From: Deltaproteobacteria bacterium
GTDB taxonomy: Bacteria; Desulfobacterota; Desulfarculia; Adiutricales; Adiutricaceae
DNA: 51,148 nucleotides
NCBI GenBank assembly: GCA_031264185.1
Contig: JAISEL010000079.1
Span: 1-51,148 of the forward strand
Direction of reading: 5' to 3'
Below are positions 1 to 51,148 of this stretch, in pieces. Made by a program: the position numbers and the translations under genes. Under the pieces are notes generated by a model. It saw only the letters and a list, made by a program, of their open reading frames with translations, did not search any database and had not been told where the DNA came from. Positions within the stretch are counted from its first letter, which is position 1, and each line of letters opens with the position of its first letter.

Positions 1-143
1 TAATTGGACTGGATACAGGGATATCCACATTCAATCGGACTGGGTTCTAATATACAGAGTTGTAGGGAATTGCCTGTATCTGACCCGTACAGGGCGACAC
101 CTTGATGTATTTGGGAGCTGACAATAGGTGAAGCTATTGGACA

Positions 144-345
144 ATGAAAAAAAAATAATACTATTGAAGACGAACTTGATGCTATCCGTATTGAGTTCTA
201 CGAGGCAACCAAGGGCATGACCACTTCTGAAAGGAATGAGTATTTCCGCCAACAAGTTCAGCCTGTCAATGAGGAATTTGGGATAAAACCCATTGCCAGA
301 GCCCCGCAGCATCCCGTCAAGCTCAAGCCTGATAATTCAGACTGA
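144..345 (+). pseudogene. Short antitoxin-like gene, copy 1, frameshifted
   Basis: From about 156 the frame reads NTIEDELDAIRIEFYEATKG and on to a stop at 343-345, nearly identical to the intact 67-aa gene at 5816-6019. The ATG at 144 is followed by nine A residues and then TAA. The intact copy has one base fewer between its ATG and the shared ACT-ATT-GAA, so this copy is out of frame. The bases just before the ATG resemble the last codons of the PIN gene that precedes the intact copy, so a PIN-gene tail was probably once here too. The family is not one I can name. An antitoxin role is inferred only from the PIN linkage of the intact copy. Confidence 0.6.
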
Positions 346-376
346 AAGGGTATCGTTGTTTAGGTTTCTCGCCTCT

Positions 377-463
377 GTCTATATTTAGATGCTACTATAG
401 ACAGAAATCCTTTTCTTGGCAAATGGAAAATTTTTAATTTTGCGCCAAGGCTATGGTAATTAA
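377..463. repeat. R1 dispersed repeat with hairpin, left copy
   Basis: About 88 bp that recur at 1182-1270, so the two copies flank the DUF4160/DUF2442 pair as direct repeats. This copy contains a perfect 10-bp inverted repeat (TCTGTCTATA and TATAGACAGA) around a 12-base loop. The shared end GCCAAGGCTATGG also appears near 6119, 10101 and 12036, each time next to a toxin-antitoxin or transposase module. Confidence 0.65.
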
Positions 464-529
464 GCAATGAGCAGGTAAAAGGGTCAGAGCCAAAAACATT
501 TGAACGTCTGCACTAAGGGGAAATTAAAT

Positions 530-787
530 ATGCCTGTTATTAGTATGTTTTATGGTATTATCATTACAATGTACTATTCTGATCATAATCCCCCTCATTT
601 TCATGCTGATTTTCAAGGCCAAAAAGCGGTTTTTGATTTTGATGGAAATGTGTTGACTGGTTCGTTTCCACCTAAAAAGGTATCACTAGTCAAAGCCTGG
701 GTTATATTACATGTTGATGAGTTAATAGCGAATTGGGAACTAGCAAAATTACAACAAACACTCTACAAAATCAATCCTTTAGTTTGA
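530..787 (+). CDS. DUF4160 domain protein (TA pair member)
   Basis: An 85-aa protein with the typical DUF4160 pattern: an N-terminal strand MPVISMFYGIIITMYYSDHN, then PPHFHADF, then a C-terminal helix ending WELAKLQQ. The ATG at 530 is chosen over the in-frame start at 500 because AAGGGG lies about 9 bases before it and the family usually starts with MPVIS or a close variant. DUF4160 genes usually sit directly before a DUF2442 gene, as here (9 bp gap), and such pairs are predicted type II toxin-antitoxin systems. Which partner is toxic is not evident from the sequence. Codon use is very AT-rich, like the neighbouring modules, and the pair lies between two R1 repeats. Confidence 0.88.
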   Translation: MPVISMFYGIIITMYYSDHNPPHFHADFQGQKAVFDFDGNVLTGSFPPKKVSLVKAWVILHVDELIANWELAKLQQTLYKINPLV

Positions 788-796
788 GGTGAATTC

Positions 797-1048
797 ATGA
801 ATTCTTTAAATTTTATTAAAATTAACAGAGTTGAAGCTAAACCGGATTTTACATTACTTATTACTTTTGAAACTGGTGAAATTAAAAGTTTTGATTTTAA
901 ACCTTTATTATCTTTATCAATTTATGAAAAATTAAATAATCCAATTATTTTTGCTCAAGCAATAAATGATGTTTTTGGTGTAATATGGAATGATGATATA
1001 GATATCGCTTCAGAAGTACTATACAAAAAAGGAGTTCTCGTTGCGTAA
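797..1048 (+). CDS. DUF2442 domain protein (TA pair member)
   Basis: An 83-aa protein matching DUF2442: an N-terminal segment with FETGEIKSFDFKPLL, a mid-region helix YEKLNNPIIFAQA, and the family C-terminus VIWNDDIDIASEVLY (usually W..G.D...D.LY). The start is an ATG preceded by TGAGGTGAATTC. It lies 9 bp after the DUF4160 gene and is surely co-transcribed with it. DUF2442 has been proposed as the DNA-binding or antitoxin-like partner of DUF4160, but this is family-level inference. Both genes look intact. Confidence 0.88.
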   Translation: MNSLNFIKINRVEAKPDFTLLITFETGEIKSFDFKPLLSLSIYEKLNNPIIFAQAINDVFGVIWNDDIDIASEVLYKKGVLVA

Positions 1049-1370
1049 AACATTGCTTATTTTGATAAATTCATTGTATTTTTTGAAAAAATAGATTTTT
1101 TGTTTGCTACCTCACTTTAGATCAAGGCGCATAACTCAGAATGACATTACAAAATGTAAATTATTGTCTTGTTTTTTAACGTTGTCCATATTTAGATACG
1201 ACTATAAATGGAAATCATTTCTTAGGCAAATGAAAAAATTTTGACTTCGAGTCAAGGCTATGGAAAATTAGCCATTAAACATGATGTTTTACTATAAAAA
1301 CACTGAATAGTTCATTAAATTAAATAATATGTTTATTATAGCAGTTAATAGATGAAAAATAATGGCTTTT
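1049..1370. other. Intergenic, contains second R1 repeat
   Basis: AT-rich and without a credible gene. Bases 1182-1270 are the right copy of R1: CATATTTAGATACGACTATA, then CTTAGGCAAATGAAAAAATT, ending GAGTCAAGGCTATGG. Its hairpin is weaker than in the left copy (TCCAT and ATGGA only). The rest is unassigned. Confidence 0.6.
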
Positions 1371-1752
1371 TTAAGCAGAAAATAATTTGATGTTTATTCC
1401 CAAATCTTTGAAATGTTTAACATTGCCTGTATACAATATGTCTTGACAGACAACAACTGTAGCAGCAATTAAGGCATCTTGAACTTCCAGACCAGATGAC
1501 AATTTATGAAGAATCATTAGCTCGCAGGCCAGTTGACCTGTATTGTCAGACAGAGGTAGAATGGTAAAATCAAATTGATGAATCATTGATTTTAATAGTT
1601 TCAGCTCGTTTTTATCACGAATTCCTTGAATCATTTCCATGTATGGTGACAACAGAGCAAAACCGATTTTCTTTTGAAACTGAAGTTATAGCTTTTGCGG
1701 CTTCGACCTTGCCCCGCAGCAACCAAATCAAAATATCTGTATCAAAAATCAC
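1371..1752 (-). pseudogene. vapC: VapC-type PIN toxin, frameshifted
   Basis: Reading from a GTG at 1752, which overlaps the last codons of vapB, the frame gives VIFDTDILIWLLRGKVEAAK and then KENRFCSVVT. This is the classic VapC N-terminus with the first catalytic Asp pair (FDTD). The protein should continue in YMEMIQGIRDKNELK, but that lies one frame over. One extra A near 1643 (ACC-A-TAC-ATG) shifts the frame, and the first frame stops 12 codons later. The C-terminal frame (1371-1652) keeps the rest of the PIN fold, including VQDALIAATVVV and YTGNVKHFKDL. The toxin is therefore probably inactive while its antitoxin is intact. A sequencing error in one homopolymer-free triplet is possible but less likely. 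Confidence 0.8.
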
Positions 1753-2050
1753 GAAAACGCCCTCGCCGAAGATTTTGAACCCACTTAGTAGGGTTCTTCA
1801 TATCTTCACGATCAGCCCACATGCCGAAAAAAGGAAAACTGGTCAGGTCCTCATCTTTTGACAGCGTTGAGTCAACTTGTTCTTCATTCTGACACAGATC
1901 CAACTGTAAATAGAATGGTAACCGTTTATCAACTGCAATTTTTTTTAAAAAAACTTGTACAGCATCTGAAATGGAAAGACCATGAGCATTAACAATTTTC
2001 AATGCTTCCGTCTGAATCCATTCATCTACTTGAACTTTAAGTATAGCCAT
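1742..2050 (-). CDS. vapB: VapB/RelB-DinJ-like antitoxin
   Basis: A 102-aa protein starting MAILKVQVDEWIQTEALKIV. The N-terminus is a RelB/DinJ-like ribbon-helix-helix (VQVDEWIQTEALKIV, then GLSISDAVQVFLKKIAV). The C-terminal tail FGMWADREDMKNPTKWVQNL with LRRGRF is the toxin-wrapping arm typical of VapB partners of PIN toxins. The start at 2050 is chosen because GAAAG lies just before it and family members start MA.L; longer in-frame starts at 2068 and 2110 have no support. It overlaps vapC by 11 bp. Since vapC is frameshifted, this antitoxin may be an orphan, or act on another module. Confidence 0.85.
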   Translation of the reverse strand: MAILKVQVDEWIQTEALKIVNAHGLSISDAVQVFLKKIAVDKRLPFYLQLDLCQNEEQVDSTLSKDEDLTSFPFFGMWADREDMKNPTKWVQNLRRGRFRDF

Positions 2051-2684
2051 ATTACTTTCTTTCGTCATAAAATAATGAATATTATAATATTTAAGAAAAC
2101 AACATAGCAATTAATTCGCTAAAGTATAAAATTTAAGTAAAATAGAGTATTAAATCAAAATATTGTGTTGCTAATGGTTATGAAACTAAAAATCCAATAA
2201 TTGACCTGAAAAATATTTAATAATTTTTATTGCTCCAAATTTAACAGGCGAGGTAGCATACACATGCTAGCTTTTTCTTGGATTATATCTTAATTAGGTC
2301 CTTAAAACAAGGTGGTCGTTTCATCAAAGCGTTTCAAAGACATCAATTCTAATTTTGCCAGAGATGCTGAAGATTTCAAGCTTTATCACATCAAATTTTA
2401 AATTCTTCATCAAGACCTTGGACTTCACCTAGGGCCATTGTTAGTAGCGGATTCGTATTTAGGCACCGAAGAAAAACCAAAAACCTTGACCTGAGCAAAA
2501 TAATTTGCTGCAAAATCTCTAAAGGTACTGTGCCACATCACTGTAAATTTTTACAGTGCTTTAAAAAAATATAATAATTTCAAGTAGTTACTGTCAGAAT
2601 GTCCGTTAATGAATATGAATCCGCTTACCGCAATGAGACCGTACAGCTTTCCGGAGAGGAACTGCTGCATCTTAAACTGGAATT
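2051..2684. other. Intergenic with R2 repeat
   Basis: AT-rich, no gene recognised. Bases 2528-2607 are one of three copies of repeat R2 (others at 10135-10215 and 12070-12150). They start CTGTGCCACAT, contain the palindrome CACTGTAAATTTTTACAGTG (9-bp arms), and end AGAATGTCCGTT. Confidence 0.6.
2528..2607. repeat. R2 palindromic repeat, copy 1
   Basis: An 80-bp copy with the best-preserved palindrome (CACTGTAAA, 2-base spacer, TTTACAGTG). It shares TAATTTCAAGTAGTTACTG with the other two copies, differing at a few bases. Here it stands without an adjacent R1 element. Confidence 0.7.
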
Positions 2685-3584
2685 TCATTCGCCGCCGCCT
2701 CTCGAAATATCGGCTTCCTGCTCGTAATAGTAGGAATAGTCCACACCATTCATAAAGACCTCGCGGTCGTTGATTTTGTCTGTCAACGCGCTTTTCAGCA
2801 ACGCCTTAATCCGCCCTGCATCTATTGTGCTTTCACGCATTGCGTCAAGGTAGTCGCGCTTATTGATTTTGCTCCAGTCAACGCACAGGCGCAGATTCTT
2901 TTTCAGAGTCAGGTCGAGCCAAATGCGTGTACTTCTGCCGTTTCCCTCCATAAACGGGTGGGCGACGTTCATCTCAACGTATTTGTCGGCAATCTCGTCA
3001 AAGGTGCTTTCCGGCATTCTCTCAATCGTTTTCAGCGTGTTGTCGAGAAACTGCACGGGAGCGAAGCGAAAATTGCTCTTCGCGATGTTTAACTCGCGGA
3101 TTTGCCCCGCGAAGTCATACAAGCCCCCGAACAGATAGCCGTGTATCTGCTGTAATCCTTTGACCGTGCCGACTTCAAGCGTGTCGAGCAGGGAACTGTC
3201 AAACAGCGCGTAGGCTTTCGACTTGCTCTTGCCGTCAATCGTTTCATCGCTGTATGTGAACCACTTGATAAAGCGGTTCGCCTGTTTGCTTGGAAAATTC
3301 TTGGCAAGCTCAATTATGTCGTCATAATCCAAAACATTCGCAGCGCGTTTTTTGCCGTCCGGCGCAGCGAATTTGAACTGGGTAGTCACACTACCCACTT
3401 GATTGCCCTCGCGTTTCAGCTTGGCTTTCAAATATTTCCAGTAGTTTCGATTTTTCTCGTAATCGTCAACGTCGCGCAGAACGCCGACAATGTCCAGCAC
3501 GGAGAACCACCACTTGGAGTGTTCATCGTCCCAAACGGCGCGGACTTCGCGGTCGTCGAAAAATCGAATCGAAATCCTGCTCAT
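2685..3584 (-). CDS. BRO-N-like / Fic domain fusion protein
   Basis: 299 aa. Residues about 5-115 look like a BRO-N/RhuM-type N-terminal domain (IRFFDDREVRAVWDDEHSKW, WFSVLDIVGVL, then a basic stretch and a helical end). Residues about 130-285 are a Fic domain, with the active-site motif HPFMEGNGRSTR at about 209-220, matching HxFx(D/E)GNGRxxR, so His, the acidic residue and both Arg are present. Fic enzymes typically transfer AMP from ATP to Ser, Thr or Tyr hydroxyls. The ATG at 3584 is chosen because GGAGGT sits 8 bases upstream. The gene is clearly richer in G+C than the toxin-antitoxin modules on either side, which suggests a separate origin. I see no clear inhibitory (S/T)xxxE(G/N) motif and no separate antitoxin gene. 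The natural target is unknown. Confidence 0.85.
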   Translation of the reverse strand: MSRISIRFFDDREVRAVWDDEHSKWWFSVLDIVGVLRDVDDYEKNRNYWKYLKAKLKREGNQVGSVTTQFKFAAPDGKKRAANVLDYDDIIELAKNFPSKQANRFIKWFTYSDETIDGKSKSKAYALFDSSLLDTLEVGTVKGLQQIHGYLFGGLYDFAGQIRELNIAKSNFRFAPVQFLDNTLKTIERMPESTFDEIADKYVEMNVAHPFMEGNGRSTRIWLDLTLKKNLRLCVDWSKINKRDYLDAMRESTIDAGRIKALLKSALTDKINDREVFMNGVDYSYYYEQEADISRGGGE

Positions 3585-3642
3585 TCGCCGCCACCTCCGG
3601 CGCAATCCCGCACATCCTTATAATTCATGACGGCGTTGCAAA

Positions 3643-3714
3643 CAAGCTCAGGAAATTAACGACAAATATGGGTTCAAGCCCACTGCCAAGCCCCGCAGAG
3701 GGCGATATGGATAA
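3643..3714 (+). pseudogene. Short antitoxin-like gene, copy 2, 3' remnant
   Basis: Only the C-terminal 23 codons remain, reading QAQEINDKYGFKPTAKPRRG and ending at a TAA at 3712-3714. They match QAQEISDKYGFKHIARATQ of the copy at 10768-10956. The 5' part is absent; the Fic-gene side begins immediately upstream, so the junction lies near 3640. Confidence 0.6.
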
Positions 3715-3794
3715 TTTCAGAAAATTCAACATAATTAGTGAATGGATATCCCAACTTCATGTCCCTTCTAATAGAAATAAAAAATTAATTTATT

Positions 3795-4103
3795 CTACTT
3801 TTGATAGACAATAATACCTGTCTTTAATATATGTCTGACAAAACCGCTTTGATCATGAATCTTATCTAATAATATTGGCTCTATAAGCGTATTTATTTTC
3901 ATAGTCAACATCCAGAGTAGAGTAGAATCTTCCCAAAAGTTCCCGTCAAATCCATTGAAGATTACGGCTACATCTATATCACTAGTTTCTCGGAATGTAT
4001 TTGTAGCGTAAGAACCAAATAATACAATTTGTTCTGGAGATAAGTTTTTTAAAACCTCTTCAGCATATTCTTTTACTAAAATAATAGCTTTTTCTTTATC
4101 CAT
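3795..4103 (-). CDS. MNT-type nucleotidyltransferase (HEPN partner)
   Basis: A 102-aa minimal nucleotidyltransferase. The motif GSYATNTFRETSDIDVAV gives the GS-x10-DxD signature of the polymerase-beta fold, and a third acidic residue is likely in the EPILLD segment. MNT proteins pair with HEPN RNases and act as antitoxins; in studied MntA/HepT systems the nucleotidyltransferase AMPylates the HEPN toxin. That mechanism is family knowledge, not shown here. The start ATG overlaps the end of the upstream HEPN gene by 28 bp, so the order is toxin then antitoxin. It has a paralogue at 11018-11326 with the same first five residues but many substitutions. Confidence 0.85.
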   Translation of the reverse strand: MDKEKAIILVKEYAEEVLKNLSPEQIVLFGSYATNTFRETSDIDVAVIFNGFDGNFWEDSTLLWMLTMKINTLIEPILLDKIHDQSGFVRHILKTGIIVYQK

Positions 4104-4540
4104 AATAAAAATTCTTCTGTTTTTATAAATATATCTTTGCAGTTATCAAAATTTAAAGCATTATAAACCTCTTTTTTATGTGACGGATATCTGGCTTCAA
4201 TCTGAAAAGGCATTAATGATGCCAAAAACTTAATTTGTTCAGAACTTAACTCTGTAAAAATACCACCTTGTTTCGCTAAATCAATTAATTTATGTATTTT
4301 TGGTGGAAATTCATTTGTATTTTTTGCTATAATAGATTTAAGAGCCTTTTCAGCAACTAAATGGCACATATAGCCCAACCAAAGATATCGTTTAGTATCA
4401 AGCATAGCTTTGGCTGTTTGGAGATTTTCTTCAGCGGTATCAATCCAGTATTCCTTTTGAGCTGCTGTTATAATTGTTGAATGGTCCTCTGAAAGAGTAT
4501 CTGTATTTATTTCTGTAAGATCGTCTGTTTTTTGGGACAT
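4076..4540 (-). CDS. HEPN domain protein (probable toxin)
   Basis: A 154-aa protein with a HEPN fold: a helix with CHLVAEKALKSIIA (the His-x-EKALK pattern), KIHKLIDLA (P..H.L..L), then EARYPSHKKEVY, where the conserved Arg-Tyr-Pro and a nearby His lie. HEPN toxins of this kind are RNases or RNA-processing enzymes controlled by an MNT partner, here the overlapping downstream gene. About 35 polar residues precede the conserved core, so the true start could be internal. The paralogue at 11305-11751 has RYQQQK at the equivalent place. Confidence 0.8.
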   Translation of the reverse strand: MSQKTDDLTEINTDTLSEDHSTIITAAQKEYWIDTAEENLQTAKAMLDTKRYLWLGYMCHLVAEKALKSIIAKNTNEFPPKIHKLIDLAKQGGIFTELSSEQIKFLASLMPFQIEARYPSHKKEVYNALNFDNCKDIFIKTEEFLLWIKKKLLF

Positions 4541-5348
4541 GTCAAAGCCTTTTCCGTCTAAATTAAAGCAATGATAAGATTTTTACCTGAAATTTATATT
4601 ATCATCTTCCATATCATTTTTGCCGAACAAGTCTCTAGAGATTGTTTGAGCTGACCACCAAGATAATAACTTGTTTTTTCGATTTCTATTATTTCGTTTT
4701 CCAGCTTGAGTTTGGAAGGGAGAAAGGGAGGTAACCTTACTCCCTTGAGATCACTTCAATTTTATCTGGCCTTTAGAAGAAAATCAATATTTTTTAAAAA
4801 ATAAGAAGTCCTGGATTTGGCATTGAAGTTGCAGCGGTGTGCTTGCCCAGCTCCCCCTAAAAGGGAGCCGGACAGGACAGAAGGGTCATGATTTTTTGTG
4901 GTTCTTAGGTCAGAATTTTTCCAAAAATGGTTTAAGATCAATGTTGGAAAATTCCAAGGTTTTTTCCAGCTTATTGGGAAATAAAAACCTTGTAATATTG
5001 AGGTTTTACGGTTGATTTCCAGATTTCCAGGTTTTCCGGCAGGAGCTATATTACACTAAAATCGGTGGATTTCCTGCTATCTCAGCCTCAACGGGCTCCG
5101 AAAAGCACATACAAGAATATAGACTCTTGGACATCATTAATTTTTGGACTTCTCCCAGGCCCATGGAACTTGTCGGTTGAACCAGCTTCTTCGGTGTGTG
5201 ATGCGGCTGTTCATGAAAAAATCCTTGATCGAAGCCGAATAATTTGGTAAAAAGTATTAACAGATGTTGATCTTCATTGCTGTAACTTTTTTCAGGACTT
5301 TGACAAAAAATATAGTAATTTAAGCTAATTAGCTTTTATGGAGTCATA
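4541..5348. other. Intergenic, tail of duplicated segment plus unassigned DNA
   Basis: The first 280 bp belong to the duplicated segment and include GGGAGGTAACCTTACTCCCT, which can form a short hairpin. Bases 4820-5340 are unique, with a run of near-repeats of TTTTCCAG. A 61-codon open frame at 5065-5250 has no family resemblance and is not called. Confidence 0.5.
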
Positions 5349-5816
5349 TTGGCAACTCAAAGGATTTATCTTGAAACTACGATGTTTAATTTTTATTTTG
5401 ACCAACAATACATCAAAGGTCATCTAGCCACTATAGCTATGTTTGAAGCTATAAGTCGAGGCGAGTACGAAGGATACACTTCAGAATACGTGGTACTTGA
5501 ACTCAAAAAAGCACAGGAACCCAAACGAAGAGACATGTTAAATTTAATTGATAAATATGCTATAAAATCACTAGATTTAGCCGAATAAATAGATGTTCTT
5601 GCTGATTTATATATTAAAAGGACTGTTTTTCCAGAAAAATTTAGGCTTGATGCTCTACATATTGCTTGTGCTAGTGTTAATAACCTAGATATAGTTTTAT
5701 CTTTTAATTATCAGCATATTAATAAATTGAAAACAAAAATAATGACTGAAAGTATTAATATTCTTGCTGGATATAAGGGCGTTTTAATTTGCACTCCAAT
5801 GGAGCTATTGGACTAA
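5349..5816 (+). pseudogene. PIN-like toxin gene with in-frame stop
   Basis: Starts at a TTG at 5349 with GGAG 6 bases upstream: (M)ATQRIYLETTMFNFYFDQQY. The frame stops at TAA 5586-5588 after 79 codons, then continues uninterrupted in the same frame for 75 more codons to a TAA at 5814-5816. The second part contains FRLDALHIACASVNNLDIVL and SFNYQHINK, the central and C-terminal PIN motifs. The two parts together have the normal length of this PIN family, in which the N-terminus is IYxETTxFNxY and the end is LSxNxxHI. A single base substitution explains the lesion. The next gene starts on the last base of this stop (TAATG), so the two form an operon and a likely toxin-antitoxin pair. Confidence 0.8.
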
Positions 5817-6019
5817 TGAAAAATATAAATACTATTGAAGATGAACTTGATGCTATTCGTATTGAACTCTACGAGGCAACCAAAGGCATGACCACTGCTG
5901 AAAGGAATGAGTATTTCCGCCAACAAGTTCAGCCTGTCAATGAGGAATTTGGGATAAAACCCATTGCCAGAGCCCCGCAGCGGTCGATAAAGACCAATCC
6001 GCACAATTCAGATTTATAG
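5816..6019 (+). CDS. Short antitoxin-like protein, intact copy
   Basis: A 67-aa acidic protein, MKNINTIEDELDAIRIELYE to HNSDL, predicted almost wholly helical in its first 45 residues. It contains TIEDELDAIR..LYE.TK.M and an end with FGIKPIARAP. Its ATG overlaps the stop of the PIN pseudogene by one base, which suggests translational coupling and an antitoxin-like role; I cannot name the family, and no DNA-binding motif is evident. A longer in-frame start at 5789 lies inside the PIN gene and is rejected. Three other copies in this window are broken (144, 3643, 10768), so this is the only one that could be made whole. Confidence 0.7.
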   Translation: MKNINTIEDELDAIRIELYEATKGMTTAERNEYFRQQVQPVNEEFGIKPIARAPQRSIKTNPHNSDL

Positions 6020-6263
6020 AAAAGGGTTCCCATACTTACTTTCTCTCCTCTATTCAAAACCTGATGCCATAAGAGAAAGCCCTGGGCTAATAGTTAAACT
6101 CAAAATATTGGTTTTAAGCCAAGGCTATGATAGAAATAATCATTAAAAGGCTCTGCGCTAAAACCCTGCATATTTTACATCTCTTAAGTAAAAAAATATA
6201 GTAATTTCTGTTAGTTAACTATACAGGAGTAGTAATCAACCCATTGGATAAAATTTAGGAAAG

Positions 6264-6596
6264 ATGAAAAATACTGAGATTTATACAATTAAGGAACTTA
6301 AGGATAGGATCTCGCCTGTTGCGGTAAAACACGGGTTGCCTGCTGTGTATATTTTCGGATCTTATGCCAGAGGAGAGGCGAAAGAAAATTCTGATATCGA
6401 TATACTTGTCGATATAACGGGCACTAAGTTGGTAGGGTTACTAGAAATGGGCGGTTTGTACAATGATTTGGAAGAAGCAATAGAAAAATCAATAGATCTT
6501 CTCGACAATAAAACTTTAGAGCAGGAATGCACCAAAGAAGAGTCACCGTGGTTTATTGAATGTGTCAATAAGGAGAAAATTAAAATATACGGATAG
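6264..6596 (+). CDS. mntA: MNT nucleotidyltransferase (HepT antitoxin type)
   Basis: A 110-aa protein with the signature IFGSYARGEAKENSDIDILV (GS-x10-DxD), then a segment LVGLLEMGGLYNDLEEAIEK and SIDLLD typical of MntA-type antitoxins. AGGAAAG precedes the ATG by 4 bases. The next gene, hepT, would start within its last codons, the usual arrangement of the pair. Its toxin partner is broken three times (see 6589-6847), so this antitoxin is probably an orphan. Confidence 0.88.
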   Translation: MKNTEIYTIKELKDRISPVAVKHGLPAVYIFGSYARGEAKENSDIDILVDITGTKLVGLLEMGGLYNDLEEAIEKSIDLLDNKTLEQECTKEESPWFIECVNKEKIKIYG

Positions 6597-6847
6597 ATCT
6601 GATTTAGAAAGACTTATATATATCAAACGTTATTGTAATAGAATATCTTTTTCTATAGAAAGATTTGGTAATTCATTTGAAGTTTTTTTCTAATGATTTT
6701 GATTTTTGCCAATCTGTATCAATGAGCTTATAACAGATAGGAGAACTCGCTGGTACTCTTTCTAATTCATTTAAGGATGCTACAAGGGAACGAATTTCCT
6801 GGGGTATGATCAGGGGAATGAGGAATCGTTTTACTCATGGTTACGAC
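6589..6847 (+). pseudogene. hepT: HepT-like RNase toxin, truncated and broken
   Basis: Translation with two corrections gives DRSDLERLIYIKRYCNRISF, then SNDFDFCQSVSMSL, then QIGELAGTLSNSFKDATRER and RGMRNRFTHGYDQV. This is a HepT/DUF86 HEPN protein that keeps its catalytic Rx4HxY motif (RNRFTHGY). The lesions are: ACG where the ATG should be (6589-6591, with AAGGAG upstream), an extra T in a run of seven T near 6687, and TAA for a Leu/Gln-region codon near 6732. The reading stops resembling HepT at about 6847, where a different gene remnant begins, so the C-terminal third is deleted. Confidence 0.75.
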
Positions 6848-6850
6848 CAA

Positions 6851-7433
6851 GTTACTGAACGATGCACGTCCCGCCGACCTTCCGGTATGGCCGCTTTGGA
6901 CTTGATGCCCAGGCAGTTGCTGCTGAAATTCCAGAATCAGTTGTCGAGTTTGAAAAACTGTTTTATCCTGACTGAAACTGAGTTGGAAATCTTGTCCGTC
7001 TGTCCGCACTGTCACTCCCGACCGTCATCTGAAAACGTTTCGGTGGCCGGTGGTGGCTGGCAATCAACAGATGGACGCCTGGGCGGCCTTATCGCCGCCT
7101 GGACCAAGACGTTTCTGGGTAATCTTAAAGATCCCATCACCTGGTCAACCTGAACCTCCTGAAAGATGAGCAGCAGTTGCTGACCTCTTTCCTGATGGCG
7201 CGGGAACTGCCGGAGCCTTTAGATAATGATTTTGTCCAAGCCCTCAATGAGGCACTCTCCGGCCTTCAGAAAGTCGTCATCAAGATATGTGATCGCCTCA
7301 GGCCTTGCGCCAGAATGAAGACCCAGCCACCTCGGAGGAAATGAAGAATCGTTTTGACGATTTTATAGATCAGCTTGCCAAAGGCAAAGATTCGGATAAG
7401 GTGCGGATCGTCTTTGGAACAGAGAGAGTTGCC
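6851..7433 (+). pseudogene. 3' remnant of DUF6079-like P-loop gene
   Basis: Three frames join into one protein tail: MPRQLLLKFQNQLSSLKNCF, then SVCPHCHSRPSSENVSV and AAWTKTFLGNLKDPIT; after a frameshift near 7140, LVNLNLLKDEQQLLTSFL and NDFVQALNEALSGLQKVV; after another near 7285, QALRQNEDPATSEEMKNRFD to KDSDKVRIVFG. The CPHC pair and overall layout fit the C-terminus of the very large DUF6079 proteins found in BREX-like and related defence loci; that match is from memory and is moderate. The N-terminal 1,000 or so residues are missing. The last frame runs into the ATPase gene without a stop. Confidence 0.5.
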
Positions 7434-8639
7434 ATGTTGATTCAAAGCATTTGCCTGGAAAATTTTCTCAGCTTTGGCCCAGAAGGGACGTGGGTCCCTT
7501 TGGGGCAGTTGAATTTGCTGATCGGCCCCAATGGCTCAGGCAAGTCTAATTTTCTGGAAGCATTTGAGTTGTTACGTAATACTCCAGGTGAAATCACCAC
7601 CCCTATACGCCAAGGCGGCGGCATAGACGATTGGCTGTGGAAAAATGGAGGTGGAGCGGCACCTACCGCAACGCTTAGCGCTGTGATTGAATATCCCTCA
7701 GGTCGTCAGAGTTTGCGCTATGGGATATCATTTACGGCGGTGGCCCAACGCCTTGAATTGGTTGATGAATGGGTCGAAAACGATCATCAAAGGCCAGGTC
7801 ATAACGATGTCTATTTTTACTATCGATATGATGAAAATGGGCGGCCAGTAATCAATGTGCAAGAAAATAACTCTAATCTCGATCCAGAGTTACGCACTTC
7901 CCGCCGCTATCTCCAGCGTGAAGATGTGGCCCCAGACAAATCTATCCTGGCACAACGCCGCGACCCTGACCAGTTTCCGGAAATCACTTATTTAGGGACT
8001 ACTCTGGATAAGATAACCCTTTTCCGCGAGTGGAGTTTCGGCCGTTATACCGCCCCAAGGCTACCCCAAAGAGCCGACCTACCGAATAATGTACTTTTAT
8101 CAGATACCAGCAATTTAGGGTTGGTGCTCAACCGGTTGGACTTGGAACCTGATACCAAACTCCGGTTGCTGGAGGCCTTACGCCAGCTATATGAAGGCAT
8201 CGACGATTACCGCGTTGCCGTGAGCGGCGGCACCGTGCAGGTATTTTTCCTAGAAGGCCGTAAAACGATCCCCGCCACCCGCCTTTCGGACGGCACCCTG
8301 CGCTATCTGGCCCTTTTGGCCATTCTGCTGCACCCAACCCCGCCGCCTCTTATCTGTCTTGAAGAACCGGAATTAGGCCTGCACCCGGATATCATCCCCT
8401 CCCTGGCCCGGCTTTTGAAAGACGCCGCGACCAGAACCCAGTTGATCGTCACCACGCACTCCGATGCCTTGGTCGATGCTTTCACCGATACACCGGAAGT
8501 GGTGTTAGTATGTGAAAAGATCGAAGAACAAGGCACCACGCTTAAACGTCTGGACTCGGAAGACCTGGGACCCTGGCTGGAGAAATACCGGCTGGGTGGA
8601 TTATGGCTCAACGGAGATTTGGGAGGAGTGAGGTGGTAA
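7434..8639 (+). CDS. AAA/SMC-like ATPase of a defence locus (OLD/AriA type)
   Basis: A 401-aa ABC/SMC-type ATPase: Walker A GPNGSGKSN at residues 31-39, a long insert, then signature LSDGTLRYLAL, Walker B LICLEEPELGLHP and H-loop TTHSDALVDAF near the end. This is the AAA_21/AAA_15 architecture of OLD, GajA and PARIS AriA ATPases, without an attached nuclease domain. The ATG at 7434 is chosen because MLIQSICLENFLSFG is the usual N-terminus; the open frame extends upstream to 7305 only because the DUF6079 tail is fused in frame. The following DUF4276 gene overlaps by 7 bp, so the ATPase and its neighbour probably act together, possibly as a sensor with a TOPRIM-like effector. The two genes look intact. 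Confidence 0.85.
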   Translation: MLIQSICLENFLSFGPEGTWVPLGQLNLLIGPNGSGKSNFLEAFELLRNTPGEITTPIRQGGGIDDWLWKNGGGAAPTATLSAVIEYPSGRQSLRYGISFTAVAQRLELVDEWVENDHQRPGHNDVYFYYRYDENGRPVINVQENNSNLDPELRTSRRYLQREDVAPDKSILAQRRDPDQFPEITYLGTTLDKITLFREWSFGRYTAPRLPQRADLPNNVLLSDTSNLGLVLNRLDLEPDTKLRLLEALRQLYEGIDDYRVAVSGGTVQVFFLEGRKTIPATRLSDGTLRYLALLAILLHPTPPPLICLEEPELGLHPDIIPSLARLLKDAATRTQLIVTTHSDALVDAFTDTPEVVLVCEKIEEQGTTLKRLDSEDLGPWLEKYRLGGLWLNGDLGGVRW

Positions 8640-9256
8640 ACTTTAAACTCTTTGTCGAAGGTGGCGGCAATCACAACAGGAGTTTGTCGGTAATGTGCCG
8701 TGAAGGTTTCCGAAAATTCATCCAAAAATCTGGATACAGTGGTTCGATGCCCAAAATTGTGGCTTGTGGCGGACGTCAAATCGCTTATGAAAAATTTCAA
8801 AATGAGTCACAGCTGGGCAACGTAGCCTTCCTTTTGGTGGACAGTGAAGAATTGGTGGATGAAACGAACTGGGAAAAACCTTGGGCTCATCTGGCAGCCA
8901 GAGAAGGTGATAATTGGCAGAAACCGGAAAATGCCGAAGACAATTATTGTCATTTAATGGTTATCTGCATGGAAAGCTGGTTTCTGGCCGACAGAACGGC
9001 TTTGAAGGCATTCTTCGGCCAAGGGTTTAATGAAAAAGCCTTGCCCGCCGGTGAAACTCCGTTGGAATCCATTCCAAAGGACAAAATTTATTCCAGCCTG
9101 GAAAAAGCTTCGCACAACTGCAAGACAAAGAAAGTCTACGGTAAAAGCGAGCACTCCTTCAAGCTTTTAGGTCTTATCGATCCAGGCAAGGTGACGGCAG
9201 CCTCAAAATGGGCCAAACGATTTGTCAATGAACTGAAAGTGCGGAATAATGCTTAA
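8633..9256 (+). CDS. DUF4276 family protein (possible TOPRIM-like effector)
   Basis: A 207-aa protein starting at a GTG at 8633 (GGGAGGAG 5 bases upstream): (M)VNFKLFVEGGGNHNRSLSVM. The pattern fits DUF4276: an N-terminal VEG, then VAFLLVDSEELVD, then MVICMESWFLADRTALKAFF. The Glu of VEG and the Asp/Glu of VDSEE could form a TOPRIM-like metal site, as in OLD-family nucleases; this is inferred from motif order only. Its start overlaps the stop of the ATPase gene, and its own end overlaps the start of a methylase fragment (ATG at 9249), so all were one operon. An ATPase plus DUF4276 pair resembles two-gene systems such as PARIS, which uses DUF4435 instead. Confidence 0.8.
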   Translation: MVNFKLFVEGGGNHNRSLSVMCREGFRKFIQKSGYSGSMPKIVACGGRQIAYEKFQNESQLGNVAFLLVDSEELVDETNWEKPWAHLAAREGDNWQKPENAEDNYCHLMVICMESWFLADRTALKAFFGQGFNEKALPAGETPLESIPKDKIYSSLEKASHNCKTKKVYGKSEHSFKLLGLIDPGKVTAASKWAKRFVNELKVRNNA

Positions 9257-9458
9257 GAGAAACCAGGCCTCCTCAAGCCTGTTTGATGATGGTCCAGCTA
9301 TTTCAGCCAATTCAGGCCCAGTCACCTGTCTGGGCCTGACCTTTGAAAATGACGAGGTCCGCCGCGACCACTTTATGTTACCCCAGCGGATAATTTTGAG
9401 AATCTATTTTTTTCGGTGGTGCATGAATTTCATTGACAAGGGTGATTTTTTCTGTTGA
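9249..9458 (+). pseudogene. 5' fragment of a DNA methylase gene
   Basis: The ATG at 9249 overlaps the DUF4276 stop. Residues MLKRNQASSSLFDDGPAISA and then CLGLTFENDEVRRDHFM resemble the N-terminus of large site-specific methylases of phage-defence loci, which read CLGMTFE.DE.RR..F and continue with a DPPYY motif. Homology stops after DHFM at about 9375, exactly where TGTTACCCCAGCGGATAA begins, a sequence matching the terminal repeats of the miniature elements at 9573 and 13674. The remaining codons to 9458 are read through that insert. Confidence 0.6.
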
Positions 9459-9572
9459 ACTGAAGTCAGTCAGAAATTTTTCTCAATGAGGCTAACAACC
9501 CATGGTCGATCTCAGTCATTTTTCCTGCCGGAATCTGGAATGCCAGCTATTTAATAAAACTGGTTTCGGTAA
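9376..9572. other. Single element end and unassigned DNA
   Basis: Begins with TGTTACCCCAGCGGATAATT, an element end in the same orientation as the left end of the 93-bp element at 13674. No matching right end lies before 9573; the next one is at 9735-9754, so the end at 9376 may belong to a larger element or be a solo end. Confidence 0.45.
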
Positions 9573-9754
9573 TATTAACTCGGCGGATAATTATGATAGA
9601 TCAAATAGTCCTTATTATTTATAGATGATCACGGTATAATAATTCTTTAGCCATACTACAAATAGATTATAGAAATTGCATAATTTTTGAGTATGTTAAA
9701 GACTGAAGAAACAAGGGATAAACTCTTTTATCATAATTATCCGCCGGGGTAATA
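9573..9754. mobile_element. Miniature element, TATTAAC...GGTAATA, 182 bp
   Basis: Terminal inverted repeats of about 24 bp: left TATTAACTCGGCGGATAATT, right AATTATCCGCCGGGGTAATA. The interior is AT-rich with no open frame. The tips match the 93-bp element at 13674-13766, but the interior is about twice as long. An IS1-like transposase fragment starts 8 bp beyond the right end, which raises the possibility that this transposase family moves it. Confidence 0.7.
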
Positions 9755-9761
9755 TATAGCT

Positions 9762-10085
9762 GTACGCACTCGCTATGGGCCAAAACAACGAACTTTACTC
9801 TATTGCAAGGTATGTGGCAAAACATTTGTTGCTGCTTCAGGTACAGCTCTATCTGGATCTCATTTAGATACAGAAATTATCCATCAAATAATTCATCATG
9901 CGGCTGAAGGTGTCAGCGCAAGAGCAACATCAAGACTTTTAAATATCTCAAAAGAAACTGTTAATAATGTAATATATAGAGTAGATCTTTATTGCGCAAA
10001 TTTACTTTCTGAGATGATTAGTGGGTTAGAGTTCAATGAAATCCAATTAGACGAATTGTGGTCTTTTATAAAAAAAGGAATGTAA
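9762..10085 (+). pseudogene. IS1-like transposase fragment
   Basis: A frame of 107 codons without a start codon: VRTRYGPKQRTLLYCKVCGK (second half of a zinc ribbon), TFVAASGTALSGSHLDTEII, the helix-turn-helix region AEGVSARATSRLLNISKETV, and the start of the catalytic domain QLDELWSFIKK with its Asp/Glu pair. It then stops at a TAA at 10083. The family has the zinc ribbon, HTH and DELWSFV layout of IS1-like transposases. Both ends are missing: the zinc ribbon's first half is cut by the miniature element and the rest of the DDE domain is cut at the R1/R2 repeat. Confidence 0.75.
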
Positions 10086-10092
10086 AGTCCTT

Positions 10093-10215
10093 GATTTCGG
10101 GTCAAGGCTATGATAGAAATAATCGCTAAAAGCCCTGTGCCACATTGCTGTAAATTTTTACAGTGCTTTAAAAAAAAGCTAATAATTTCAAGTAGTTACT
10201 GGCAGAATGTCCGTT
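10093..10215. repeat. R1-R2 composite repeat, copy 2
   Basis: GATTTCGGGTCAAGGCTATG followed by AGAAATAATCGCTAAAAG and the 81-bp R2 unit (10135-10215), with GCTGTAAATTTTTACAG as the palindromic core. It lies at the junction of two transposase fragments: the IS1-like frame ends 8 bp before it and the IS1595 frame runs into its right side. Confidence 0.7.
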
Positions 10216-10676
10216 TCCTTCAAATCGGCACCTCTGCCAGGTTTTCCGCTTTCACGACCGCCAACATATGTTTCATCAACCTCAACAGTCCCGGATAGCT
10301 TCTCACGACCCGGTCTTACCATAGCTCTCCGAAGCTTATGAAGGAGGTTCCAAGTACTTTCATAGCTTATACCCAATAATCCGGTCAGACCTTTGGCGTT
10401 GGCGCCATATTTTTGGTTCACAATGAGCCAAACAGCCCTAAACCAGCACATCAAAGGAAGGTGTGTGTCCTGAAAAATAGTCCCCGCCAAGACCCGAGTT
10501 TGGCGCTTACAAACAGAACACTGGAAAATTGAGCCGGTACGCCACAATTTATGGTTGCCACAGGACGGACAACACAACCCATTGGGCCACCTTGCCTGAA
10601 TCAGGTAGCCCAGACAGGCATCTTCGGAGCTGAAAGTTCGCTCAAAATCAATCTGGGTGGCAGGAAAATTAGTCAT
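10188..10676 (-). pseudogene. IS1595-family transposase, 3' truncated
   Basis: Starts MTNFPATQIDFERTFSSEDA at 10676. It contains the zinc ribbon GLCCPSCGNHKLW...CSVCKRQTRVLAGTIFQDT, the helix-turn-helix GLTGLLGISYESTWNLLHKL, and the first catalytic segment TVEVDETYVGGRE, where the first DDE Asp lies. It then breaks after GKPGRGADLKE inside the R2 repeat, where the last codons are read from repeat DNA. The remaining DDE domain, about 130 residues, is gone, so it is inactive. Confidence 0.85.
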
Positions 10677-10767
10677 GCCAGAAATTGTAACCAATCCAAG
10701 TAACATGCGTCAAGTCGGAAATTTACCTATGCCAGCCCCTCAACATGCGTGAACCCGATACCCAGGT

Positions 10768-10956
10768 AATACTATTGAAGATGAACTTGATGCTATTCGC
10801 CTAGCCCTGTACGAGGAGACCAAACATATGGTTCCGTCTGAGAAGGTTGCCTATTTACGCCAACAAGCTCAGGAAATTAGCGACAAATATGGGTTCAAGC
10901 ATATTGCCAGAGCCACGCAAATTCCGAGAAAGATCATTTCGGAAAATTCAACATAA
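10768..10956 (+). pseudogene. Short antitoxin-like gene, copy 3, 5' truncated
   Basis: Reads NTIEDELDAIRLALYEETKH and then QQAQEISDKYGFKHIARATQ, ending at a TAA at 10954-10956. It lacks a start codon: the frame meets a TGA 18 bp upstream of Asn. It is more diverged from the intact copy than the one at 144, and its C-terminal half is the source-like version of the remnant at 3643-3714. It sits head-to-head with the downstream ends of an MNT/HEPN pair, as in copy A of the duplication. Confidence 0.65.
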
Positions 10957-11017
10957 TTTAGGGAATGGATATCTCAACTTCATGTCTCTTCTAGTAGAAA
11001 TAAAAAATTAATTTATT

Positions 11018-11326
11018 TTATTTTTTATAAACAGTAATACCTGTTAATAAAATATGATTTACAAAACCACTTGGGTCATCATTTATATCAACTAATATAG
11101 GTTCAATATGAAAATTAATTTCAAAAGTTAGACGCCAAAGTAATCCAGAAACTTTTAAATAATCATCATTAAAACCATTAAAAAAAACAGCGATATCTAT
11201 ATCACTATTTTCATGAGCTGTATTAGTAGCGTAAGATCCAAATAATACAATTTGATCTGGAGATAATATATTTAGAACTTTTTCAGTATATTGCTGAACA
11301 ATAATTAAAACCTTTTCTTTATCCAT
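11018..11326 (-). CDS. MNT-type nucleotidyltransferase, paralogue 2
   Basis: A 102-aa protein, MDKEKVLIIVQQYTEKVLNI, with GSYATNTAHENSDIDIAVFF (GS-x10-DxD intact) and HIEPILVD. It equals the copy at 3795-4103 in length and layout but is clearly diverged. It overlaps the upstream HEPN gene by 22 bp and likely acts as its antitoxin, modifying or masking it. Codon use is very AT-rich. Confidence 0.85.
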   Translation of the reverse strand: MDKEKVLIIVQQYTEKVLNILSPDQIVLFGSYATNTAHENSDIDIAVFFNGFNDDYLKVSGLLWRLTFEINFHIEPILVDINDDPSGFVNHILLTGITVYKK

Positions 11327-11751
11327 AATAAAAACCTTTCAGTCTTTTCACAGGTATCTTTACACTTTTCAGCGGTAAAAATTTTATAGATATCATTTTT
11401 TTGTTGTTGGTATCTTGCTTCAATTTGTAAAGGCATTAATTCAGTTAAAAAGGTTTTTTGTTCATTATCTAAATCAGAATAAAGACCAGCCATTACAGCT
11501 AAATCGGTTAAAGAATGAATTTTTGGTGGATATTTATTGGTTTTTATTGCTATAATGGATTTTATTGCTTTTTCTGTTGCTAAATGGCACATAAGACCAG
11601 CCAAAATGTATTCTTTTACCCGAGATACATTTTTAGCCGAAGCAAGATTTTTTTCTGCCGAAAAAAACCAGTATTTTTTTTGTTCATCTGTAAGTCCACC
11701 TGGTTTATCCTCAATGGGCCTATCTACTATATTGTCTTTATGGTTATCCAT
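11305..11751 (-). CDS. HEPN domain protein, paralogue 2
   Basis: A 148-aa HEPN protein with CHLATEKAIKSIIAIKTNKY, KIHSLTDLAVMAGLYSDLDN and ARYQQQKNDIYKIF. At the position where copy A has RYPSHKK this copy has RYQQQKN, so the conserved Pro and the His near the Arg are lost; if that His is catalytic, the toxin may be impaired. The N-terminal 20 residues are polar and variable, and an internal start is possible. Confidence 0.78.
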   Translation of the reverse strand: MDNHKDNIVDRPIEDKPGGLTDEQKKYWFFSAEKNLASAKNVSRVKEYILAGLMCHLATEKAIKSIIAIKTNKYPPKIHSLTDLAVMAGLYSDLDNEQKTFLTELMPLQIEARYQQQKNDIYKIFTAEKCKDTCEKTERFLLWIKKRF

Positions 11752-12026
11752 ATTTTAGCCTTTATAGCTATAAATCGCTCAATTGAGAAAATTTTTAGCT
11801 TAAATTTATTGTTATGGATATTTTGGTGCTTTCGCAAAAACCACCTGTTTTCGGAAGTTGAGTAAAAAAAGGCAATGATAATAGCTTGTTTTTCGATTCC
11901 TTCTGTTTTTTATCCAGTTTGAGTTTGGAAGGGAGAGAGGGAGGTAACCTTACTCCCTTGCGATCTATTCAATTTTATATGGCCTTTAGAAGAAAATCAA
12001 TATTTTTTAAATAATAAGAAGTGCTT

Positions 12027-12150
12027 GATTTCGAGCCAAGGCTATGATAGAAATTTTGGGTAAATTGTTCTGTGCCACATTGCTGTAATTTTTTACAGTG
12101 TTTTAAAAAAAAGCTAATAATTTCAAGTAGTTACTGGCAGAATGTCCGTT
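12027..12150. repeat. R1-R2 composite repeat, copy 3
   Basis: GATTTCGAGCCAAGGCTATG followed by R2 (12070-12150). It matches 10093-10215 closely, with a changed spacer between the two parts. After it, TTTCCGGCCTTCGGCACC vaguely echoes the broken transposase end beyond copy 2. Confidence 0.7.
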
Positions 12151-14373
12151 TCCGGCCTTCGGCACCAGCTGTAAAAAATATGAGTTAAGTGATTGTGCTA
12201 TTATTGCTTAACTTTTATTCAAATTTGATGTCTGGCTTGATAAAATGGAAATGGCCGTTTTTGGGCCTTATTCCATAAGTGTGTGCCATTGTGTGGTGGT
12301 GTAGTCGGCGGTTATGAAATCATTGCCCTATGAACAATACCCCGCAAATTAACTCTCAAAACCTTGTGTTCCATCTGATACATATATATAAACAGAGAAA
12401 TTTCTATTATTTTGGGGCAATTATCTCTGGTGAGCATCGAGAGAAGTTTAGGTGGAAAAATCGTGTCGCCTCAGAACTTCCTTACTGAGATAAGCCCTGA
12501 GAGTAATCAGGGAAAACCATACGGCGAAATTCAATGTCGATTTGAATATACTGAAGTTAGTTTAAAAGTCCTAAGATATTGGCTGAATTGTAATATACAA
12601 ATGAGGCTAGAATAAGATACGATTGTTTTGAGCCTTCGCTCCATATTTTGTTTTTAATAGAGGTGTCTAAATAGAATATTTGAACTATCATTCTGTTGAA
12701 AAATATAAATATATGCCATATACATTGTTAAATCAATATATTAAGTACTTATTTATATATATAGCATAAATTACATGTATCGCGAAATAATTATTATAAA
12801 TTGCCATTTTAGTTATCAAAATGCTTAATATTATATCGCCAAATATATTTAATTAGTCAACAATACACATGATAATTTATAGTTAAATGCTGGGAAAATA
12901 ACCTGATTAAATTACATTTTGATTGATCCTTCATTTAATGTAGCCGCTGTTTTTTCTATGGACATTACTACTTGAGCTGAAACTTTTACCAAAAAGTTAG
13001 GGAGTCCTGAAAAAAAAGCTTTTAGGGATACTTTGGGGTAAATGAAACGTTGCTGCGAGGGAACTTGTAAAAAACTGTGACTTAGGGATACGTGATAAAT
13101 TGTAACAGCAAGGACTGTATCGTGTATCATAAGATGCCAAAAATGATGGCCTCACGAAAAATCCTTTTTCTCTTTTTTAGAGGAGTGCATTTATAATTAT
13201 TTTATTATAACTATGTGAACTTAGAAATTTGAATTAGAAATTGTTACGTTCACCTATTTTCTGCCGCTATGTTTAAAATAGTGATGGGCAATAGAAATAC
13301 ATCGCTAGCCTTTAAGGTGATAACTCAACGTAACCGGTGATTCTGCTGAATGAATTGGCGTCGGTTGCGATTATTGTCACTGATACAAAAATTTGCTATC
13401 TGCTGAAATTAATAGAACAACACTAAAAGAAACCGCTAGATTAAAAGAAACCACTAACAAGGTAAGACACATACAATATACTACTTAGTCTGATTAATTA
13501 CCTGAATGAGCTGGTGTCTGATAAGTCAAATAATCATTAACTTACAGGTAAGCACAAAAATAGATTAGTTAACTTCATTAAGGAATTCATTATCGATTTA
13601 GACTAAATCACCGTACATGATCTGTACAATTATAACTACCTATCTCAATAGGTTAGCCTCTGAGAAATCAACTTATTACCCCGGCGGATAATTTTGATAC
13701 AAACAAATCACCATAAGGTAAAATCAATAAAGAAATAGATTATCATAATAATCCGCCGAGGTAATATTTCAAATTTCAAGATGCTTATTTCGTGTATGCC
13801 GTGTATGCATTGAACATGGGAGCGTAGCGCAAGACTGGCTTCACATTCAAATGACATGTTTCATGTTTCGTAAGTGTTGGTGAGACCTGTCATATATAGA
13901 ACGTCTACTCTTGCTTACGTGACGTCCGTTGTTTAATATTTAACTAAGGACTGTATTGAGGGTGAAGAAGGATATGTTTCAGCTTAAAAAGCAGGTTCGG
14001 TATAGCTCCCACAACAGTAGCCTTAAAATAAGTTATGAACAAGGGTGGTCAATATATACCGGTGCCTCTTGTTTGCTGAGGTGTTTAGCCTGAATCCAGT
14101 AGATTGTCTGCGTTGCGTGGCTGTTTTGTGGCCTTCAGATGCTCATTTTATCAAGCAAGGTAAAAGAAATTGATGTGCTTTGGCTTACTAGGTTTTCGTC
14201 AGGCCGCCAGTGGGAATCTCCTGTGCTGTGTCCCAAAGAGAGTTGTGCCTACGCCGTACGTCTTCATCGTCGGCTGAGTTAAGTTTTTTTTGATGCTTTT
14301 CTGGTGTGCCATTTCGCTTGTTCAACTCAATGGTTGATAATGGGCAGGTCTTTGAAAAGGGGCGATTTTTCTG
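12151..14373. other. 2.2 kb AT-rich stretch without recognised genes
   Basis: Two small frames (12412-12615, plus; 12912-13130, minus) show no motif or ribosome site and are not called genes. A direct repeat TAAAAGAAACCGCTA / TAAAAGAAACCACTA lies near 13421-13455. One miniature element is at 13674-13766. The last 500 bp before 14374 are richer in G+C and could carry the promoter of the membrane-protein genes, but no clear -35/-10 pair stands out. I found no tRNA, tmRNA, RNase P RNA or SRP RNA pattern. Confidence 0.5.
13674..13766. mobile_element. 93-bp miniature element, GGCGGATAAT type
   Basis: Terminal repeats: left TATTACCCCGGCGGATAATT, right AATAATCCGCCGAGGTAATA. The 45-bp AT-rich interior has no coding capacity. 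The tips match those at 9573-9754. It has the same length and outer TATTACC/GGTAATA tips as the element at 28155, whose interior differs. Confidence 0.75.
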
Positions 14374-16224
14374 ATGAGTACCTATTGCTCACCGACCTTA
14401 TCCGTTTATAGGTGTTTTGGTTTAAAGGTTGGCTCAGTCAAGCTAGTTGTTTTGGCCTTTTTGGCCTGTCTGGTTTTGATGGGCAACGAGTCTTCCTACA
14501 ATGGCGGACGAATAATTAACTACTTGGATCATTACAATCACATTAAAGTGTCCGCCTCCGCAGCTCAAGCTCTGGAAAGAGGCCAACTGGTTCTTCGAAC
14601 TCTGGAAGACATAAACGAAAACTCGGGCCATGCATTGCATCAGTTCTACTCGCCCGCCTTTTATACGTACATAGGCCTTTGGATCATCATTTCTGGGGAT
14701 CCATTTTCGGGTTATGCCATAGCTCTTTGGACTATGGCGATGTTTGGCTTCATTTATTCCTTTAAACTGGCAAGGTATCTTACCAAATCTGATATAGCCT
14801 CAATAATCGGTGCTTTTGTTTTTATTACCAGCCCGTACTATCTTATTGATAGGGTATTGAAAGTCACGGCGCCAGAGTATATGGCAATCAGCGTTCTGCC
14901 AATGGTTCTTTATTATCAGCTCCGTGTTATGGTCAATCCAAAGGCTTCTTTGGTTATCAAGGCGGTACTTTCTACAGCGTTCCTTTTTTTGATTCATATT
15001 ATTGGAGCTGTCTTTTTTTACTTCTTTTTTGGTATCTTTTGGGGTATATTTTTTGTTTATAATTTTATAATATATAAAAAAATAAAGATATTATGTAAAA
15101 ATTTTCTTAAACGTATGTTTATAATATTTGTTATCGGTGTGGTAGTTTGTTTACTTGATATGGAATATTTTTATCCTATATTATCTGTTCATGATCTTGT
15201 AGTTAAGGATACTCTTGTCGCCAGTTTTCCATTAAACAAGTCTGGTTCTTTAATTAATTTTCTGTCTTTTTTTTGCTTAAGAAATGGACCAGGTCCGAAT
15301 TCTGAAATGGTTTCCGTGGACGGATACCAATTGGGTCTCCTTAATTTTACCGGGCTTGTTGCCTTTATTGTTCTGAACATCCGGAGTCGTTCTTCTTTTA
15401 ATATTCCCATCATAACTTTATCTCTGGGGATATTATATACTATTTTTTATCCAATAATTTTTACAGGTCCATTGAAATTTTTGGATTTCGCCCAGTTTTC
15501 CGTCCGATTTTTGGCGCACCTTCAGGTTCTGGCCATGCTAATGGGAGCCATGGCTCTGGTTACCATTTGGAGAAGAAACCCAGACTTAAAGACCGCTGGT
15601 CAAAAAGTCATGGCACTGATTATTATTTTGTCCTCCCTGGTTTTGGTCCGTCCGTACCTTTATCCGGCAGTCAGTATTCCCGGGGCTCCAATGTTTATCA
15701 CCTCAGAGACACTTCAGATCAATCAAACCTTGATAAATTCAAACAATACTTATATGCGCACTTCGCCGTTGAAGGACCTTCCATATTACGATGAAGATAA
15801 ACTCTTGAAGAGTTCTTATATGAAAAGCTCTTCCGACCGCATTTTTGAAATTGATCTGGCCAGTAACCCTTTGTCTGTTCCCGGTGAGCTTTGCCTGGAT
15901 GTTCTTTATTATCCTGGCTTGATGGATATAGATTTGACTGTAGACGGCCAACCTGTCCGGCCTGAACCTGAGACCTTTTGGGTAAAAAGAGCCCACTTTG
16001 GGACCAGATACAATGAAGACGGAGCCTTCCATGGCCTTAAGTTAAAGAATCTTCCAGAGAAAGGGTCCTTGAAAGTTCGGGTCCGGTTCACCGGTAGTCG
16101 GATGGGCAACTTGGTCAGCGCCCTTACTTTGATTGGACTGGTTTGTTACGGGACTGGCGCCAGAATTTGGCAACCCAAAAGGAATATTGCCTCAAAACAA
16201 CTGGTATCAAAAGGCCAGGCGTAA
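14374..16224 (+). CDS. Polytopic membrane protein, PTPS-related/GT-C-like, paralogue 1
   Basis: 616 aa. A first membrane segment is at about 20-40, followed by an outer loop with SASAAQALERGQLVLRTLED and GHALHQFYSPAFYTYIGLW, the layout of PTPS-related membrane proteins (aqal..Gq..pR, then a fy.P motif) that resemble GT-C glycosyltransferases. About ten further membrane segments follow to residue 430, then a soluble C-terminal domain of beta type with LCLDVLYYPGLMDIDLTVDG, and a last hydrophobic stretch. The substrate is unknown; transfer or flipping of a lipid-linked sugar is plausible. A paralogue follows directly. A block at about 15060-15200 is far more AT-rich than the rest. Confidence 0.65.
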   Translation: MSTYCSPTLSVYRCFGLKVGSVKLVVLAFLACLVLMGNESSYNGGRIINYLDHYNHIKVSASAAQALERGQLVLRTLEDINENSGHALHQFYSPAFYTYIGLWIIISGDPFSGYAIALWTMAMFGFIYSFKLARYLTKSDIASIIGAFVFITSPYYLIDRVLKVTAPEYMAISVLPMVLYYQLRVMVNPKASLVIKAVLSTAFLFLIHIIGAVFFYFFFGIFWGIFFVYNFIIYKKIKILCKNFLKRMFIIFVIGVVVCLLDMEYFYPILSVHDLVVKDTLVASFPLNKSGSLINFLSFFCLRNGPGPNSEMVSVDGYQLGLLNFTGLVAFIVLNIRSRSSFNIPIITLSLGILYTIFYPIIFTGPLKFLDFAQFSVRFLAHLQVLAMLMGAMALVTIWRRNPDLKTAGQKVMALIIILSSLVLVRPYLYPAVSIPGAPMFITSETLQINQTLINSNNTYMRTSPLKDLPYYDEDKLLKSSYMKSSSDRIFEIDLASNPLSVPGELCLDVLYYPGLMDIDLTVDGQPVRPEPETFWVKRAHFGTRYNEDGAFHGLKLKNLPEKGSLKVRVRFTGSRMGNLVSALTLIGLVCYGTGARIWQPKRNIASKQLVSKGQA

Positions 16225-16259
16225 ATGAAAACACCATTTTTCAGGGAAATGGATCAATC

Positions 16260-18101
16260 ATGAACGGCTTTTTTTTCACCAGCCGGTTGACGAGTTCGAG
16301 GATGAATAAACTAAAAACCGGCTGGCAACTGTTTTTTTTGGCGCTGTTGGTTTCTGTGGTTTTATTGGGAGCTGAATCTTTTCAGCATAAAATTCGTCTG
16401 ATCTACAACCCCTCTCTTGACAACAATTTGAAGCTGACCGACAGCGCGGCTCAGGCCATAAGAAAAGGTCAAATTGTACCTCGGACTTTGGAAGGTTTGA
16501 GTGATGATGCCGGTCAGGCTTATCACCAGTTTTTCTCTCCTGGAGCCCACGTATTTACAGCTCTTTTCGTGTTATTGACCAGTGATCTATATTTAAGCCA
16601 TGCTTTGGCTATGCTGTTTTTTTCCATGACTGGATTCATTTATTCCTTCAAAATGGCCAGTTATCTGACCAGGTCAAACATTGCTGCCTTGGTTGGTTCA
16701 TTTATCTTTGTGACCAGTCCATATCTGGCTTCGGAAAGAGTACTAAGAGGAGCGGTGCCGGAATATATGGCCATGTGTCTTCTGCCAATGGTTCTTTATT
16801 TTCAAATTAGAGCATTGGCCTCCGGGAAGTGGGCCGCAGTTGTCAAGGCCATACTGGCCTTGGCCTTCTTGTTTTTATTGTGCTTAAATACAGGAGTAAT
16901 GTTTTGTTTCTTTTTTCTATCGTTTATGCTATTATACCTTTTTTATAATATAATTTATAATAGACAAAGAAAAATTTTTGCGAAGAAATTTTTTAAGAGA
17001 TTGTTTATATTAGCAATTATTTATCTGATTACATTGTTATTAGATGTATATTATTTATATTTAAATGTGAATTATCATGATTTAATGATAAACATTAGGC
17101 AAGCAGGCTCTCCGTTATTAAGTAACTCAGGACAGCGAGCCGCATTTTTTACTCTCTTCAGTATCCGAGAAATGGTCTGGCCTACTGAGTTTTTTCGGTC
17201 CCCTTTTCGTTTTCAGACAGGTTTTATGGTTTTGGTAGGCTTCTGTGGGTTTATTTACCTGAAATTCAGGGATTTCCGATCGCCTTTCGTCTGGCCTATT
17301 ATTTTGACTGCTTGTTGGATAATGTATTTGATCCTTTGTCCGGAAATATTTGGCGGTCCTCTGAATTTTTTGGATTTTATCCCATATTCCGTTCTGTTTT
17401 TATCTCAGTACGAAGTTTTGGGTATGCTTATGGGGGCAATGGCTCTTTCCGCTTTTTGGAGAAAAAATTCTGATTTTACCCCCTCTCTTCGAAAGATCTC
17501 GGCCTTAGGCCTGATTTTGGGTTCCTTGATTTTGGTCTCACCTTACCTCTATCCGGTCACTTTTCTGGAGTCCTATCCGATGTTCGTTAAAGAAAACCAG
17601 GTTAACGCCGTTAAAACTTTAGCTGCCGGTAATAGCTCTTATCTCCGGATTCCGCCCAATTTATTGGATAACTCAGTGGTATTGCCGCCGTTTAAGCCAG
17701 AAGAAAGCCTGAAAGCCGCTAAAATCTTTAATTCAGCCGATCGCCTCTTTGACATTGACTTGGAGAATAAAAGTCCCTCTCTGGGCGGGCCTGGAGAACT
17801 GCATCTGGATGTTCTCTATTATCCAGGTTTGATGCATATAGAGGCAGAGGTCAGCGGACGAAGAATTGATCCGATCATTTCCACCTATTGGCGGTCCCGG
17901 GATTTATTCGGCAACTTCGGAGAGAAGGGAGGGTTTCACGGACTGAAACTGTCGGATTTGCCGGACGCCGGGCATCTGACCGTCAGGGTCCAGTTTGTAG
18001 GCAATCAACCAGCCAATATGGTCAGTCTTATGACTTTGGTTGGTCTTCTGGGCTTTGTCCTGCTCAAAATCGTCCGTAGACGGAAAAATTCAAATGTGTA
18101 A
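16260..18101 (+). CDS. Polytopic membrane protein, PTPS-related/GT-C-like, paralogue 2
   Basis: 613 aa, colinear with the gene upstream: DSAAQAIRKGQIVPRTLEGL, AYHQFFSPGAHVFTALF, VPEYMAMCLLPMVLYFQIRA, many membrane segments, and the C-terminal ELHLDVLYYPGLMHIEAEVS domain. The ATG at 16260 is 35 bp after the first gene's stop, with AGGGAAAT about 10 bases upstream; an internal ATG at 16302 (MNKLKTGWQ) is possible. Like its partner it has an AT-rich block in the middle (about 16920-17090). The two genes are a tandem duplication that has diverged, so they may form a heteromer or use related substrates. A link to the nearby DprE2-like reductase is only positional. Confidence 0.65.
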   Translation: MNGFFFTSRLTSSRMNKLKTGWQLFFLALLVSVVLLGAESFQHKIRLIYNPSLDNNLKLTDSAAQAIRKGQIVPRTLEGLSDDAGQAYHQFFSPGAHVFTALFVLLTSDLYLSHALAMLFFSMTGFIYSFKMASYLTRSNIAALVGSFIFVTSPYLASERVLRGAVPEYMAMCLLPMVLYFQIRALASGKWAAVVKAILALAFLFLLCLNTGVMFCFFFLSFMLLYLFYNIIYNRQRKIFAKKFFKRLFILAIIYLITLLLDVYYLYLNVNYHDLMINIRQAGSPLLSNSGQRAAFFTLFSIREMVWPTEFFRSPFRFQTGFMVLVGFCGFIYLKFRDFRSPFVWPIILTACWIMYLILCPEIFGGPLNFLDFIPYSVLFLSQYEVLGMLMGAMALSAFWRKNSDFTPSLRKISALGLILGSLILVSPYLYPVTFLESYPMFVKENQVNAVKTLAAGNSSYLRIPPNLLDNSVVLPPFKPEESLKAAKIFNSADRLFDIDLENKSPSLGGPGELHLDVLYYPGLMHIEAEVSGRRIDPIISTYWRSRDLFGNFGEKGGFHGLKLSDLPDAGHLTVRVQFVGNQPANMVSLMTLVGLLGFVLLKIVRRRKNSNV

Positions 18102-18455
18102 GACAACCTGACTACTGCTGGGCCGTTTTCTAACTGACGGAACTTATTGCGAAAGACATTAAAATTGTTATAGGCATAAGACCATTTATAGGACCGACGA
18201 TATTATTTTAGTTCATAAATTCCAGAAAAATTAAATCATTCAAGTGGGAGTTGGGGCATTTTTTATGCGATTTTTATTTTTTAGAGCATCAGAAGGCACA
18301 AGATGCTTTCGGTTTTGAATACTGTGCTGGTTTCTGGGGACAGGCCAAAGTTCACTTTTGAATTTGTTTGGGAAATTACAATATAAAGAAACGGATACAG
18401 TTCTTTAATTCAACGGGGTCGGCTTGTCTTGACCTTATACTTGGAGGTGCGGCCC
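18102..18455. other. Intergenic between membrane protein and reductase
   Basis: No gene seen. The only functional signal is GGAGG at 18443-18447, which serves the reductase start. No clear terminator follows the membrane protein gene. Confidence 0.5.
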
Positions 18456-19187
18456 TTGCCATCATTACTGGTTATTGGCGGAACATCAGAAATTGCCAAG
18501 GCTACGGCCCTGGCTTTCGGTCAGGACGGCTGGTCGGTAGAGTTGCTTGGCCGGAATCAGGATAACTTACAAAAAGCCGCCGCCGAACTGTCAGTTAAGA
18601 TGGGTCACGCAACAATTTTGTATCATGCTTTTGATGTCATGGACGGCAATTTCTCTGATTTCTGGAAATCACAGGAAAACAAGCCTGACGCTGTTCTTTG
18701 CTCGGTTGGGCTAGGGTTTGACCCGAAACATTCCCAATACGATCGGAGTCTGACGGAAAAAATATACAGAACAAATTTTTTTAGTTTAGTCTCTATCTTG
18801 GATGTTGTGGCTTCATCTTTTGAAAATAGGGGCTCAGGTTTGATAGTAGGGATAAGTTCTCTGGCCAGTGAATGGAGCAGGGCATACAATTATACTTACA
18901 GCGCGTCCAAAGCCGCTTTAACCGCATACCTGGCCGGATTGAGGCACAAGTTGGCCGACAAGGGAGTCAGAGTAATTACGGTTAATCCGGGTTTTGTCAA
19001 GACTAAAATGATCGAATCTCTTGAAGTGCCTCCTTATTTAATTTCATCGCCTGAGACAGTGGCCAGAGATATTTTAATGGCAGTTAAGAAAAAAAAAGAA
19101 GTTATCTATACGCCAAGAATGTGGCGGTGGATCATCTTTATTCTCAAGATTCTGCCTGAATGGATTTTAAAAAGATTGAAGATATAG
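18456..19187 (+). CDS. Short-chain dehydrogenase, DprE2-like
   Basis: A 243-aa SDR. The nucleotide-binding motif is VIGGTSEIAKATALAF (the GATSGIA-type variant of DprE2-like enzymes rather than TGxxxGIG). Catalytic Ser lies in GISSLASEW and the Tyr-Lys pair in YTYSASKAALTAYLAG, followed by VRVITVNPGFVKTKM. DprE2 reduces decaprenyl-phospho-keto-ribose to the arabinose form in arabinan synthesis; whether this gene makes such a lipid-linked pentose is inference. A TTG start at 18456 is chosen because GGAGG sits 8 bases before it and it removes a nonstandard N-terminal extension. A hydrophobic C-terminal segment (WIIFILKILPEWIL) may anchor it to the membrane. Confidence 0.8.
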   Translation: MPSLLVIGGTSEIAKATALAFGQDGWSVELLGRNQDNLQKAAAELSVKMGHATILYHAFDVMDGNFSDFWKSQENKPDAVLCSVGLGFDPKHSQYDRSLTEKIYRTNFFSLVSILDVVASSFENRGSGLIVGISSLASEWSRAYNYTYSASKAALTAYLAGLRHKLADKGVRVITVNPGFVKTKMIESLEVPPYLISSPETVARDILMAVKKKKEVIYTPRMWRWIIFILKILPEWILKRLKI

Positions 19188-19485
19188 CTGTATAAAATCA
19201 GTAGAGCCAATACAGCAATACAGTTGTTGATGCCTTCGTAAAAAACCAATGTTTTTAGAAGTTGAACTGAAAAAATGTAATGATATCACTTAGTTATAGA
19301 TCTAATTTTCTAGAAAATAGTCTTTTTGCAAGGACATAAGTTGTTGTGCAGTAGAGTGAAATTATTTCTATTTTTCCGCTACTGAAAATATTGAGCATCA
19401 GGCATTTTACTTTTATTTAGAAAGCTCAATGTTCACAACTGACAAATTTTTTACCATATGCATAATGAAATTTTTTACCAGAGTA
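19188..19485. other. Convergent intergenic region
   Basis: AT-rich, between the ends of the reductase gene and hcp; no gene. The hcp terminator lies at its right end. Confidence 0.5.
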
Positions 19486-19526
19486 AAAATAAAGCCGCCT
19501 GTTTCCGGACTGGAAAAGGCGGCTTT
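19486..19526 (-). terminator. Intrinsic terminator of hcp
   Basis: A perfect 10-bp stem (AAAGCCGCCT and AGGCGGCTTT) with a 16-base loop. On the minus strand it is followed by ATTTTTAC. It lies 13 bp beyond the hcp stop. Confidence 0.85.
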
Positions 19527-19538
19527 GGTGTATAAATT

Positions 19539-21038
19539 TTAGCCTGTGATTCTCTTCAAATCATCGGCCGGGCTGCTTATGGGGCCAATATTGAAATTGG
19601 TCACTAAATAGTTCAGAACCCCAGGGGAAATGAAGGCGGGCAGGGTAGGTCCCAGAAGAATATTATTGAGCTTCAGGTAAAGAAGGGTCAGAAGAATTGA
19701 AACTGCCTTTTGCTCATACCAGGAAATAACCAACGAAAGCGGTAATTCATTGACCTCGCAATTCAAGGCTTCAGCCAAAGCTGAGGCAACTTTGATCGCG
19801 CTGTAGGCATCATTGCATTGCCCCATATCTATGATTCTGGGCAGAGGGCCGATCTGACCTAAGTCAAGGCCGTTAAACCGGAATTTGCCGCAGCCCAAAG
19901 TCAGGATAACCGTGTCTTTAGGTGTCATCTTGACAAATTCAGTAAAATAGCTGCGACTCCCTCTGGTTCCGTCACATCCGCCCACCAGAAAAAAATGCCT
20001 GATGGCGCCTGATCTGACAGCCTCAATTATTGTTCCGGCGGCTTTTAATACAGCCTCATGGCCGAAGCCGGTCAGAAACGTGCCGCCTGTCCGGGGTTCC
20101 TGATAACCGGAAAGATCCAGCGCCTTTTTGATGACTGGCCCAAAATTCTTGTCCCGGCCGATATGGACCATCCCGGGGTAGCCTGCGGCTCCGGTAGTAA
20201 AGACCCGGTCAATGTATTCCGGCTTAGGCGGCATGAGACAATTGGTAGTAAAAAGGACAGCTCCGGGGACATTGGCCAGCTCTTTCTGCTGATTAGGCCA
20301 GGCCGTACCGAAGTGGCCTTTTAAGTGGCTGAACTTTTTTAGTTCCGGATACGCCTGAGCAGGCAGCATCTCTCCGTGGGTGTAGATATTGACACCCGTG
20401 CCTTCAGTCTGCATCAAAAGAAGCTTGAGATCCAAAAGATCGTGTCCGCTGACCACGATAAAAGGCTTTGGTTCAATGGTCCGGCTGACTGCGGTCGGCT
20501 CTGGATGGCCGAAGGCCTTAGTATTGGCTTCGTCTAAAAGTTCCATAGCCGAGTAATTGGCCCGGCCGCATTCCATGACAGCAGGCAGAAGATCGTCTGT
20601 GGTTGCATCATTTCGGCCAATAACTGTCAGGGCCCGGTTAATGAAGACAGTAATCTCGGTCACCTCAGCCCCAAGGATCAGGGCATGATAGGCATAAGCG
20701 GCAACTCCCCGAACTCCTAGCAGAAGTAATGTTTTTAGGCTCCGGACATCCTCATCGCCTGACAGGGCTTCGGTCAGGCTAAGGCTGGGCTGGTTGACCA
20801 GACCGGTCAGCCTTTCCAGAGAATCGTCATCGAAGTTCACGTTGGTCAGGGTTGCGAAAAGGGACTTTAAAAGGAGCTTTTCCGGCAGAGAGGCCTGATT
20901 CCTGGCAGCGGCCAGCAGAGAGCCGGTCAGGCCGTCCTGGAGACCGGAAGTTTTGGCCGATTTTCCGCAGACACCGGATTCGGTGCAGCCCCTCCCGCCC
21001 GCTGTCTGTTCACACTGGTTGCAAAACATTTTGGACAT
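19539..21038 (-). CDS. hcp: Hybrid cluster protein (hydroxylamine/NO reductase)
   Basis: 499 aa. The N-terminal cluster motif MSKMFCNQCEQTAGGRGCTE then SGVCGK gives C-x2-C-x8-C-x5-C, the spacing of the deltaproteobacterial [4Fe-4S] form. Later motifs fit the hybrid cluster ligands: TEGTGVNIYTHGEMLPAQAY, FTTNCLMPP, GGCDGTRGSRSYFTEF, LGCGKFRF and LPLSLVISWYEQKAV. The protein reduces NO and hydroxylamine and is a nitrosative stress enzyme in the cytoplasm. ATG at 21038 is chosen (AAGGA 9 bases upstream); the frame extends upstream without support. It is somewhat shorter than the usual 550 residues. It is transcribed away from the Crp/Fnr gene, with shared inverted repeats between. Confidence 0.93.
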   Translation of the reverse strand: MSKMFCNQCEQTAGGRGCTESGVCGKSAKTSGLQDGLTGSLLAAARNQASLPEKLLLKSLFATLTNVNFDDDSLERLTGLVNQPSLSLTEALSGDEDVRSLKTLLLLGVRGVAAYAYHALILGAEVTEITVFINRALTVIGRNDATTDDLLPAVMECGRANYSAMELLDEANTKAFGHPEPTAVSRTIEPKPFIVVSGHDLLDLKLLLMQTEGTGVNIYTHGEMLPAQAYPELKKFSHLKGHFGTAWPNQQKELANVPGAVLFTTNCLMPPKPEYIDRVFTTGAAGYPGMVHIGRDKNFGPVIKKALDLSGYQEPRTGGTFLTGFGHEAVLKAAGTIIEAVRSGAIRHFFLVGGCDGTRGSRSYFTEFVKMTPKDTVILTLGCGKFRFNGLDLGQIGPLPRIIDMGQCNDAYSAIKVASALAEALNCEVNELPLSLVISWYEQKAVSILLTLLYLKLNNILLGPTLPAFISPGVLNYLVTNFNIGPISSPADDLKRITG

Positions 21039-21144
21039 ATTGTTTTTCCTTTTGTCAGGAGTTGGCCGGAAGTAAGACAATGACTTTACGGCCGGATGAT
21101 AAAAAAATTCCGCCTATTTGTCTGAAAAGTTCCAGCCTGAAGAC

Positions 21145-21173
21145 ATAATAAATAGTTAAGTAAAATATTGACA
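21145..21173 (-). promoter_or_regulatory. Putative hcp promoter
   Basis: On the minus strand TTGTCA (21173-21168) and TATTAT (21150-21145), spacing 17. It overlaps the -35 of the plus-strand promoter, so the two would compete for polymerase. The reading is from consensus only. Confidence 0.55.
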
Positions 21174-21196
21174 AGCTCTCCCTAAATCAGTATAAT
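21168..21196 (+). promoter_or_regulatory. Consensus sigma-70-type promoter
   Basis: TTGACA and TATAAT with exactly 17 bases between, a perfect consensus. It would transcribe toward the Crp/Fnr gene, giving a leader of about 180 bases that contains two of the three operator-like repeats. Confidence 0.65.
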
Positions 21197-21215
21197 AAGT
21201 TAAAATATAAAGTAT

Positions 21216-21229
21216 GTTGTAAAAACAAC
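21216..21229. promoter_or_regulatory. Operator-like inverted repeat 1
   Basis: GTTGTAAAAACAAC, a perfect GTTGT-N4-ACAAC palindrome. It matches two more copies in the same intergenic space. Likely the binding site of the adjacent Crp/Fnr regulator; it lies about 85 bp upstream of the predicted hcp start point. Confidence 0.6.
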
Positions 21230-21259
21230 GAATTAAAGGGTCGCACCGAAAGAACTTTG

Positions 21260-21273
21260 GTTGTTTTTTCAAC
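21260..21273. promoter_or_regulatory. Operator-like inverted repeat 2
   Basis: GTTGTTTTTTCAAC: GTTG and CAAC halves at the same spacing as copy 1. Confidence 0.5.
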
Positions 21274-21311
21274 AAAAGAATAAAAATTTTCTATTTCTGT
21301 TAGGTTCCCCC

Positions 21312-21340
21312 TTGACAAATTACTAGAACTATAATAGACT
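21312..21340 (+). promoter_or_regulatory. Putative second promoter of the regulator
   Basis: TTGACA (21312-21317) and TAGACT (21335-21340), 17 bases apart. It ends 38 bases before the regulator's ATG, and operator copy 3 would lie just downstream of the start point. Confidence 0.45.
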
Positions 21341-21358
21341 AAAAAAAACGGCAATTCA

Positions 21359-21372
21359 GTTGGAAAAACAAC
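21359..21372. promoter_or_regulatory. Operator-like inverted repeat 3
   Basis: GTTGGAAAAACAAC, one mismatch from a perfect palindrome. It ends 6 bases before the regulator's ATG, so binding here would block its own transcription or translation. Confidence 0.5.
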
Positions 21373-21378
21373 AGAATC

Positions 21379-22056
21379 ATGGAAATCGGAAATTTTTTAC
21401 CTGACCTCAGCCAATCCCCGTTATTTCGGGGCATTTCGGAAACAGAACTGAGTTCTTTGGTTAAATGCGCCGGGTGTACTTTCAGGTCTTTTAAAAAAAA
21501 CGACCATATTTATCAGGCCGGTGATTTTGTCCGGGAAATCGGTATTGTGGCCATCGGGGGAGTTCGCCTGGTCAAAAATGACGCCTGGGGCAACAGCAAT
21601 TTGATTGCCGAAGTCTCAGTCGGCGAGATGTTTGCCGAGTCTGTCGTCTGCGGCGGGGTCGGTGTCCTGCCTGTCAGCGTTATAGCGGCCAAGGACACTA
21701 CAGTCATGTTCTTTGATTTTCAGCGGATCATCACGACCTGCTCTTCGGCCTGTGTCTTTCACACGATCCTTATTCGGAACATGATCAGTCTCTTTGCCCG
21801 CCGGAACGTCATGCTGGCCGGAAAGATGGAGCACATTACCAAACGGACGACGAAGGAGAAGATTTTGTCTTACCTTTCGGAGCAGTCCAAACTCTCCGGC
21901 AGCAAGAGCTTTAATATTCCTTTCAACAGGCAGGAACTGGCCGATTACCTGTCAGTTGAGCGCAGCGCCTTAAGCGCCGAGATGTCCAAACTAAAGGCCG
22001 GATCTATTATTAATTATAGAAAAAACCATTTTGAGCTTTTAGCGGAGCAGGAATGA
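21379..22056 (+). CDS. Crp/Fnr-family regulator, HcpR-like
   Basis: 225 aa. Residues about 10-125 form a cyclic-nucleotide-binding-like domain (LFRGISETELSSLVK, IYQAGDFVREIGIVAIGGVR, GEMFAES), and residues about 150-220 a winged helix with FNRQELADYLSVERSALSAE as recognition region. It lacks the Fnr cysteine arrangement. It lies divergent to hcp and next to nrfHA, the genomic position of HcpR, which controls hcp and nitrite reduction genes in Desulfovibrio relatives; the function is inferred from context. Three GTTG-N6-CAAC repeats upstream are likely its sites. Effector unknown, possibly haem-bound NO. Confidence 0.85.
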   Translation: MEIGNFLPDLSQSPLFRGISETELSSLVKCAGCTFRSFKKNDHIYQAGDFVREIGIVAIGGVRLVKNDAWGNSNLIAEVSVGEMFAESVVCGGVGVLPVSVIAAKDTTVMFFDFQRIITTCSSACVFHTILIRNMISLFARRNVMLAGKMEHITKRTTKEKILSYLSEQSKLSGSKSFNIPFNRQELADYLSVERSALSAEMSKLKAGSIINYRKNHFELLAEQE

Positions 22057-22187
22057 TGAAAATATCAGTAAAATAATGCTAAGATATATATATTAACAAT
22101 AATATTTTTTAATTGGTTCGTTGCTTTTTGACTTAAAAGTTTAGCTTCTCTTGTTCCGCCGCTTTTCGCTGGCCGCTAGGAGTCTAT

Positions 22188-22772
22188 ATGGGCTCTCGGG
22201 ATAATCTGTGGAAAAATTTTAAGTGGATCTGGCTGATCTGCGGTTTATTCGGACTGGCAGCCGGCTTGGGGGCCTATACCCTGTATGCCTCAAGGTCATG
22301 GGTCTATCTGTCGGATAACTCGGAAGCCTGCGTCAATTGTCACGTCATGGGGTCCTATTACCAATCCTGGGCTAAAAGCTCTCATACGGTCTGGGCTAAC
22401 TGCAATGACTGCCATGTGCCCCAGGATAAGTTTTTAAGAAAATGGGCTTTCAAAGCCACGGACGGGCTGTATCACGCCGCTGTTTTTACCGCCGGAACTG
22501 AACCTCAGGTCATCAGAGCCAGAGAAGGGACACATGAGGTAGTTCTGGAAAACTGTATCCGGTGCCACTCGCCTCTGGTAACCGAGTTCACCAAGATGGT
22601 TCCGGACTATGAGTCGGTTAAAAACGGCGACCGGAAGGCTTGCTGGGACTGCCACCGGGATATACCGCACACCTATGTCTCTTCGGTCAGTTCGATTGTT
22701 TACGGAAGTGTCCCTCTGCCGGCTTCTCCTGTTCCGGACTGGCTAAAGGCCATGACCGGGGAAGGCCGGTAA
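22188..22772 (+). CDS. nrfH: Cytochrome c nitrite reductase small subunit
   Basis: 194 aa of the NapC/NirT type. One N-terminal membrane helix (about residues 12-34) anchors four c-type haem motifs: CVNCH, CNDCH, CIRCH and CWDCH. NrfH oxidises menaquinol and passes electrons to NrfA. The helix is followed by YLSDNSEACVNCHVMGSYYQ, where a Met near the first haem is the usual unusual ligand. nrfA follows 92 bp later in the same direction; a promoter is probably in the 131 bp before the start. Confidence 0.95.
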   Translation: MGSRDNLWKNFKWIWLICGLFGLAAGLGAYTLYASRSWVYLSDNSEACVNCHVMGSYYQSWAKSSHTVWANCNDCHVPQDKFLRKWAFKATDGLYHAAVFTAGTEPQVIRAREGTHEVVLENCIRCHSPLVTEFTKMVPDYESVKNGDRKACWDCHRDIPHTYVSSVSSIVYGSVPLPASPVPDWLKAMTGEGR

Positions 22773-22864
22773 GGAATAACTTATTACATTTCAGCTCTTT
22801 TCTTAGGTCAGATTTTTCGCGGCTTAACCCCTGTTAAATGGGGGGTTACACTTGGGTGACAGTT

Positions 22865-24352
22865 ATGAGTATCATTTATTCAAATAAATACGGACCCTGG
22901 ATTATAGGATTGGCCATATGCGTCGGGGTGGCTGCGGGAGTGGTTATTCTGGCCCTTCTGGCTGCCTCGGTGACCACCAGAAGAGCCGAAGTGGCCTCCA
23001 TTTACAACAACAAAAAAGTGGAGATTACGGGCATTGAGGCCCGTAACCGTGTCTGGGGAGAAAATTATCCCAGAGAATATGAAACCTGGGCCAAAACCGC
23101 CAATATGGACTTCAAGTCCAAATATCTAGGCAATATCCAGCAGGACGCCTTAGGCGAACGGCCTGATATGGTCATTCTCTGGGCCGGATACGCCTTTGCC
23201 AGGGATTATAAGGCACCCAGAGGTCATTTCTATACAATTGAAGATATGCTGGAGACTTTACGGACCGCTTCGCCAGGGGTTGAAGGAACCGCCGACCTTC
23301 AGACGGCTTCCTGCTGGACATGCAAAAGTCCCGATGTCCCCAGAATGATGGAACAGACAGGGGCGGCCGGTTTTTATAAAGCTCCCTGGAGTTCAATGGG
23401 CTCCCAAATTGTGAATCCAATCGGCTGCGCCGACTGTCACGAGCCGGAGACCATGAATCTGGCTGTCTCCCGTCCGGCTTTACGGGAAGCTTTCCAGCGT
23501 ATCGGCCGGGATGTCGATAAAGCTTCCACCCAGGAGATGCGCAGTTTAGTCTGCGCCCAGTGCCATGTGGAATATTATTTTAAGGGCGACGGCAAATACG
23601 TGACCTTCCCGTGGGACAAAGGTTTCTCTGTAGAGGACATGGAAGCCTATTACGACGAAATAGACTACGCCGACTGGACCCACGCTTTATCGAAGACAAA
23701 AATGCTTAAAGCCCAGCACCCGGACTGGGAACTGTTCTTAGTCGGCCCCCACGGTCAAAAGGGCCTGTCCTGCGCCGACTGCCATATGCCGTATATTTCA
23801 GAAGGCGGGCTTAAGTTCTCCGATCACCATCTGGTCAGCCCGTTAAGTAATGTGGCCGGTACGTGCCAGGTCTGCCACCGGGATTCCGAAGAAACTTTGA
23901 AAAAGTTTGTCTACGATCGCCAGGACAAGCTTCTGGAGACCAGGAACCGCCTGGAGCCGGAATTGGCCAAGACCCATATCCTGACTAAGATGGCCATAGA
24001 TGCCGGAGCCGCTGACGAAGAACTGGAACCGATCAGAAAGCTCCTCCGTCAGGCTCAGTGGCGCTGGGACTTCGGGGTGGCTTCCCACGGAGCGCCGTTC
24101 CACGCTCCGGTGGAGACCCAGAGGATCCTCTCCCACGGCTTGGATAAAACCCTCCAGGCCCAGCTGCTGCTTAAAGATGTTTTTTATGCCCACGGAGTTG
24201 ACAGCACCCGGATGCCTGACATTTCCACCAAAGAAAAGGCCCAGGTCTTTATAGGCTTGGATCCGGAAAAACTGAGGACTCAAAAAGCCGAGTTCGTTAA
24301 AAATGTTGTTCCCCAGTGGCTGGCCGAGGCTGTGGCCAATAACCGGATTTAG
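22865..24352 (+). CDS. nrfA: Cytochrome c nitrite reductase catalytic subunit
   Basis: 495 aa. It carries CWTCK, the lysine-ligated active-site haem, and four normal motifs CADCH, CAQCH, CADCH and CQVCH, so five haems. A hydrophobic segment (WIIGLAICVGVAAGVVILAL) is a signal anchor. The enzyme reduces nitrite to ammonium with six electrons, in the periplasm, and can also reduce NO and hydroxylamine. ATG at 22865 (MSIIYSNKYGPW) is chosen; GGGTGA is 5 bases upstream. A start at 22838 lacks a ribosome site. Motifs KGLSCADCHMPYISEGGLKF and SDHHLVSPL contain the active-site and haem-ligand His residues. Confidence 0.95.
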   Translation: MSIIYSNKYGPWIIGLAICVGVAAGVVILALLAASVTTRRAEVASIYNNKKVEITGIEARNRVWGENYPREYETWAKTANMDFKSKYLGNIQQDALGERPDMVILWAGYAFARDYKAPRGHFYTIEDMLETLRTASPGVEGTADLQTASCWTCKSPDVPRMMEQTGAAGFYKAPWSSMGSQIVNPIGCADCHEPETMNLAVSRPALREAFQRIGRDVDKASTQEMRSLVCAQCHVEYYFKGDGKYVTFPWDKGFSVEDMEAYYDEIDYADWTHALSKTKMLKAQHPDWELFLVGPHGQKGLSCADCHMPYISEGGLKFSDHHLVSPLSNVAGTCQVCHRDSEETLKKFVYDRQDKLLETRNRLEPELAKTHILTKMAIDAGAADEELEPIRKLLRQAQWRWDFGVASHGAPFHAPVETQRILSHGLDKTLQAQLLLKDVFYAHGVDSTRMPDISTKEKAQVFIGLDPEKLRTQKAEFVKNVVPQWLAEAVANNRI

Positions 24353-24380
24353 TTTTTGTTTCAGCCCGGATTTGGTTGAT

Positions 24381-25673
24381 ATGTGTTCTGACTCAGCAAA
24401 ACAGGGGGCCCACGTGGCCCCCTTGTCATCGAAGGCCGCTTCCGGCAGGCGGCTATGGTCCCGGCCTTGGGGTTATCCGGAGAGTTTTGCTTTAACCGTC
24501 TCAATCGCGGCCGGCGGATTTACAGCCGAATGGCTGACCGGACCACCGCCTTTGGCCTATCTGGCCTGGCCATTCAATCTGTTTCTAGCCTTAGGGTTGA
24601 TAGCCTTTATATCTCTGTTTAGGCTGTTCAGGGACCGCCGGGCGGTCCGGTTTGTGACCTCAGCGCCTATGTCGGTCGCCCTGATGGTCGGGCTGGGCTC
24701 TTTGTCTCTGATAATGGGTTTTCTGCCCCAGGCCCCGGTGCCTTATCAGCTGCCGGAAAATCCGGCTGCATCGGTCCGGCTGGGATTGGACCACCTGACC
24801 TCTTCCTGGCCTCTGGCTCTATTGTATCTTTGTCTTCTCATCTCTTTGGGCGCCACCTTTTTGGTCAGATTTTCCTCTAAAAGATTAATTTTTCTGGCTA
24901 ACCACCTGGGTCTTTGGCTTTTGCTTTTAGCCGCCGGACTGGGGGCCGCTGACCGGCAAAGAGAAATCATGACTGTCTACGAAGGCGGCCTGGAGTGGCG
25001 GACTCAACGCAATGACGGCCGGACGGCGGAAATGCCTTTGGCTATCCGCCTTAAAAGCTTTGACATTGAAGAGTATCCGGCTAAACTGGCCGTCATTGAC
25101 CATAAAACAGGGCGGCCGGTGGCTGAAGGCGGCCGGATGGCCTTATGGCAGCTGGACCCTGTGGAGCCCAACGGCCGTCTTTTGGATTATGACCTGGAAA
25201 TGCTGGAGTTTTTGCCGGGGGCCATACCCATAGGTGACAGCTATGTAAAGGCCATTGCCGGAGCTCAGGTCCAGGCTGCCAAACTTAAGGTCAAAAATCT
25301 GAAGACAGGCCGGACAATTGAAGGATGGCTTTCGGCCGGAGAAAGTTTCAGACCTCCCAAGCCTCTTAATCTCGGCGGTCAAAGGCTTTTGGCTATGACC
25401 AGACCGGAACCCAGACGCTTTGTGTCCCAGGTTAAGGTCTACACCCAGGAAGGCCGGGAGTTTGAATCGACTATAGAGGTCAATAAGCCTTTAAAAGCCG
25501 GCAGCTGGCTGATATATCAGCGAAGCTACGACACTGAAGCGGGACGCTCTTCTGAGTGGTCAGGCTTTGAACTGGTCAAAGACCCCTGGCTGCCTCTGGC
25601 GCAGGCCGGGTTTATTCTCTGGGCCCTGGGTTCGGCCGGTCTGATAATTAAAGGCAGGGGAAGACACCGATGA
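24381..25673 (+). CDS. ResB/CcsB-type cytochrome c biogenesis protein
   Basis: 430 aa with four likely membrane segments: about 40-60, 65-85, 100-120 and 150-190, then a large outer domain ([32 protein letters not shown]) and a last C-terminal segment. This is the ResB/Ccs1 layout, the partner of CcsA in System II, which exports haem and attaches it to CxxCH proteins outside the membrane; here likely for NrfH and NrfA. The start is uncertain: ATG at 24381 has weak support, and GTG at 24414 is an alternative, since a strong hairpin (24401-24425) lies in between. Its stop overlaps the start of ccsA (ATGA). Confidence 0.85.
24401..24425 (+). other. GC-rich hairpin after nrfA
   Basis: GGGGGCC, loop CACGT, GGCCCCC, a perfect 7-bp stem. 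No T-run follows, so it is not a normal terminator; it may stabilise or process the nrfHA message, or reduce downstream expression. Confidence 0.5.
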
Positions 25674-26455
25674 GCTGGAGCTGGCATGACTATTTAGGCC
25701 CGATTTCGGTCATTTTATGGCTTCTGGGGGCTTATCTGGCCTTAAAAAACCGGAAGTCAGCCCTGTATCTAATCGCCTCAGGAACTTTAGTTTCTTTGAT
25801 TTTTATCATCGGTCTGTGGCTAAGGCTGGAGCGTCCGCCTATGCGGACCATGGGTGAGACCAGGCTCTGGTACTCTTTTTTTCTGTCAACCGCCGGGCTT
25901 ATGGCCTTCCGGCACTGGAAGTATTCGTGGCTATTGGCTTTTACGTCTGTCCTGGCCTGTATTTTCGCCTTAATTAATCTTTTGAAACCCGAGATACACT
26001 CCCGCTCTCTGATGCCGGCTCTGCAAAGTATTTACTTTGTGCCGCACGTTACAATGTATATGCTTTCATACGCTGTTTTAGCCGCCTCAGCAGTCGGCTC
26101 GTTCATCCAATTAAGAAATATCAAAGTCAAAGGGAAGGCTGATAAAGCCCTGTATGATTTTATTGATAATGTCGTCTGCGTGGGCTTGGGGTTTTTGATG
26201 CTGGGCTTAATAACTGGGGCCGTGTGGGCCAAGGAGGCCTGGGGTCACTACTGGTCCTGGGATCCCAAGGAGACCTGGGCTTTAATCACTCTGGCTGCTT
26301 TTTTAATTTACCTGCACCTTCGTCTGTCATCTGTCAGGGACGTCAGTCCCACGCTGGTTTTGCTGGTTCCGCCCATTGGCTTGATCCTTCTCATGGTCAC
26401 CTGGATTGGCGTGTCTTACTTGCCTTCAGCCGCAGGCAGCGTCCATGTTTACTGA
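25670..26455 (+). CDS. ccsA: CcsA-type cytochrome c biogenesis protein
   Basis: 261 aa, with eight membrane segments. The tryptophan-rich haem-binding motif is [16 protein letters not shown] (WGxxWxWDxKE). The likely haem-ligating His residues are in [13 protein letters not shown] and in [11 protein letters not shown]. CcsA forms the haem-export and ligation complex with ResB; the two overlap (ATGA) and surely act together. The family length of 250-330 residues is met. Confidence 0.92.
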
Positions 26456-26551
26456 AAATCATGCTTTTTTGGTCCGGAAATATATTTAGATAGTTTTAGC
26501 CGAAATCTCCCGGTTTATCGGATTATCCGGCTGTTGTTTTCAGCAGATTAA

Positions 26552-27787
26552 GTGAAATCTGGGGGCCGGTCAAAATCCGGAAAGGCTGTTCAGCCAAAAA
26601 TGATTGGCGTCTCAAAACTATACTGCGGCACGGTAGAGCCCTCGGATGTTATGCGTTACGGACGGAGATCCAAAGATCTGCCCAGCCGTCTTCTGCAATT
26701 TTCCGAAGATAAAAAGCCGGTCATTGCCTGGAACATGACCAGAGCCTGCAATTTAGCCTGCGCCCATTGCTACGCCTCGGCGACCAGGGGTCCGGCTGAT
26801 GACGAATTAAGCCGTTCTGAGGCAGTCAGTCTTGTCGAAAGCCTGACCGATTACGGCGTTCCGGTCATTCTTTTTTCCGGCGGAGAACCGTTGCTCCACC
26901 CCCACCTGACGGAACTGGCCGCCTTGGCCGTCAAAAGGGGGGCCAGAGCCGTACTTTCCACCAACGGTTTGCTTTTAGATCAGGATAAGGCTGAAGCTTT
27001 GAGGGATATCGGCCTTTCTTACGTCGGCATCAGTTTGGACGGACTGGGACCGTCCCATGACAAAATGAGAGGCAGGAAGGGGGCTTTCAAAGGAGCCTTA
27101 GCGGCTGTCCGGACCGCCGGACAGGCCGGTCTCAAAGTCGGGCTGAGGCTGACTTTAACGAAAAGCAATCAGGCTGATTTGGACGGTATATTTAAGCTCA
27201 TGATCGAGGAAAATATTCCCAGGGTCTGCTTCTATCACTTGGTGGATCAGGGGCTGAATCCCGATTTGGCCGGGGAAAGGCTGTCTTTGCAGGAAACTAG
27301 GGCGGTTATTGACCTGATTGCCGAAAAAACCCGGAAGCTCCATCAGTCCGGCTTTCCGGCCGAGGTTTTGACGGTTGACAACCAGGCCGACGGACCCTAC
27401 CTGTACCTTAAATTGCTTAAAGAAGGCAAAACCCAGGCAGCCGGTAAAGTCTTAGAGCTTTTAAAATTGAACGGCGGCTCCAGTTCAGGTCACGGCATAG
27501 CCGCCATCTCCTGGAACGGTCTGGTCCATCCGGATCAGTTCTGGCGGACTGTAGTCTTAGGCTCCGTCAGGGAATCGGGCTTTAAGGAAATCTGGCACAA
27601 TCCCCGAAATGATCTTTTAATGGCCCTGAAGGACAAATGCAGGCATCTTAAAGGCCGCTGCCGTTTATGCCGTTTTTTAACTGTTTGCGGCGGAGGCTTG
27701 AGAGCCAGAGCCAGCTTACTGACCGGCGATCTCTGGGCTCCGGATCCGGCCTGCTATTTGACCGATGAAGAGATCGGCCTGAACTAG
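26552..27787 (+). CDS. ahbC: Radical SAM haem biosynthesis enzyme, AhbC
   Basis: 411 aa. N-terminal MIGVSKLYCGTVEPSDVMRY is the family signature of AhbC, followed by the radical SAM motif CNLACAHCYASATRG (CxxxCxxC), the GGEPLLHP motif, and a C-terminal twitch-type cluster region (CRHLKGRCRLCRFLTVCGGG). AhbC removes acetate side chains from 12,18-didecarboxysiroheme to form Fe-coproporphyrin III in the siroheme route of sulfate reducers and archaea. The related NirJ (haem d1) is possible but the context of nrf and ccs favours haem b. Start GTG at 26552 or ATG at 26600; the second matches the family N-terminus better. It lies 96 bp after ccsA. Confidence 0.85.
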   Translation: MKSGGRSKSGKAVQPKMIGVSKLYCGTVEPSDVMRYGRRSKDLPSRLLQFSEDKKPVIAWNMTRACNLACAHCYASATRGPADDELSRSEAVSLVESLTDYGVPVILFSGGEPLLHPHLTELAALAVKRGARAVLSTNGLLLDQDKAEALRDIGLSYVGISLDGLGPSHDKMRGRKGAFKGALAAVRTAGQAGLKVGLRLTLTKSNQADLDGIFKLMIEENIPRVCFYHLVDQGLNPDLAGERLSLQETRAVIDLIAEKTRKLHQSGFPAEVLTVDNQADGPYLYLKLLKEGKTQAAGKVLELLKLNGGSSSGHGIAAISWNGLVHPDQFWRTVVLGSVRESGFKEIWHNPRNDLLMALKDKCRHLKGRCRLCRFLTVCGGGLRARASLLTGDLWAPDPACYLTDEEIGLN

Positions 27788-27824
27788 CCGGAATTAAGCC
27801 GGGAAATGGCTGGCGGGCGGTTTT

Positions 27825-27846
27825 GACGACCCATCGTCCGTTTTTC
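27825..27846 (+). terminator. Weak terminator after ahbC
   Basis: GACGA, loop CCCA, TCGTC, then CGTTTTTC. The stem is only 5 bp, so the call is tentative. Confidence 0.35.
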
Positions 27847-28149
27847 CTCGCGCCTCAAGCGCGGCTAATCCGGCTTTTTCCAATTGACTGATATGATTTT
27901 CCGCCTGCGCCTTGTTAAGCCGGGGGAGACAGCCGCAGCCAGGGTCGTGACCATCGGATTATTGATAAGCAGCTTTATGACGTTTTGCTGTATTTCATTT
28001 AATCCCAAATTTATTCCGAAATCATTCTCCTGACCGTCTGTGTCTGCATAGTAGACGTTTTTCAGCACAACGGCAAAGGAAAAAATTGCGGAATAAAACT
28101 TCGGCCGGAATTGCCCGGAATATCCCGGCAGTTTTTTTGGTTCGCTCAT
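27847..28149 (-). pseudogene. C-terminal remnant of an HTH/AlbA-type regulator
   Basis: Reads FAVVLKNVYYADTDGQENDF, LNEIQQNVIKLLINNPMVTT and LAAAVSPG, then shifts frame (about 27910) to LNKAQAENHISQLEKAGL. The winged-helix tail resembles the C-terminus of AlbA_2/HATPase_c_4 ATP-binding regulators. The N-terminal domain is gone, and a miniature element begins 6 bp upstream (28155). A fragment beyond it (about 28258-28345, minus) reads RAALQESAAMVMRSAIKLAG and may be part of the same lost gene. Confidence 0.5.
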
Positions 28150-28154
28150 AATTA

Positions 28155-28247
28155 TATTACCACGGCACGAAACCCTGAGAGGATTAGCTCAAAACCTGTA
28201 ACAGAAACGGTATTACAGCATTCTCAGAATTAAATGCCGAGGTAATA
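28155..28247. mobile_element. 93-bp miniature element, GGCACGAAA type, copy 1
   Basis: Ends TATTACCACGGCA and TGCCGAGGTAATA. The inside includes AACCTGTAACAGAAACGGTA and TTACAGCATTCTCAGAATTA. It is the same length as the copy at 38360 and the 13674 element. It has no open frame. Confidence 0.8.
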
Positions 28248-28486
28248 TCTAATCCTCTCCCGCAGTTCTCCATTTCTTCACCGGCCAGCTTGATTGCGGA
28301 CCTCATTACCATGGCAGCGCTCTCCTGCAGTGCCGCCCGTTTATTACACTGTACATATTAGTCGTTAAAAATCAAGCTATCCGGAATTTATCTTGCCTGA
28401 ATGTATAAAATATATTATTTTTAACCTCCTGATTAGTCTAAGAAGCTTCACCCGTCAAATTAAAGGTTACGGGGTGCCGGCGCTAA
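28248..28486. other. Intergenic with small gene relic
   Basis: Apart from the minus-strand relic RAALQESAAMVMRSAIKLAG near 28258-28345, nothing is recognised. It also holds the downstream side of the next gene. Confidence 0.4.
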
Positions 28487-30256
28487 TTAAAATCCATCTT
28501 GACATAGATCATTGTCGAATTGCTTTTCCGGCGTCCAGTTTTTGGCTTCTTTTAAAACCAGTAACACGTTGGAACGGCCGCCGATAACTAATGCAGCCTT
28601 ATAAATTGCATTTCCGCCGCCCTGGAATTTTTGGACGTATCTGTTCAAATCTATCTGGGCCGCAGCTATTCGGGCGGCCTTGTTCATCTTAGCTTTAAGG
28701 GCCTTGAGGGTCTGAAGGGGATTTTTGCCTTTAGGCCTGGCCTTAGGCTTACCGGCTTCAGCCGGAGAAGAGTCTTTGTCGGAGGCGCCGTCATCTTCCG
28801 GTATTGAAACATGCTTCAGTTCAATGACGTAATCATCCCCGTTTGAAGCCCTGAAATGGAGGTCGTACCGGCCGCCGCTGACCGAGCCTTCTGAATCGTA
28901 AATTTGGCCGGCCAGATCCAGGACTAATTGAAAAACTGTTTGATAGAAGGCTTCATAAGGAAGATGCAGATGATAATTAATGTCTCCTAGAATACTCTCA
29001 AAAGCGGCCTGAAACTGTGAGGTATCTCCGGCGAGCAGAAACTTTAAGGCCGCCTTGGCCTGACTTCTTTTAAGTAAAGTCCCGCCAAAGGGTTCATTCA
29101 GGTTAAAGAAATTCCTGGCTACGGCCGCTTCCACTTCCAGGTTAGGGTAGCCCAAATAAAATTCCTCTGGCTCTATCTTATTGTTGACCTGTTTCACCGT
29201 CAGATACCCGGCCTGGAACAGCAGGGCCTTGGTCTCGAATTGTCCGATATCCACAGCGTTCATTGAGTCCGTGAGGTAAGGTACGTTTTTCATTGACGAA
29301 AAATTAATTTGGCTCTCTCTGACCAGAGAATCCATAAAGGAGGGAGGGCCGGAAGTCAGCCAGTAGTCGCTGAACTTCATTTTGGAAAAAAAATGGAGGG
29401 TGGACCAGGGATTGAGGATTCTGGTTTCTCCGTCCCAGGAATAACCGTCGTACCATTCCAAAATCCTGGCTCTCAGGTCGTCTAAAGATGCCTCTTGGGG
29501 CAGGGAACCGTTGGCTTGAAATCTGGCCAGAATTTTCGGGCCGAACATTTCAAACAAGGTCTCGAATTCCTCAAGGATAAAACCGCAGATGCTGGCGTAG
29601 TTCTCGTCAAGAGTTAAATCTTCCAGATTATTGAGGGCGGAAAAGACGGATGCTTTCGTAAATTTTGTCACCCCGGTGATGAAGGTAAAACCGCGATATT
29701 TTTCAGCGGATTTCAGGACACCGTAGAATTTTCCCAGAGTTTCCCGAATTTTAATGGCCAGGTCAGTCTCAGTGAGTTTGGAAAGAATAGGGGTGTCGTA
29801 CTCGTCGATAAGCACCGCAACTTTCCGGCCGTATTTGTCATGAAGGTCTCCTAACAGTGATTCGAAAAAAGCGGCTGGAGTTTCGCCGTTGGGCTTCAAT
29901 TTTTCTCTTTTAGCTATATCTTTCAATTTCGTGAGTAAATCTGATTGGACGGTGACGATGCTGTCCGTGGTGACCGAGTACATACTCAGATAAATGACCG
30001 GGTTGGGCGTCCAGTCATAATCTGAGTGGTCATTGATCCAAAGTCCTTCGAACAGCTCCCGCCGGCCGGCTAAAATAGCTTCTAAGGTGCTCACCAGAAG
30101 GGATTTGCCGAACCGACGCGGCCGAGACAGAAAATAGGGCTTAGGAATTTTTATAAGCTGGCGGAGAAGCCGGGTCTTGTCGGCGTAAAAATAGCCTTCC
30201 TGACGAATTGTCGGAAAATCGGCGAACCCGGTGGGCAGTTCTTGTAAATTACTCAT
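28487..30256 (-). CDS. AAA-ATPase-like / DUF1703 (PD-(D/E)XK) protein
   Basis: 589 aa. N-terminal AAA_ATPase_like domain: GFADFPTIRQEGYFYADKTR, arginine-rich FLSRPRRFGKSLLVSTLEA (Walker A, RPRRFGKS), then KVAVLIDEYDTPI as Walker B and FTFITGVTKFTKASVFSALN. A C-terminal DUF1703 nuclease-like domain follows: SVSGGRYDLHFRASNGDDYV with IELKH, carrying the D...ExK pattern. The family is large, often present in many copies, and of unknown function; a defence or mobile role is suspected. The start ATG at 30256 has AAGG 8 bases upstream. A C-terminal linker (SSPAEAGKPKARPKGKNP) is unusually charged. It is distinct from the pair at 40620 and 43225. Confidence 0.85.
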   Translation of the reverse strand: MSNLQELPTGFADFPTIRQEGYFYADKTRLLRQLIKIPKPYFLSRPRRFGKSLLVSTLEAILAGRRELFEGLWINDHSDYDWTPNPVIYLSMYSVTTDSIVTVQSDLLTKLKDIAKREKLKPNGETPAAFFESLLGDLHDKYGRKVAVLIDEYDTPILSKLTETDLAIKIRETLGKFYGVLKSAEKYRGFTFITGVTKFTKASVFSALNNLEDLTLDENYASICGFILEEFETLFEMFGPKILARFQANGSLPQEASLDDLRARILEWYDGYSWDGETRILNPWSTLHFFSKMKFSDYWLTSGPPSFMDSLVRESQINFSSMKNVPYLTDSMNAVDIGQFETKALLFQAGYLTVKQVNNKIEPEEFYLGYPNLEVEAAVARNFFNLNEPFGGTLLKRSQAKAALKFLLAGDTSQFQAAFESILGDINYHLHLPYEAFYQTVFQLVLDLAGQIYDSEGSVSGGRYDLHFRASNGDDYVIELKHVSIPEDDGASDKDSSPAEAGKPKARPKGKNPLQTLKALKAKMNKAARIAAAQIDLNRYVQKFQGGGNAIYKAALVIGGRSNVLLVLKEAKNWTPEKQFDNDLCQDGF

Positions 30257-30521
30257 GACGGAAACCTTATTCGCTCAATAGAGCTTTTTGATTAGGTCTT
30301 TGATTTTAGGAAACAGGAGGCGACAATGGTCTTGACGGCAATATGACTGAGCCATGGCCTCTATTATACCTTTAACATGGTTAAGACGGAAATTTTTTGA
30401 GCCAAAAGCTGTGAATGATTGAGTACGAGATAACCTGGAAAATCAGCATCTCTAAACCGCCGGATAAGGGTTTGTTAAAAAATTACTACAGCATTTAAGG
30501 CGTTTATGGCATACTAGCTTC
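30257..30521. other. Intergenic
   Basis: No gene or repeat recognised; it should hold the promoter of the minus-strand ATPase gene. Confidence 0.4.
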
Positions 30522-31326
30522 ATGGAAGACAAGCTAACTGTCATAGGTAGGGCTTACGCCCTTCTGGCGCCAACTTTAGGCGAACGGCATAAGTGATTGT
30601 TTATGGGGGCTTTCGCTGAGGCTTTGGGGCATGGAGGGATAGCAGCCGTTGCCGGGAGAGTCGGTGCGGATCGTCAGACTTGTATCCAATGGCCGAAAAG
30701 AAATATCGGATCAAAATGTGTCCGTTAAACCGGAACGAGAGGATTTGCCTCAACCTCCAAAAACCAGGGTCAGACGTCCAGGAGCAGGGCGTAAACCAAA
30801 GAGCTTTCAGCTCAAGGTCACAAAATAAGTCACGTAACAGTTGCATTGTTATTGGACAAGCTAGGCTTTAGTCTCCAAGCAGACACTAAAACATTGGAAG
30901 GTTCCTCCCAGCATCCTGACAGAGACGCTCAGTTTGAGTTTATAAACGATAAAGCGTGATTACTCAACACATATAATCAGCCTGTAATTTCTGTTGACAC
31001 AAAAAAGAAGGAGTTCGCTGGGAATTATAAGAATAAATTATAAGAATAATGGTAAGGAAACATCACCTGAAGGCACCCCTGAAAAAGTGAACGCACATGA
31101 TTTTGCTGATAAGGATTTGGGACGGGTAAATCCATACGGTGTCTATGAAGTTTATGGAAATAAAGGCTGGGTCAATCTCGGAACAGATAATGACACAGCT
31201 GAATTTGCTGTCGAAAGCATAAGGAAATGGTGGTTTAAGATGGGAGTAATTAACTGCCCGGAAGCACGGAATTTGTTTATAACAGCAGATGGAGGCGGGA
31301 GTAATGGGCATAAGGTTATATTATAG
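30522..31326 (+). pseudogene. ISAzo13-family transposase, decayed
   Basis: Assembled from several frames: MEDKLTVIGRAYALLAPTLG, AEALGHGGIAAVAGRVGADR, RVRRPGAGRKPKSF, then SHVTVALLLDKLGFSLQADT, HPDRDAQFEFINDKA, NQPVISVDTKKKEFAGNYKN and, in the longest frame (30994-31326), NGKETSPEGTPEKVNAHDFA to ESIRKWWFKMG and LFITADGGGSNGHKV. This is the ISAzo13 layout with DDE segments SVDTKK and TADGGGSNG. There are at least three frameshifts, an internal deletion after GRKPKSF, and a truncated C-terminus. Confidence 0.8.
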
Positions 31327-31451
31327 AAGAAATATATTTAATATTTAGCCAATAGAGCTAAATTAAGCATATATATTTCTTATTTTCCTCCTGGAACGAG
31401 CAAATGGAATAAAACAGAGCACTGTTTATTTTTTATATTAGCATGAATTAG

Positions 31452-31622
31452 ATGGTTAAACAATTAATTAGCCATGAAATAATTATCAATTTGGTATCTA
31501 ATGCGACTACAACAAGTGATTTATATGATCTTGATACAAATAAATACCTAAAAGGGATTAAAATATTAGATAAAGAGCTTGAAAAAATTTTAATAAATAG
31601 AGCTGATTTTCATGAGGATTGA
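31452..31622 (+). CDS. Small hypothetical protein
   Basis: A 56-aa frame, MVKQLISHEIIINLVSNATT to LINRADFHED, AT-rich and too short to classify. It has no obvious ribosome site. It could be a remnant or a real small gene. Confidence 0.25.
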   Translation: MVKQLISHEIIINLVSNATTTSDLYDLDTNKYLKGIKILDKELEKILINRADFHED

Positions 31623-32577
31623 AATTATTGTATATCGACACAAAGCATATAAATTTAATCATTTTTTTTATAATTTTAAGTTGCCATCAAATATCAAATG
31701 CTGTAGTTATTTTTTTACAAGCCCTAATAGGCGGCTGCCCAACCGTCCGGGGCCTGGCGGATGGTTTGACAATGGTCAGCCTGAAGCTGGCCTATTGGTC
31801 TTTCTGATAAAATTAAGGCTTTGTCGGTTTGACTTCTTTGGGCCTGATAAAGTCCTGAACGTTTGCGATGTCTGGCAACAGAAAACTGGTTGTTTCAATT
31901 TTAATGGTATCAATGTTTTTTTATAATAATACATAACATTAGCATATAATAATATCAAATAATTTTTTCAGCCTAAAATCTTGAGACCGGACGGCTTGAA
32001 TCGGTCTGGCAGTCTGGCAGAAAAAGACTGTATCCGGAGCCCGGATTCTGTTATATTGATTCCCAAAATAAAAGCCGCCAGCGGGTCCATACCAAATGTT
32101 TCCCTCACTTTTATTTTAAAATTTCAGCCGGGCGCCGTATGAATCCGGCTTAAAGGATGGGAGTATAAGGCGCATTCAGATTCGGAATCAGGGCTTCGGT
32201 TCGGCCAGTTAAATGTTTTAGCGCCGGACGGACAGCCGCTGCCTGCTGATGAGATCAGGCGTCAGTCGGCTATGAAACAGGAACCCGCTGAAGAGACCAG
32301 GCTGATAACGTTTCCGGCTCAATGACAATCCCCCGGCTTCAGGCGGGGCAGGCAATCAGGTTTCACTCTTAGAGCTGAACATGGCCCTATTGAACTGTTT
32401 CCCCGTCCGCAGGGTCAGGATAAACCGGTCGGTCTGCGGCCGAATCGGGCTTGCCGGTTTAACTGTCAGAGCTGAAAGCGATTTAAGCCTGTTACTTGTC
32501 CGGCCGAAGGCCGGCCGGTTTTATCAGGACCGGTAGATTTAAGTTTGTTGAGAAAAAGTCTTTATGCCAGGGTTTTT
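31623..32577. other. Noncoding, decayed stretch
   Basis: No intact frame over 105 codons with any family resemblance. From about 31720 the base composition changes from AT-rich to GC-rich, and scattered short protein-like frames suggest old genes. A GC-rich hairpin (CCGGCCGAAGGCCGGCCGG) lies near 32499-32517. Confidence 0.45.
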
Positions 32578-32952
32578 ATGCAAAAATTGCTGGAACATTC
32601 CTATCTTCTGTTTGCTCTTTTCGCGGCCGGTCTGAGTCAGATTATTATCCGCTGGCAAATCAGTCAGATAGGCGACATGCCGCCCCAGCTGTGGGAAAAG
32701 ATTCTGACCGTTTTGCGGTTTCTTTTTAGGCCCTGGGTTCTTGCGGCTTTGTTTTCGACCTTCTGTTCCGGTCTGTGCTGGATTATAACCCTGACTAAGT
32801 TCGAACTGAGCTACGCTTATCCCTGGACCTCCCTGCTGTATGTTTATCTTTTACTGGCCGGTTTGGCTGTTTTTGGCGACAGCTTAACTTTTAATAAAGT
32901 TTTCGGAACTTTCGTAATTATGCTGGGGGTCTATTTTATTGCCAAAGGCTGA
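32578..32952 (+). CDS. Small EamA/SMR-like transporter
   Basis: 124 aa with four membrane helices, at about 6-24, 45-67, 74-97 and 103-122. The pattern resembles SMR/EamA half-size proteins, such as ArnE/ArnF-like undecaprenyl-phosphate-sugar flippase subunits: SYAYPWTSLLYVYLLLAGLA and FGTFVIMLGVYFIAKG. SMR-like Glu in helix 1 is not visible. The start ATG at 32578 (MQKLLEHSYLL) has AGGG about 6 bases before it. A role in flipping a lipid-linked sugar is a guess. Confidence 0.65.
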   Translation: MQKLLEHSYLLFALFAAGLSQIIIRWQISQIGDMPPQLWEKILTVLRFLFRPWVLAALFSTFCSGLCWIITLTKFELSYAYPWTSLLYVYLLLAGLAVFGDSLTFNKVFGTFVIMLGVYFIAKG

Positions 32953-33318
32953 CTCTTTTAGACACTTCCGGGCCTGTAAAGCCCCTGTATCCTGCCCAGC
33001 CGCCCAGGTCCCGTCCGCCCGCCTGATTTCCAAATAACTCCGGTAATTTCAGCTGAAAAGTTAAACTCAAAATCTTTACAAAAGGGCCTATAATTTGTTA
33101 TAGTACCAAATTCAGGCAGTTTTGGGCCCGGCTCAGACTGTCGGTTTGTTAGGTTATTGTACTATAATTTGGGGAGTATATATACTTAGTTTATTTAAAT
33201 TTAGTTAGCATTGCGGCTAATTGGCTTCCAAAACCTTACCTGACTGAAACGTTTTCTGGCCGCCTGGCTTACGGTCAGGCCGGTTAGGGTTCCGGCCGGT
33301 TTATTCTGGGGAGTGACG
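32953..33318. other. Intergenic upstream of dksA
   Basis: Contains GGGCCTATAATTTGTTATAG and TACTATAATTTGGGG, possible -10 boxes, without good -35 boxes at the right distance. No gene. Confidence 0.4.
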
Positions 33319-33681
33319 ATGGATGAAGACCAACTGAATCACTTTAAAGAGATTCTTTTGAAACAGCGCAACGAAATCCTGCAAAATGCCGACGAGACGG
33401 TGGCCGATATGACCGATCAGACGGTTAACTACCCTGACCCCACCGACAGGGCCTCCATTGAGTCAGACCGCAGTTTTGTCTTAAGGCTCCGGGACCGGGA
33501 GAGGATGCTTTTGTCCAAAATCATGGAAGCCCTGGAAAGGATTGAGACCGGAGAATTCGGCATCTGTGAATCATGCGGCGGGGAAATTGGCTTTAAAAGG
33601 CTGGAAGCCAGACCGGTAACCACCTTGTGCATTGATTGCAAAACCCGTTCCGAGGCTCAGGAAAAAGCCAGAGGTGAATAA
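33319..33681 (+). CDS. dksA: RNA polymerase-binding transcription factor DksA
   Basis: 120 aa. A coiled-coil with the tip motif DPTDRASIESD (two Asp and Ala at the tip, as needed to act in the polymerase secondary channel), then the four-cysteine zinc finger CESCGGEIGFKRLEARPVTT with CIDC. ATG at 33319 is chosen over GTG at 33313; GGGGAG is just upstream. DksA acts with ppGpp to modulate rRNA and amino acid operons. It is followed by a terminator at 33754. Confidence 0.93.
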   Translation: MDEDQLNHFKEILLKQRNEILQNADETVADMTDQTVNYPDPTDRASIESDRSFVLRLRDRERMLLSKIMEALERIETGEFGICESCGGEIGFKRLEARPVTTLCIDCKTRSEAQEKARGE

Positions 33682-33753
33682 GTGAGCTGTTTCCGGGTCT
33701 GAGCTGTCTTTGACCTTAGGTTACATATATAATAAGAAATAGATATTTTAACT

Positions 33754-33785
33754 AACTGATTTAAATAATAATCAGTTTTATTTTT
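33754..33785 (+). terminator. Intrinsic terminator after dksA
   Basis: AACTGAT, a 10-base loop, ATCAGTT, then TTATTTTT. It lies 73 bp after the dksA stop. Confidence 0.75.
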
Positions 33786-33882
33786 CCATCCAAAGGGTGT
33801 GCAGAAACAGCCCCAAGTGGTTGGTAAATTTCGGCCGGCTGGGGGTTGGTCCTGGTTTTGGGCAGAGCTTTAAGGTGATACC

Positions 33883-34017
33883 ATGAAGATGACATTTCAA
33901 CCGCATAATCTTAGAAGAAAAAGAACCCACGGATTTTTGGTCCGCATGAGAACAAAAGGCGGACAGGCTGTTATCCGCCGCCGCCGGGCCAAGGGAAGGG
34001 CCCGTCTTTCGGTCTGA
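33883..34017 (+). CDS. rpmH: 50S ribosomal protein L34
   Basis: 44 aa: [20 protein letters not shown], then [20 protein letters not shown] and RLSV. Basic and highly conserved. AAGGTGATACC precedes the ATG. It is first in the rpmH-rnpA-yidD-yidC-jag series. The usual divergent dnaA is not upstream; dksA is. Confidence 0.97.
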
Positions 34018-34088
34018 GACTGCCCAGTTCCGGGCCTGGTAGTCTTCGGGCTGATTTCCGGAGACTGTCTTTTTCTCCGGAGTGATTT

Positions 34089-34454
34089 ATGGCCCAGACT
34101 CAAAGGTTTTCCAAGAACTTCCGGCTCAGGAAGAGGGCTGATTATTTACTTATGAACAGCCGCTCCAGCGGGCGGATGTCTTTGGCCGGCTATACGGTGG
34201 TGGCCAGACTCAACGGGGGGCAGGTCAGCCGTTTAGGGGTGACGGTCACCCGCAGAATAGGCCGGGCTGTGGTTCGTAACCGGCTGAAAAGACGGGTTCG
34301 GGAGTTTTTCAGGCTCAACCGGTACCTCTGGCCTCAGGGTCTGGACATACTTTTTATTGCCAGAAAACACTCTGCCGATCTCTGGCCTCCCCAACCCTGG
34401 GAAGTGGCCAGATTGGAGAAATTTTTCCGGATTAAGGCCGGGGCTCCGGATTAA
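34089..34454 (+). CDS. rnpA: Ribonuclease P protein component
   Basis: 121 aa with RLRKRADYLLM, GVTVTRRIGRAVVRNRLKRR and VREFFRLN: the RNR motif that contacts the RNA subunit. It cuts tRNA precursors with the RNA subunit. GGAG precedes the ATG by 5 bases. It starts 71 bp after rpmH. Confidence 0.95.
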   Translation: MAQTQRFSKNFRLRKRADYLLMNSRSSGRMSLAGYTVVARLNGGQVSRLGVTVTRRIGRAVVRNRLKRRVREFFRLNRYLWPQGLDILFIARKHSADLWPPQPWEVARLEKFFRIKAGAPD

Positions 34455-34494
34455 AAACCGGTCTGACCTTGGCCTGCAGTGGGAGTGAGTGTTT

Positions 34495-34827
34495 ATGGCC
34501 AGCCCCTTGACGGAAGAGACGGCCGGAGACCAAAAGCCGGAATCCAGAAGTTTTCCGGTCCTGGCGGGCCGGGCCTTAGTGGCCGTCATTACTGGGCTTA
34601 TCCGTATTTATCAGAGGTTTATCTCGCCCCTTTTTCCGCCTGTCTGTCGTTTTTACCCCAGCTGCTCCGCTTACTCCATGGAGGCCTTCCGGGTTCACGG
34701 TTTCTGGCGCGGGGCATGTCTCACAGTCAGGCGGTTGTCTCGCTGCCATCCTTGGGGTCAGAACGGTTATGACCCGGTACCTAATAAATACAATTCCAAC
34801 CCCCGGAAAAATGATATTTCCAAGTAG
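34495..34827 (+). CDS. yidD: Membrane protein insertion factor YidD
   Basis: 110 aa: an N-terminal amphipathic/hydrophobic segment ([20 protein letters not shown]) then the family core [38 protein letters not shown] and NGYDPVP. Four of the conserved Cys are present. It assists membrane insertion by YidC. ATG at 34495 is preferred over GTG at 34489 because GGAG is 9 bases before it. The N-terminal tail of about 20 residues is longer than usual. Confidence 0.93.
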
Positions 34828-34878
34828 ACCTGGGAGTGGCCTTTCGGGAAGGTTTACGGCTGACTTTAGGAGCATTTA

Positions 34879-36642
34879 ATGGAAAAACGCTTCCTGGTGA
34901 CCATGCTGGTCATGACGGTTTTTTTTCTGGCCGTCAGTTACATCTACCCCATCCTCTATCCGCCTCAGCCTAAGTCAGCCAGTACCGCCCAGACTCCGGC
35001 CGCAAGTCAGACGCCGGTCTCCCAAGGGACGGCCAGTCCGGTTACCCCTGACGCCGGGAGCGCCCCGGCAGTTCAGGTCCCTTCTGTCCCGGCCGATCCC
35101 TGGGCAGTAGCTTCATCACCGGAAAGTCTGGCCGAACCGGCCGGAGACATTACGGTTAAAACCGCTGACTTCCAAGCTGTTATTACCGAAAACGGCGGAC
35201 GCCTGAAAAGTCTGACCTTAAACCATTATCTAAAAGACAAAATAGATCCCAGAACACCCTCAAGCCCCCAGGAAATGGTCAATGTTTCCAATGACTGGGA
35301 TTTGCCCTGGGGTCTGTGGCTGACTCCGGAAAACGGGGACGGACGGGTATCGCTGACCAATCTGAGGTTTAAGGCCGACAGGGGCGATATGGTCGTTCAG
35401 CCCGGTCAGGCCGGGACTTTGACTCTGACGGCTCAGACTAATACTGGCCTGACCGTTACCAAAGTTCTGACTTTCAGGGGCGACGGCTATCTCATCGGCC
35501 AGACGATCAGGCTGACTAACGGCGGGTCCTTTAATTACCAAGGCCGTCTGGGCCTGACCATGCCGGTTGTGTCTTATTCGGTCAGACCGACCCGCTACGG
35601 AGCTGTGGGCGGGTTTATTGATCAGGAGCTGTTTTCCGAATCGCCCTCCGGGGCCGGCAAAGAGCTGGCGGCCCTGCTAAGACCCAGCGTTGACTGGCTG
35701 GGTTATATGGATCAGCACTTTTTAAGCGCTTTCGTCTTTGAGCGGGGTGCGGACGGTCTGACGCCCGAGGGCCTGAAGGTGGGTACGGAAACTTTGCCCG
35801 ATCAGTCCGGGTACAGGATTTTCCAGTCGCGTCCGATGTCTCTGCCTCCTGGCGGCGCCGTCTCGTTTACTCAGAATTTTTATTCCGGCCCCAAAGATTC
35901 CCGGGATCTGACCGCCGCCGGTTATTATCTGGACCGCAGTCTTGATTACGGCTGGTTTACGGTTCTGGCTAAGCCTTTAATTTGGCTGCTGAGGCTTTTT
36001 TATCAGCTGGTCGGCAACTACGGGGCGGCCATTATCTTGGTTACGGTCATAATTAAGATAGCTCTGTGGCCGCTGACAGCCAAAAGCTACAAGTCCATGA
36101 AGCAGATGCAGAAACTTCAGCCTCTCATGACTAAGATCCGGGAAAAGTACAAAGACGACCGCGAGGGCATGCAGAGAGAACTCATGCAGCTGTATAAGAC
36201 TTATAAAGTGAGTCCTGTGGGCGGCTGTCTGCCGATGCTCCTGCAGATACCTTTCTTTATCGCTTTTTACCGGGTTTTGGATTATGCCCTGGAACTGCGG
36301 GGGGCCCCGTTTATGCTGTGGATCAATGATCTATCGGCCCCGGACCGCCTGTTTCATTTTGCCTTTAAACTGCCCTTATTGGATGAGCCGACCGGCATCC
36401 CGGTTCTGACACTTTTAATGGGCGCCACCATGCTCTGGCAGCAGAAAATGACCCCGTCCATGGGCGATCCCATGCAGGCTAAAATGATGATGCTGATGCC
36501 TATCATTTTTATTGTGGTTTTACTTAATATGCCTTCGGGTCTGGTGCTCTACTGGCTGGTCAACAATATTCTTTCCATTTTCCAGCAAAAACTCATTAAC
36601 CGTCCGGCCCAGCCGGTCCTGGCCGGCTCTAAGAAGACCTGA
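34879..36642 (+). CDS. yidC: Membrane protein insertase YidC
   Basis: 587 aa. An N-terminal membrane helix (about 7-25), a Pro/Ala/Thr-rich linker, a large periplasmic beta domain (residues about 90-350), then the conserved insertase core with five helices: YGWFTVLAKPLIWLLRLFYQ, NYGAAIILVTVIIKIALWPL, the cytoplasmic coiled segment KSMKQMQKLQPLMTKIREKY, and GGCLPMLLQIPFFIAFYRVL. The Arg in the groove is at the IIK/R region. AGGAG lies 7 bases before the ATG. It inserts membrane proteins alone or with Sec. Confidence 0.96.
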   Translation: MEKRFLVTMLVMTVFFLAVSYIYPILYPPQPKSASTAQTPAASQTPVSQGTASPVTPDAGSAPAVQVPSVPADPWAVASSPESLAEPAGDITVKTADFQAVITENGGRLKSLTLNHYLKDKIDPRTPSSPQEMVNVSNDWDLPWGLWLTPENGDGRVSLTNLRFKADRGDMVVQPGQAGTLTLTAQTNTGLTVTKVLTFRGDGYLIGQTIRLTNGGSFNYQGRLGLTMPVVSYSVRPTRYGAVGGFIDQELFSESPSGAGKELAALLRPSVDWLGYMDQHFLSAFVFERGADGLTPEGLKVGTETLPDQSGYRIFQSRPMSLPPGGAVSFTQNFYSGPKDSRDLTAAGYYLDRSLDYGWFTVLAKPLIWLLRLFYQLVGNYGAAIILVTVIIKIALWPLTAKSYKSMKQMQKLQPLMTKIREKYKDDREGMQRELMQLYKTYKVSPVGGCLPMLLQIPFFIAFYRVLDYALELRGAPFMLWINDLSAPDRLFHFAFKLPLLDEPTGIPVLTLLMGATMLWQQKMTPSMGDPMQAKMMMLMPIIFIVVLLNMPSGLVLYWLVNNILSIFQQKLINRPAQPVLAGSKKT

Positions 36643-36698
36643 CCGGGAACAGCCGGTGACCGGGAAGAGGCCGGAAGGCTGCCGGAATTGGGGTTTGT

Positions 36699-38039
36699 AT
36701 GTCGAAAGAACTAGTATTTGAGGGGAAAACCACGGAAGAGGCCATCAACGCTGCGGCCCGGGCTCTGGATATGCCGCCGGAGCAGCTGAATTTTACCATC
36801 CTGTCCACAGGGTCCCGAGGTCTTTTCGGTTTGGGCGGCAAAAAAGCCAAAATCCGGGTTCAGCCGGCGGAACCCGAATCCGAGAGCCAAAAGGCTCATG
36901 AGGAGACTGCCGAGATCCGGAAGTGTCCGGAGCCGGAGACCGTAAGTCCGGCCCTGGACCAAGAAGCCCGGGAACCGGCCGGCCAGCTGACCGATCGTTC
37001 CGAGAAAACCGAACCCCAGGAAAAAGCCCCCCGGCCGGAGAAGGATAAGGGAAAAAAAGGCCCGGCCCAGAAAAGCGAACAGGCCAGGGAAGAAAAATTG
37101 TCCGTTAATCGCCCCAAAGGCGGCGAGGCCAAAAGTTACAGTGACTCTTCCGGCCGTAATCCAAAGGGCAAAGAAGAATTTAAACCTAAAAAATCTCCGG
37201 CCCAGAAGACTAAGGGGCCAAGGGACAAAACTGAAAATCACCCCAAAAAAGAGCCCCGGGCCTTAAAGCCTAAAAAGACCGAACCGCCGGAGTCTGTACT
37301 GCCGGAGGATGTGCCCCGGCTTAAATGGTCGACTTTTCCCATTCCCGGGCCTTTGACCAGAGTCGGCCAGGGAGAAGCCGTTTATGCCGGTCCGCCGGAC
37401 CAGGCTATGGCTGAGGCCGCCGGCTTGCTGAAGGAGATAATTGATCTTCTGGGCCTGAAAGCCGAGATTCGCTCCTCCCGGATAGGCCAGAGGATCATTT
37501 TAGAGCTTGAGAGTCTGGATAATTATCTTTTAATCGGCCGCAAGGGAGCTTCTTTAAACGCTTTGGAACTGGTAATTAACAGGATCGTACGGCAAAGAAA
37601 CCGCCGGGAGCAAGGAACGCCAATTGCAGACGAAGCCGCTCCGGTCTGTTCCCGGGCCGCAGTGGCCGACCTTTTAGCCGCCACCGAAGCGGACAAGCTG
37701 GACAGCATCTGCGGCGATAAGCCTGAAGATCCCATTGACGAAAACCCCCAGATCGTCTTAGACGCCGAAAATTACAGGGCCCGCCGCCATCAGGGCATTC
37801 TGGAAAGAACGGCCTTTATGGGGGAGAAAGTTCTAAAGACCAATAAACCTCAGGTCATGACCCAGCTGTCGCCGCCGGAAAGACGCCTCGTTCACCTGGC
37901 CATAGAGAGTGTTCCAGGTCTGACCACCAAAAGCCACGGTTTTGGTCTGGTCAGAAATCTGACTATTCTGCCCAAAAAAAATAAACCCCAGTCCGGCTGC
38001 CAGAAATCGGGGACAAAACCCGAGAAAACAGAGAAATAA
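36699..38039 (+). CDS. jag: RNA-binding protein Jag/KhpB
   Basis: 446 aa, with three domains. Jag-N at 1-52 (MSKELVFEGKTTEEAINAAA, GLFGLGGKKAKIRV); a long charged, Lys/Glu/Pro-rich linker from about 55 to 220, which makes the protein about twice the usual length; a KH domain (EIIDLLGLKAEIRSSRIGQR, YLLIGRKGASLNALELVINR); and an R3H domain (SPPERRLVHLAIE, GFGLVRNLTILPK). KhpB binds RNA with KhpA and affects cell division. It is the last gene of the conserved cluster; mnmE, usually next, is missing. Confidence 0.93.
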   Translation: MSKELVFEGKTTEEAINAAARALDMPPEQLNFTILSTGSRGLFGLGGKKAKIRVQPAEPESESQKAHEETAEIRKCPEPETVSPALDQEAREPAGQLTDRSEKTEPQEKAPRPEKDKGKKGPAQKSEQAREEKLSVNRPKGGEAKSYSDSSGRNPKGKEEFKPKKSPAQKTKGPRDKTENHPKKEPRALKPKKTEPPESVLPEDVPRLKWSTFPIPGPLTRVGQGEAVYAGPPDQAMAEAAGLLKEIIDLLGLKAEIRSSRIGQRIILELESLDNYLLIGRKGASLNALELVINRIVRQRNRREQGTPIADEAAPVCSRAAVADLLAATEADKLDSICGDKPEDPIDENPQIVLDAENYRARRHQGILERTAFMGEKVLKTNKPQVMTQLSPPERRLVHLAIESVPGLTTKSHGFGLVRNLTILPKKNKPQSGCQKSGTKPEKTEK

Positions 38040-38359
38040 GGGCCAAAGAAAAGGTCGCCTAAGTCCCCGGCCAAACCGGGTTTGACGTTTTTCCCAGTTA
38101 TTTCCGGCTAAATATGTATTAATAATAGATAGTTATGATTAAAGGACAGTTAAGAGCTGGCCGTGAGGAAAAAGGCAGTAATGAGCAAATTCAGCCCCAA
38201 TGGCCAGACAAAAATGGTCTGATCTTATGAGGTCAGGCCCTTTACGGCGGCCAAGCCGCCGGCCAGTCCAGGGAGCTGCGGTGATATGACCGGATTTTTG
38301 GTCTTGACTGATTTAGTTTTTTAGAAGTTCTCTGGCCAGTAAAGACTTAGGTGCCTGTT
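38040..38359. other. Intergenic downstream of jag
   Basis: No gene and no clear terminator recognised; ordinary GC content. Confidence 0.4.
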
Positions 38360-38452
38360 TATTACCACGGCACGAAACTCCAAGGGAATTAGCTTAAAAC
38401 CTGTAATAGAAACAGTATTACAGCGTTCTCAGAGTTAAATGCCGGGGTAATA
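38360..38452. mobile_element. 93-bp miniature element, GGCACGAAA type, copy 2
   Basis: Same length and ends as 28155-28247 (TATTACCACGGCA, TGCCGGGGTAATA), with about ten substitutions inside, so this copy is diverged, not recent. Confidence 0.8.
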
Positions 38453-38955
38453 CTGTCAGAGGCAGGAGGGGTCTGGGTCTGAAAGATTCCAGTTCCGGCC
38501 AAAGCAGCTCTAAGGGGCTCCCAAATTTCCCTGGATTAAAACGATTCTGTCGCCTGATTTCCGGGCTAGGCTTCTATTCTATATTTACTGGCCGCTTCAG
38601 CCGGATTCCGCGTCCCGAAGGCACACCGCATTTTACAGTCTGGATCTTTAAGGGCTGCTTTACGGGGTTTATTCAGCTATTTGGCTCAAATTCAATCTTG
38701 GGAAAACGCCCCCTTTCCCGGCAGCCGAAAATATCAGGCCGAATCTGTTCCGTAGTCTACCGCCTGTCAGGGCTCAATACAGTCTGGATTTTTAAAGGGC
38801 GCGTAAACCAGCCCATTAGAAGTTTAAGCCGCTGGCGGAAAGATCGGACCGCAATATAAGCTCCAACTGACCGGAAAGACATTCAGCCTCCCTTATAATT
38901 TAAGTCATCCTGAATGAAGTCCCCTGAGTTCATTTTCCGCCGTCTCCTCACCTGA
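38453..38955. other. Noncoding GC-rich stretch
   Basis: No open frame that resembles a gene. The phrases TTTTACAGTCTGGATCTTTA and AATACAGTCTGGATTTTTAA (38631, 38770) repeat inside, a hint of an old tandem duplication. Confidence 0.4.
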
Positions 38956-39600
38956 CCCATGTTTGTCAAGGTCACTACCGTAAAATTTTATAGTTTACTA
39001 AACTTTGTAATTTTGCTTTATAAAAAACCAATTTTATAACATGTAAAAAAAAACAAAATTATATATTTTTTCTGCTCATTAATTGGTGCCATTAACATAA
39101 CGTTTAAGATAATAACCCTTTAGTATTTTTATAATTATTGTTCTATGCAGATTTTTGTCAGTTTCACAGTGTCGTCGTTTTTGAATTTTTACCGTTTAAA
39201 AAATCGTTTATGGATTCATTTGCCGTTTTATCAAGTTTAGCTATTTATATGATAAACATGAGTTATTTATCCAAATAGCGATAAGTAGAGTTGATAAATT
39301 TATTCAGCTGTCTATTTTTTACGGTACAATCTTGTTTTGGCGCCAATAATCAAATTAGATCTCGATCGCAAGTGACCTCCTATTTGCACCTGAATAATTT
39401 CAGGAGCCAATCCAACCAGTTTAACTTAATCGTTACTGCCAAATTAAAGGACAAATGTAAAAATCCCGAAGTCACTACAATCAGAAAAACATATATGCAA
39501 TATATATTTAATATATATTACAATCATCTTTATATAAACAATTGGATAAAATTATGTTTTTTCGAGTGTCATCATTTTTTTGGGGCTTGACAAACATGGG
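38956..39600. mobile_element. 645-bp AT-rich element with 15-bp inverted ends
   Basis: Left end CCCATGTTTGTCAAG, right end CTTGACAAACATGGG, perfect 15-bp inverted repeats. Inside, A+T is far above the GC-rich flanks. A minus-strand frame reads APEIIQVQIGGHLRSRSNLI and IGAKTRLYRKK at about 39330-39420, which looks like the end of a transposase, but its family is not certain. The 99-codon plus-strand frame at 39291-39590 is probably a shadow. Most likely a deleted IS. Confidence 0.55.
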
Positions 39601-40194
39601 CTAAGGTTCCGTACCAGCCTTGGATGAGGAACGGGCCTGAATCAGAGATCTCCGGCCACACGCTCCCTGACCATCTGGTCTGGTATTTTTTACTTATCAG
39701 GTCAAAGAGCGATATACAAAATCCGTATGAAAAGCGGTACAGCCGTCTGGCCGCAGTCGGCTTGATGCTTTATGTTTTTCGGTGAACCTGGGGTTATTGT
39801 TTCAAATAATTTCAGTCAGACCTGGGGAACGGAGACTGCCTGGGGCCTTTCGGGCTCTTTCTCATCCGCTATAAGGAATCCTATCCGGTCGGATTAGGCA
39901 GGGAGTTCGGTCGGACGGTTTTGGCGCCGGTCCGGGATTGACCGAAGCCTGTGACCGACTCTGGAAATAATTAGGGGCCTTTAGAACAATCTCATGGCTG
40001 TGTTGGCCGGACCTTCAGCTCTTAGCGCCCGGCAGCTACTTAGAAGCGGATTTTGCTGACCCAGAGGCCCAGGACCGAATAACCCTGGCCGCAGAGTCTT
40101 TTAAAGCCCTGTTCCCTGCTCCGGTTAAATCTTCTGGTTAAATCTTCGATTCCCATTTGCCTGTCTGCTGCTGCTTAAAAGACCAGGCCTAAAA
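39601..40194. other. Relic coding fragments, unrecognised
   Basis: Short frames read RYKESYPVGLGREFGR with APVRD (about 39862-39937) and YLEADFADPEAQDRITLAAE with FKALFPAPVK (about 40034-40130). They read like protein but carry frame breaks between. No family identified. Confidence 0.4.
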
Positions 40195-42370
40195 ATACTG
40201 TTTACGATAGCCATGACCGTAATCCAGCCCAAATTTCCTCCAGGTGTGGTATAATTGACCAATCAATGGCGACCGAAACTGTATGTTTTCGGCGGTCGGT
40301 GAGTCCCAAGGCTGACAGGCGGAACTTCCATTTTTTATAACCGGGAGCCGGAGGGTGAGATAAGCCGTTCTACGGTAGATTACAAAACTTCCGGGTCTCC
40401 GGGCGGTCAGCCCGGACTCTGCCGGCTGGACCAGCGGCCGTCCGGGGCCGCCTGCTCTGCAGGGGCAGAATTCCAGGCCTGGCCTGAACAGGGGCTTTAA
40501 GTTTAGGGCTATCGGCGGATCACCGGCAATGATCTCCGGCCAGACAGAGATCTCCATGAAATATGAGACGTCTTTTATCTGCCCATAAGGGCTATCCTGT
40601 CATCTGAGGCTGCTTGACTATGACATTTACGGCAGGCGAAAAACTTAAGGGATTGGTTGAAGTTGATTTGCCCTTTGAGAAATATATTTCCCAGGATGCT
40701 CTTTACGTTGACAAGACGTCTTATATTTACAGCATGGTCAGCAATGTAAAACGCCGGTTCCTGTTCCTCTCCAGGCCCAGAAGGTTCGGAAAAACACTGC
40801 TGCTGGATACTCTCAATGAGCTGTTTTTGGGCCACCGCCATCTTTTTGATAGTCTTTGGATAGGCCGGGAGACCGATTACGATTTTCAGCCCCACCCGGT
40901 CATTCGTCTGTCCATGAACTACGCCAAAACTGACAGTTCAAAAGGGCTGGAAAATTTTATCCGCCAAGACCTTCTGGCTGTTGCCAAATCCCTGGACATC
41001 CCTGTCACCGATGATCACCATTGCCTGATTGTTAAGGAACTTTTGGACAATCTGCACGCCAAACATGGCCGAGGCGCGGTGATCCTGATTGACGAGTATG
41101 ACGCCTCTGTAGCTAGGTATATTGATGACCCGTATCTGGCTCAGGCCAACAGCGTAGTCCTTCATGACTTTTATTCGGTTCTTAAAGAAAAACAGAAGAA
41201 AATCCGCTTCGTCTTTGTGACCGGCATAACCAGATTCGCCATGACCGCCCTGGATTCCGGCCCCAACAATTTTAAGGACATCTCCCTTTTGCCGGAATAC
41301 GGCGGGGTCTGCGGTTTTACTGTGTCTGAGTTCGACCGGTATTTCGGCGACAGAATGGAGGACCTGCTTCAGGCCCAAACAGAAAGCGGATATATGCCGC
41401 CTGACAGCCGGGTCAGCGATCTGAGAGAAAAAATACTGGCCTGGTACGACGGCTACAACTGGCTTGGCCCGGAGAGAGTTCTGAATCCCTACGCCCTCGT
41501 GAATCTTTTTGCCGACAGAATATTCGACGATTACTGGGTTCGAAGCGGACAGCCCTCCCATCTTAAGATGATGATCCGTCAAAGGCCTCAGGATTTTCTG
41601 GCTCCTCAGACGGAAGAATATCTTTCATCAAATCTCAGAAAAGTCGATCTCCAGCGCCTGAAACCTGTACCTGTTCTTTTTCATTCAGGTTATCTGACCA
41701 TTGATAAAGTCATCTTCTTTTCCCCAAAAGCAAAAGTCGCCGGTAAAAAACGTGAACCCCAAATCGGCTACACCTTCAAGTTTCCTAACAGCGAAGTTGA
41801 GACAGGCTATGAAGAAATTTTGGAGGATGTTTTCGGCCGGACGGGCTACGACAGTATTTTAAGCCTGACTCCCAAGTTTTTGGCCGCCGTGGACGGCCGG
41901 GACTCCGAGACCGTCGGGATTCTGTTCATAAATTTGCTGTCCTCCATCACTTTCTGCCAGCATACGCCCGAGGAGTCATTTTATCACGCCCTCTTTCAGG
42001 GATGCTTGGCTTCAGGCGGACTTAAGGTGTCGGGTGAAGTGGCCGGGGCAGTCGGACGCTCGGACATCATTGCGGAGCGCCCTGGGGGCAGGTATCTGAT
42101 AATTGAGGTCAAGTACAGGAAAAAAGAAGAGGGCCACACCGATTCCGACCTGAAAAAAGAACTGGCGGAAGCTTCGAAAGAAGCCTTAAAGCAGATTGTT
42201 GATAATGACTACGCCGGACCGATCAGAGGGTTGGCTAAAGAGATCACCGGCCTTTCCCTGGCTGTGTACGGAAGGAAGCATGTCAGATCGGATTTCGTGA
42301 CAAAAGATCTCATGAAGCCGCAGCCTGTCCGGTGAGGCCAAAATCATTTTTCGGCCGTTCAGACGGACAA
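40195..42370. repeat. Tandem duplication, copy A
   Basis: Aligns with 42800-44776. Upstream noncoding shared phrases include TCAGCCCGGACTCTGCCGGC, GGACCAGCGGCCGTCCGGGG and GAGGCTGCTTGACTATGACA; it ends beyond the ATPase gene at CCGGTGAGGCCAAAA. Copy A has a working gene, copy B does not. Confidence 0.85.
40620..42335 (+). CDS. AAA-ATPase-like / DUF1703 nuclease-like protein, intact
   Basis: 571 aa. N-terminal KLKGLVEVDLPFEKYISQDA, YVDKTSYIYSM, Walker A FLSRPRRFGKTLLLDTLNEL, Walker B AVILIDEYDASVARYI, sensor-like FVFVTGITRFAMTALDS, and a C-terminal DUF1703 nuclease domain with GRSDIIAERPGGRYLIIEVK (D...ExK). All key residues are present. Function unknown; same family as 28487-30256 but clearly a different subgroup. 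ATG at 40620 or TTG at 40614 is possible; GAGG lies at 40606. Confidence 0.85.
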   Translation: MTFTAGEKLKGLVEVDLPFEKYISQDALYVDKTSYIYSMVSNVKRRFLFLSRPRRFGKTLLLDTLNELFLGHRHLFDSLWIGRETDYDFQPHPVIRLSMNYAKTDSSKGLENFIRQDLLAVAKSLDIPVTDDHHCLIVKELLDNLHAKHGRGAVILIDEYDASVARYIDDPYLAQANSVVLHDFYSVLKEKQKKIRFVFVTGITRFAMTALDSGPNNFKDISLLPEYGGVCGFTVSEFDRYFGDRMEDLLQAQTESGYMPPDSRVSDLREKILAWYDGYNWLGPERVLNPYALVNLFADRIFDDYWVRSGQPSHLKMMIRQRPQDFLAPQTEEYLSSNLRKVDLQRLKPVPVLFHSGYLTIDKVIFFSPKAKVAGKKREPQIGYTFKFPNSEVETGYEEILEDVFGRTGYDSILSLTPKFLAAVDGRDSETVGILFINLLSSITFCQHTPEESFYHALFQGCLASGGLKVSGEVAGAVGRSDIIAERPGGRYLIIEVKYRKKEEGHTDSDLKKELAEASKEALKQIVDNDYAGPIRGLAKEITGLSLAVYGRKHVRSDFVTKDLMKPQPVR

Positions 42371-42389
42371 AACAAATATTTAGTATAAA

Positions 42390-42456
42390 TATTCCCTCGG
42401 CATTTAATTCTGAGAATGCTGTAATACCGTTTATATTACAGGTTTTGAGCTAATCC
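42390..42456 (-). mobile_element. 93-bp type miniature element, truncated copy 3
   Basis: A reverse-orientation copy of the element at 28155: CTCGGCATTTAATTCTGAGA to GGTTTTGAGCTAATCC. The tip reads TATTCCCTCGGC instead of TATTACCTCGGC, and the distal 25 bp with the second terminal repeat are missing. It lies just after copy A of the tandem duplication. Confidence 0.7.
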
Positions 42457-42799
42457 AATCCAACGTAGAGAATATGGAATGTATTGAGAAGAGATTATTT
42501 CGCCGATAGATTCTTCCCTGATTTAGATGTGGCGATGAAACAAGCAAATTATGGCCTATCTCAAATAAAAACCAACAGAATCGCTCTCCGCAGTTTAACA
42601 TGCTGGCCCTGGATTAACGCAGCCTTGAAAGCAACTTAGAATTAGTCCGGATTTTTGTATGCCCTCCCGGCAAGGACATTGCCCGCAGGTGATTTCAGGG
42701 ACCGAGTATTCAGGATAGACTTCGGTTCCCCGCGGCCGGGAAGAGGCCTAAAACCAAAAGTTCCGACTGTCCGGTCAGCCGGTTTTTGCCGCCGGTTTT

Positions 42800-44776
42800 T
42801 ATCTGGTGCGGTTTACGAGAGCCAAGACCGCAGTCCAGCCGAAATCCCCTTCAGAGCGTGGTATGATTGACATCAATCAATGGCGGCCTGAATTGCATGT
42901 TTTTCGGCGGCTGGTGGGGGATTCGGGGCTGACAGGCGGAACTTCCATTTTTTGGAACAGGGAGCCGGGGGGTGAGATAAGCAGTTCTAAGGAAGATTAC
43001 AAAATTTCCGGGTCTCCGGGCAGTCAGCCCGGACTCTGCCGGCTGGACCAGCGGCCGTCCGGGGCCGACTGCTCTGCAGGGACAGAATTCCAGGCCTGGC
43101 CTGAATCGGGGCTTTATTGGGATGTTGACGGATCACCGGCAATGATCTCCAGCCAGAAAGAGATCTCTGTATGATATGTCTTTTTTAGCCTCCCGCAAGG
43201 GCCGTCATCTGAGGCTGCTTGACTATGACAATTACGGCAGGCGAAAAGCTTAAAGGATTGGTTGAAGTCGATTTGCCCTTTGAGAATTATATTTCCCAGG
43301 ACCCTCTTTACGTTGACAAGACATCTTATATATACAGCATGGTCAGCAATGTAAAACGCCGGTTCCTGGTCCCTCCAGGCCCAGAAGGTTCGGAACAACA
43401 CTGCTGCTGGACACTCTCAATGAGCTGTTTTTAGGCCACCGCCATCTTTTTGATAGTCTTTGGACAGGCCGGGAGACCGATTGCGATTTTCAGCCCCATC
43501 CGGTCATTCGTCTGTCCATGAACTACGCCGAGACCGACAGTCCCAGACAATTGAAAGCCGCCATCAAAAATGGACTCTTGAGGGCGGCAAAATCCCTGGA
43601 TATTCCCGTCACCAATAAAAGCTGCAGCCTGATTTTGAAAGATCTTCTGGCGGATATTTACGGCAACCCCGGCTTAGGCGCAGTGATAAGGCCATCTCCC
43701 TTTTGCCGGAATACGGCGGTTTGCGGCTTTGCTGTGTCTGAGTTCGACCATTATTTTAGTAACGGAATGGAGGATCTGCTTCAGGCCCGAACAGAAAGCG
43801 GATATATGCCGCCTGGCGGCCTGGTCAGCGATCTGGGAGAAAAGACTCTGGTCTGGCATGACGGCTTTAATTGGCTGGGACCGGAGAGAGTTCTGAATCC
43901 ATACGCCCCGTGAACTTTTTTTCCGGCAAAATGTTCGACGGTTACCGGGTTCGAAGCGGACAGCCCTCCCGTCTCAAGAAGATGATCAGTCAAAGGCTTC
44001 AGGGTTTTCCGGCACCTCATACGGAAGAATATCTTTCTTCAAATCTCAGAAAAGTCGATCTCCGGCGCCTGAAACCTGTACCGGTACTTTTTCACTCCGG
44101 TTACCTGACCATTGATAAAGTCATTTTCTTTTCCCCAAAAGCAAAAAGGGCCTGAAAAAAACGGGAAGCCCCAATAGGCTGCACCTTCAAGTTTCCGAAC
44201 AGCGAAGCGGAGACCGGCTGTGAAGAAATTTTGGAGGATGTTTCGGCCGGCCGGGCTATAATTTTAAGCCTGACTCCCAAATTTTTGGCCGCCGTAGACG
44301 GCCTGGATTCCGAGACCATCAGGATTTTGTTCGCAAATTTGCTGTCCTTCATCACTTTCTGTCAGCATACGCCGGATGAGTCCTTTCAGCACGCCCTTTT
44401 TCATGGATGTTTGGCTTCAGGCGGACTTAAGGTGTAGGGTGAAGCGGCCGGTACCGCCGGACGCACGGACATCGCTGCGGAGCGCCCCTGGAATAAGTAT
44501 CTTATAACTGAGGTCAGTTGCCGGAAAAAAGAAGAGGGCCGTACTGATTCTGACCTGAAAAAGGAGCTGACTGAAGCTTCAAAGGAAGCCTTGAAGCAGA
44601 CTGTTATAAATGACTGCGCCGGACCGATCAGGGGCACGGCCAAAGGGATCATCGGTTTTTTCCTGGCTGTGTACGGAAGCATGTCAGACCGGATTTCGTG
44701 ACAAAAGATCTCATGAAGCCGCAGCCTGTCCGGTGAGGCCAAAAGTTTTTTCCGGCAGCTCAGGAGGGCAGAACTG
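42800..44776. repeat. Tandem duplication, copy B
   Basis: Second copy of 40195-42370. The leader (42800-43224) aligns well; in it a 122-codon frame (42806-43174) is open, but copy A has stops and shifts in it, so it may be chance. The gene part has several lesions. Confidence 0.85.
43225..44736 (+). pseudogene. AAA-ATPase/DUF1703 gene, decayed copy
   Basis: Starts MTITAGEKLKGLVEVDLPFE and follows copy A to about 43370, where one base is lost (GTCCCTCCAGG for TTCCTCTCCAGG). In the Walker A region AAA has become ACA (Lys to Thr). A deletion of about 200 bp at 43692 removes the Walker B and sensor region. Further shifts near 43911 and 44150 and a stop (GGTGTAGGG for GGTGTCGGG) near 44436 follow. 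The 3' end keeps the copy A stop (CCGGTGAGG). It cannot make a working ATPase. Confidence 0.9.
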
Positions 44777-44787
44777 TAATGTATTAT

Positions 44788-44813
44788 AAAAAGCCGGCGA
44801 CGGAGCCGGTTTA
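44788..44813 (-). terminator. Terminator of the hpt-lipoprotein operon
   Basis: On the minus strand AAACCGGC, loop TCCGTC, GCCGGCTTTTT; one mismatch in the stem. It lies 15 bp after the lipoprotein stop. Confidence 0.75.
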
Positions 44814-44827
44814 ATTATTTGGGGAGT

Positions 44828-45775
44828 TCAGTTATCCCAGGTTTCAATATACTCTCCCGGATGGACCTGACCTTCGGTGACTTCCAGGACTGTGCGTCCC
44901 GGAGAGACTTCGGTTACCGTCAAGCGGGCTTGGGGGGCGCCGGGGAGCTGGTAGGGCACATTGATGGCATTGGTGACCACTTCTGCGGCGGGCAGATAAA
45001 CAAATTTAAGGCCCCGTTTCATGTTCACTTCAGAGCCGTAAGCAATGGCTACGGATTTTTCCCCGACAAATTCGGTTATCTGAGCTTTAAAAGGCAGAGC
45101 GGCCAGACCGTCCAGGGCTCGGAGATAGGCTTCTTCTATGGCCATATCCAGACTTTCTTCAATGGCTTCCTGGGGCGGCGGCGGAGGATCGGTGGTGGAA
45201 GCGAAAGGGTCGCGCTGGTCGGAGCCGACTTTATAGGTGGCCGTATTGGCCCGGGTTGCCAGGACTACGCCGTTGGACGTGTCATAGGCCGTCAGCAGCA
45301 GCATAGCCTCAACATACTGCTGCTGACGGGTGAAGTAGCGGATAATTCTCCGCCAGCCCTTCCTCTGGTGGTGCTGGTCCAACTGGGCAATGGCGCCTTC
45401 AATGATGATGTTGACATTAGTGTCCCGGCCCAGCTGGATGACCTGTTCCGGGGTCAGGGGACCGGTGAAACCGCGAACAGCCATGGCTTTTTCCATTTCT
45501 GTGGCCGGAACAATCAAAAGCTGACTGTTACTGCTGAATTCGTCGGCAATTAGCCGGGCTATATTGGGACCGGCCTCGGGCGTGCCCATACCGACCTCAT
45601 CAACAAATGGCACCACCCCGACTTTGAGTTTGACAGGACTTATGAAATCGGCCAGGCCCAGGGAAAAAACATGGAACTGGTTGTCTCTGGCCATGTCACG
45701 GAAAACCCCGCAGCCGGACAGAAGAAACAGTAGTATCACAACCCCCAGACGGGTCAGGTGGGCCTTGTGTGGCAT
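44828..45775 (-). CDS. CsgG/LpoB-like outer membrane lipoprotein
   Basis: 315 aa. Signal peptide with lipobox LLSGC, Cys22 being the lipidated residue. The next 200 residues have KLKVGVVPFVDEVGMGTPEA, NIARLIADEFSSNSQLLIVP and GRDTNVNIIIEGAIAQLDQH, the pattern of the CsgG/LpoB/TolB-N-like domain (a beta-alpha repeat). The C-terminal region (about 225-315) looks like a beta-rich FlgT-like C-terminal part. A Pro-rich linker (TTDPPPPPQEA) lies between. Function is uncertain: it could aid a peptidoglycan synthase, flagellar assembly or export. It is the last gene of the minus-strand operon. Confidence 0.65.
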   Translation of the reverse strand: MPHKAHLTRLGVVILLFLLSGCGVFRDMARDNQFHVFSLGLADFISPVKLKVGVVPFVDEVGMGTPEAGPNIARLIADEFSSNSQLLIVPATEMEKAMAVRGFTGPLTPEQVIQLGRDTNVNIIIEGAIAQLDQHHQRKGWRRIIRYFTRQQQYVEAMLLLTAYDTSNGVVLATRANTATYKVGSDQRDPFASTTDPPPPPQEAIEESLDMAIEEAYLRALDGLAALPFKAQITEFVGEKSVAIAYGSEVNMKRGLKFVYLPAAEVVTNAINVPYQLPGAPQARLTVTEVSPGRTVLEVTEGQVHPGEYIETWDN

Positions 45776-45943
45776 GGCATACTCCGCAGAAATTTGTATT
45801 TAAAATCCTAAAACTAACCCTTTGGCAGAGCCGCTTCAGGAAGAACTCAAGTTCCCCATAAGACAATAAGACAATTAATCTCTAAAGTTACCCAAAATAC
45901 AGCCGGACTGTCAACTATTTAAAAAAATTTAACTCCAAAGCCG
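45776..45943. other. Intergenic before lipoprotein gene
   Basis: 168 bp without a gene; it may hold a secondary promoter for the lipoprotein gene. Confidence 0.4.
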
Positions 45944-48322
45944 TCAGGCCCGGCCCCAGAACGTCTGGTTGGCTGTTTCCAGGTGGGGCAGATGGAGGGA
46001 CAGGTGTTTGGCCACCAGGTAAGCTGAGTGGATGGAGTAATAGCCGCCTACACCCGGGTCCGGCCAGAGATTATTGGGATGCTCGGCCATATACTCTTTA
46101 AAAGCCGGCACCCCCCGGGAGACTATGAGCTTGACCGTCGGTCTGGTCAGGCCGGTTAAAGCGGCGGCTATAAATTCCGAGATCCAGGCTGGACTGTCGG
46201 ACTCAAATGTGGCCGGCTGGCCGCCCAGAGCCATGGCCAGAGTCTTGGCCTCGGCGCTGACTTCCCTGACAAAATTAGCCATGGCCAGGGGATTGCGGAG
46301 TTCTCTTTTGTGGTGAAGGAAAGCGCCGTACAGGGAATAGGCGTCAATTAAGGCGGCCGCCGTCTGGACGCCTATGGGATCGTCACTTAAATGGACTTTA
46401 AAAGATCCGAACTTAAACAGCGACGATTCCGACATCCGGCCGGTTTTGACCGGACCGGCCAGGATCCACAGACCGCCCAGATTCTGGAGCAGATCGTCGG
46501 GATAAAAAGGCCCGGACAGAACTAGGATATTCGTTTTCGGACGTCCGGCCGCCACCGCCGCTTCCCAGGCCATCTGGACGGTCAGCCGGTGGGACAGGCG
46601 GTCAAAACCCCGGCTGGCTAAGATTAAGCTTTTCAGGTCCCCGGAAAAGGCGAAAATGGTCTTAAAAAGATCGGCTGTCTCTTCCGGGGGAGTGGCTACA
46701 ATGACTTCGCTGGCTTTGCGGAAGGCTTCCATAAAGTCATAGGTGGGAAAGACGTTTTTCGGCAGGCGGGTATCGAACCCGGCCAGGCCCCGGGTTTCGG
46801 CCATGGACTGGATAGCCGCTTCCGAGGGATCATATAGAGAAAGAGAGGAATTGTGAAACTTTTTGTCATTTAAGGTCCGGCGCCCGATGAACGTGACTAC
46901 CGAAAACCCCCAGCGTCCGGCCCCGCAGACAACCAGGTTTTCTTTGGCCGAGGGGCTGTACAGGCGGCGGTCGCTGTGGGTGGCGTAATAGGACAGGGTG
47001 TGGGGTGAGATGATTTGAGGCATTTTGGCGAAAAGTCTGGGCTTTATGACTTTCCGCCTGGTCAGGGATTCTAACCCGTCGGCAACGGTTTCGGCTAAAG
47101 TGTGATCCCGGATATAATCTTCCAGATCCGGCTCCTGGCCGAAAACCCGGCGGTGGTAATTCTGGATAAACTCCAGAGCGTGGGCTGCGGACTCTTCTAA
47201 AGTTTCGTCTTTCTCCCGGCGTATGGGATCCAGCCCCCCGGCCGTCAGCTGGGAAGCCATGATCTTTTTGTCTTTGGCAATCTCCCGGATGGCGTAAAGA
47301 GCGGTAAACTCATCTAAAGCCAGATCCCTGGGCCCTTCCTGCCACTCGGCTTTCAGGTCCGACAATAAACGGCTCTGACCGAAAGCCACAAAGGTCCGGC
47401 CGTAGATGTTCCTGAGGCCTCTGGCCAGACTTCTTATGGGCTTTAAGGGATTTTTCAGTAATTCCCTCCACATCCGGTGACCGGACAGCCACGACCAGAC
47501 GCCTAAACCTTCGGCCAGATCCCGGTCCTCGGGCACCCGGCTGTAATTTATGATGACCGGCTGGACTAAAACATCGGTCCGGGCGGCTAAAGAGCCCTGG
47601 ATAGTCACCAGACGCCTGGGATAACGGAGACTGCCGTCCCGGGTTCTGGCCCCGCCGGACCAGGCTTCCAGAAATATGCCCTGGGGTTTGCCGATTTCGG
47701 CTAAGGCCTGACAGTAATGGAAAAGAGCCGAAAGATAAGTTCGGCTGGCCCCTTTGCGGACAATGACGTAAGAACCGAGCATGAGCATAGTGGCCAGAGT
47801 CGGGGTGGCCATCATATTCTGGCCGGCGGCGAACAAAGGCATGTTCAAATTATTCTGGTCCAGAAAAACATTAAATATGAATTCGTCCCAGTGGGAAGAA
47901 TGGTTAATCAGATAAACAATGCCCAGCCCTTCCCGCTGGGCTTTTTGCAGCTGGGGCAGGTATTTAAGCTCTCTTTGATCGGCTGAGGTAAAGATTCTGT
48001 TTTGATCTCCGGACTGAAAAAGATGGGTAATTAAATTATAGCAGGCTCCCTTGGCCGCCTGATGGAGTTCGGCATTATAACGGCAGGAAATCAGGTTAAC
48101 CAGACCGGTCAGTTCCTGCCGGTTGGCCGGTTCGCCTTTATCTTCCAGAGCCCGGGCCGTTAAATCCACAGCCAGCCGGGCAATTTGGTCCTGATCTTCG
48201 AAAGCCGGTCCGGTCCGGCTGACTTTTTCCATGTAGGTTTTTCCTGGTTCCAGGCCGGCCAGGTATCTGGCTGTTTTGACAAAATCCAGACGCTCGAAAG
48301 CGGCTTTCATTATAAAATTCAT
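45944..48322 (-). CDS. PlsB-like acyltransferase fused to GpsA-like G3P dehydrogenase
   Basis: 792 aa. Residues about 60-430 form a glycerol-3-phosphate acyltransferase domain of the PlsB group: motif I NHSSHWDEF (HX4D, His141 and Asp146), motif II-like GSYVIVRKGASRTYLSALFH, motif III EAWSGGARTRDGSLRYP. Residues about 460-790 form an NAD(P)-dependent glycerol-3-phosphate dehydrogenase domain of the GpsA type: NLVVCGAGRWGFSVVTFIGR (GxGxxG), SLSLYDPSEAAIQ, SEVIVATPPEE, LILASRGFDRLSHRLTVQMA and VLSGPFYPDDLL. A fused enzyme would make glycerol-3-phosphate and acylate it in one chain. The usual catalytic Lys of GpsA is not obvious, so the second domain may be altered. ATG at 48322 (MNFIMKAAFERL) is chosen over GTG at 48352. 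Confidence 0.8.
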   Translation of the reverse strand: MNFIMKAAFERLDFVKTARYLAGLEPGKTYMEKVSRTGPAFEDQDQIARLAVDLTARALEDKGEPANRQELTGLVNLISCRYNAELHQAAKGACYNLITHLFQSGDQNRIFTSADQRELKYLPQLQKAQREGLGIVYLINHSSHWDEFIFNVFLDQNNLNMPLFAAGQNMMATPTLATMLMLGSYVIVRKGASRTYLSALFHYCQALAEIGKPQGIFLEAWSGGARTRDGSLRYPRRLVTIQGSLAARTDVLVQPVIINYSRVPEDRDLAEGLGVWSWLSGHRMWRELLKNPLKPIRSLARGLRNIYGRTFVAFGQSRLLSDLKAEWQEGPRDLALDEFTALYAIREIAKDKKIMASQLTAGGLDPIRREKDETLEESAAHALEFIQNYHRRVFGQEPDLEDYIRDHTLAETVADGLESLTRRKVIKPRLFAKMPQIISPHTLSYYATHSDRRLYSPSAKENLVVCGAGRWGFSVVTFIGRRTLNDKKFHNSSLSLYDPSEAAIQSMAETRGLAGFDTRLPKNVFPTYDFMEAFRKASEVIVATPPEETADLFKTIFAFSGDLKSLILASRGFDRLSHRLTVQMAWEAAVAAGRPKTNILVLSGPFYPDDLLQNLGGLWILAGPVKTGRMSESSLFKFGSFKVHLSDDPIGVQTAAALIDAYSLYGAFLHHKRELRNPLAMANFVREVSAEAKTLAMALGGQPATFESDSPAWISEFIAAALTGLTRPTVKLIVSRGVPAFKEYMAEHPNNLWPDPGVGGYYSIHSAYLVAKHLSLHLPHLETANQTFWGRA

Positions 48323-48417
48323 AAATTTAGTACCTAAGGGCAGCGGTTGCACCGGATTCGTTCTCCGTGTTGGTCAGGCCCTGAAACAGTCTCAGCCGGG
48401 GTTGCCGGGCGATGGTC

Positions 48418-49731
48418 CTAGGGAGCGGAACTGACCGGCTCCAGAATATAAGCCTCCAGATCTTCCGGCAGACGGTCAAAAACCAGCATAAAAGGGACAG
48501 CCTTGTTGGGCGGCACATTGACATTGGAATTGTCCTGGCCGCCTTTTAATGAAAGCCGGGCTAAAATTTCCGGCATGGGCAGAGAGGTCAGCTCCTCCTC
48601 GGTCAGGTAATTACCGGCAAAAACCTGACGTTCGGCCACCACTTCCCCTTTACTGTCTTTCAAGGAGCCTTTCAGGCGGATAAAACTGCGGCGGGCCGGA
48701 TAACCGTTGGAAATCCGGCCGGTAATAATTAAGATGCGCCCGGAGCTGCGGTTAATCCGGTAGTGGTGGCTTTCCTGATCCTGGACAAAATTAAGCCTGG
48801 CCGAGTTATTAGGATCGCTGCCGGCCTCGTCAGCAGGCCGGTCGGCCGAGCCGGGGACTGATCCGGGTCCCGGATCTTCCGGTGAGTTAAGGCCGGTCGC
48901 CTGGAGGGCCACCTGGCTTTGGGGTTTTTGCCAGACTGACAGAAAAAAAAGGCCGATGACTAAAAAAGCGATGACTATGGCCGCAATCAAAAAAAATTTC
49001 CGGTTACTGCTGGCCGGCTCTCTTTTTTTAGGCTGGCGGCTTAAGGCCGGCCCGGGGGGTAAAGGGTCCGAAGGAGAGCCGGCCGGTTCCGGCCCCCCGG
49101 TCATTTCGTACGGTCCGTCTGAAACCGGAACATCTTCAGGGGCTTTTTCAAAAATGACTTTGCGTCTGACGGGCCCGGCCGTCACCGGCTCGTCTGACAG
49201 ACCCAGATCAAAATTATTGGACCCGAGGTCCTCAAAATCGGGCTCATTTTCTTCATATGGGCTGATGCTCCGGCCCCCGAAATCAGCCGCCGGCTCTTCG
49301 CCGGGATAATCCAAAGGAAAGCCGGGCTGAACCTTATTGGAGCCCGCAGATTCATGACCTGCAGCCGGATCCGCGCCTCTCCCCGGCGGTTCGGCCGGCA
49401 GGAACCGCTCGGCCGGGTAGGGGGGGCGGGCCAGCAGGACAGGTCTTCGGTTCCGGGGGGAAGGTGTCCGGTCAGAATCAAAGAGATCGTCCAGTTCCCG
49501 GTCCAGAGCATCCATTGAGCCCTGGTCATAAGGATTAGACGACCGGGGATTGCGGTTTTGGGAATTACAGGGCTCTTCTTCCGGAGACCGGGACGGTTCC
49601 GGCTCGTCCGGGGCTCTGAAAACCGTAAAGATATGCTGGCAGTTGGAACAGCGCACCCGCGAACCGGTTTGCTTGATAAGCTCGTCAGCTACCCGGAACT
49701 TGGTCTGACACTCTTCGCAGGTGATGATCAT
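48418..49731 (-). CDS. Zinc-ribbon, membrane-anchored DUF3426 protein
   Basis: 437 aa. An N-terminal MJ0042-type zinc ribbon, MIITCEECQTKFRVADELIK then CSNCQHIF (two CxxC pairs), a long acidic, Pro-rich disordered linker (about 45-240), one membrane helix KFFLIAAIVIAFLVIGLFFL, and a C-terminal DUF3426 domain with SSGRILIITGRISNGYPARR and IRLKGSLKDSKGEVVAE. This is a common layout in delta- and other proteobacteria; function unknown. ATG at 49731 is chosen: the ribbon starts right after it, as in relatives. It is 30 bp downstream of hpt. Confidence 0.85.
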   Translation of the reverse strand: MIITCEECQTKFRVADELIKQTGSRVRCSNCQHIFTVFRAPDEPEPSRSPEEEPCNSQNRNPRSSNPYDQGSMDALDRELDDLFDSDRTPSPRNRRPVLLARPPYPAERFLPAEPPGRGADPAAGHESAGSNKVQPGFPLDYPGEEPAADFGGRSISPYEENEPDFEDLGSNNFDLGLSDEPVTAGPVRRKVIFEKAPEDVPVSDGPYEMTGGPEPAGSPSDPLPPGPALSRQPKKREPASSNRKFFLIAAIVIAFLVIGLFFLSVWQKPQSQVALQATGLNSPEDPGPGSVPGSADRPADEAGSDPNNSARLNFVQDQESHHYRINRSSGRILIITGRISNGYPARRSFIRLKGSLKDSKGEVVAERQVFAGNYLTEEELTSLPMPEILARLSLKGGQDNSNVNVPPNKAVPFMLVFDRLPEDLEAYILEPVSSAP

Positions 49732-49761
49732 CTTGCCTTCCAAAGGGTTTTAGTCAGCGGA

Positions 49762-50319
49762 TTACTGGGGGGTTTTAAGGACGTAAATTCCGGGCAGCTG
49801 CCGGTATTTTTCAGCATAGTCAAGTCCGTAGCCCACTAAGAAGCCGTCTTCCACCGTAAAACCGATATAATCAAGGGGTATTTCTACCCGGCGGCGGGCT
49901 GTTTTGTTGACCGCCACAGCCAGCTTTAAGGAGGCCGGTTTTTTGCGCCTTAAATGCTCCAAAAGCCAGGCTAAAGTCAGCCCGTAGTCGGCGATATCTT
50001 CCGCCACCAGGACATGGCGGCCCTTGACTTCCTTTTCCAGGTTTTTAAGCATAACCACGTGGGTGCTGGCTTCGGTCTGATTCTGGTAACTGGACAGGCG
50101 GACAAAATCTATCTGGACAGGCAGATCCAGATTCCGGACCAGATCGGCTAAAAAAATAAAGGCCCCGTTCAGGATGCCAATGACCAGCAAAGGCTCTTCC
50201 GGGGCCAGAAGATCCTGATAGTCCAGAGTAATGGCCCGGCCCATTTCCGCCACCCTGACCCCTATTTCCTGGGGGCTGAAAACTGTCTCCAAGGCCGGCA
50301 GCTGGGAAGAGATAGCCAT
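49762..50319 (-). CDS. hpt: Hypoxanthine phosphoribosyltransferase
   Basis: 185 aa. PRTase fold: GAFIFLADLVRNLDLPVQID, the PRPP-binding motif VLVAEDIADYGLTLAWLLEH, and KYRQLPGIYVL at the end, as in bacterial HPRTs. The enzyme salvages hypoxanthine (and guanine) with PRPP. In most HPRTs the motif reads VEDIIDTG or VEDIIDSG; here Tyr replaces the Thr/Ser that touches the PRPP phosphate, which is unusual. ATG at 50319 is chosen (AGGACC 3 bases before it); the upstream start at 50343 adds 8 residues. It is first in a minus-strand operon. Confidence 0.9.
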   Translation of the reverse strand: MAISSQLPALETVFSPQEIGVRVAEMGRAITLDYQDLLAPEEPLLVIGILNGAFIFLADLVRNLDLPVQIDFVRLSSYQNQTEASTHVVMLKNLEKEVKGRHVLVAEDIADYGLTLAWLLEHLRRKKPASLKLAVAVNKTARRRVEIPLDYIGFTVEDGFLVGYGLDYAEKYRQLPGIYVLKTPQ

Positions 50320-50985
50320 AAAGGTCCTATGAATAAAAACCAACTATTCAGACTTAAAAAGAATTGGTTGCAGAAAAATAAATGCCAAAGGGACGAAAAA
50401 ATAATAATATTTTACAGACATATAGCGGCAAAAGATAACTAAAAGACTAATCCAAAATAATGGCCGATTTAATCTTAAAGACCTTTATTTAACCATGTCT
50501 ATTGATATTACACCTTTTAGCCGGTCAGAGGCAACCACAACTTTTGTTGTCCAGCAATTCTAATTTTGGCCAGCAGCACTTTTCGGATCGTTCAGGCGAG
50601 GACCTGCTGAACAACAGACTCCACTTCCTGAATCTGGTATTGACCGGAACAGGCCGAATCTGCACCATAGTGAACAGTCAGCGTTTCTCCGGATTCTTTG
50701 TTCCGGTTGATCAGAGCCCGGAACCCTAATCCTTTTAAAATAAGTCTGTCAGCTTAAATTTACGAATCTCCAGAGACATCCATATAGTATAAAATAACAT
50801 TAGCCCTGCCTGTTATCTGATTGTTTTTATAAACATTATTAATAAACAACTAAAAATATTTAAAGATTAATTTGTTATAATATATATATTAATTTTATCT
50901 AAGGTATTTGTCATTCTTCTAAAAAATTTGATTTAACTTAAATTTTTTATTGATACATAAATTTTTTCATGTATAATTAGATAAT
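50320..50985. other. Intergenic between hpt and the transposase
   Basis: The right part is very AT-rich. A 75-codon frame at 50502-50729 has no family and is probably noise; a minus-strand frame of about 50 codons at 50590-50745 has no start codon. No RNA gene recognised. Confidence 0.4.
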
Positions 50986-51148
50986 ATGATTCTATTAGAT
51001 AAGTTCACAGGCCTCCTTAGAAAGGCCGAAGAGACTGTTCCTGACCCAAGGAAAGGAAAAAATATTATATTCTCAGTCGCGGATATTGTTTTATCTGCTT
51101 TTGCCGTATTTCAACTGCAATGTTCTTCATGGTTAGAATTTCAAAAAA
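50986..51148 (+). CDS. Transposase, 5' part (ISNCY-like), cut by window end
   Basis: The first 54 codons: MILLDKFTGLLRKAEETVPD, PRKGKNIIFSVADIVLSAFA, VFQLQCSSWLEFQK. This matches the N-terminus of a transposase family with DPRK.....SLADA.LSA.AVF..Q.PS...FQ, common in deltaproteobacteria. The rest lies outside the window. Confidence 0.7.
   Translation, partial: MILLDKFTGLLRKAEETVPDPRKGKNIIFSVADIVLSAFAVFQLQCSSWLEFQK

Follow-up and report, generated by a model that had tools for sequence, protein, structure and literature searches.

Each of the two protein families that meet in the gene analyzed here is known. Members of the PlsB/GPAT1 family (PF01553, TIGR03703) have an acyltransferase fold that carries an HX4D motif, a block II arginine, a block III glutamate, and a block IV proline, all of which recur in the present protein. 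The second family is GpsA, the NAD(P)-dependent glycerol-3-phosphate dehydrogenase (PF01210, PF07479). In the human enzyme, GPDH, single loss of K120, K204, or R269 costs 5.3, 3.1, and 9.1 kcal/mol in terms of the reaction rate, respectively (PMC12874384); we paired these residues with Lys110, Lys195, and Arg259 of E. coli GpsA by conserved motifs, a match made in this analysis. The PlsX/PlsY system serves the same metabolic step as the fusion, but belongs to an unrelated protein family. No report of such a PlsB-GpsA fusion was found in a literature search whose coverage left out most subscription journals and, as far as we searched, the combination of these known components, in two lineages that have opposite halves inactivated, is undescribed.

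The window, the whole stretch of 51,148 nucleotides that was analyzed, comes from a deltaproteobacterial genome of 4.4 Mb that is 97% complete. The fusion gene lies on the minus strand as a single 792-codon frame, with the ATG at 48322 and the stop ending at 45944. The first-pass annotation had proposed that a PlsB-like domain with HX4D and a GpsA-like domain with GxGxxG share one 792-residue chain, and the open reading frame, the profiles, and the motifs all agree with this architecture:

45944..48322, minus strand: fused gene, PlsB-type acyltransferase plus GpsA-type domain, 792 amino acids plus stop (open reading frame, Pfam and NCBIfam matches, full-length relatives)
47357..47968, minus strand: acyltransferase domain, residues 119-322 (PF01553 and PlsB profile matches; profile-profile match to PlsB)
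47885..47905, minus strand: HX4D motif NHSSHWD, residues 140-146, with H141 and D146, invariant in 33/33 class relatives
47633..47671, minus strand: block III, LEAWSGGARTRDG, with E219 and a longer loop in place of the usual EGGRSRTG
47543..47563, minus strand: block IV, QPVIINY, with P255, invariant
46958..46990, minus strand: junction motif YYATHSDRRLY, a signature of the fusion family, with Y446, D451, R453, and Y455 invariant in both fusion lineages
45947..46942, minus strand: GpsA-like domain, residues 461-792, predicted glycerol-3-phosphate dehydrogenase fold (PF01210; structure match to Coxiella GpsA)
46907..46927, minus strand: GxGxxG dinucleotide motif CGAGRWG (GAGRWG being residues 467-472), loosely kept in the family
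46610..46612, minus strand: R571, where E. coli GpsA has its catalytic Lys110
46346..46348, minus strand: I659, where E. coli GpsA has its catalytic Lys195

The acyltransferase half matches PF01553 over residues 130-258 (E 5e-11, 42.9 bits, above the cut-off of 23), and in a profile comparison residues 119-417 align to PlsB with E 7.5e-17, so that the likeness extends into the helical region that follows the acyltransferase domain. The NCBIfam matches, to PlsB over residues 119-322 and to GpsA over 462-706, both fall far under the equivalog cut-offs; because TIGR03703 gives 45 bits against a cut-off of 618 and NF003441 gives 38 against 610, the acyltransferase is, by these profiles, a relative of PlsB and not a PlsB ortholog. 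Unlike PlsB and GPAT1, the fusion has a shorter N-terminus and a longer block III loop, and its GpsA domain takes the place of the final portion of the C-terminal region of PlsB. The motif residues, H141, D146, R189 (block II), E219 (block III), and P255 (block IV), are nevertheless invariant in 33/33 class relatives, and the match of H141 in PlsB, His306, has been reported to be absolutely required (PMC5700162).

The C-terminal half matches the N-terminal GpsA domain, PF01210, over residues 464-605 (E 9.5e-9, 35.9 bits, cut-off 23.1), and the C-terminal GpsA domain, PF07479, gave no match to the protein at E 1. An AlphaFold2 model built from 15 relatives (mean pLDDT 75.8, pTM 0.56) is predicted to resemble GpsA over the complete fold at residues 458-792, with Z 32.8 (308 residues to 3k96), and human GPAT1 with Z 22.6, mainly in the N-terminal half, although, with so low a pTM, the way in which the model arranges the halves against each other is not trustworthy. 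The second half thus shows the GpsA fold and not a different one, and no stop or frameshift separates the halves: dozens of related genomes encode one long frame across both, which rules out a frameshift or misassembly artefact.

Among 118 relatives compared, the full-length chain is present in almost every genome of the window's family and, at 38-49% identity, in other families of its class. The named relatives are termite-gut and similar Deltaproteobacteria, including Candidatus Adiutrix and the closed chromosome of strain Smac51; no plasmid copies were found.

The catalytic sites of the dehydrogenase half were placed by alignment to E. coli GpsA, with 33 distinct class relatives compared to 13 separate GpsA proteins. 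The lysines at positions 110 and 195 and the equivalent of the phosphate-binding Arg259 are present in 13/13 of the separate proteins and in none of the 33 class relatives, nearly all of which have also lost the adjoining equivalent of Asn260; the window protein itself lacks all four residues. The earlier remark that the usual GpsA lysine is not evident is thus borne out, and in fact there are two such lysines, replaced here by R571 and I659. The GxGxxG motif persists in the window protein and erodes elsewhere, with the third glycine changed to alanine in 7/33 relatives and the second lost in 4/33. Across the window's class, PF01210 scores reach 36-48 bits and PF07479 scores at most 17. Yet, the domain appears to be under constraint. 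Among close relatives, dN/dS of the GpsA half is 0.05-0.10 within the window's genus, and two further pairs give values of up to 0.23; these are similar to those of the acyltransferase half and lower than those of the linker, the ratios being rough, with synonymous sites near saturation, and reliable only in their ranking. A decaying pseudogene is ruled out by this constraint, equal, within such rough ratios, to that on the acyltransferase half. The best reading of the C-terminal half is that it would be a catalytically dead GpsA domain, with the fold retained under purifying selection.

The gene content of the genomes provides a second line of evidence. The window's own genome encodes a normal separate GpsA with all motifs present, and a separate GpsA was found in every class genome tested at adequate completeness, bar one draft (G040). 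Neither PlsY nor PlsX was found in the own genome, the one genome tested for PlsX, nor was any other PlsB, only PlsC-like and Aas-like acyltransferases being present besides the fusion; PlsY is likewise absent from 12/12 tested genomes of the window's family, one of them at chromosome level, although gene absence in draft genomes can reflect incompleteness. The fusion is, therefore, apparently the only recognizable glycerol-3-phosphate acyltransferase of the window's genome and the sole visible candidate for the first acylation in its family. Outside that family, most related families of the class have PlsY, so that there the main role may not fall to the fusion. In two drafts from the window's order, G037 and G039 (96% and 90% complete), no fusion, PlsY, or PlsB-size acyltransferase was seen, which leaves the first acylation step in these genomes without a visible enzyme. 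On contig C135 of the window's genome, L027 is a 1155-residue chain reminiscent of LplT-Aas fusions, in which a PlsC-like acyltransferase stands together with transporter-like and acyl-ligase parts.

A mirror image of this arrangement exists within the same phylum. Family f19, from a different class, carries a fusion chain at 27% identity, and one more fusion-bearing family, f61, came out of a search through 394 genomes of the phylum. In these fusions, it is the GpsA half that looks intact, with both lysines kept in 7/7 sequences that reach that far, PF01210 scores of 86-107 bits, and PF07479 scores of 86-105 bits. The complete acyltransferase motif set is present in 0/8: the catalytic histidine is tyrosine in 3/3 fusions of f19, the block III glutamate is arginine in 5/5 of f61, and the block II arginine is lost in 8/8. 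No separate GpsA was found in the f19 and f61 genomes, where complete fusion copies reach 85-112 bits for PF01210 and every other match stays under 37 bits; these genomes do carry separate PlsB-size acyltransferases, and two of these give strong PlsB scores. Motif state thus matches genome content in both fusion lineages wherever tested, and the agreement runs in both directions, with a separate GpsA beside the inactivated dehydrogenase half in the one and a separate PlsB beside the broken acyltransferase half in the other. All eight mirror-image fusions, from the lineage of genomes G075, G112, G160, G355, G372, G423, and G439, carry asparagine in place of the first dinucleotide-motif glycine, even though no other GpsA seems to be encoded alongside them, which calls for some caution about their presumed dehydrogenase activity; a glycerol kinase, rather than the GpsA half of the fusion, could be the source of glycerol-3-phosphate in f19 and f61. 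At two f19 loci (L063:4261-5772 and L064:3396-4910) there is a PlsB-like acyltransferase of 503 residues, its motifs intact, whose chain stops directly behind YYSNSIIHLF, about where the GpsA domain starts in the fusion; judging by its motifs and length, it is a minimal PlsB that lacks the final stretch of the C-terminal region.

Whether the tree is built from the GpsA half or from the acyltransferase half, the two fusion lineages group together against all separate proteins with support of 100/100 each; branches are long in the acyltransferase tree, where one lineage has support of only 90/94, and the reference set of the GpsA tree comes mostly from the same phylum. Because both trees agree and the junction motif is common to both lineages, the PlsB-GpsA fusion probably arose only once; two independent fusions, which would have to account for the same grouping from both halves as well as the shared junction, are not favoured. 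Given that each half is intact in one lineage, the ancestor may have had both activities. No chain with both active sites intact occurs among the fusions compared (33 + 8), and no living relative of this kind was found among some 400 genomes from the phylum or in the class of the mirror-image family. That an ancient bifunctional chain lost opposite activities in the two lineages, with the dead half kept as an obligatory scaffold or regulator, is a scenario to which we would give even chances; it would amount to a reciprocal knock-out of a fused metabolic enzyme that took place in nature and could be predicted from genome content.

With considerable confidence, we interpret the window gene as a PlsB-type glycerol-3-phosphate 1-O-acyltransferase with a catalytically dead C-terminal GpsA domain, derived from an ancient PlsB-GpsA fusion in which the two lineages suffered opposite half-losses. 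Under this interpretation, glycerol-3-phosphate would be made by the separate GpsA, and the PlsB-like half of the fusion would perform the first acylation, with the pseudo-GpsA domain sitting in place of the rest of the PlsB C-terminal region, where its role would be in the first place structural or in assembly (or regulatory) and only in the second place that of a ligand sensor. In the window's class, the dehydrogenase half would have died and the acyltransferase half been kept; in f19 and f61, it would be the acyltransferase half that died, with the dehydrogenase half kept as the only GpsA.

A rival reading makes the GpsA half a sensor that binds dihydroxyacetone phosphate (DHAP), glycerol-3-phosphate, or NAD(H) without turnover and tunes the acyltransferase. 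The retention of the fold and of the whole domain under purifying selection after the loss of catalysis, and the GxGxxG motif that is still there in the window protein, speak for a sensor, but hardly any relative keeps the phosphate-binding arginine or the adjoining asparagine, and erosion of the dinucleotide glycines has set in within part of the family, so that neither classical ligand site looks conserved and we regard a sensor as rather unlikely. The suggestion of the first-pass annotation that the second half may be a sensor rather than an enzyme therefore divides: the loss of the catalytic residues supports its non-enzymatic part well, and the eroding glycines speak against an NAD sensor, at least in that part of the family where they occur.

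As to the acyltransferase half, an acceptor other than glycerol-3-phosphate is possible because the PlsB score is far under the equivalog cut-off and the block III loop is altered. The fuller version of this idea, in which the substrate would be, for example, DHAP or a lysophospholipid and the GpsA-like half would aid its binding, draws additionally on the existence of DHAP acyltransferases among PlsB relatives and on the coexistence of PlsY in sister families. Nevertheless, it seems decidedly unlikely in the window's family, which has no other glycerol-3-phosphate acyltransferase: some protein must perform this step, and the fusion is the only candidate left. Least of all do we expect a true bifunctional enzyme, with the GpsA half making glycerol-3-phosphate and handing it directly to the PlsB half, as had been proposed at the outset. 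The two pathway steps follow each other in the right order for such channelling, and the ancestral fusion, each half of which looks intact in one lineage, may have worked in this way, but in the window chain the idea founders on the loss of both catalytic lysines and of the Arg259 and Asn260 equivalents across the class, and on the intact separate GpsA of the genomes tested at adequate completeness, G040 excepted; we consider it extremely improbable here.

If the preferred reading, a live acyltransferase coupled to a dead dehydrogenase domain, is true, the two lineages would contain a built-in control for the contribution of a pseudoenzyme domain to its partner, while also bearing on whether the ancestor channelled glycerol-3-phosphate. 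Control of membrane-lipid synthesis would then be linked to a retained dead enzyme in gut symbionts without the PlsX/PlsY route. For annotation, there is a warning in that both lineages would be assigned two activities, of which each is likely to have a single one, not the same in the two.

Upstream of the fusion, on the minus strand at 48418-50343, the window encodes an MJ0042 zinc-ribbon/DUF3426 protein and a hypoxanthine phosphoribosyltransferase; the same upstream gene order recurs at one related locus (L020), and a DUF3426 gene also precedes the fusion at another (L016). Elsewhere in the window, at 40614-42335 on the plus strand, lies a gene for a protein that joins an AAA-ATPase-like domain (PF09820) to a PDDEXK nuclease (PF08011).
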